Below, one piece after another: positions 1-36,332 of a DNA stretch of 36,332 bases (positions are counted from its first letter, which is position 1; each line of letters begins with the position of its first letter). The notes beneath the pieces were generated by a model. The model had not been told where the DNA came from. It saw nothing but the letters and a program-made list of their open reading frames with translations, and searched no databases. The stretch lies in assembly GCA_002169105.1 (NCBI GenBank), contig NHJX01000014.1, positions 11,437 to 47,768 of the forward strand. Reading direction: 5' to 3'. This stretch comes from Gammaproteobacteria bacterium TMED226. Its GTDB lineage: Bacteria; Pseudomonadota; Gammaproteobacteria; Magnimaribacterales; D2472. The translations under genes were made by a program, and so were the position numbers.

Positions 1-143
1 GCGCCAAGTATCCCATTTTTCCCTGCATAAACTTTTCCAATCTTACCTTTAGATTTTTTGGCTTCTAAGATCAGCGCAGAAGCAGTAGCATTTATAACTG
101 ATGTAACTCCACCTGATTGTGCATAAAATGCATTTTTTTTCAT
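1..143 (-). CDS. pfp: 6-phosphofructokinase, PPi-dependent type (5' end only)
   Basis: Only the first 47 codons are inside the window; the gene continues past base 1. The translation begins MKKNAFYAQSGGVTSVINAT and later reads KIGKVYAGKNGILG. The YAQSGGVTxVINA stretch is the N-terminal nucleotide/PPi-binding loop of the phosphofructokinase group usually annotated as pyrophosphate-dependent (fructose-6-phosphate to fructose-1,6-bisphosphate, glycolysis or gluconeogenesis). The residues that separate PPi from ATP use lie outside the window, so the phosphoryl donor is inferred from N-terminal similarity alone. The ATG is preceded by a GGGGAA ribosome-binding site. It is divergent from mpl across 52 bases that contain an inverted repeat. 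Confidence 0.8.
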   Translation of the reverse strand, partial: MKKNAFYAQSGGVTSVINATASALILEAKKSKGKIGKVYAGKNGILG

Positions 144-156
144 TATTTCCCCGCTT

Positions 157-180
157 ATACTTTGAATAAAATTCAAGTAT
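157..180. repeat. Inverted repeat between pfp and mpl
   Basis: The arms are ATACTT(T)GAAT and ATTCAAGTAT: ten complementary bases with one extra T in the left arm and a 3-base AAA centre. It lies in the short divergent spacer and overlaps the likely -35 region of mpl. It could be a repressor site acting on both genes or a small RNA hairpin. No regulator can be assigned from this window. Confidence 0.4.
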
Positions 181-182
181 CG

Positions 183-188
183 TATTAT
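183..188 (+). promoter_or_regulatory. Candidate -10 element for mpl
   Basis: TATTAT ends seven bases before the mpl ATG at 196, and TTTGAA or TTGAAT at 161-167 could serve as -35. Transcription would start at or next to the start codon, giving a leaderless mRNA. No Shine-Dalgarno sequence is visible before this ATG. In AT-rich DNA such hexamers also arise by chance. Confidence 0.35.
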
Positions 189-195
189 AACTAAT

Positions 196-1494
196 ATGAG
201 AATACATATCCTAGGTGTTTGCGGAACCTTTATGGCAGGGCTAGCTCAAATACTTAAGGAATCTGGACATAAGGTTTCAGGATCCGATATTCAATTTTAT
301 CCACCAATGTCTGATTATCTAAAACAGATTAGCATTGAGACGATAAAAGGTTATCAAGCAGATTTGTTACCAGATGCTGATTTATACGTAATTGGTAATG
401 CATTATCAAGAGGTAATGAATCTGTTGAGATGATATTAGAAAATAAACTACCATTTGTTTCAGGGCCTGAAATGCTTGGCAAAGAATTAAAAGACAGAAA
501 TGTTTTTGCTATATCAGGTACTCATGGAAAGACGACTACATCTTATATGCTAGCGCACATTTTGAATGAACAAGGGAGAGATATTGGATTTTTAGTTGGG
601 GGCATTTCTAAAAATTTTAATGTATCTGCAAGGCTAGGCACAGACAAATCTTTCGTAATAGAAGCAGACGAATACGACTCAGCATTTTTTGATAAACGAT
701 CTAAGTTTATTCATTATTCACCTACCAACCTGATTATCAATAATATTGAGTTTGATCATGCTGATATTTTCAATGATATAGATGACATAAAAAAACAATT
801 TCATCATCTTATAAAGATCATTCCAAGCTCTGGAAATATTATTTTTTTTAATGATGATGATAATAGCAAAGAAGTTATTGAGACTGGTTTATGGTGCAAT
901 AAGATAGCTGTAAATTCTGATTTAATAGATACGAATTTTGAATTAATGGAATTCACAGTAGAGGGAAAGAGATTCTCTATGAAAGAGCTTCCACTAATAG
1001 GCGAACATAATTTTAGGAATTATATCAGTGCAATACTTGCTGCTAGGCTTGATGGGGTTGAAATAGAGGATTCTATTAAATCATTAGAAACATTTGAGGG
1101 CGTAACAAGGAGAATGGATTTTGTAAAAGAATCATGTGGTATAAAAATTTATGATGATTTTGCACATCATCCGACTGCTATCAAACTTTCAACAGATGCA
1201 ATACGAAAAAGATATCCGGATAAGCGAATATTAGGTCTAATAGAGCTTGGTTCTAATACGATGGCATCAGGATATCATGAAGAAAGTCTGCTCAAATCTT
1301 TTAGCTCACTTGACCAAGCAATATTACTTGATCATAAGAAGGTTTATAAATACAAGAATGCTCACGGATCAATAGATACTTTTTTGTTAGAGCTAAAGGA
1401 AAGTATTTATGATTATGATATTATTCTAATAATGACTAACAAAGATAGTCAAAAATTTATTCAACCAATACTTAGTTATCTTGAAGAAAAATAG
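196..1494 (+). CDS. mpl: UDP-N-acetylmuramate:L-Ala-gamma-D-Glu-meso-DAP ligase
   Basis: Mpl is a cytoplasmic Mur-family ligase that joins recycled murein tripeptide to UDP-MurNAc, bypassing MurC, D and E. The 432-residue length is near the usual 450. The N-terminal Rossmann-like domain begins MRIHILGVCGTFMAGLA. The ATP-binding loop GTHGKTTT is at residues 108-115, and EADEYDSAFFDKRSKF near residue 153 is characteristic of Mpl rather than MurC. The C-terminal Mur ligase domain contains YDDFAHHPTAI. Its last 14 bases overlap the next gene, so the two are probably co-transcribed. Other peptidoglycan genes lie 1-2 kb downstream. Confidence 0.95.
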   Translation: MRIHILGVCGTFMAGLAQILKESGHKVSGSDIQFYPPMSDYLKQISIETIKGYQADLLPDADLYVIGNALSRGNESVEMILENKLPFVSGPEMLGKELKDRNVFAISGTHGKTTTSYMLAHILNEQGRDIGFLVGGISKNFNVSARLGTDKSFVIEADEYDSAFFDKRSKFIHYSPTNLIINNIEFDHADIFNDIDDIKKQFHHLIKIIPSSGNIIFFNDDDNSKEVIETGLWCNKIAVNSDLIDTNFELMEFTVEGKRFSMKELPLIGEHNFRNYISAILAARLDGVEIEDSIKSLETFEGVTRRMDFVKESCGIKIYDDFAHHPTAIKLSTDAIRKRYPDKRILGLIELGSNTMASGYHEESLLKSFSSLDQAILLDHKKVYKYKNAHGSIDTFLLELKESIYDYDIILIMTNKDSQKFIQPILSYLEEK

Positions 1495-2071
1495 CTTCCC
1501 CATCTTTCCTATAGGTATTGTTGCTTTGCCAGGAACCATACAGAGTCTTCAAATTTTTGAACCTAGATATTTAAATATGGTTAAAGATTGCATGGAAAAT
1601 AATCATGGTTTTGTTATAACTTTTCAAAAAAAATTAACTAACAAAAATGATTACAAGATTTCTAAGCAGGGCGCTTTTGTTGAAATAGTTGATTTTAATA
1701 ATCTACCAAATGGGTTGCTAGGGATAACTGTTAAAGCTATAAATAAAGTAACAATTAAGAACATAATTCAACTTAAAGATGGTCTTAATGTTGCAGAAAC
1801 ATATCCTATTGTGGATCCTGAGGTTGACGATCAAGCACTTCTCGCTGAATTTCCAGAAATATCAAATATTCTTTCACAACTAATGAAACACCCAAGAATT
1901 GCAGATATGCAAATAAATATTGATTTTAATTCAGCTGATTCTGTTGCATACAATTTGGCTGGCCTTATTCCTATTCCATGGACTTATAAACAAAGCTTAT
2001 TAGAAGCATTTGATGCTTCTCAAAGACTATCCATACTTTCGAAATATATTGATGAGATTTCGTCAAGTTAG
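1481..2071 (+). CDS. LON substrate-binding (N-terminal) domain protein
   Basis: A 196-residue stand-alone protein with the LON N-terminal fold: FPIFPIGIVALPGTIQSLQIFEPRYLNMVKDCM near the start and GLIPIPWTYKQSLLEA towards the end. It has no AAA+ or protease domain, so it is not the Lon protease. Stand-alone LON-domain proteins are widespread in Proteobacteria and their function is not settled; a role in binding unfolded or substrate proteins is inferred from the Lon domain. The start is TTG inside the end of mpl. It was chosen because the domain begins at once and the next in-frame ATG would cut it. It converges on the next gene with a 6-base gap. Confidence 0.85.
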   Translation: MKKNSFPIFPIGIVALPGTIQSLQIFEPRYLNMVKDCMENNHGFVITFQKKLTNKNDYKISKQGAFVEIVDFNNLPNGLLGITVKAINKVTIKNIIQLKDGLNVAETYPIVDPEVDDQALLAEFPEISNILSQLMKHPRIADMQINIDFNSADSVAYNLAGLIPIPWTYKQSLLEAFDASQRLSILSKYIDEISSS

Positions 2072-2077
2072 CAAAAA

Positions 2078-2503
2078 TTATATCTTTAAAGGCGGCTGAT
2101 TAGATTTCTTTCTTAACCAATTAACAGTCTTATATATTTTTGGCATTGCTATTAACTTTCTCTCTAAATAGAACTTTCCTGGATAGTTGCTTAAGAGCAA
2201 ACCTACAAATATTGTAAACAGACCTTGACCAGGAAGAAAAAGCATAAGAATTCCTCCAATAATCAAGGTATAACCAAGAATATTTTTAATAATAGTCGAT
2301 ACCAGCCATAACGAAGGATAAGCTATTTTAAATTTTGAGCTGTTTCTATTGATGAAATAATCACTAGGGATTAACGCGACTAACCATTTTATACTAATTA
2401 GACTGAATACAAATATCACAAAAGATACTGTCCCAAGCAATATAATATTCACTTTATAAGTTGATATGAATTCATTAGCTAAATCGATGAAGTTAATTTC
2501 CAA
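2078..2503 (-). CDS. Small membrane protein, PGPGW-like family
   Basis: 141 residues with hydrophobic segments at about 15-45 and 68-105, and a basic C-terminus. The segment LIIGGILMLFLPGQGLFTIF matches the pattern of the PGPGW putative transmembrane family, with PGQGL in place of PGPGW. The biochemical role of that family is unknown. The start is TTG at 2503; AGGG lies about 11 bases upstream on the coding strand. It stands alone on the minus strand between two plus-strand groups, at a place where nadD or holA often precedes rsfS in related bacteria. Confidence 0.7.
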   Translation of the reverse strand: MEINFIDLANEFISTYKVNIILLGTVSFVIFVFSLISIKWLVALIPSDYFINRNSSKFKIAYPSLWLVSTIIKNILGYTLIIGGILMLFLPGQGLFTIFVGLLLSNYPGKFYLERKLIAMPKIYKTVNWLRKKSNQPPLKI

Positions 2504-2573
2504 AATTACTTACCCTTTTGACAATTATGATTTAGTATAACAATTACTATTACATTGATAATTTAAATTTATA

Positions 2574-2906
2574 TTGCCTAACAAAAACCTCTCACAAATA
2601 TTCAACCATAGCCTTATAGAAAGCAAAGCGGAAGATATTCTTTTTCTTGATGTGGAGGGAGTGTCTTCATTTACAGATGAAATAGTTATTGCAACTGCCA
2701 ATTCTAATAGACATGCAGCTTCGGTATCTGAAAAATTAGTTGAGCATCTTAAAATAAATAATATAAAAGTTATTGGTGTAGAGGGAGAAATTGAATCTGG
2801 ATGGGTGCTCGTAGATTGCGGAGATGTTGTTGTAAATATTATGAAGAGAGATGAAAGAGATTTCTATGATTTGGAAGGATTATGGGGACAAAGGAATCCC
2901 TCTTAA
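2574..2906 (+). CDS. rsfS: Ribosomal silencing factor RsfS
   Basis: RsfS (YbeB/Iojap family) binds ribosomal protein L14 and blocks subunit joining when nutrients are low. The 110-residue length is typical. Family features are DILFLDVEGVSSFTDEIVIATANSNRHAASVSEKLVEHL and the C-terminal block GWVLVDCGDVVVNIMKRDERDFYDLEGLWG. The start is taken as TTG at 2574; no in-frame ATG precedes the domain and no ribosome-binding site is clear. It is followed 11 bases later by rlmH, the conserved neighbour. Confidence 0.93.
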   Translation: MPNKNLSQIFNHSLIESKAEDILFLDVEGVSSFTDEIVIATANSNRHAASVSEKLVEHLKINNIKVIGVEGEIESGWVLVDCGDVVVNIMKRDERDFYDLEGLWGQRNPS

Positions 2907-2917
2907 AATTCTTAATA

Positions 2918-3382
2918 ATGATAATTAAGATTTTTACCATTGGCAATAAACTCAATCAATGGGAGTCTGAAGGGATTGAGTTCTACACAAAACAATTACC
3001 AAAGAACTTAGAAGTAGAATTTATTAATCTCAAAAGCCAACAGAACAAAAGTTATTCTACAAATGAAGTTATTGAAAAAGAATCTAACACAATTATGTCT
3101 AAGATTCCTAAACATGAATACATAGTAGCCTGGGATTCAAATGGAGAAAAAATTACCAGTGAAAGTTTTGCTAATTTTATTTTGGATCATCAAAGAATTA
3201 ATCCTAACATTTCTTTCATAATTGGAGGCTCATTTGGGTTGTCAGCGACTATTAAAAAAAGATCTGATAGAGTTTTTTCGGCCTCTTTATTAACATTTCC
3301 TCATAAATTATTTAGGCTACTATTAGTAGAGCAAATATATCGATCTCATTCAATAATAAACAAGATGCCATATCATAAATGA
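2918..3382 (+). CDS. rlmH: 23S rRNA pseudouridine-1915 N3-methyltransferase
   Basis: RlmH is a SPOUT-fold methyltransferase that methylates pseudouridine 1915 of 23S rRNA on the assembled 70S ribosome, using S-adenosylmethionine. From the ATG at 2918 it has 154 residues, against 155 in E. coli, and begins MIIKIFTIGNK like the family. The cofactor-binding knot region contains SFIIGGSFGLS, LLTFPHKLFRLLLVEQIYRS and the C-terminal YHK. An upstream in-frame ATG at 2882, behind a GGAAGG, would add 12 residues and overlap rsfS. I rejected it on family length, but it could act in translational coupling. The stop overlaps the next ATG by 4 bases. Confidence 0.93.
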   Translation: MIIKIFTIGNKLNQWESEGIEFYTKQLPKNLEVEFINLKSQQNKSYSTNEVIEKESNTIMSKIPKHEYIVAWDSNGEKITSESFANFILDHQRINPNISFIIGGSFGLSATIKKRSDRVFSASLLTFPHKLFRLLLVEQIYRSHSIINKMPYHK

Positions 3383-5220
3383 TTGATTTGAACCAAAGGA
3401 CTTTAGAAAAAAAGAATTTCTTCAATAGACTGATTTTAATCTATGTATTTTTTTTATTTTTATTTGTATTTTTCTTATACAGAACATTTTCTCTTCAAGT
3501 TTCAAATTATACAGATTATGAAATAGCCTCTTTACAGAACAAGACTAGAGAAGTTTTAATTCAGCCAATGAGAGGTATTATTTATGATAGGAATGGTGAA
3601 ATTATTGTAAATAATACTCCGAGCTATAATTTAATAACCAAACCATCTCAAATAAAAGATTTAGAAAGTCACTTTAATAAGATTAGTATGATCATAAGTT
3701 TATCTGAAGAAGATATTACGTACGCAAGAGAAAACTTTAATAGAAAAGCTAGATTAAACAGAGAGCTAATCCTAAAAAAGAATTTGACTTTAGAAGAGAT
3801 TGCGAGATTTGAATCCAGGAAATATAGATTTCCTGATACATTTATAGATGAGAGATACTCAAGAAAAAACTTATACCCAGAATTGTTTTCCCATTCAATT
3901 GGCTATGTTGGTAATATGAGTGATGATAGTTTAGAAGAGGTATTAAGTGACCAAAATTTAAAACCCAAAGAAACAATTTTTATATATTCAAATGGGTATC
4001 TAACTGGAAAGACTGGATTAGAAAACACTTATGATGATTCCCTTAGAGGCCTTTATGGTAAAAAGATATATGAAGTAGATGCTTCTGGAAAATTATTAAA
4101 AGAATTAAAAATAATTCCAGCAACAAATGGAAAAGATTTACATACTTCTTTAGATATTAATAGTCAAAAAGTAGCATTTAAACAACTTAATAATAGAAGA
4201 GGGGCTGTTGTTGCTGTAGAAATTGATACTGGTGCAATAGTAACTTATATAAGCTCACCGTCTTTTTCTGTAAATCAAATAACCAATGGAATGTCATCAA
4301 AAGATTTTAGTATATTAATTAATAATAAGGATAAGCCATTTTTTGATAGGGCTGGACAAGGAAGATACTCACCAGCATCAACCATTAAGCCTGCAATAGG
4401 ACTATATGGTTTAGAGAATAATATAATTGACTGGGACTTTACTATGGATGACCCAGGATTTTTTATATTACCAGAAGACAATAGATTATACAGAGGTTGG
4501 AAAAAAGGTGGTCATGGCAAAATTAATCTAAAAGATGCAATCATTGAAAGTTCAAATACTTTCTTTTTTTCATTAGCCTACGAGTCAGAAATAGAAAACT
4601 TGATTGAGCATTTATCTCATTTTGGTTTTGGAAGAAACATATGCTTAGATTGCTTTATACCAGACCAAGGTCTCTTACCTAGTCCGGAATGGAAGATGAA
4701 TAATTTAAATTTTAGCTGGTTTAAGGGTGATACTGTAAATTTGGGAGTTGGCCAAGGCTATTTAAGCGCCACTCCTCTTCAGTTAGCTTATTACTCATCC
4801 TTTTTAGCAAATAAAGGCAATTTAAATAAATTTTCTTTCATTCAGGAAAATAATGAAATGCCTAAAGATATTTTTGTTAGCAGCAACATAAACAATAAAG
4901 ATTGGAAAAATATTCATGAGAGCATGATTGGTGTAATTGAAAACCCAAAAGGAACTGCAGGAAGATTAAGAAAATTAAAAGATTTCACTGTTGCAGCAAA
5001 ATCTGGAACTGTCGAACTTGTAAGCACAGAAACAAAAGAGGACTATAAGATAATTAGAGAAGAAGAAGGCAAAAGAGATCATGCAATCATTATAGCTTTT
5101 GCACCTATACCAAATCCTAAATATGCAATTAGTGTTGTAATTGAAAATGGTGAAAGCGGGGGCTCAGTCGCAGGACCAGTTGCTATCGAGATCTTAAATA
5201 GCCTTATTAAAAATGAATAA
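3379..5220 (+). CDS. mrdA: Penicillin-binding protein 2 (transpeptidase of elongasome)
   Basis: PBP2 is the D,D-transpeptidase that cross-links new peptidoglycan during cell elongation, working with RodA. It has 613 residues. A short cytoplasmic tail is followed by one membrane anchor at about 15-38, then the PBP dimer domain (MRGIIYDRNGEII) and the transpeptidase domain. Active-site motifs are S334-T-I-K337 (SxxK), S391-S-N393 (SxN) and K541-S-G-T544 (the KSGT form, also found in E. coli PBP2). It overlaps rlmH by 4 bases (ATGA) and rodA by 8, which points to translational coupling. Confidence 0.96.
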   Translation: MIDLNQRTLEKKNFFNRLILIYVFFLFLFVFFLYRTFSLQVSNYTDYEIASLQNKTREVLIQPMRGIIYDRNGEIIVNNTPSYNLITKPSQIKDLESHFNKISMIISLSEEDITYARENFNRKARLNRELILKKNLTLEEIARFESRKYRFPDTFIDERYSRKNLYPELFSHSIGYVGNMSDDSLEEVLSDQNLKPKETIFIYSNGYLTGKTGLENTYDDSLRGLYGKKIYEVDASGKLLKELKIIPATNGKDLHTSLDINSQKVAFKQLNNRRGAVVAVEIDTGAIVTYISSPSFSVNQITNGMSSKDFSILINNKDKPFFDRAGQGRYSPASTIKPAIGLYGLENNIIDWDFTMDDPGFFILPEDNRLYRGWKKGGHGKINLKDAIIESSNTFFFSLAYESEIENLIEHLSHFGFGRNICLDCFIPDQGLLPSPEWKMNNLNFSWFKGDTVNLGVGQGYLSATPLQLAYYSSFLANKGNLNKFSFIQENNEMPKDIFVSSNINNKDWKNIHESMIGVIENPKGTAGRLRKLKDFTVAAKSGTVELVSTETKEDYKIIREEEGKRDHAIIIAFAPIPNPKYAISVVIENGESGGSVAGPVAIEILNSLIKNE

Positions 5221-6313
5221 GATACTAGATATATTTAAGTCAAAGATTTATTTTGATCATTATTTATTTATTTCAATAACAACCCTATCAATCATGGGGC
5301 TCTTATTTTTGTATAGCGCATCTCAAGAAAATATTGATACGGTCTTTAAACAATCACTCTTTGTTGTCTTAGGCTTAATTTTAATGTTCATCTTAAGTCA
5401 ATTAGACCCAGATTTTTATAAAAATAATGCCTTATTTTTTTTAATACTTTCGATTATCTTAATTCTGATCACTCTTCTATTTGGCAAAGAGGTTAATGGC
5501 GCAAAAAGATGGCTCGACCTTGGATTTTTTAGCTTACAATCATCGGAAATAATTAAAATTGCTCTTCCAGTTTTTTTAGCAGCATATTTATATGATAAAG
5601 CTCTTCCAATAAGCTTTTTTAATACATGCATAACTCTGATAATTATTTTTATTATTGTTAACTTGGTCAGAATTCAACCCGATTTGGGAACTAGTTTAGT
5701 GATACTTTCAGCAGGCTTATATATTTTATTTTTAGCTGGACTTAGCTGGAGATTTATTGGTATCTCATCTGTTGTCTTTATTTTATCTCTTCCTTTTATA
5801 TGGAATAATTTTTTAGAGCCTTTTCAAAGAGAAAGAATCCTAACACTGCTTGATCCAACGGCTGATCCATACGGGTCAGCATGGAACATCACTCAATCAA
5901 AAATTGCTATAGGCTCAGGTGGAATCACAGGCAAGGGCTTCATGGAAGGATCTCAAGCCCACCTAGATTTTTTACCAGAAACTGAAACAGATTTCATTTT
6001 TTCAGTTATTGCTGAAGAATTTGGTTTTATTGGAGTATCTGTCCTATTATTTGTGTTTTTCTTTGTGATGATCAGATGCCTATACTTAGCAATAAATGCA
6101 AGAGATAGGTTTTGCCGACTTACAATAGGCGGTTTGAGCCTGCTATTTATTTCTACAATATTCATAAATTTAGCAATGGTTGTTGGAATAATTCCAGTTG
6201 TAGGTATGCCACTTCCTTTTATAAGCAAAGGAGGATCATCTTTGTTATCATTTTATATAGCTTTTGGTATTATAATTTCTATGGCTACTCACAAAAAACT
6301 AATGCAAAAATGA
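5213..6313 (+). CDS. rodA: RodA, peptidoglycan glycosyltransferase of the elongasome
   Basis: A SEDS-family integral membrane glycosyltransferase that polymerises lipid II into glycan strands during elongation, partnered with PBP2. The 366 residues are close to E. coli RodA (370), with about ten hydrophobic segments. Family signatures are VNGAKRWLDLGFFSLQSSEI, IAIGSGGITGKGFMEGSQ, LPETETDFIFSVIAEEFGF with the expected catalytic Asp at D260, and VGMPLPFISKGGSSL near the end. The start overlaps mrdA by 8 bases. A 48-base gap separates it from mltB. Confidence 0.96.
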   Translation: MNKILDIFKSKIYFDHYLFISITTLSIMGLLFLYSASQENIDTVFKQSLFVVLGLILMFILSQLDPDFYKNNALFFLILSIILILITLLFGKEVNGAKRWLDLGFFSLQSSEIIKIALPVFLAAYLYDKALPISFFNTCITLIIIFIIVNLVRIQPDLGTSLVILSAGLYILFLAGLSWRFIGISSVVFILSLPFIWNNFLEPFQRERILTLLDPTADPYGSAWNITQSKIAIGSGGITGKGFMEGSQAHLDFLPETETDFIFSVIAEEFGFIGVSVLLFVFFFVMIRCLYLAINARDRFCRLTIGGLSLLFISTIFINLAMVVGIIPVVGMPLPFISKGGSSLLSFYIAFGIIISMATHKKLMQK

Positions 6314-6361
6314 AAAAGACCAATATTTGTAACAAATTATCTTCTATTTCGTTTTATAAAT

Positions 6362-7282
6362 ATGAAAAATAAAAAAAATACCCCTCATATCTCTTATCAA
6401 CTATCTTTACTAATATTAATGATATTTAGTTTTAATAGTGCTGCTGATTACTCAAATCATAATGAGAGTCAAAAAGTCATAGATGAGCTTGTAAACGATC
6501 ATGGGTTTGAAGAATCTTATGTTATTGAAGTTTTGAAGTATGCTAAAAGAAGAGACGAAATGCTAAAGTCAGTGGCAAAACCAGCTGAAAAAACTAAGAC
6601 TTGGGACGACTATAAAGCTATTTTTATAAAGAAAAAAAGAATTAGGGACGGCAAGAAATTCATAAAAGAAAACATTAAAACTTTAGAAAGAGCTGAAAAA
6701 GAGTTTGGCGTTCCCAAAGAAGTCATAACAGCTATCTTAGGAGTTGAAACAAACTTTGGAAGTAATAAGGGAAGTTATAAAGTAATAGACAGTCTTACTA
6801 CCTTGGGTTTTGATGATCCTAGGAGATCCAAATTCTTTAGAAGTGAGCTTATACAATTTTTTCTTCTTACTAGAGAAAATAATTTAGACATTTTTAAAAC
6901 TAAAGGCTCTTATGCTGGAGCTATGGGTTACGCACAATTTATATCATCCAGTTATCGTGCTTATGCAATTGATTATGATGGTGATGGATACGTAGATTTA
7001 TTTAATTCTGTTGATGATGCAATTGGTAGTATTGCTAATTATTTAAAAGTACATGGGTGGAAAAGAGAAGGCAGTATTGTAGTTAAAACACACCCAAATA
7101 ATGTAAGAAAGTTTTATAAACCCCATAAATCTTTAACACAATTTATTCCTTTAACTTTTACAGAAAACGGAGAAGAATTGCACTTTATTGGAGATGACAA
7201 TTTCCGTGCTATTGCTAGATATAATATTAGTGATGTTTATGCCATGGCAGTGTATTATTTGTCAGAAGAGTTTAAAAAATGA
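6362..7282 (+). CDS. mltB: Lytic murein transglycosylase B
   Basis: MltB cleaves the glycan strand between MurNAc and GlcNAc, forming 1,6-anhydro ends, in the periplasm. The 306-residue protein has an N-terminal hydrophobic signal at about 11-28 ending in SAAD. No lipobox cysteine is present, so it is probably soluble or anchored by an uncleaved signal rather than being a lipoprotein as in E. coli. The catalytic Glu is E129 in AILGVETNFGSNKG. Also diagnostic are GAMGYAQFISSSYRAYAIDYDGDGYVDLF and IANYLKVHGW. The 3' end overlaps dacA by 4 bases. In relatives rlpA usually stands between mltB and dacA; it is absent here. Confidence 0.94.
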   Translation: MKNKKNTPHISYQLSLLILMIFSFNSAADYSNHNESQKVIDELVNDHGFEESYVIEVLKYAKRRDEMLKSVAKPAEKTKTWDDYKAIFIKKKRIRDGKKFIKENIKTLERAEKEFGVPKEVITAILGVETNFGSNKGSYKVIDSLTTLGFDDPRRSKFFRSELIQFFLLTRENNLDIFKTKGSYAGAMGYAQFISSSYRAYAIDYDGDGYVDLFNSVDDAIGSIANYLKVHGWKREGSIVVKTHPNNVRKFYKPHKSLTQFIPLTFTENGEELHFIGDDNFRAIARYNISDVYAMAVYYLSEEFKK

Positions 7283-8427
7283 AAAAAATATTATTATTAG
7301 TCCTATTATCGTCTAACTTTATCCTTGGCCAGAGTTTTGTTCCCAATGCCCCAGAGCTTAATCTAAAGAGTTATATTTTAATCGACCCAAATACTAGTAC
7401 TGTTATAGCTGAATATAACTCCGAAGGATTAATTGAGCCAGCAAGTATGACAAAAGTTATGACTGCTTATGTTGTTGCTGATCAAATTAAAAATAATTTA
7501 ATTAGTTTAGATGACAAAGTGCTAATCAGTGAAAGAGCATGGAAAATGGGCGGATCAAAGATGTTTATTGAGGTTGGTAAAAAAGTAAGCGTCTTAGATC
7601 TTATTAAAGGAATAATGATTCAGTCAGGAAATGATGCATCAGTTGCAATCGCAGAATATGTTGGTGGTACTGAAGACGGCTTTGTAGATCTAATGAATTC
7701 TTATGCAGCTTCTATAGGTATGAAGGACACTTATTTTACAAACTCAACAGGCTTACCAGATGATGATCATTTAACATCTGCCAGAGACTTGGCGTTACTC
7801 ACCTCTAACTTCATAACAAAATTTCCTGATATATACGCATTATTCAAAGAAAAAGAATTTGAATATGGTGGCATCACTGGTAACAAATATAATAGAAACA
7901 AATTATTATGGAGAGACGAGACTTCTGATGGTGTAAAAACAGGTCATACGTCTTCAGCCGGCTATTGTTTAATAGGCTCTGCTAAAAGAGGAGATATGAG
8001 ACTAATAACTGTTGTAGCAGGGAGTGATAATGCTAATAACAGTTTTTTAGATACACAAAGATTACTTGAATATGGATTTAGATTTTATGTAACCCAAAAG
8101 TATTTTGAATCAAATAAAGAATATACAACCACCAAAGTATGGGGCGGCAAAAGTGAGGTTTTAAGCCTAGGCGTTCAAGAGGATATTTCAATAACATTAC
8201 CAAGAACTAATTTCAAAGATGTCAAAGTTGATTACAAAATAAAGAGTAATGTTCAAGCTCCTATTAAAATGGGACAAAAATTAGGAACACTTGAGATTAT
8301 AAGTAACAATGAAGTAGTTTTAACTTCTGATCTTATTGCTCTTAACCAAGTAGAGGCTAAAGGTTTTTTTGGGAGGCTTTGGTCAAAATTTGTTCTTTGG
8401 ATTATGAGTTTGTTTGGAATGGCATAA
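7279..8427 (+). CDS. dacA: D-alanyl-D-alanine carboxypeptidase (PBP5/6 type)
   Basis: It trims the terminal D-Ala from peptidoglycan pentapeptides in the periplasm. 382 residues with a signal peptide (about 1-18). Active-site motifs are S56-M-T-K59 (SxxK), S116-G-N118 and K220-T-G222. After the catalytic domain comes the beta-rich PBP5 C-terminal domain. The last 20 or so residues (GFFGRLWSKFVLWIMSLFG) form the amphipathic helix that tethers PBP5/6 to the inner membrane. It overlaps mltB by 4 bases and is followed with no gap by dat. Confidence 0.95.
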   Translation: MKKILLLVLLSSNFILGQSFVPNAPELNLKSYILIDPNTSTVIAEYNSEGLIEPASMTKVMTAYVVADQIKNNLISLDDKVLISERAWKMGGSKMFIEVGKKVSVLDLIKGIMIQSGNDASVAIAEYVGGTEDGFVDLMNSYAASIGMKDTYFTNSTGLPDDDHLTSARDLALLTSNFITKFPDIYALFKEKEFEYGGITGNKYNRNKLLWRDETSDGVKTGHTSSAGYCLIGSAKRGDMRLITVVAGSDNANNSFLDTQRLLEYGFRFYVTQKYFESNKEYTTTKVWGGKSEVLSLGVQEDISITLPRTNFKDVKVDYKIKSNVQAPIKMGQKLGTLEIISNNEVVLTSDLIALNQVEAKGFFGRLWSKFVLWIMSLFGMA

Positions 8428-9255
8428 ATGGAAAAAATTCATGCTGTTTTTAATAGCAAATTTAATTATCTTCATGACATTAAAATTTCGCCTCTAAGCA
8501 GAGGCTATACTTTTTCAGACAGTGTATATGAAGTTATTCCATTTTATAATTCAAAAATAATAGCTTTCGAGAAGCATATATCAAGACTGAAAAAAAGCTG
8601 TAGCTCATTAAACATTCCAATAAATATAGAAAAAACTACAAATGAAATATTAGAATTGATTTCAACAAGCAATCTAAGGGATGGCTATGTTTATTATCAA
8701 GTTTCTAGGGGAGTAGATTTAATCAGATCTCATATGTTTGATAATAAAATTTCTACTGAAACCTTTGGTTATGTAGTTGAATATATTTTTAAGACTCAAA
8801 CCTTAAAAGTTATGCTGTGTGAGGATTTGAGATGGCAAAGATGTGATATTAAATCTACGTCATTGCTTGGTAATATAATGAGTATGAATAATGCAAAAGA
8901 TAAAGGCTGTGATGAAGTTATTATGCATAGAGACAATATTCTTACAGAAGGAGGAGCATCAAATATGTTTTTTGCAGATGATAAAACCATTTTCACTCCA
9001 GAAATATCTACCAATATCTTACCTGGAATAACAAGAGATTTGCTTATAAATGAAATAAAAAAAGCAGGCATGAAAGTTGAAGAAGGCAATTATAGTATTG
9101 ATGATTTAGTGGATGCTAAATCAATCTGGCTTACCAGTTCTACAAAGGGACTTGCTCAGGTTATCGAGATATTTAATTATGATGTTAGTCTTGAAAGAGA
9201 TCATCATTTATTTTTGAAATGTAAGAAAATATTTTCAGAAAAGTTCTTTAAGTAG
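8428..9255 (+). CDS. dat: D-amino acid aminotransferase (class IV, PLP)
   Basis: A fold-type IV PLP aminotransferase, probably interconverting D-alanine and D-glutamate, both peptidoglycan precursors. The 275 residues match the family. Visible are GYTFSDSVYEVIP near residue 27, the PLP lysine K142 in CDIKSTSLLGNIMSMNNAK, and the cofactor-contacting Glu E174 in ILTEGGASNMFF. The position immediately after dacA is conserved for Dat in many gammaproteobacteria and supports this over branched-chain aminotransferase or aminodeoxychorismate lyase, which share the fold. Its 3' end overlaps the convergent holA by 8 bases. Confidence 0.88.
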   Translation: MEKIHAVFNSKFNYLHDIKISPLSRGYTFSDSVYEVIPFYNSKIIAFEKHISRLKKSCSSLNIPINIEKTTNEILELISTSNLRDGYVYYQVSRGVDLIRSHMFDNKISTETFGYVVEYIFKTQTLKVMLCEDLRWQRCDIKSTSLLGNIMSMNNAKDKGCDEVIMHRDNILTEGGASNMFFADDKTIFTPEISTNILPGITRDLLINEIKKAGMKVEEGNYSIDDLVDAKSIWLTSSTKGLAQVIEIFNYDVSLERDHHLFLKCKKIFSEKFFK

Positions 9256-10234
9256 AAGTAAGTTTGATAATCATATTATCAATTTCCTGCCAGAATTGAT
9301 CTTTTGTAATACCGGCTAAACCTTTAGCAGCCAAATCTAATTCATATATTTTTTTTTGAAGTGGCATCATTTTGTTGAGGGTATTTTGCTTAATAAAACC
9401 TACATAAGTTGGGATTTTAGACTTCCAAATACCAGATTTTTCAAGGCTCGAAGTTTTATTGATATTTTGATGAGCACTTATAGAAGTATTTATTATTTTA
9501 CCCATTATCCAAACTAACAAAGGCCCATAATGATCATCGTTTTTCTTTATTGATTTTGCAATTCTTAAAGCATAGCTTGTGTTTAATTCTATTATTTTAT
9601 CTTCTAATTCATAAGGAAGAAATTCTGCATTATCAGAACTTATTTCTTTATTTGATATATTTTCCTTATAAGTTAATTTTAATATATTAATCTCATTATT
9701 TTGAGCAACTAAATTACCAGAAAATGTATCTGAAATTCTATTTGAATATTCTTTGGCATCCTCCTCATTCATGAATCCTAACTGATTTTTAACCCAAGCC
9801 TTTTCTTCAAAAGACTTTAATTTATTGCATTGTATTATTAATGCAGATTCATCCATTTTCTTTACCCATTTTGTTGAATTATTTATCTTTTCTAAAGCAG
9901 ATCTAATCACAATAATTATGTTTTGCATCTTATTTATATTTGGGAATTCAAATATATTTGTTATTTCTTTTGGAATTTTGCCACCATTATGAAAAATTTC
10001 TATTATTGTTTTTGAACCAAAAAGAGTCCCACCTGCATTTTCATATAATATTTTTTCTATATTTAAAAAATCTTTTTCATGTATTGCTTTTTTTTCACTA
10101 TAGCCAACGCTTTTGAAGAATTGATTTATATGGTCTACAGAGCTATTTCTTAATACGATTTCCGATCCAAATACAAAAAAGATATTTGACGATTTATCAA
10201 TATATTTTTTTAAAGAGGAAGCTTCACAAATCAA
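9248..10234 (-). CDS. holA: DNA polymerase III delta subunit
   Basis: The delta subunit of the clamp loader, which opens the beta sliding clamp. 328 residues, close to E. coli HolA (343). The N-terminal ATPase-like fold is visible as NIFFVFGSEIVLRNSSVDHI. A loop around GGTLFGSKTIIEIF corresponds to the clamp-contacting region and is followed by the helical C-terminal collar. Sequence is divergent, as usual for HolA. The call leans on gene order: leuS-lptE-holA is a classic gammaproteobacterial arrangement. The start is TTG at 10234, overlapping the end of lptE by 11 bases. Confidence 0.85.
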   Translation of the reverse strand: MICEASSLKKYIDKSSNIFFVFGSEIVLRNSSVDHINQFFKSVGYSEKKAIHEKDFLNIEKILYENAGGTLFGSKTIIEIFHNGGKIPKEITNIFEFPNINKMQNIIIVIRSALEKINNSTKWVKKMDESALIIQCNKLKSFEEKAWVKNQLGFMNEEDAKEYSNRISDTFSGNLVAQNNEINILKLTYKENISNKEISSDNAEFLPYELEDKIIELNTSYALRIAKSIKKNDDHYGPLLVWIMGKIINTSISAHQNINKTSSLEKSGIWKSKIPTYVGFIKQNTLNKMMPLQKKIYELDLAAKGLAGITKDQFWQEIDNMIIKLTST

Positions 10235-10694
10235 TTAAACTCACCTCTAGTATTATTTGGTTATAAAGGTCATCAAATATTTCATTTTTAATAAAATTTA
10301 ACATTTCTTTTTCTGCAAGGGGATTTAACTCAATTGAGCTGTATCTTTTCATGCTCATCAATGACTTGTTAATTACAGTTTTATCTAGATTTATTGTTAT
10401 TTTTAAAGAAGATTTTATTTCTTTCTCTAAAGACCTTAATGAATTACCTGAATATACATCATACTGACTAGATTTATAGTTGGTTATGTCAATCGTTATA
10501 GTTTTATCTGAAGTGGATCCAGCCCTTAATTTCAGAGCCGAATTAATTCTAGTTTGAATTTCTTTAGGTATACCTATATCAAAATTTACTAAATAATTAT
10601 TATTGTTTATTTTTGCGAGCTGATATTGATTAAGAGCACAGCCTTGAATAAGAATTAATAATATTAATATACAGCTTAGATATCTTTTTTTCAT
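10224..10694 (-). CDS. lptE: LPS-assembly lipoprotein LptE
   Basis: LptE plugs the LptD barrel and helps insert lipopolysaccharide into the outer membrane. The 156-residue protein starts with a lipoprotein signal, MKKRYLSCILILLILIQGCA, with the predicted lipidated Cys at C19. The rest is short and divergent, so the name rests mainly on the lipoprotein signal, size and conserved place between leuS and holA. The 47-base gap to leuS is the largest in this part of the operon. Confidence 0.78.
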   Translation of the reverse strand: MKKRYLSCILILLILIQGCALNQYQLAKINNNNYLVNFDIGIPKEIQTRINSALKLRAGSTSDKTITIDITNYKSSQYDVYSGNSLRSLEKEIKSSLKITINLDKTVINKSLMSMKRYSSIELNPLAEKEMLNFIKNEIFDDLYNQIILEVSLIDL

Positions 10695-10741
10695 TATTTC
10701 ATTATTTTATAACAAGTTTATTAGAATTTAAGAACAAGTGG

Positions 10742-13147
10742 CTATATAACAAAATTAATAAGCTTATCTTTTACATGAATTGTTTTTTTTATTTCTGAAG
10801 AATTTATATAATTTTTAACATTATCAACTTCTAATGCAATTTTCTCTATTTGTTTCTGATCAATGCCTTTATTTGTATTCATTTTTCCTCTGACTTTCCC
10901 ATTAACCTGGATAATTAATTCGAATTCTTCAACTTCTAGAAGACTCTCATTAAATTTTGGCCAAGATGTCTCAATATTAGACTTTTCTCCATAGAAGTTT
11001 TTCCATAAGTATTCACATATGTGAGGTGCAATTGGCGATAGCATTTGTAATATGAATAATATTGCTTCATCAAGACAATACTTTTGGGAGTCTGAAGACT
11101 CATTGCTTTTATAATTTTCAGGTATAGAATTCAGCAATTCCATTATCGCAGCAATGGCAGTATTGAAAGCAAACCTCACTTCATAATCATTTTCTACTTT
11201 TTTTAAAGTTGCATGAGATTTCCTTCTTAATGCTAGCTCATCTTTAGAAAAAACAAACTCGTCATCGAGATGGTTATATTTTCTTCCATCAACTAGGTGC
11301 CATATTTTTTTTAAAAACCTTGAGGCGCCCTCGACAGATGATTCACTCCATTCAAGACTTTGTTCCGGCGGAGAAGTAAACATCATATAAAGTCTTACTG
11401 TATCTGCGCCATATTTCTCAATGTAAGATTGAGGGTCAACTGTATTGCCTTTAGATTTAGACATCTTTGCCCCATCTTTCAAGACCATACCTTGAGTTAA
11501 TAATCTTTTGAATGGTTCATCTCCCTCTACTAAGCCAATATCTCTTAGAGCTTTATGAAAAAACCTTGAATAAAGAAGATGTAAGATAGCGTGCTCAATT
11601 CCACCTATGTAAAGATCAACTGGAAGCCAATATCTAGTATTCTCATCAAATATTTCTTTATTATTATCTGCAGATGTAAATCTTGCATAATACCAAGATG
11701 AATCCATAAAAGTGTCAAAGGTGTCACTCTCTCTTTTCAGGCTATCAGAAATAGTCATAAAATCTTTGTTTTGACTCAATGGTATAGGTGGAGAATCTTT
11801 TTCTAACTTTGGAAGTTTGACTGGCATATCATTTTTATCTATTACATTGGGTTCTCCATTCTCATATATCACTGGAATTGGACAGCCCCAATATCTTTGC
11901 CTGCTAACACCCCAGTCTCTTAGTCTAAATTGAACTAACTCTTCACCCGCCTCTAATTCTATGAGCTTATTTATTATTTTCTTTGACGCCTCGTTAGATG
12001 ACATTCCATCAAAGCCTTCAGAGTTTATGAGCTTGCCTTTATCTATGATTGGTAATTTATTATTTTCTGTTTCAATTACTTGTTTAATATTGAGATTATA
12101 TTTTGTAGCAAATTCATAATCTCTTGTATCATGACCAGGAACTCCCATAACCACTCCAGTTCCATAATCTAGCAAAACAAAATTCCCAATCCATACTGGT
12201 AATTTTTTACCTGATAGAGGGTGAATGACTTCTAAGTTAGTGTCTATACCTAGTTTTTCTGCTTTAGCAATATCAGCTTCTGCGGCCTTAATCTCCATAC
12301 ATTTTTCTATGAACTCTGCAATATCTTTATTTTTATTAGACAGCTCAATAGAAATAGGATGGTTTGGAGATATAGCTAAAAAAGAAACCCCAAAAATAGT
12401 ATCAGGCCTAGTTGAAAAAGTTATAAGGGATTTATCAGAGCCGTGAATATTATATTTAATTTCTGCCCCATAAGACTTACCGATCCAATTTTTTTGCATT
12501 GTCTTAACATTTTCAGGCCAGTCAAGTTTATCTAAAGAATCAAGGAGCTCTTCTGCATAATTAGTTATTCTAATAAACCATTGATCAATTTCTTTGGTTT
12601 CAATTTGTGCTCCTGATCTCCATCCCTTGCCATCAATAACTTGTTCATTAGCTAAAACAGTTTCATCAACTGGATCCCAGTTAACTAAAGATTTTTTTCG
12701 ATATACTAGGCCAGCATCATAGAGTTTTTTAAATATTAACTGCTCCCATTTATAATAATCTGGCTCACATGTTCTTAACTCTTTTGACCAATCATAGCTA
12801 AGCCCTAAAGATTTAAGTTGTCCTTTCATATGTTTTATATTTTGATCTGTCCATTCCATTGGACTAACATCATTTGCAATTGCTGCATTTTCAGCTGGTA
12901 GACCAAAAGCATCCCAACCCATTGGTTGGAATACATTAAAATTCTGCATTCTTTTGAATCTAGAAATTACATCACCAATGGTATAGTTTCTTACATGTCC
13001 CATATGAAGTTTTCCAGAAGGGTACGGAAACATCGACAAGCAGTAATATTTTTCTCTATCATCAATTTTTGAGACATACCTTTCTTCTTTATCCCATTTT
13101 TTTTGAATGGATTTTTCAATAGACTTTGGATTGTACTTAGAGCTCAT
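10742..13147 (-). CDS. leuS: Leucyl-tRNA synthetase
   Basis: A class I aminoacyl-tRNA synthetase that charges tRNA-Leu and edits mischarged species. 801 residues, somewhat shorter than E. coli LeuS (860). The HIGH-type motif is HMGH at 48-51 in [16 protein letters not shown], and the KMSKS motif is at residues 561-565. The CP1 editing domain is present, with [14 protein letters not shown] and the later [13 protein letters not shown]. The tRNA-binding anticodon domain and the C-terminal VNGKVRGK segment are intact. Its start lies inside the last 11 bases of accC. Confidence 0.97.
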
Positions 13148-14489
13148 TGTTTTTAAAAAAATCTCTTTCGAGATATTTAATAGTGTGTTTATTATTTACA
13201 AAAATTTCATTTTTTAAAATTTTTTGATGTAGAGATTGATTTGTTTTAATCCCTTCAACGAAAAACTCATCCAAAGCAGATAGCATTCTTTTAATTGCTG
13301 AACTTCTTGAATTTGCCTGAGTAATTATCTTAGCAAGCAATGAATCATAATATGGAGATACGTTATATCCACTGTATATATGAGAATCATACCTTATGCC
13401 AAATCCGCCAGCAGTATGCATTTTTGTTATCTCGCCTGGGCATGGTTGAAATGTTTCAGGATCTTCTGCATTTATTCTACATTCAAGAGCATGGCCTTTA
13501 AAATTTACTTTGCTTTGATCTAGATCATAGTTAATACCCAAAGCAATTTTAATTTGAGCCTTTACAATATCGAACCCAGTTATCATTTCAGTGACAGGAT
13601 GCTCGACTTGAATTCTAGTATTCATTTCAATGAAATAGAATCCAGCATCTTCATAAAGGAACTCTAAGGTACCGGCACCTTCATATTTGATTTCTTTGCA
13701 CAAATTAACACATGCCTGAAGCGTCTTATCAAGATTATTTTTATCAAGATTTAGTGCAGGAGCTTCTTCAATTATTTTTTGATGTCTTCTTTGCACACTA
13801 CAATCCCTTGTGCCTAAATGAATGGCATCTCCCTTACCATCACCAATAATTTGTATTTCAATATGCCTAGGATTCTCAATATATTTTTCTATATAAATCT
13901 TTTCGTTTCCAAAAGCATTTAAAGCTTCTTGTTTAGTAATTTCAATTAGATTTATTAGATTTTCTTCTTTGTCAACAACCCTCATTCCTCTTCCACCACC
14001 ACCAGCAGTTGCTTTTAAGATAACTGGATAGCCTATATTTTTAACAATATGTTTTATCTTAGCTTCATCATTGGGAAGATCTTTAGAGTAGCCTGGGACA
14101 GTCGGTATATTATATTTCTCTACAAATTTTTTTGCTGTGATTTTATCCCCCATCTTTTTTATTGTTTCAGCATCGGGCCCTATAAATTTATAACCACTTT
14201 TATTGCATTGACCTGCAAATTCATGATTTTCTGCAAGGAACCCATATCCAGGATAGATGGCATCTACTTCTGTAAGTTCTGCTGCAGATAAAATAGAGGG
14301 GATATTTAAATAACTTTCAGCTGGTGAAGCGGGCCCAATACATACAGTTTCATCAGCAAACTTTAGATGTTTTAAATCCCTATCTACATCGGAATACACA
14401 CCCACTGTTTTCATGCCTAATTCTCTACATGCGCGGAGTGCTCTAAGCGCAATTTCTCCCCTATTTGCGATTAATACTTTATAAGTCAT
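13137..14489 (-). CDS. accC: Acetyl-CoA carboxylase, biotin carboxylase subunit
   Basis: The ATP-dependent enzyme that carboxylates the biotin on AccB, the first step of fatty acid synthesis. 450 residues, the standard length. Domains in order are the N-terminal biotin carboxylase fold ([20 protein letters not shown]), the ATP-grasp fold with glycine loop GGGGRGMR at 163-170, and the C-terminal domain. The catalytic region [14 protein letters not shown] is intact. It follows accB with no spacer and overlaps leuS by 11 bases. Confidence 0.97.
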
Positions 14490-14933
14490 TTATTGAATTA
14501 CTATAATGGTTTGACCAAATTCTACTGGTTGCTCATCATTAATTTCTATAGATATTATTTTTCCATCATAATCTGATTTAATTTCGTTCATCATTTTCAT
14601 TGCTTCAATAATGCACAGAACATCACCTTTTTTTACTAAATCACCAACATTAATGAATGGTTCGCTTTCAGGGTTAGGTTTTCTATAAAAAGTTCCTACG
14701 ATAGGTGACTTAACCTCGTTACCCTTATGGATAATATCTTTATTTTGGTTTAGCTCATGAATAGCATTGCCAGTGTCAATCTGATTAATGGTTGCCTGAT
14801 CATTTTCAACAATATTAGTATTTTTACTTTGTTTTGAGATTCTTACAGATTCATCTCCTTGACTCACCTCTATCTCTTTTAAATTTGATTCTTCTAACAT
14901 CTCAATCAATGTTTTAATTTTTCTTATATCCAT
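14490..14933 (-). CDS. accB: Biotin carboxyl carrier protein of acetyl-CoA carboxylase
   Basis: It carries the carboxylated biotin from AccC to the carboxyltransferase. 147 residues: an N-terminal helix (MDIRKIKTLIEMLEESN), a polar linker rich in Asn and Gln at about 35-72, and the C-terminal biotinyl domain. The biotinylated lysine is K113 in EAMKMMNEI. The protruding-thumb segment of BCCP is seen in SPIVGTFYRKPNPESEPFINVGD. It sits 3 bases after aroQ and directly before accC. Confidence 0.96.
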   Translation of the reverse strand: MDIRKIKTLIEMLEESNLKEIEVSQGDESVRISKQSKNTNIVENDQATINQIDTGNAIHELNQNKDIIHKGNEVKSPIVGTFYRKPNPESEPFINVGDLVKKGDVLCIIEAMKMMNEIKSDYDGKIISIEINDEQPVEFGQTIIVIQ

Positions 14934-14936
14934 TTT

Positions 14937-15371
14937 TTACCTATTAGTATTTATTACCTCATTCAAAGCAAGTTCATATCCTTTAGTTCCTCTACCACTA
15001 TAAACTTTTTCTTCAATATCGCTAAAATATGATTTTTTTCTAAACTCTTCTCTAGATTTAATATCAGAAATATGAACTTCATAAAATGGAATTTTTACAG
15101 CTAGTAAGGCATCTCTTAAAGCAACGCTAGTGTGTGTGTAGCCTGCAGGATTAAAAATTATCACATCAGTATGATGATTTAAAGCATTATGAATTGCCTC
15201 AATTAATTCATGCTCAGCATTGCTTTGATAAAAATTAATTTCACAATTAGAATTATCTGCAATATCCTGGAGTTTAATTTCTATGTCCTTAAGAGATTCG
15301 CTTCCATATACATCCTCCTCTCTAAGGCCAAGCAAATTAAGATTAGGACCATTTAAAACTAATATTTTCAT
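14937..15371 (-). CDS. aroQ: 3-dehydroquinate dehydratase, type II
   Basis: It catalyses the third step of the shikimate pathway, 3-dehydroquinate to 3-dehydroshikimate. 144 residues, typical for the dodecameric type II enzyme. The start reads MKILVLNGPNLNLLGLREED. The flexible active-site lid carries R17 and Y22, FNPAGYTHTSVALRDAL is the core, and H100 in EVHISDI is the catalytic histidine. Gene order dsbD-aroQ-accB-accC is common in gammaproteobacteria, and here a shortened dsbD precedes it. A tandem 10-base repeat lies directly before its ATG. Confidence 0.96.
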   Translation of the reverse strand: MKILVLNGPNLNLLGLREEDVYGSESLKDIEIKLQDIADNSNCEINFYQSNAEHELIEAIHNALNHHTDVIIFNPAGYTHTSVALRDALLAVKIPFYEVHISDIKSREEFRKKSYFSDIEEKVYSGRGTKGYELALNEVINTNR

Positions 15372-15393
15372 TTAACAGATTTTAACAGATTTT
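15371..15393. repeat. Tandem 10-bp direct repeat upstream of aroQ
   Basis: TTTAACAGAT occurs twice in tandem, followed by a further TTT, immediately upstream of the aroQ start. It replaces any recognisable ribosome-binding site. The repeat occupies the short junction where the missing DsbD domains would otherwise lie, so it may be a deletion or slippage scar. That link is speculative. Confidence 0.55.
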
Positions 15394-15411
15394 GTTAGCA
15401 ATTATAAGATT

Positions 15412-15828
15412 TTATTTAATATCTATAGATTGAACTGGATAGCAAAATCCTTTATCTGAACAGCCCTGATAAAATATTTGAGTTTCGCTGTTATTAGGAA
15501 TATTTTTGAAAGAAATTCTAAATAAATTTTTAATTATCACCGTATTCCCAAAAAACTCATCCTCATGATCAAAAGGATTACCATCAAGCATCGTATATCC
15601 AATTTCGCTTTCTTTATTTTTAATCTTTATAGATCTTAGGTATAAATAATAACTTTCTTTAATGCTCCAAGTAGCAACTATATCATCATCATCTTTAATG
15701 AATTTAAAACCAAAAGCTTTATCTGCTGGAAGAATTTTATTATTTTCTTGCGGGAACATAAAACTACCTTGAGCTAGTAAATTAAAACTAGTAGCAAATA
15801 TAATAATTATAAATAATGTCTTTTTCAT
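15412..15828 (-). CDS. Stand-alone N-terminal (alpha) domain of DsbD
   Basis: A secreted 138-residue protein with a signal peptide at about 1-19. The body follows the periplasmic N-terminal domain of DsbD: ILPADKAFGFKF, VATWSIKESYYLYLRSIKI, HEDEFFGN and FYQGCSDKGFCYP. The redox cysteines are C123 and C129, with the spacing of the C103/C109 pair of E. coli nDsbD. In full DsbD this domain receives electrons from the membrane domain and passes them to DsbC or CcmG. Here the eight-helix membrane domain and the C-terminal thioredoxin domain are absent: a clean TAA follows and aroQ begins 40 bases later. It heads the aroQ-accBC-leuS-lptE-holA run, the normal place for dsbD. A separate CcdA- or ScsB-like partner could exist elsewhere. 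Confidence 0.82.
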   Translation of the reverse strand: MKKTLFIIIIFATSFNLLAQGSFMFPQENNKILPADKAFGFKFIKDDDDIVATWSIKESYYLYLRSIKIKNKESEIGYTMLDGNPFDHEDEFFGNTVIIKNLFRISFKNIPNNSETQIFYQGCSDKGFCYPVQSIDIK

Positions 15829-15879
15829 TAATATGTAGGATAAACTTCCCCAAATACAAAGTGAAGAGATACTTTTAAT

Positions 15880-15885
15880 TATAAT
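15880..15885 (+). promoter_or_regulatory. Candidate -10 element for the esterase operon
   Basis: A perfect TATAAT ends nine bases before the ATG at 15895. There is no good -35 hexamer at 16-18 bases and no ribosome-binding site between it and the ATG. Any transcript would have a leader of only a few bases. Confidence 0.35.
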
Positions 15886-15894
15886 TATATAAAG

Positions 15895-16905
15895 ATGTTC
15901 AGGAATTTTTTTATAAATCTGTTTTTTCTAATACCAGTTTGGTTTTTAAATTTGATTACAGTTTTTAATAAAGATGTAAAAAGAAAATTTATTTTTGATA
16001 CACAGTCAAAACTTTTTTTATTTCTTATGCCTAAATTTGATATTCATAAAGTCTCTGATGAAGATATCCCAGAAATTAGATCACTAATTGAGGAGAAGAG
16101 AAGCAATTTTAGACTATCAAAAAAAACGAAAAAGAAATTAAGTAAGAAAGATTTTTTTATTGGAGTTGATAAAAATATTAAGATTAGAGAGTATGTTCCC
16201 TATAAAACTGACAATGAAAACGTAATATTATATTTTCATGGCGGTGGTTATGTCCTTAACTCTGTTGAAACCCATGATCTTGCTGTATCTTATTTCTCAG
16301 AAAAACTTAGAACAAAAATTTATTCTTTAGATTATTCATTATCTCCAGAGTGCAAATTCCCTCATGCATTAGATGAAGCAGTTGTTGCGTTAGATTGGCT
16401 AATTCAAAAAGGTATCAAGATTAGTAATATTAGTTTGTGTGGCGATAGTGCAGGTGCACATCTCGCTGCTTCAGTTACTCATCATTTTGCAAATAAAAAT
16501 AAACAAAATGTTCATAGTCAATTTTTGATTTACCCAATGTGCGATCCTAGTTGTGATTATGAGTCGCATGAATTATTTCAAGAGGACTATTTGCTAACAA
16601 AAAAAGCAATGCAATGGTTTTGGAAAAAATTTCAGTCAAATGCTGAAGATAAAGTTATGAATACCTTTAATTTGATGCAATATAAGCAAAAAGTTAAGTT
16701 GCCACAAACTATCATAGTAACTGCAGGCTTTGACCCTTTGTCAGATGAAGCAGAAAATTATGCCTTTTTGCTTCATAACAATGGTACTTTTGTGAAACAA
16801 TTACATTATCCATCTTTGTTTCATGGCTTTGCATCAATGACTCGATTAAAAGCAGCAAAAAAAGCAGTAGATGATTTTTTATCAGAATATAAAAAAATAT
16901 TATAA
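15895..16905 (+). CDS. Alpha/beta hydrolase, HSL-type esterase
   Basis: A 336-residue esterase or lipase of the hormone-sensitive-lipase (Aes-like) family. The oxyanion-hole motif HGGG is at 115-118 in YFHGGGYV. The nucleophile S185 lies in GDSAG, and the triad is completed by D280 (TAGFDPLSDEA) and H310 (LFHGF). A hydrophobic N-terminal segment at about 5-25 suggests membrane attachment. The substrate cannot be inferred. Its stop codon directly abuts the ATG of the ABC fusion gene, so the two are very likely co-transcribed and translationally coupled. Confidence 0.88.
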   Translation: MFRNFFINLFFLIPVWFLNLITVFNKDVKRKFIFDTQSKLFLFLMPKFDIHKVSDEDIPEIRSLIEEKRSNFRLSKKTKKKLSKKDFFIGVDKNIKIREYVPYKTDNENVILYFHGGGYVLNSVETHDLAVSYFSEKLRTKIYSLDYSLSPECKFPHALDEAVVALDWLIQKGIKISNISLCGDSAGAHLAASVTHHFANKNKQNVHSQFLIYPMCDPSCDYESHELFQEDYLLTKKAMQWFWKKFQSNAEDKVMNTFNLMQYKQKVKLPQTIIVTAGFDPLSDEAENYAFLLHNNGTFVKQLHYPSLFHGFASMTRLKAAKKAVDDFLSEYKKIL

Positions 16906-18765
16906 ATGGCGTATAAAAAAATAAATTTAAGGAATCCAGACACTGGAATTATTAAAGAAGTTCCAGTTGGTTTTTCTTGGACTGTCCTAATTTTTGGATT
17001 TTTTACTCCTTTGCTTAGAAGGGATGCTAAATGGACAATGATTATATTCATATGCTCTGTATTTACTCTTGGACTTTCTAGCATTGTTATTGCTTTTATA
17101 TATAACAAGATTCATTTAGAGAGTTTGCTGGAGGATGGGTATGTAGAAAATAAAGAAAGAGAGATATCAGATACCGCTATTAAAAATATAGTTGAAGTAA
17201 AGAATTTAAGCATTGATTTCAAAGTTAGGGATGGACTTTTTAAAGCAGTAGATGACATAAGTTTTAATATTGAAACAAACAAAACCTTGGCTCTTGTAGG
17301 AGAATCAGGATCAGGTAAATCAGTTACAGCAATGTCAATCATGCAACTATTACCAGTACCTCAGGCAACTTATGGAACAGAGTCTTCTATTAAATTTAAC
17401 CATAGAGAAATTATTAATGCATCTAAAAATGATCTTCTGTCTATAAGAGGAAATATTATCTCAATGGTTTTTCAAGAGCCAATGACTTCGCTAAATCCAT
17501 ACCATAAAGTTGGAGATCAAATAACAGAATCAGTGCTTTTACACACAAATGCCTCAAAAAAAGAAGCTAAAGATGAGGCAATAGAATTAATGGAATTAGT
17601 TGAAATAGATGAAGTCCAAAGAAGATTTAATTCTTACCCTCACGAGCTATCTGGAGGCCAAAGGCAGAGAATCATGATAGCAATGGCTTTAGTAAATAAA
17701 CCAAAACTTCTGATTGCCGATGAACCAACAACAGCATTAGATGTAACTATTCAAGCTCAAATCTTAGATCTGATGTCAAAGTTAAAGACAGATCTTGGAA
17801 TGTCTATCCTATTCATAACACATGACCTGGGGTTAGTTAAGGAGTTTTCAGATCAAGTTTGTGTAATGCAAAATGGAAAGATAGTTGAAAGTGGCGATAC
17901 AAATAATGTTTTTGAAAATCCACAACACAACTATACAAAAAAATTACTCAGTGCAGAACCTCAACCCAAGCCAGAAATTAATAGCAACGAAGAACCTCTC
18001 ATAGAGATAAAAAACTTAGATGTTTACTATGATATTCCGAGTATAAGTTTTTTAAAAAAAGACAGATTTCATGCTGTAAAAGATACTTCATTAAATATTT
18101 ATAAAAATACAACTATAGGTTTGGTTGGTGAGTCAGGTTCTGGAAAATCTACACTAGGCAAAGCGATAGCAAATTTAACAAGCTTTGAAGGAAAAATTAG
18201 TTTTAATGGAAAAGAAATTAAAGATTCTCCAAAGGATATTAAAAAACATATTCAAATAGTATTTCAAGATCCATACGGTTCTTTATCGCCTCGAATGACA
18301 ATTGGTGAGATTGTTGGTGAGGGGTTAGGGGTTCACTTCAGATTAACCAAAGATGAAACACAAAAAAGAATTGATAAAGTTCTTAATGACGTTGGAATCG
18401 AGTTGAATGCAAAAAATAAATATCCACATGAGTTTTCTGGTGGCCAGCGACAAAGAATAGCAATTGCAAGGTCGCTAATCATGAATCCAGCTTTCATGAT
18501 ACTAGATGAACCAACTTCAGCACTTGATAGGTCTATACAGATTCAAGTAATCAACTTATTAAAAGATATACAAGATGAATACAAATTAACCTATCTTTTT
18601 ATAAGCCATGATTTAAAAGTTATTAGATCAATGTCAGACTATATCTTTGTGATGAAAGATGGAAAAATAGTAGAATCAGGCCTTTCAAATCAGGTTTTTG
18701 ACTATCCAAAAGAAAAATATACTAAAAAATTACTCTCAGCTGCGTTAAGATACGCATCCGATTGA
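16906..18765 (+). CDS. Fusion: two-helix membrane domain + YejF-like double ABC ATPase
   Basis: 619 residues. Residues 1-80 form a small membrane domain: VGFSWTVLIFGFFTPLLRRDAKW, a second hydrophobic helix at about 43-67, then NKIHLESLLEDGY. It resembles small stand-alone proteins of Proteobacteria and phages (sometimes annotated HrgC), whose function I do not know. From about 95 there are two full ABC ATPase domains of the oligopeptide class. Walker A sites are at 132-139 and 408-415, signature motifs at 248-252 (LSGGQ) and 510-514 (FSGGQ), with Walker B LLIADEP at 268-274. The ATPase part closely follows E. coli YejF (peptide/microcin C importer). No permease or binding-protein gene is nearby. 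No stop or convincing internal start separates the parts. Confidence 0.85.
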   Translation: MAYKKINLRNPDTGIIKEVPVGFSWTVLIFGFFTPLLRRDAKWTMIIFICSVFTLGLSSIVIAFIYNKIHLESLLEDGYVENKEREISDTAIKNIVEVKNLSIDFKVRDGLFKAVDDISFNIETNKTLALVGESGSGKSVTAMSIMQLLPVPQATYGTESSIKFNHREIINASKNDLLSIRGNIISMVFQEPMTSLNPYHKVGDQITESVLLHTNASKKEAKDEAIELMELVEIDEVQRRFNSYPHELSGGQRQRIMIAMALVNKPKLLIADEPTTALDVTIQAQILDLMSKLKTDLGMSILFITHDLGLVKEFSDQVCVMQNGKIVESGDTNNVFENPQHNYTKKLLSAEPQPKPEINSNEEPLIEIKNLDVYYDIPSISFLKKDRFHAVKDTSLNIYKNTTIGLVGESGSGKSTLGKAIANLTSFEGKISFNGKEIKDSPKDIKKHIQIVFQDPYGSLSPRMTIGEIVGEGLGVHFRLTKDETQKRIDKVLNDVGIELNAKNKYPHEFSGGQRQRIAIARSLIMNPAFMILDEPTSALDRSIQIQVINLLKDIQDEYKLTYLFISHDLKVIRSMSDYIFVMKDGKIVESGLSNQVFDYPKEKYTKKLLSAALRYASD

Positions 18766-18781
18766 GAAAATGATTTAAATA

Positions 18782-20440
18782 ATGAGTTCAAGAAAGTATT
18801 CAAAAGAATTGGTTGATGGGCCAAATCAAGCTGCATCTCGTTCAATGCTTCGTGGTGTAGGATTTACAACTGAAGATTTTACAAAGCCTTTTATAGGTGT
18901 TGCCTCTACAGGGGCCAAGGTTACACCTTGCAACATGCATTTAAACAAACTTTCAGAAATTGTTGAAGACTCTATTAATACATCTGGCGGTAAAGGTGTC
19001 CTTTTTAATACTATTACAGTATCGGACGGTATATCTATGGGTACTCAAGGAATGAAATATTCATTAGTTTCTAGAGAGGTCATTGCAGATTCAATTGAAA
19101 CAGTTGTTGGATGTCTTGGTTATGATGGATTAATAACTATAGGAGGTTGCGATAAGAATATGCCAGGTTGTTTGATTGGGATGGCAAGGCTTAACAGACC
19201 ATCTATATTTATATATGGAGGTTCAATTAGACCAAGCAAAAAAAACACTGACTATGTAACAGTTTCTGAAAAAGTTGGTGAGTTTTCTAAAGGTAAGATT
19301 AATGAAGAAGAGTTAATTCATTTTGAAGAAATTTCAGTTGAAGGTCCTGGATCATGTGGAGGTATGTACACTGCCAATACTATGGCTTCTGCAATAGAAG
19401 CTTTGGGTATGAGTTTACCAGGAGGAAGCAGCCAAGATGCAGTTTCAGATTCAAAGAATCAAGATTGTTTAAATGCTGGTAAGGCGATTATGTATTTGCT
19501 TGAAAAAGATATAAAGCCATCTGATATTATGACAAGAAAAGCATTTGAAAATGCTATCACTATTGTTATTGCTCTAGGTGGATCTACAAATGCAGTTCTT
19601 CATTTGCTAGCTATGGCACATTCTATTGGGGTAAAACTTTCTTTGGATGATTTCACTAAGATAGGAAAGAAAACACCAGTTTTAGCTGATTTAAAACCTT
19701 TTGGAAGTCATTACATGTCTGAACTTAATGCTTCCGGAGGAATACAGCCATTAATGAAGACTTTGTTAGAAAAAGGTTTATTGAATGGAGAATGTTTAAC
19801 AGTTACCGGCAAAACTCTTAGAGAAAACCTTGAAAATATTTCACCATATGAAAATGACGAGATTATAAAAAGTTTTGAAGATCCTATTAAAGAAGATAGT
19901 CACTTAAGAATTCTTTATGGCAATCTAGCAAAGGATGGTGCTGTTGCAAAAATCACTGGTAAAGAAGGAATGTGCTTTGAAGGTAAGGCTAAAGTCTTTA
20001 ACTCTGAAGAAGACGGGGTAGATGCAATTCTAAATAATCAAATCAAAGATGGTGATGTTGTTGTTATAAGGTATGAAGGGCCTCGAGGTGGCCCTGGCAT
20101 GAGAGAAATGTTAAAACCAACTTCTGCAATAATGGGACTCGGCTTAGGGGACAAAGTCGCATTTATTACCGATGGTAGATTTTCTGGAGGAACACATGGA
20201 TTTGTTGTTGGTCATATTTCTCCAGAAGCAGCTGAAGGCGGTGTTATAGCTCTAATAAAAGATGGAGATAAAATTCTAATTGATGCAAATGCTGATCAAT
20301 TGACACTGAAAGTTAATGATGATGAGATTGAAAGAAGAAGGTTGGCTTGGAAGAATCCTTCAAATATACCTAAAAGAGGAGTCTTATCAAAATATGCAAA
20401 GAGTGTAAAATCAGCAAGTCTAGGAGCAATCACTGATTAA
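18782..20440 (+). CDS. ilvD: Dihydroxy-acid dehydratase
   Basis: An Fe-S dehydratase, third enzyme of valine and isoleucine synthesis, giving the 2-keto acids. 552 residues. Candidate cluster ligands are C50 (TPCNMHL), C123 (GGCDKNMPGC) and C192 (GPGSCGGMYTANTMA); K125 is the expected carbamylated, Mg-binding lysine. The C-terminal region YEGPRGGPGMREML and DGRFSGGTHGFVVGHISPEA is intact. It lies 16 bases after the ABC fusion gene and 2 bases before hemB. The other enzymes of the pathway (ilvIHC) are about 12 kb downstream. Confidence 0.96.
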   Translation: MSSRKYSKELVDGPNQAASRSMLRGVGFTTEDFTKPFIGVASTGAKVTPCNMHLNKLSEIVEDSINTSGGKGVLFNTITVSDGISMGTQGMKYSLVSREVIADSIETVVGCLGYDGLITIGGCDKNMPGCLIGMARLNRPSIFIYGGSIRPSKKNTDYVTVSEKVGEFSKGKINEEELIHFEEISVEGPGSCGGMYTANTMASAIEALGMSLPGGSSQDAVSDSKNQDCLNAGKAIMYLLEKDIKPSDIMTRKAFENAITIVIALGGSTNAVLHLLAMAHSIGVKLSLDDFTKIGKKTPVLADLKPFGSHYMSELNASGGIQPLMKTLLEKGLLNGECLTVTGKTLRENLENISPYENDEIIKSFEDPIKEDSHLRILYGNLAKDGAVAKITGKEGMCFEGKAKVFNSEEDGVDAILNNQIKDGDVVVIRYEGPRGGPGMREMLKPTSAIMGLGLGDKVAFITDGRFSGGTHGFVVGHISPEAAEGGVIALIKDGDKILIDANADQLTLKVNDDEIERRRLAWKNPSNIPKRGVLSKYAKSVKSASLGAITD

Positions 20441-20442
20441 CA

Positions 20443-21441
20443 ATGTTTATTGAAAGAAAATTCCCAAACACAAGATTAAGAAGATTGAGAAGAAATAATA
20501 ATCTAATCGACTTGGTATCTGAAACTAGCCTAACTTCGAATGATCTGATTCAGCCTATTTTCATAAAAGAAAATCTTAATGGGTCAGAAGAGATAGAGAC
20601 AATGCCAAATATTTTTAGATATGGAATTGAAAAAGCTCTAAAAGAGATAGAAGATATCAAAAATTCTGGAATAAATTCAATAGCCGTCTTTCCTGTAATA
20701 GATACAGCAAATAAAGATAGCAAAGGCAGCCAAGCAGCAAATAGCAATAATTTCGTATCAACTGCTATTAAAGCAATTAAAAAAGAATTTCCTGATATTA
20801 TTCTTATAGCAGATGTCGCGCTTGATCCATATACTGATCATGGCCACGATGGGGTTATCATTAATAATGAGGTTGATAATGATGAAACTATTAAAATATT
20901 GATAGAGCAGTCTCTTATTTTGGCTGATTCAGGAGCTGATATTATTGCTCCATCAGATATGATGGATGGAAGAATAGGCTTAATAAGAAATGCTCTTGAG
21001 CAAAATAGTTATAAAAATACAATCTTATTATCTTATGCTGCTAAATTTAATTCTAAATTTTATGGGCCATTTAGGGATGCGGTTGGTTCAGCATCAAGCT
21101 TAGGAAAATCATCTAAGTCTTCATATCAGATGTCATCTAAAAATAAAGAAGAGGCGCTCCATGAGGTTGCAATGGATATAAATGAAGGTGCTGATATTAT
21201 TATGGTTAAACCAGCAATGCCATATCTAGATATTATTCATTTAATTAAAGATAGTTTTAAGATACCAACCTTTGCATATCAAGTAAGTGGAGAGTACAGC
21301 ATGTTAAAACTATCAATTAACAAGGGATGGCTTGAATCAGAGGTTATGTTAGAATCGCTAATTAGTATTAAAAGAGCAGGAGCAGATGCAATTTTTTCTT
21401 ATGCTGCTAAAGAAATATCTATGGAGATGCAAAACAAATGA
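20443..21441 (+). CDS. hemB: Porphobilinogen synthase (ALA dehydratase)
   Basis: It condenses two 5-aminolevulinate molecules to porphobilinogen in heme synthesis. 332 residues. The Schiff-base lysines are K201 (YAAKFNSKFYGPFRDA) and K256 (IMVKPAMPYLD). The metal-site segment reads DVALDPYTDHGHDG. This is the Asp-rich form without the three zinc cysteines, as in the Mg-type enzymes of Pseudomonas, so Mg or K dependence rather than Zn is inferred. Its stop overlaps the trxA ATG (ATGA). Confidence 0.96.
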   Translation: MFIERKFPNTRLRRLRRNNNLIDLVSETSLTSNDLIQPIFIKENLNGSEEIETMPNIFRYGIEKALKEIEDIKNSGINSIAVFPVIDTANKDSKGSQAANSNNFVSTAIKAIKKEFPDIILIADVALDPYTDHGHDGVIINNEVDNDETIKILIEQSLILADSGADIIAPSDMMDGRIGLIRNALEQNSYKNTILLSYAAKFNSKFYGPFRDAVGSASSLGKSSKSSYQMSSKNKEEALHEVAMDINEGADIIMVKPAMPYLDIIHLIKDSFKIPTFAYQVSGEYSMLKLSINKGWLESEVMLESLISIKRAGADAIFSYAAKEISMEMQNK

Positions 21442-21764
21442 GTAATGTTGTAGAAGTTCAAAATAAAGAAGATTTTGTTAATGAAGTTATTAATTCTGAT
21501 GTTCCAGTATTGGTAGACTTTTGGGCAGAATGGTGTGGTCCGTGTAAGCAACTTGCACCGCTTGTTGAGGAAGCAGCAGAGGAATTTAAGGGTAAGATTA
21601 AAGTATGTAAGATGGATATTGATGCTAACAGAGAGACCGCAGCAGAGTATGGTATTAGGTCAATCCCAACATTAATGATTTTTGAAAATGCTGAAAATAT
21701 CGGAACTGAGATAGGAGCTCTAACTAAACAGCAATTAGATGAATTTATAAGATCCAAAGTTTAA
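21438..21764 (+). CDS. trxA: Thioredoxin
   Basis: A cytoplasmic disulfide reductase. 108 residues, with the active site WCGPC (C33, C36) in VDFWAEWCGPCKQLAPLVEE and the cis-proline loop IRSIPTLMIF. Length and motifs are canonical for thioredoxin 1. trxA directly upstream of rho is conserved in gammaproteobacteria. The 4-base overlap with hemB puts it in the ilvD-hemB unit. Confidence 0.96.
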   Translation: MSNVVEVQNKEDFVNEVINSDVPVLVDFWAEWCGPCKQLAPLVEEAAEEFKGKIKVCKMDIDANRETAAEYGIRSIPTLMIFENAENIGTEIGALTKQQLDEFIRSKV

Positions 21765-21782
21765 AATTTTTTCTATATAACT

Positions 21783-21810
21783 TTGCATCTTTTGTAAAAA
21801 GAGTTATCAT
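21783..21810 (+). promoter_or_regulatory. Candidate sigma70-type promoter for rho
   Basis: TTGCAT (21783-21788), a 16-base spacer and TATCAT (21805-21810) lie in the 114-base gap between trxA and rho. The predicted leader is about 60 bases. rho is autoregulated by early termination in its leader in E. coli; no leader structure can be proven here. Confidence 0.5.
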
Positions 21811-21878
21811 TTTTATATCCAGATTTAAAAAACCTACCAATTTCAACCTTTTCAAATCAAACATAACGGAAATTTTTT

Positions 21879-23156
21879 ATGAATCTTAGTGAAGTTAAAG
21901 ACAAACCAATAAGCGAGTTAGTTGATATTGCAACTGAGCTTGGCCTTGAGGATCTTGGTCGTTTAAAAAAACAAGAAATCATTTTTCGTATATTTAAGCA
22001 TAAAGCTTCAGAAGGAATAGATATATTTGGTGGTGGTGTTCTTGAGATTCTTAATGATGGTTTTGGGTTCTTAAGATCACCTCAAGGATCTTATTGTGCA
22101 GGAGAAGATGATATTTATGTATCACCAAGTCAAATTAGAAAATTTGGTTTAAGAAAAGGAGATTCTGTTGCAGGCAAGATAAGAACTCCTAAAGATAAGG
22201 AAAGGTACTTTGCACTTATTCAAGTTGATACTATCAATGGTGAAGAACCAGCTAAAACAAAAAATAAAATTCTGTTTGAGAATTTAACACCTCTTTTCCC
22301 TAACGAGAGACTGATGCTTGAGCAAGGCAGTGGCTCAAATGAAGATCTATCTTCAAGAATTATTGATTTAATCGCGCCAATAGGTAAGGGTCAAAGAGGG
22401 TTAATCGTTTCGCCACCTAAAGCGGGTAAGACACTGATGCTTCAAAGTATTGCGCATTCAATAAAAAGCAATAATCCAGAAGTTGAATTAATCGTCTTAT
22501 TAATCGATGAAAGGCCTGAAGAAGTTACTGAGATGTCTAGAACTGTAAAAGGAGAAGTTGTAGCTAGCACATTTGATGAGCCTCCAACTCGACATGTTCA
22601 AGTTGCAAACATGGTAATAGAGAAAGCTAAGAGACTAGTTGAACACAAAAAAGATGTTGTTATTTTGCTAGACTCAATTACTCGGTTGGGAAGAGCTTAC
22701 AACTCTGTTCAGCCAGCCTCAGGAAAAATCTTAAGTGGTGGTGTGGATTCAAATGCTCTTGAAAGGCCAAAAAGATTCTTTGGAGCAGCAAGAAACCTAG
22801 AAGAGGGAGGAAGCTTAACTATTCTTGCAACCGCGCTAGTTGAAACAGGCTCTAAGATGGATGAAGTTATTTATGAAGAATTTAAAGGCACTGGTAACAT
22901 GGAGATTCATCTTGAAAGAAAGATTGCTGAAAAAAGAATTTATCCAGCAATAAACATAAGAAGGTCTGGAACTAGAAGAGAGGATCTACTAACTACTGAC
23001 GAAGAGCTCCAAAGAATGTGGGTTTTAAGAAAAATTCTTGATGAAATGGAAGATGCTCAAGCTATTCAGTTTCTCATTGATAGAATTAAAACCTTTAAGA
23101 CTAATGATGAATTCTTTAGTTCAATGAAGAATGGCAACGGCAAAAAATCTAAATAG
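21879..23156 (+). CDS. rho: Transcription termination factor Rho
   Basis: A hexameric RNA-dependent ATPase/translocase that ends transcription. 425 residues against 419 in E. coli. The N-terminal helical domain ([20 protein letters not shown]) is followed by the RNA-binding cold-shock-like domain ([16 protein letters not shown]) and the RecA-like motor. Walker A is [12 protein letters not shown] with K184 at the same number as E. coli Rho, then [30 protein letters not shown] and the Q-loop region [23 protein letters not shown]. The 3' end overlaps the convergent hemD by 8 bases. Confidence 0.97.
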
Positions 23157-23802
23157 AATTTTTTATTTCTTTTGCAATATCATCTGAAAAATAATCTATA
23201 AATTCTGCTTCATACCCAAGATCAGATATATAACCAATTATCCTTTTTGATATGCCAAAAAATCTTGCTTTTACATTATTTGAATAAACTTTATTAAAAA
23301 ATATTTCTACAGCATAGGTACTTGCAAAAATAATAGCATCAGCCTCAAAAAAATCTTTTCTTATAGTTTCATAGCTATCTAATTTGAATCTTGTATAGCA
23401 AACAACCTCTTGAACGTCTTCACCATTTTCTTTTAGATAATTGAATACATCATTTAATCCATCTTTGCCTTTCACAATCAAGTATTTACCATTATTTTTA
23501 TTTTTACATAAAAGTTCGCATAATCCCTCAGAACCTGGAACTTTTGGACAAATTGAATTAATTCCTTTTTGTGCTAAAAATTTTTTCGTTGAGGATCCCA
23601 TCGAATAAATATTCTTATTTTCCAAGAATTCATTTTCTTGAAAAAATTTTACAGAAGGGATACTTTGAAAAATGATATCCGTGTAATCTGTAGATTGAAG
23701 CAAATACTCAATCCCACTAATATGGAATAGGGGAATATTCTTTATAGAACTATTTTGATCATTCCCAAGATTAATATTTGTACGCGTATCAATTATGTTC
23801 AT
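23149..23802 (-). CDS. hemD: Uroporphyrinogen-III synthase
   Basis: It cyclises hydroxymethylbilane to uroporphyrinogen III. 217 residues, short for the family (about 245). HemD is poorly conserved. Recognisable are an N-terminal segment starting INIIDTRTN-like ([13 protein letters not shown]), [33 protein letters not shown] and [17 protein letters not shown], which follow the two-domain pattern. The call relies strongly on its place just after hemC, which it overlaps by 14 bases. Confidence 0.8.
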
Positions 23803-24805
23803 CTAGTAAGTCTTTCCCACCTTTTTCAATGAAATCTTTAAGAGCTAATTCTGCAGCTAAGTCCATGCCATCTTCACTCCACCCTTCAAACTCTATAAAT
23901 GAATTAAGACCAAAAACTTGACCCTTAAAGAAACTTACCCTTCCTGAATGAGACCCATCATGAGCCTCGAAACCGATAGCTGAATTACAATCAGCATTAA
24001 TTTTATTTAAAAAATACCTCATTGCATGAATTTCTCCAGTGAAATCATCTTCTATTTCAAAGCAATCCTTAATAATCTTAGCGAATCTATTATCAGATTT
24101 ATATTGAACCAAGAGTCTTCCTTGACCAACAGCAGGACACGATTTTAGCCTCTTATAGTTTAAGTTTTTTATAGGCTCGTCAAGTTCTTCTTTATACTCA
24201 GGGATATGAATTGTTTGATTAAAAAGTCTCCTTATTCCTGCCTCTGAAAGAACAATACAATCAAATTCCCCACTTTCTAATTTATTTAATCTAGTATCAA
24301 TATTACCATTTAGGTCGTGAATATTTTTAGCGCGCAGGACGTGCTTAGCATACATTTTTCTTCTTAGACTTGATGTACCAATCTTCATGCTTCTTTCAAA
24401 AATAGGTTCTAAGCTGTTCCTGAAAATTAGAATATCATCGTTCAGCGACAGACTTCCTCCATCATTATCAATGATATGATATTTAAGATCTTTATTAGCC
24501 TCGCTGGGAAAATCTTTCGCAGAATGAACAGCAAAATCAGCATCGCCATCTAGCAAACACTTTTCAACATCGCTTACAAAATTTAATTTATCGAACTGTT
24601 TTTTTCCAAGAGCGCTAAGCTTGTCACCTTTTGTAGTTATGGTTTCAACTTCGTAAGCATTCTCAAAATTATCATATTCTTTAAACATTTCATAAGATGG
24701 CCCCTGATCTTCATAGATATATTTTCTTAAAAAGAGCTTATGCATAATCTCTTTAACTTGAATTAGAGCTAGTTTTGAGCCTCTTGACGCTACTTTAATT
24801 TTCAT
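23789..24805 (-). CDS. hemC: Hydroxymethylbilane synthase (porphobilinogen deaminase), divergent
   Basis: It polymerises four porphobilinogens into hydroxymethylbilane. 338 residues, longer than E. coli HemC (313). Conserved parts are MKIKVASRGSKLALIQVKE, the catalytic Asp D98 in VHSAKDFP, KIGTSSLRRK, LNGNIDTRLNKLESGEFDCIVLSEAGIRRL, SCPAVGQGR and the dipyrromethane-attachment Cys C273 (NADCNSAIG). About 18 extra residues follow the first helix (roughly 25-50). The usual GGKGLF loop is replaced by FDKLNF near residue 71. The start lies inside rsmD (11-base overlap). Confidence 0.92.
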   Translation of the reverse strand: MKIKVASRGSKLALIQVKEIMHKLFLRKYIYEDQGPSYEMFKEYDNFENAYEVETITTKGDKLSALGKKQFDKLNFVSDVEKCLLDGDADFAVHSAKDFPSEANKDLKYHIIDNDGGSLSLNDDILIFRNSLEPIFERSMKIGTSSLRRKMYAKHVLRAKNIHDLNGNIDTRLNKLESGEFDCIVLSEAGIRRLFNQTIHIPEYKEELDEPIKNLNYKRLKSCPAVGQGRLLVQYKSDNRFAKIIKDCFEIEDDFTGEIHAMRYFLNKINADCNSAIGFEAHDGSHSGRVSFFKGQVFGLNSFIEFEGWSEDGMDLAAELALKDFIEKGGKDLLDEHN

Positions 24806-25352
24806 TTTTTAATAATAATGCTCTTACATCACCTATTATTTTTTCTTTATAAACTTTAAAAGAATCAGGTATATCTATATCTATAAATTTACTAAATTCA
24901 ACATAGATTTTACATGAAGACTTAAGATTTTGATTTTTATTGACAAGTTCTAATACTTTTTTTTCATAGCCCTGATTAAATGGCGGATCTAGAAATATAA
25001 GGTCAAAATCTGATAAGTCATTTTCTCTTATCCAGGCCAATCCATTTTTGAAAAGAATCATTGATTGATTTTTTAAGTCTAGCTCTGAAATAGATTTTTT
25101 TATAACTAGATAGTTTCTTTTATTGTATTCAATAAAAACTGTTTTTTGAGCACCTCTTGATATAGCTTCAATACCAAGAGCACCAGTTCCAGCAAATAAG
25201 TCTAGACACTGATAATCTTGTATTTCAAATTGCAGCCAATTAAACAAGACTTCTCTTAATTTGCTTGATGTTGGTCTAAGAGAGCTCTTAAAGTCAAAAG
25301 AAATTTTTTTTCCTTTAAGCTTTCCTCCAGTTATTCTGATGTTATTTTTCAT
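24795..25352 (-). CDS. rsmD: 16S rRNA guanine-966 N2-methyltransferase
   Basis: It methylates G966 of 16S rRNA using S-adenosylmethionine. 185 residues. The N-terminus reads MKNNIRITGGKLKGKKI. The RPTSSKLREVLFNWL block, the SAM-binding motif DLFAGTGALGIEA (51-63) and the catalytic DPPF (122-125) are all present. It heads the rsmD-hemC-hemD run and is divergent from the flavin reductase gene across only 33 bases. Confidence 0.95.
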   Translation of the reverse strand: MKNNIRITGGKLKGKKISFDFKSSLRPTSSKLREVLFNWLQFEIQDYQCLDLFAGTGALGIEAISRGAQKTVFIEYNKRNYLVIKKSISELDLKNQSMILFKNGLAWIRENDLSDFDLIFLDPPFNQGYEKKVLELVNKNQNLKSSCKIYVEFSKFIDIDIPDSFKVYKEKIIGDVRALLLKNEN

Positions 25353-25372
25353 CTATAATATTTTTCTTTAAG

Positions 25373-25378
25373 TATAAT
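25373..25378 (+). promoter_or_regulatory. Candidate -10 element for the flavin reductase gene
   Basis: A perfect TATAAT ends seven bases before the ATG at 25386, so transcription would begin at the start codon. There is no ribosome-binding site in the 33-base spacer, and the -35 would fall in the start of rsmD. Confidence 0.4.
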
Positions 25379-25385
25379 TCATACT

Positions 25386-25850
25386 ATGAGTATTCAAGAT
25401 AACTTTAGACTAGCAATGCGCAGATATATTTATTCTGTAAGCATTATGTCTAACAAAGATGATAATGGAGATCTAAATGCAATTACTGTTTCATCTGTTA
25501 CATCTATATCAATGGATCCTCCGAGTTTATTAATTTGCATAAATAAATCTTCAAGAATTCATGACACTCTAAAGATTGGAACAAAATTTTGTATTAATTT
25601 ATTAAATAAAAATCAGGAAGGGCTTTCAAATATTTGTTCTGATGAAGACAGTTATGAAGATAGATTTAAAGATGAGAATTGGAATATTGAAAGCGTTCCA
25701 TTTCTAAAAAATGCTCAAGCAAATATTTTCTGCAAAGTAGATAAACTTACCTCATACCATACCCATACTATTGTTGTTGGCCTGGTTGAGAATTCAAATC
25801 ATGCTGAAGATATATCTACATTAACTTATGTTGATGGAAAATATCAGTAA
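25386..25850 (+). CDS. Flavin reductase family protein
   Basis: A 154-residue FMN-binding split-barrel protein of the flavin reductase domain family. It matches the pattern YSVSIMSNKDDNGDLNAITVSSVTSISMDPPSLLICINKSSRIHDTL and FCINLLNKNQEGLSNIC. Such proteins supply reduced flavin to a monooxygenase or reduce flavin with NAD(P)H. No monooxygenase partner is nearby, so the substrate and partner are unknown. The gene stands alone and converges on a small lipoprotein gene with a 12-base gap. Confidence 0.85.
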   Translation: MSIQDNFRLAMRRYIYSVSIMSNKDDNGDLNAITVSSVTSISMDPPSLLICINKSSRIHDTLKIGTKFCINLLNKNQEGLSNICSDEDSYEDRFKDENWNIESVPFLKNAQANIFCKVDKLTSYHTHTIVVGLVENSNHAEDISTLTYVDGKYQ

Positions 25851-25862
25851 TACTTATTGAGC

Positions 25863-26105
25863 TTAATCGCTCTTCTCACATTCTTTTATTATTGAAATAA
25901 CTTTTACTTTATCAAGATCTCCATTGTTTAACTCTGATTGAGAAAAGTTTTCTAGGAGTTTGTTTGCCTCACACTCACAAACCTCTTTTCCTCTTTCTGG
26001 TTTGCAGCTCGCAGTATATGTAGTTTTAAAGCCCCATTCATATGCGGCATCATTGGAACAGCCCATAAGAATTAATGAGACTGGTATTAATAATATTTTT
26101 TTCAT
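25863..26105 (-). CDS. Small cysteine-containing lipoprotein, unknown function
   Basis: 80 residues. The signal MKKILLIPVSLILMGC has a good lipobox (LMGC, lipidated Cys C16). The mature part has four more cysteines (C34, C43, C45, C76), including CEC, and a charged helical C-terminus. Paired cysteines in an exported protein suggest disulfides. I do not recognise the family. It ends 12 bases from the flavin reductase gene and begins 18 bases after the tetR stop in the same direction, so it may be read with tetR. Confidence 0.65.
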   Translation of the reverse strand: MKKILLIPVSLILMGCSNDAAYEWGFKTTYTASCKPERGKEVCECEANKLLENFSQSELNNGDLDKVKVISIIKECEKSD

Positions 26106-26123
26106 ATTTATTTATATTATAGA

Positions 26124-26732
26124 TTAACTTGTTTCAATAAGACCTGTTATGACCTTATCTAAATGAAAATCTAGGTTCTTTGATATTTGATTAGCAAAAG
26201 GCATCGGACCATTGCTGTTACGATCACCTGCAATATTTACCTTTCTTATAATTCCAACTAAACCATGAACCATTGACCACAAAGTTATGCACTTAAAAGC
26301 AACAATTTCGTCGGCGTCATCAGATAATTTTTTAAAGCTAGATAATAAAATTTGGAATAATTTATTTGCTGACTCATTTAGATCTGGATAATCGACATAA
26401 CTGCCGACAGCCGTTCCAAACATTAAATCATAGGTATTTGCATTTTTTAGACCAAAACTTATATAAGCTTTTCCACAGTTGATGAGGTAATTTTTTGAAT
26501 TTTTTGTCTTTATAGATGACATTTCTTTATTTAGCTTCTCAAAGCCTTCTTTTGCTATTGCAGCATAAAGGTCTTCTTTTGTTTTGAAATGTCTATATGG
26601 CGCAGTTTGCGAAACGTTACTTTCCTTTGCTAAAGATCTAATGCTTAATTTGGTATACCCATCTCTCTCACACATCTTACAAGCACACCTTATTAGTTCT
26701 TTTTTAAGATTTCCGTGGTGATATGCTTTCAT
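26124..26732 (-). CDS. TetR-family regulator with WHG-type C-terminal domain
   Basis: 202 residues from the ATG at 26732. The N-terminal AYHHGNLKKELIRCACKMCERDGYTKLSIRSLAKESNVSQTAPYRHF contains the TetR helix-turn-helix (about 29-50). The C-terminal LWSMVHGLVGI carries the W-HG motif of WHG-domain TetR proteins. The frame is open upstream to 26816, but the family starts at AYHHGN and the extra 28 codons lie over the operator-like repeats, so the shorter start is preferred. It is divergent from an RND adaptor and pump, the classic layout of a local repressor. The ligand is unknown. Confidence 0.9.
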   Translation of the reverse strand: MKAYHHGNLKKELIRCACKMCERDGYTKLSIRSLAKESNVSQTAPYRHFKTKEDLYAAIAKEGFEKLNKEMSSIKTKNSKNYLINCGKAYISFGLKNANTYDLMFGTAVGSYVDYPDLNESANKLFQILLSSFKKLSDDADEIVAFKCITLWSMVHGLVGIIRKVNIAGDRNSNGPMPFANQISKNLDFHLDKVITGLIETS

Positions 26733-26744
26733 TTCACTATCATA

Positions 26745-26763
26745 ATGTTGACACTGCTTACAT
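26745..26763. promoter_or_regulatory. Operator-like repeat 1 (tetR / RND pump)
   Basis: The 19-mer ATGTTGACACTGCTTACAT differs from repeat 2 at one base. It is an imperfect palindrome, ATGT-N11-ACAT with a CA-N-TG core. It covers a TTGACA -35 hexamer (26748-26753) of a possible pump promoter. It is likely bound by the adjacent TetR protein, by inference from position and symmetry. Confidence 0.6.
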
Positions 26764-26772
26764 AATACATTA

Positions 26773-26791
26773 ATGTTTACACTGCTTACAT
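26773..26791. promoter_or_regulatory. Operator-like repeat 2 (tetR / RND pump)
   Basis: ATGTTTACACTGCTTACAT begins 28 bases after repeat 1. With the -35 at 26748, a 17-base spacer leads to TAATGT (26771-26776, a weak -10), so this repeat overlaps the -10 and predicted start site. The adaptor ATG follows at 26810, with AGGA at 26793-26796. Confidence 0.6.
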
Positions 26792-26809
26792 TAGGATTTT
26801 TACAAAACA

Positions 26810-27787
26810 ATGTCAAATTTTACCGATTTTAAATATCTACTAATACTTATAATTTTTGCATCGTCAGAATTATTTGCTATAGAAGTCCTTGAAGTTAAAA
26901 TTTTAAATTCGTATTCTATAACCAAAGAATTTCCTGGGAAGCTTCTCCCAATTGAACAATCAAAGTTAGCTTTTATGATTCCTGGCAAGATAAACGATAT
27001 ATATGTAGATGTTGGAGATGCAGTAAATAAAGGTCAAATATTGGCAAAATTAGACGATAGAGAAGCTCTTGCTCAAGCAAATCAAGCAAAGGCTAGCTTT
27101 GATCTATCTGAACAAGTGCTAGAGAGGTATAAAGATTTAAGAAAACAAGGTCATATATCAACTCAAGATTTAGATAAGGCTATGTCTGATTTTATTATTG
27201 CCCAATCTCAATATGAATTTTATAAAGTTAAATTAGAGCAAACGAACCTTATTTCTCCTTTTAATGGCTTAATTCAAAATAGATTTCTAGATACAGGTAC
27301 AGTAATCAACTCGGGAATCCCTATACTTGAGATTATTGATTCAAATTATGTTGAAGCGCATATCTCTGTACCTGTTATCTATTTAGAAGATATGCAGTTA
27401 GAAGAAGAATACGATTTTGATTTTGCTGGAGAAACTGTTAAAGCAATTTTTTCCAAACTGGCTCCAATGTCACCAGGAGGATCTAATAGCAGACTAGCAA
27501 TTTTTAAGTTTAATAAATTTCTTAATCCTGGCTCAATTGCAAACTTACAATTAAAAATTTCAAAAGAAGCTAAGGGCACATGGGTTCCTCTGAAGTCTCT
27601 CTCTCAATCAGATCAAGGCTTATGGACGGTATACACTTTGGACAGCAACAATGTAGTTGTAAGAGACATTGTTGAAATAATATATTTTGAAAATGATTAT
27701 GCATATGTGAATGGCACACTAAATAATGGTGACTTATTAGTTTTAGGTGGAGCATCTAAAATTATTGAAGGCAAAAAAATTAATTAG
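26810..27787 (+). CDS. RND efflux periplasmic adaptor (membrane fusion protein)
   Basis: It links the inner-membrane RND pump to an outer-membrane channel. 325 residues with a signal sequence at about 8-23. The first lipoyl/barrel half is LAFMIPGKINDIYVDVGDAVNKGQILAKLDDREALAQA, followed by the alpha-hairpin (about 78-145). The second half is LISPFNGLIQNRFLDTGTVINSGIPILEII, then beta-barrel and membrane-proximal domains. No lipobox Cys is seen, so it is probably held by an uncleaved signal or is soluble. It is 5 bases upstream of the pump gene. No TolC-type gene is present in the window. Confidence 0.9.
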   Translation: MSNFTDFKYLLILIIFASSELFAIEVLEVKILNSYSITKEFPGKLLPIEQSKLAFMIPGKINDIYVDVGDAVNKGQILAKLDDREALAQANQAKASFDLSEQVLERYKDLRKQGHISTQDLDKAMSDFIIAQSQYEFYKVKLEQTNLISPFNGLIQNRFLDTGTVINSGIPILEIIDSNYVEAHISVPVIYLEDMQLEEEYDFDFAGETVKAIFSKLAPMSPGGSNSRLAIFKFNKFLNPGSIANLQLKISKEAKGTWVPLKSLSQSDQGLWTVYTLDSNNVVVRDIVEIIYFENDYAYVNGTLNNGDLLVLGGASKIIEGKKIN

Positions 27788-27792
27788 AAAAG

Positions 27793-30700
27793 ATGAAATT
27801 TATAAGTATATTTCTTGATAGGCCAAGGATACTCTTTTTAACTTTAGCTTTTATATTATTATCTGGAATTTCATCGGTATTTACATTACCAATCCAAGAA
27901 AATCCAGAGTTAGCTGAAAGATGGGCAACTGTTACAATCTCTTATCCTGGAGCTACTCCAGAAAGAATAGAAACTCAAGTTGTTAACAATCTTGAAAACA
28001 AGTTAAGAGAAATTGTTGAGGTTGATATTGAAGATCTCTCATCTGTAATCACTCAAGGTTTTTCTGAAACAGTAGTTGAATTACAACAAAGCGTTCCGCC
28101 TGAATTAATAGAAGAGGTTTGGTCAAAAGTCCAAAATAAGATTGATCAGGTGGTAATGCCTGATGGCACAATTATGTTGCTTGAAAGATCATCAGGACCT
28201 CCAATAACTGTTGAATATATTATTGATTGGAAGGGTGAAGGGGATGCGCCAATTATTATGATGTCAAGGCTGGCGCAACAACTCCAGAAAAAATTAAGTT
28301 CTGTTCCAGGTACAGAAAAGACAGCAATCTATGGAGAGGCAGAAGAGGAAATCGTAGTTGAAGTTGATTCAGCAAAAATGTCATCCTTAGGATTAACATA
28401 TCAAGAAATAAGTTTAGCTATTAGATCTTATGATAATAAGAAACCTGTTGGAGTGGTTTCTGATGAATACTCTGAGTTTTTAATTAGGTTAAAAGATAAT
28501 ATAACTAGTCCTCAAAAGATTGGGGAGATACCTGTCAAGGTAATTAATCAGTCAGAAATTATAAGACTTCAGGATATTGCCGATGTATCAATGAAGCCTG
28601 CGCATCCCATTGAAGATATTTTTTTATATAACGGCAGAAGGGTTTTATCAGTATCTGCAACTGGATCATTTTCTCAAAGGGTATTTGATTATGTAGATAG
28701 TGCTGATAAGGCAGTGAGTGATATGAGTAAATCATTGCCAGAAGAGTTTTCTATTGAGCGCATATATGACGAATCTATATATGTCTCAAGCAAGTTTGGA
28801 GAGCTTGTTAAAAGCTTTGCATTAGCATCTTTTTTTGTTTTGAGCCTTAGTTTCTTTTTTTTAGGAATTAGACCAGGAATAATAGTAACCGCAATTTTAC
28901 CATTTTCAGTCTCATTAGTTTTATTAGGTTGTAGATTAATAGATCTACCCCTTCATCAAACATCTATTACAGGAATAATTATTGCGTTAGGGTTGTTAAT
29001 TGATAATGGAATCATAGTTGTTGAAGATTATAAATATCGAAGGTCACTTGGACTTTCAGTAAAAGAATCGATAAATCAAACATTAATTCATATTTCAACT
29101 CCATTAGCTGCAGCAACCGCTACTACTGTATTTGCTTTTATGCCAATTGTTACAGGTGAGGGCTCTAGCATTGAATTCGTAGGAGGCATGGCACTAACAG
29201 TCATTATGTCAATTGTTTCATCTTTATTGCTAGCGCTAATAATGGTTCCAGTTTTGATGAGTTATATGGAAAAGATTCCTTATTTTGCAAATATAAATGT
29301 TCATGAAGAGGGATATAAAAACGAAAAGATTCTTAAAAAATATAGAGAATTTCTTACTTGGGCCTTTGATGTTCCAAGACGAGCAATATTGATTTCAATT
29401 TCTTTGCCCATGCTAGGATTCTTATTATTTGGGTCAATACCAAAAGACTTTTTTCCAGCAAATGATAGAGATATGTTTCGTATACATATAGAGCTACCCA
29501 CAAATTCATCTTCAATTAAAACCCTTAAAAGAGTTCAAGAATTAAGACAACAGATAATTGATAGCGATCTTATTGAGCTAGATAGAGATTACTGGTTCAT
29601 AGGAAGGTGGATGCCTAGAGTGCTAATGAATATAGTTGGCGGCGAGGAGAAAAATGGATCTAACAACCACGCGCAAGCAGTTTTGTTTGCAAAAGATTAT
29701 TTTGAAATGATAGATAATCTGCCAGAGCTTTCAAAAATGCTAGTAGCCAAAAATTCTGATCTAATTATTTTTGTAGATAGTTTTCAATCTGGACCACCTG
29801 TATTTTCTGATATTCAATATTCTATTATTGGTGATGATGAAAATGTCTTAAGAGCTATTGGCTCAGAATTGGAATTAATTATTAATGATGCTCCAGATGT
29901 AAGCCATACAAAATCTTTAGCAGGTTATTCAAATACCAATATAGAATTTGAATTTAATAGTTCTAATATCTCACTATCTGGTAAAAATACTGAGCTACTA
30001 GTTAATGAGCTATATGCTGAAAATAATGGCATTGTTGTTAGTTCAATGCTTGACTCAAATAAAGAAATACCAATAAGAGTTAAGGGTATAAGAGAATCCT
30101 CAGATATCATAGGCGACACAAGCTATCTATCTATACCTGCTCAAGATGGAATAGATTTTATAGGGAATTATGGTGAAGCTACAATTAATAAAACGACTTC
30201 ATACGTAACCAGACGGAATAGTCAAAGGGTTAATGTAGTCGAAGGATGGATATGGACAGGAACTCTTCCTCACAAAACTGAACAATACCTAGACGAGAAA
30301 TTTAGAGAATTTGAAAGTAACTTACCACCAGGATATTCAATAATAGTTGGTGGCGAGGCTGAATCTAGGGGTCAATCTCAATCTCAAATATATTCATCAG
30401 CAATCATATATCTTTTATTGATAACCATTGGTTTAGTTTTTGCACTTAACTCATTTAGGCAAACAGCAATTATTTTATCTGTAGCTATTTTTTCTATAGG
30501 ACTTTCTTTCTTGGGATTAAAAGTTGGTCAACAGAATTATGGATTTATTGGAACTGTTGGTGCTTTAGGTTTAATAGGCCTTTCAATAAATGACTCAATA
30601 ATTGTCTTGTCGCATATCAAAGAAAAAGCTAATCAAATTTCAATGACAAAAGCTGATCTAATTGAGGTTGTAATAAGATCTACCCGACATATTATTACGA

Positions 30701-30861
30701 CATCGTTAACGACGCTTGGTGGATTTGTGCCATTAATTTTTGCAAATATTTTCTTTCGACCACTAGCATGGGGAATGAGCATAGGTGTTCTAGGTGCAAC
30801 GATGACAGCTTTATTGTATATTCCAGCAATGTTTATTTTGTTAAAAAAGATTAAGAATTAG
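27793..30861 (+). CDS. RND efflux transporter permease (AcrB-like)
   Basis: An inner-membrane proton-driven drug/solute pump subunit. 1022 residues, with the usual layout of TM1, a large periplasmic loop, TM2-6, TM7, a second loop and TM8-12. TM4 has GLLIDNGIIVVED, so the AcrB D407/D408 pair is D404/N405. TM10 has GLSINDSII, so the AcrB K940 position is N933 with D934 beside it. This altered relay is shared by some RND subgroups as far as I recall. The substrate cannot be inferred; the DN pattern argues against heavy-metal CusA types but not against drugs or lipids. It converges on a small gene with an 11-base overlap. Confidence 0.93.
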   Translation: MKFISIFLDRPRILFLTLAFILLSGISSVFTLPIQENPELAERWATVTISYPGATPERIETQVVNNLENKLREIVEVDIEDLSSVITQGFSETVVELQQSVPPELIEEVWSKVQNKIDQVVMPDGTIMLLERSSGPPITVEYIIDWKGEGDAPIIMMSRLAQQLQKKLSSVPGTEKTAIYGEAEEEIVVEVDSAKMSSLGLTYQEISLAIRSYDNKKPVGVVSDEYSEFLIRLKDNITSPQKIGEIPVKVINQSEIIRLQDIADVSMKPAHPIEDIFLYNGRRVLSVSATGSFSQRVFDYVDSADKAVSDMSKSLPEEFSIERIYDESIYVSSKFGELVKSFALASFFVLSLSFFFLGIRPGIIVTAILPFSVSLVLLGCRLIDLPLHQTSITGIIIALGLLIDNGIIVVEDYKYRRSLGLSVKESINQTLIHISTPLAAATATTVFAFMPIVTGEGSSIEFVGGMALTVIMSIVSSLLLALIMVPVLMSYMEKIPYFANINVHEEGYKNEKILKKYREFLTWAFDVPRRAILISISLPMLGFLLFGSIPKDFFPANDRDMFRIHIELPTNSSSIKTLKRVQELRQQIIDSDLIELDRDYWFIGRWMPRVLMNIVGGEEKNGSNNHAQAVLFAKDYFEMIDNLPELSKMLVAKNSDLIIFVDSFQSGPPVFSDIQYSIIGDDENVLRAIGSELELIINDAPDVSHTKSLAGYSNTNIEFEFNSSNISLSGKNTELLVNELYAENNGIVVSSMLDSNKEIPIRVKGIRESSDIIGDTSYLSIPAQDGIDFIGNYGEATINKTTSYVTRRNSQRVNVVEGWIWTGTLPHKTEQYLDEKFREFESNLPPGYSIIVGGEAESRGQSQSQIYSSAIIYLLLITIGLVFALNSFRQTAIILSVAIFSIGLSFLGLKVGQQNYGFIGTVGALGLIGLSINDSIIVLSHIKEKANQISMTKADLIEVVIRSTRHIITTSLTTLGGFVPLIFANIFFRPLAWGMSIGVLGATMTALLYIPAMFILLKKIKN

Positions 30862-31051
30862 AACACTCTTTTGAGTAATAACCGCCCCCATATTTTTTAA
30901 TAACAAGTGATTCATGAACATATGTTCCACAAACTTCACAACTCAGTATTCTTTCATTCTTATCTTTATGTTTTGAAAATAGGATATTACTTATATGAGT
31001 TCTAACCAATTTAATAAATATATAAATTATAAATGGTATTATTAAGGGCAA
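30851..31051 (-). CDS. PP0621-family small membrane zinc-ribbon-like protein
   Basis: 66 residues. The N-terminal helix (LIIPFIIYIFIKLV) is followed by a basic linker and a Cys motif: C38-x-x-C41 in LSCEVCGTYVHESLVIKKYGGGYYSKECS with C63. This follows the PP0621 family of Pseudomonas and relatives, whose function is unknown; metal binding is plausible. The start is TTG at 31051, the only usable codon after an upstream stop. It lies 20 bases after bamD, probably in its transcript, and its end overlaps the RND pump gene. Confidence 0.75.
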   Translation of the reverse strand: MPLIIPFIIYIFIKLVRTHISNILFSKHKDKNERILSCEVCGTYVHESLVIKKYGGGYYSKECSNS

Positions 31052-31071
31052 TAGTTTAGAGAGCGCTAAAT

Positions 31072-31908
31072 TTAATTAGACCTTCTGGGCTTTGAATCAT
31101 TTAGAAAATTCCATGACCAGCTCCTTTGACTTGATAGCTGCTTTGATTCTTCATCTGGATAATTAATATTTATAACAACTCTTATGTCATCAAGAAGTTC
31201 AGAATATCCAAGAGCTTCGTAACTAAGTTCTAGTACTTTTAAAGCCCTATAATTTTCACTTGAGTTTGGAATATTTTCTATTACATAGTTTGCTCTTCTA
31301 ATTGCTCCAACATGAGCATCAATAGTTAAATAATAATCTGCAGCAGCTAATTCATTCTTGGCAATCATATTTCGTAAATACACGTTCCTTTGTTTTGCAT
31401 ATGGCACATACTGACTATCAGGGAATCTAGTTAAAAACTCTGTTAGCTCAGCAAAGGATTCTTTTGCTCCTGAAATATCTCTATTTGAAAGGTCAGTATC
31501 AGACACTCTTGTTAAGAATTCTCTATCTCTTGTATAACTTGATAAGCCTTTCATAAAATATGCATAGTCAATATTAGGGTGTCTTGGATGTAAACGAATA
31601 AATTTTTCAGCAGCAGAATGAGAGGCTTCAGTCTCTGAATTCATAAAATGCGCATATATTAATTCAACCTGAGCTTGCTCGGCATATTTACCAAATGGAT
31701 ATCTGCTTTCTATCGCTTCAAGAGCTTCAATTGCTCCATAAAAATTTTTAGCAGTCATTCTTCTTTGAGCTTGATCATAATAAATTTTTTCAGGCTGCTC
31801 AATTTCAGGACCATCAGAGTTGCAACCTACTAAAAAAGAGGATGCTAGGATCACCATAATAGGATATTTATAAATTTTTTTTGCTAGTTTCATTATTTGA
31901 TTGCTCAT
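31072..31908 (-). CDS. bamD: Outer membrane assembly lipoprotein BamD
   Basis: An essential BAM-complex lipoprotein that helps insert beta-barrel proteins into the outer membrane. 278 residues, slightly longer than E. coli (245). The lipobox is FLVGC with lipidated C29. TPR repeats follow: YYDQAQRRMTAKNFYGAIEALEAIESRYPFGKYAEQAQVELIYAHF and later ones, as in BamD. The ATG at 31908 has AGG about 5 bases before it; an internal ATG five codons on lacks this. It is divergent from rluD, as in E. coli. Confidence 0.95.
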   Translation of the reverse strand: MSNQIMKLAKKIYKYPIMVILASSFLVGCNSDGPEIEQPEKIYYDQAQRRMTAKNFYGAIEALEAIESRYPFGKYAEQAQVELIYAHFMNSETEASHSAAEKFIRLHPRHPNIDYAYFMKGLSSYTRDREFLTRVSDTDLSNRDISGAKESFAELTEFLTRFPDSQYVPYAKQRNVYLRNMIAKNELAAADYYLTIDAHVGAIRRANYVIENIPNSSENYRALKVLELSYEALGYSELLDDIRVVININYPDEESKQLSSQRSWSWNFLNDSKPRRSN

Positions 31909-31978
31909 TTTACCTGCATAATTACATTTTGGTCGCTAAAAACATAAAATTAGAACAAATTTTTTTTAATAAGTTCAT

Positions 31979-32914
31979 ATGCAAAAAGTAAAGAAAGTCC
32001 CTGAAGAATTATCAAACATGCGATTAGATAAAGTTTCTTCGATAATTTTTAATGAATTTTCTAGAACCCAACTTAAGAAATGGATTACTGAGGGAAGAGT
32101 TTTATTAAATAATGAAATTGCATTTCCAAAAGATACAGTTCAAATAAACGATGAAATAGAAATTAATCCTATTTCTGAAGCTAAGATCTCTTGGGAAGCA
32201 GAGGAAATAGATTTTGGACTAATCAAGGAAGAAGAAAATTACTTAATAATTAATAAACCAAGTAATTTAATAATGCATCCTGGTGCTGGCTGTTATGAAG
32301 GCACTTTAGCAAACGGATTGTTATTCCGCTTCCCAGAATTAAAAAACTTACCTAGAGCTGGAATCGTTCATAGACTAGATAAAGACACCTCAGGAATAAT
32401 TTTAGTAGCAAGAAATGAAAAGTTTAGGAATTATTTTGTAAGTTTGCTACAAGAAAGGAAAGTTAAAAAAAATTATAAAGCTATAGTAGTTGGAAAAACT
32501 ATTGGAAGTTTTAAGATTACTAATCCAATAGGCAGGGATAAAAACAATAGGACAAAGATGTCTATCAGGCCTGATGGTAAGGAAGCCATCACGTTTGTAA
32601 AGCTAGAAGAAAATTACCACAATTATTCTTTATTGGATGTTTCAATAGAAACAGGCAGAACTCACCAAATAAGAGTTCACTTAACTAGTAAAAAATTGCC
32701 TATTATTGGGGACAAGGTTTATAACCCCTCGAGGCATATTGCAAAAGAAACACCCTTAGATTTGATAGATATAATTAGGAACTTTCCAAGACAAGCTTTG
32801 CATTCTTACCAGTTATCATTTGAAGATCCTGATACCAATGAAATCCTTAGTTTTCATGCTCCAATGCATAAAGACATGGAAAACTTAATTAATAGGTTTA
32901 AAAAACATATTTAA
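31979..32914 (+). CDS. rluD: 23S rRNA pseudouridine synthase RluD
   Basis: It makes pseudouridines 1911, 1915 and 1917 in helix 69 of 23S rRNA; U1915 is the same base later methylated by RlmH, also in this window. 311 residues. An N-terminal S4 domain (about 14-60) precedes the RluA-type catalytic domain with active-site D134 in GIVHRLDKDTSGI, and the GRTHQIRVHL motif is intact. No ribosome-binding site is visible before the ATG. It is divergent from bamD across 70 bases. Confidence 0.95.
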   Translation: MQKVKKVPEELSNMRLDKVSSIIFNEFSRTQLKKWITEGRVLLNNEIAFPKDTVQINDEIEINPISEAKISWEAEEIDFGLIKEEENYLIINKPSNLIMHPGAGCYEGTLANGLLFRFPELKNLPRAGIVHRLDKDTSGIILVARNEKFRNYFVSLLQERKVKKNYKAIVVGKTIGSFKITNPIGRDKNNRTKMSIRPDGKEAITFVKLEENYHNYSLLDVSIETGRTHQIRVHLTSKKLPIIGDKVYNPSRHIAKETPLDLIDIIRNFPRQALHSYQLSFEDPDTNEILSFHAPMHKDMENLINRFKKHI

Positions 32915-32929
32915 AAATATTAAAAAAAC

Positions 32930-32959
32930 TTGTTTTTATCAGTAAGATTAATGTATAAA
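32930..32959 (+). promoter_or_regulatory. Candidate promoter for ilvIHC
   Basis: TTGTTT (32930-32935), an 18-base spacer and TATAAA (32954-32959) lie in the 66-base gap after rluD. The leader of about 15 bases contains TTAGG as ribosome-binding site. It is too short for an amino-acid attenuator, so no leader-peptide control is visible. Confidence 0.5.
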
Positions 32960-32980
32960 CCTTTCTCTTAGGTAGTTATT

Positions 32981-34713
32981 ATGAAATTGGCTGGAAATGA
33001 CATATTAATTCAATCCCTTATAAACGAGGAAGTTGAATATATTTTTGGGTATCCTGGTGGGGCTGCTCTCCATATCTATGACTCAATTTTTAAGCAAAAA
33101 GAAATGCAGCATATTCTTGTAAGACACGAACAAGGCGCAACGCATGCAGCGGACGGATATGCAAGAGCAACCGGAAAGCCAGGAGTAGTTATGGTGACCT
33201 CTGGACCAGGTGCAACTAATGCAATTACTGGTATTGCTACAGCTTTTATGGATTCTATCCCCATGGTTGTAATTTCAGGCCAAGTACAAAGTCATTTAAT
33301 TGGAACCGATGCTTTTCAAGAAACAGATATGATAGGAATATCAAGACCTATTGTTAAACATAGTTTCACAGTAGACCATCAAACAAATATTGCTCAAATT
33401 GTTAAAGAAGCCTTCCATATAGCAACATCGGGGAGACAGGGGCCAGTAGTTATTGATATACCAAAAGATATTACAAACCCAGATGATTTATTTGATTTTC
33501 AATATCCTTCAAAAGCTAATATCAGGTCCTATAACCCACCTATAGATCCTGATAAATCTCAGATAGGAAGAGTTGTTGATGCGATATTAAATTCTAAACA
33601 ACCTGTTATATATGCAGGTGGAGGAACTATATCAAGTAATGCATCTGAAGAATTAAGAGAGCTTAATAGCTATATAAACGTGCCGGTTACAAACACACTT
33701 ATGGGATTAGGGGTATATCCAGCAACTGATGAAAAATTTCTTGGAATGTTAGGCATGCATGGAACATATCAAGCAAACATGGCGATGCATAATGCTGATT
33801 TAATTCTAGCAATTGGTGCAAGGTTTGATGACAGAATTACTAATACACCTGAAAAATTTTCTCCAAAAGCACAAATAGTTCACTTCGATGTTGATCATTC
33901 TTCTGTATCAAAAATTATAGAAGCAGATATAGCAGTTTTTGGTCAAGTTAAGAACTCACTACAAGCAATCAATTCCTTAATTAAAGATAGGTTGGATGAG
34001 ATAAATAACTTTGAAATTGATAAATGGCATGCGCAAATTGCAGAATGGAAAAAAATACATGGCCTTAATCATAATCTTTATAAAGAAGAATCAGATAATA
34101 ATCCCATACTGCCTCAGGCAGTAGTTCAACATGTTTATCATGCATCTCATGGAAAAGCATTTGTTACCTCTGATGTAGGCCAACATCAAATGTTTACCGC
34201 ACAGTATTATCATTTTGATGAACCAAGAAAATGGATCAATTCAGGAGGTCTTGGCACTATGGGCTTTGGCTTGCCATCAGCAATGGGAGTCAAGTTAGCA
34301 TATCCCGATGAAGAAGTTATATGCATTACTGGTGAAGGCAGCATACAGATGTGTATCCAAGAACTATCGACATGTTCACAATATAAATTACCAATAAAGA
34401 TATTCAATATAAATAATCTTGCATTAGGTATGGTTAAACAATGGCAAGATATGAATTATGATGGCAGATATTCTTCAATTAGTTACGAAGACTCATTGCC
34501 AGACTTTAAAAGCCTGGTTGAATCATACGGACATATTGGAATTAAAATTACAAAAAATTCTGAATTAAAACAAGGAATTCAAAAAGCTTTCTCTATAAAA
34601 GATAAATTAGTCTTTGTTGATATATATGTAGATCCAAATGAACATGTTTATCCAATGTTAGTAGCACCTAATGGCAGTCTAAAAGATATGTGGTTATCAA
34701 AAGGCAATAAGAC

Positions 34714-34717
<4 letters not shown>
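32981..34717 (+). CDS. ilvI: Acetolactate synthase large subunit
   Basis: A thiamine-diphosphate enzyme making acetolactate or acetohydroxybutyrate, the first shared step of branched-chain amino acid synthesis. 578 residues. The ThDP-activating Glu is E50 in RHEQGATHAADGYAR. FAD-domain sequences follow, and the Mg/ThDP motif is GEGSIQMCIQEL (E452) with the later NN. GEG in place of GDG is familiar from Pseudomonas-type IlvI and is not a defect. It overlaps ilvH by 4 bases. Confidence 0.96.
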
Positions 34718-36121
<1,404 letters not shown>

Positions 36122-36145
36122 ACGGTTCCCGTCCACCGAGGCGGT

Positions 36146-36157
36146 TGTTCTTTAAAA
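36146..36157 (+). promoter_or_regulatory. rRNA leader boxA antitermination element
   Basis: TGTTCTTTAAAA matches the E. coli boxA TGCTCTTTAACA at 10 of 12 positions and lies about 80 bases before 16S, as expected. It is the NusB-S10 loading site for rRNA antitermination in known systems, relevant because Rho is active in the same genome. Confidence 0.65.
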
Positions 36158-36167
36158 TATTTGGTTA

Positions 36168-36192
36168 CTCGTGTGGGTGTTCAAAATACGAG
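36168..36192 (+). other. Possible rRNA leader hairpin
   Basis: CTCGT and ACGAG can pair around a 15-base loop containing GTGTGGGTGT, just after boxA. That G/T-rich string is typical of boxC-like segments of gammaproteobacterial rRNA leaders. The short stem is weak evidence on its own. Confidence 0.35.
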
Positions 36193-36235
36193 ATAAAATT
36201 TAGATTTTTATTTAAAAATCAACAGACATGATATT

Positions 36236-36332
36236 AAATTGAAGAGTTTGATCATGGCTCAGATTGAACGCTGGCGGTAGGCTTAACACATGCAAGTCGT
36301 GCGAGAAAGTATCTTCGGATATGAGTAGAGCG
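36236..36332 (+). rRNA. rrs: 16S ribosomal RNA (5' end only)
   Basis: AAATTGAAGAGTTTGATCAT and the following GGCTCAGATTGAACGCTGGCGG are the conserved 5' end of bacterial 16S rRNA, including the common 27F primer region. The next bases, GGCTTAACACATGCAAGTCG, are gammaproteobacterial in type. Only 97 bases are in the window, ending in variable region V1/V2. The mature start is set by analogy with E. coli. Confidence 0.96.

Follow-up and report, generated by a model that had tools for sequence, protein, structure and literature searches.

What supplies electrons to a DsbD head that has lost the rest of DsbD? This question arises from the window, the whole stretch of 36,332 nucleotides of Gammaproteobacteria bacterium TMED226 that we analysed. 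At the normal dsbD position it carries a gene that encodes the periplasmic N-terminal domain (nDsbD) and stops there. A preliminary description had reported this gene, with both redox cysteines, in the order dsbD remnant, aroQ, accB and accC. The coordinates agree with that order and with the reported spacing to aroQ (Table 1). The membrane and thioredoxin domains are indeed gone: neither was found at the locus.

Table 1. Features of the lone nDsbD locus and of a split carrier elsewhere (window coordinates unless a locus is named)
Feature	Position	Strand	Basis or remark
Stand-alone nDsbD gene, 138 aa, ATG start	15412-15828	(-)	Pfam DsbD_N, PDB match, AlphaFold model
Putative Sec signal peptide, ~residues 1-21, without lipobox	15766-15828	(-)	Translation inspected by eye
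Cap loop D90-E91-F92-F93-G94 (E. coli 68-72)	15547-15561	(-)	Alignment to 1jpe HEDEFYG
Redox pair C123-x5-C129 (E. coli C103/C109)	15442-15462	(-)	Alignment
aroQ, same strand, 40 bases 3' of the lone nDsbD stop	14937-15371	(-)	
accB	14490-14933	(-)	Order common to full-length dsbD loci of other orders
accC	13137-14489	(-)	Order common to full-length dsbD loci of other orders
f77 split ScsB-like carrier and small head	L259 335-916, 934-2136; L258 347-928, 934-2136	(-)	

Judged by its sequence, the product is an intact nDsbD domain in which the cap loop and both cysteines are preserved. Pfam DsbD_N (PF11412) matches residues 30-134 with 61.6 bits (cut-off 25). A phmmer search of the PDB returned nine sequences at E ≤1, DsbD throughout, with E. 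coli nDsbD (1jpe) as the best match (E 5.2e-20). In this alignment C123 and C129 match the cysteines of E. coli YQGCADAGFCYP, HEDEFFG stands opposite E. coli HEDEFYG, and the cap loop keeps its aromatic cover. The E. coli numbering of the redox pair (C103/C109) and of the cap loop (68-72) follows the accessible portion of PMC7347389. The NCBIfam model for DsbD gives 94.1 bits, under its cut-off of 330. The Pfam scan found no DsbD_TM match in the 138-aa frame and no thioredoxin match in its translation, and no membrane or thioredoxin domain follows the gene at the window locus. By eye the N-terminus resembles a signal peptide (residues 1-3 and 11-28 have a pLDDT below 50). We read the gene as encoding a soluble, redox-active head that is probably exported.

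The predicted structure points the same way. An AlphaFold2 model built from 44 sequences has a mean pLDDT of 83.8. Residues 1-30 score low, and from residue 31 onwards 10 of 11 blocks average at least 93 (block 111-120 averages 84). Foldseek returned 18 matches at E ≤0.001, every one a DsbD N-terminal domain entry (1l6p: E 3.7e-11). VIA aligns the model with nine nDsbD entries at Z 14.1-15.5 (NMR model 11.1), led by 6dps with an rmsd of 2.1 over 107 residues. The structural comparison with nDsbD that the preliminary description proposed therefore yields the same fold, with Z up to 15.5. The ScsB N-domain 6c29 reaches Z 8.3, the same level as unrelated immunoglobulin folds. The modelled product has the nDsbD immunoglobulin-like fold.

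How widespread is the lone head? The named loci closest to the window belong to SAR86 cluster genomes, including SAR86A and SAR86B (among 80 of 184 relatives). The window's own assembly (776 kb, 23 contigs) is 63% complete, so absences in it alone mean little. Within the genus, DsbD_N matches in 34 of 34 genomes, and 28 of these have a lone copy (open frame below 200 aa), including all six genomes with a completeness of 90% or more. The six genomes without a lone copy are 66-86% complete. Our sample of the order comprised 56 genomes (at least 88% complete, plus the window's own at 63%). Here, 46 of 56 genomes carry lone nDsbD, in open frames of 136-208 aa. By family, these are 25/25 genomes in f1, 16/18 in f2, 5/7 in f3 and 0/6 in f4. 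Comparing the locus across relatives, as had been suggested, thus shows that the split is fixed.

Across 27 aligned lone copies, Y63, D90, G94, G122, C123, C129, Y130 and P131 are invariant and F93 is kept in at least 90%. Nearly all invariant columns lie around the cysteine pair and the cap loop. Identity to the window copy falls as low as 20% among these 27, and the copies of f2 and f3 are divergent.

The head needs a reductant, and the likely source of electrons is encoded on another contig of the same genome. There we found a 676-aa DsbD-family protein (G000:C22:10950-12980) with the Pfam domains DsbD_N, DsbD_TM and Thioredoxin_7. Its DsbD_TM score is 65.7 bits, compared with 320-350 for four canonical DsbD scores; the order's carriers range from 48 to 94 bits. 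Its best solved relative is the Proteus mirabilis ScsB N-domain 6c29 (E 2.1e-8, residues 24-112). The preliminary description had considered an unlinked membrane partner, and such a partner is indeed the likely electron source. It had also named a full-length dsbD elsewhere as fatal to its account. A DsbD-family gene does exist, but the DsbD_TM score and 6c29 as best relative place it in the ScsB class and rule out a full-length backup DsbD.

This pattern extends over the order. One DsbD_TM gene above the cut-off occurs in 54 of 56 genomes and none in G087 and G114. The carrier gene is in two pieces in G093 and is seen only as a partial frame in G126. G096 and G097 each show an additional DsbD_TM match below the cut-off, which might be another carrier. 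Canonical DsbD was not found among the 56 genomes, nor DsbD_2 in any of 15 genomes searched. The scsB gene is unlinked to the lone nDsbD gene. Its neighbours in the window's own genome resemble, by eye, Hsp20 and an integral membrane protein. A redoxin-like gene lies 3' of scsB in the four loci read for this (L093, L094, L097, L106; one Pfam-scanned).

ScsB also has a head of its own, which is not close to lone nDsbD in sequence (Cx3C versus Cx5C). All 39 ScsB proteins read have the head motif CxxxC-x-P (rows picked by their WCITC motif), and 38 of 39 have WCITC in the gamma domain (rows picked by length), with the one exception truncated where its contig ends. Families that carry the lone head do not differ plainly in this gamma motif from families that lack it. 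In G000, G007 and G097 a profile of lone copies (E 1e-4) matched the lone copy only and missed the ScsB head. A second profile, A3 (25 lone copies and 19 full-length DsbD heads), matched 0 of 38 ScsB proteins at E 0.01 versus 45 of 45 full-length DsbDs, some of which are A3 members. With one ScsB carrier, a distant attached head and a lone nDsbD, most genomes pair one engine with two different heads.

We propose that lone nDsbD is a free second head that would be reduced in trans by the gamma domain of ScsB and would feed clients of the DsbC/CcmG type. From the sequences at hand we give this reading a probability of roughly 0.55. The locus would have lost the beta and gamma domains from which nDsbD formerly received electrons, with the unlinked ScsB replacing them in trans. 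Electrons would pass from cytoplasmic thioredoxin to the ScsB beta domain and on to the gamma domain (WCITC). From there they could go either to the attached alpha head (Cx3C) or to free nDsbD (Cx5C). Free nDsbD would then hand them to thioredoxin-fold proteins like those that nDsbD classically serves; CcmG and DsbC are the most likely ones. The sequences show the domain, active site, place and conservation of the gene, one membrane carrier above the cut-off and the presence of clients; export and every one of these transfers are inferred.

The domains of E. coli DsbD expressed apart were reportedly functional in trans (Katzen and Beckwith, in 2000). According to the accessible text of PMC7347389, canonical nDsbD receives electrons from the gamma domain and hands them to DsbC, CcmG and DsbG. 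The same text states that the cap loop shields reduced nDsbD, so a free head could survive in the oxidising periplasm. ScsB keeps ScsC reduced (PMC8900818, in part), and in Caulobacter electrons run from ScsB to TlpA to PprX (PMC5403849, in part). A part of ScsB in CcmG reduction had not been analysed by 2015, as far as the available section of a review from that year tells (PMC4460558). Within the open-licence literature we found no description of a stand-alone nDsbD, nor of SAR86 with DsbD.

The candidate clients are present. Across the order, 53 of 56 genomes encode DsbC (not found in the window's own genome, G100 and G126), and 49 of 56 encode a CcmG above the cut-off. This answers the search for both targets proposed at the outset. 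The 12 DsbC and 7 CcmG loci that we read all preserve CxxC, and the CcmG gene of the window's own genome lies 3' of an ORF that resembles ccmF by eye.

Several observations count against the proposed path. ScsB already has a head, the lone gene lies away from scsB, and DsbC was not detected in the window's own, 63% complete genome. The excerpted PMC7347389 also calls cDsbD the sole legitimate reductant of nDsbD, which counts against ScsB gamma as donor. The strongest point against a strict need for the lone head is f4. None of its six genomes has the lone head, yet all six have a DsbD_TM gene (one a partial frame), five have DsbC and four have CcmG above the cut-off. With carrier and clients present and no lone head, ScsB alone can apparently suffice. 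Across the order, too, we found no link between the lone head and the presence of DsbC or CcmG.

Could a protein other than ScsB reduce the lone head? Another periplasmic thioredoxin-fold protein, for example a TlpA-like one, would then be the donor on a side branch. The window's own genome encodes a candidate, a 150-aa TlpA-like protein with WCAPC and a weak match to the CcmG model (G000:C22, L280 809-1261), ~12 kb from scsB. In a further family, f77, a thioredoxin-like gene lies directly 3' of lone nDsbD. However, a TlpA-like donor would itself depend on a membrane carrier, and the available part of PMC7347389 has canonical nDsbD donating electrons to CcmG-like proteins, not the reverse. We consider such a donor unlikely.

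Equally unlikely, in our view, is a new job for lone nDsbD as an oxidant, a holdase or a helper of copper proteins, for which the membrane carrier would not be needed. The neighbourhood in f3 speaks for it: in 5 of 5 loci the gene divergent from lone nDsbD encodes a copper chaperone of the PCuAC type (L073-L077; one called by Pfam, the others by tblastn with that sequence at E 3.6e-9 or better). The same query had no tblastn match in 35 loci of f1 and f2, and the cysteine pair and cap-loop positions are conserved in lone nDsbDs. The idea of an oxidant or chaperone, which the preliminary description had raised, found no support, as the reductive active-site cysteines and the cap-loop positions are kept.

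A free head might also serve clients other than DsbC and CcmG, for instance methionine sulfoxide reductases or peroxiredoxins at a distance from the inner membrane. By diffusion it could get to clients that lie beyond the range of an anchored DsbD. Neisseria PilB illustrates the problem: it is reported to be bound to the outer membrane and hard for anchored DsbD to reach (PMC6210582, in part), a limit from which a diffusing head would be free. We rate this possibility slightly below the previous two.

Finally, the gene might be dead. Lone nDsbD has dN/dS values of 0.19-0.45 in 10 of 11 pairs, the remaining pair being without synonymous change. For aroQ the values are 0.04-0.24, below those of lone nDsbD in all nine pairs computable for both. 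Lone nDsbD is under purifying selection, with a weaker constraint than aroQ. A functionless, decaying dsbD relic or an assembly error, to which the absence from f4 and the divergent copies of f2 and f3 would be congenial, is extremely improbable against these dN/dS values and a frame and catalytic residues intact across many separately assembled genomes. The recent decay and the sequencing error that had been considered at first are both rejected, given that three families (f1-f3) carry the lone copy and that it is under purifying selection.

Where does the lone gene come from? Most simply, it is the remnant of a full-length dsbD retained at its original place. We picked 40 SAR86 loci of f1-f3 because they had a lone copy; in all 40, aroQ lies directly 3' of it on the same strand, at a gap of 3-89 bases. 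The lone gene is also ahead of aroQ in 30 of 30 SAR86-like loci of a named-genome collection, many genomes of which overlap the other set. In that collection, Pseudoalteromonas has a full-length dsbD directly ahead of aroQ-accB-accC in 13 of 13 loci. Xenorhabdus, Marinobacter, Vibrio and enterobacterial loci have a full-length dsbD without adjoining aroQ. Since Pseudoalteromonas and others are full-length here, it is most likely SAR86 that lost the membrane and thioredoxin domains and retained the head. In f4, aroQ occurs in five of six genomes with hemB next on the other side, 155-260 bases off, and no ORF of at least 60 aa is listed in the gap between them.

A search of the whole class (276 genomes) with a profile of 27 lone copies agrees with this origin. 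The profile matches 248 genomes. Among the matches listed from outside the order, the 22 best fall within open frames of 527-790 aa; next, in 23rd place, comes a lone copy (G173). In 15 full-length dsbD loci from this search, aroQ adjoins in seven, lies beyond one thioredoxin-like gene in three and farther on in one; none was seen in four, including the best match, G247. Five records of a phage collection also match. Two are annotated, both as DsbD in Salmonella-named records, and three are unannotated; we take all of them as host DNA.

A tree of the heads places the 40 lone copies of f1 and f2 in one set (95/94). The five f3 copies cluster together (89/94), at a weak fork that puts them on the side of the full-length proteins, and all 45 SAR86 lone copies are united in only 3% of 200 bootstrap trees. 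The tree has few columns and long branches, and its starred branches are compatible with one origin.

Three side observations concern these loci. Of 20 loci read in the genus, 11 (L036-L044, L046, L048) lack accB-accC between aroQ and leuS, and the window genome retains both. The window also encodes an OppDF-like double ABC ATPase (16906-18765, plus strand) with ~92 extra N-terminal residues that contain membrane-like stretches. The relatives inspected begin at the ATPase itself (528 aa), and tblastn (E 1e-3) did not find the extension in 40 related SAR86 loci. An aphid endosymbiont of the genus Arsenophonus (L229) has frames of 173 and 277 aa at the place of the 586-aa dsbD of related strains, probably through decay.

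Separate heads are not confined to SAR86. In both genomes of f77 a lone nDsbD gene (217 and 224 aa) precedes a thioredoxin-like gene, after which come aroQ-accB-accC. Elsewhere they encode a 400-aa beta-gamma carrier beside a separate 193-aa head (the pair of G199 was Pfam-scanned), and G199 has a further, 245-aa DsbD_TM frame. The tree places the f77 pair (100/98) outside the f1/f2 set. This position and the split carrier suggest that heads on separate polypeptides probably arose more than once. G173 combines a full-length DsbD with a lone head of 156 aa that has, by eye, a lipobox.

The proposed path can be taken further, more tentatively. SAR86 may run a hybrid two-headed hub, in which one ScsB engine would serve its own anchored head and, in trans, a diffusing DsbD head that takes reducing power from the inner membrane out to clients beyond the anchored reach. 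The split, having probably arisen more than once (SAR86, f77), would reverse the fusion proposed for the origin of DsbD. That DsbD originated by domain fusion is said to have been proposed by Katzen et al. in 2002, to go by their title. We regard this extended version as possible but doubtful.

If the proposed path is true, members of the DsbD superfamily can naturally swap delivery heads and membrane engines. The SAR86 pair would then be a test case for ScsB feeding CcmG and DsbC, and SAR86 a natural test of mixing and matching modular electron carriers. As a marine group that is abundant and mostly uncultured, SAR86 makes the redox wiring of its envelope a matter that concerns a large population.

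How does the arrangement compare with known systems? With the nDsbD of DsbD (E. coli 1L6P, N. meningitidis 6DNV) the SAR86 head has in common the predicted fold, the C-x5-C pair and the cap loop, and the classical clients are encoded in most genomes. In contrast, the SAR86 head is the whole protein, without beta and gamma domains. ScsB (P. mirabilis 6c29, Caulobacter ScsB) is of the same class as the only above-cut-off carrier of SAR86, but its own head is Cx3C whereas the lone SAR86 head is Cx5C. CcdA and the split DsbD constructs likewise have carrier parts on separate polypeptides; the SAR86 split, however, is natural, and its engine and head are of different classes. DsbDs with tandem heads also combine one engine with more than one head, although there both heads are attached. 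Two tandem nDsbD heads occur in 4 of 45 full-length proteins (L154-L157, gammaproteobacterial, 748-788 aa), and paired places in the class search suggest more. The SAR86 split is thus a variant on known modular arrangements of the DsbD family.
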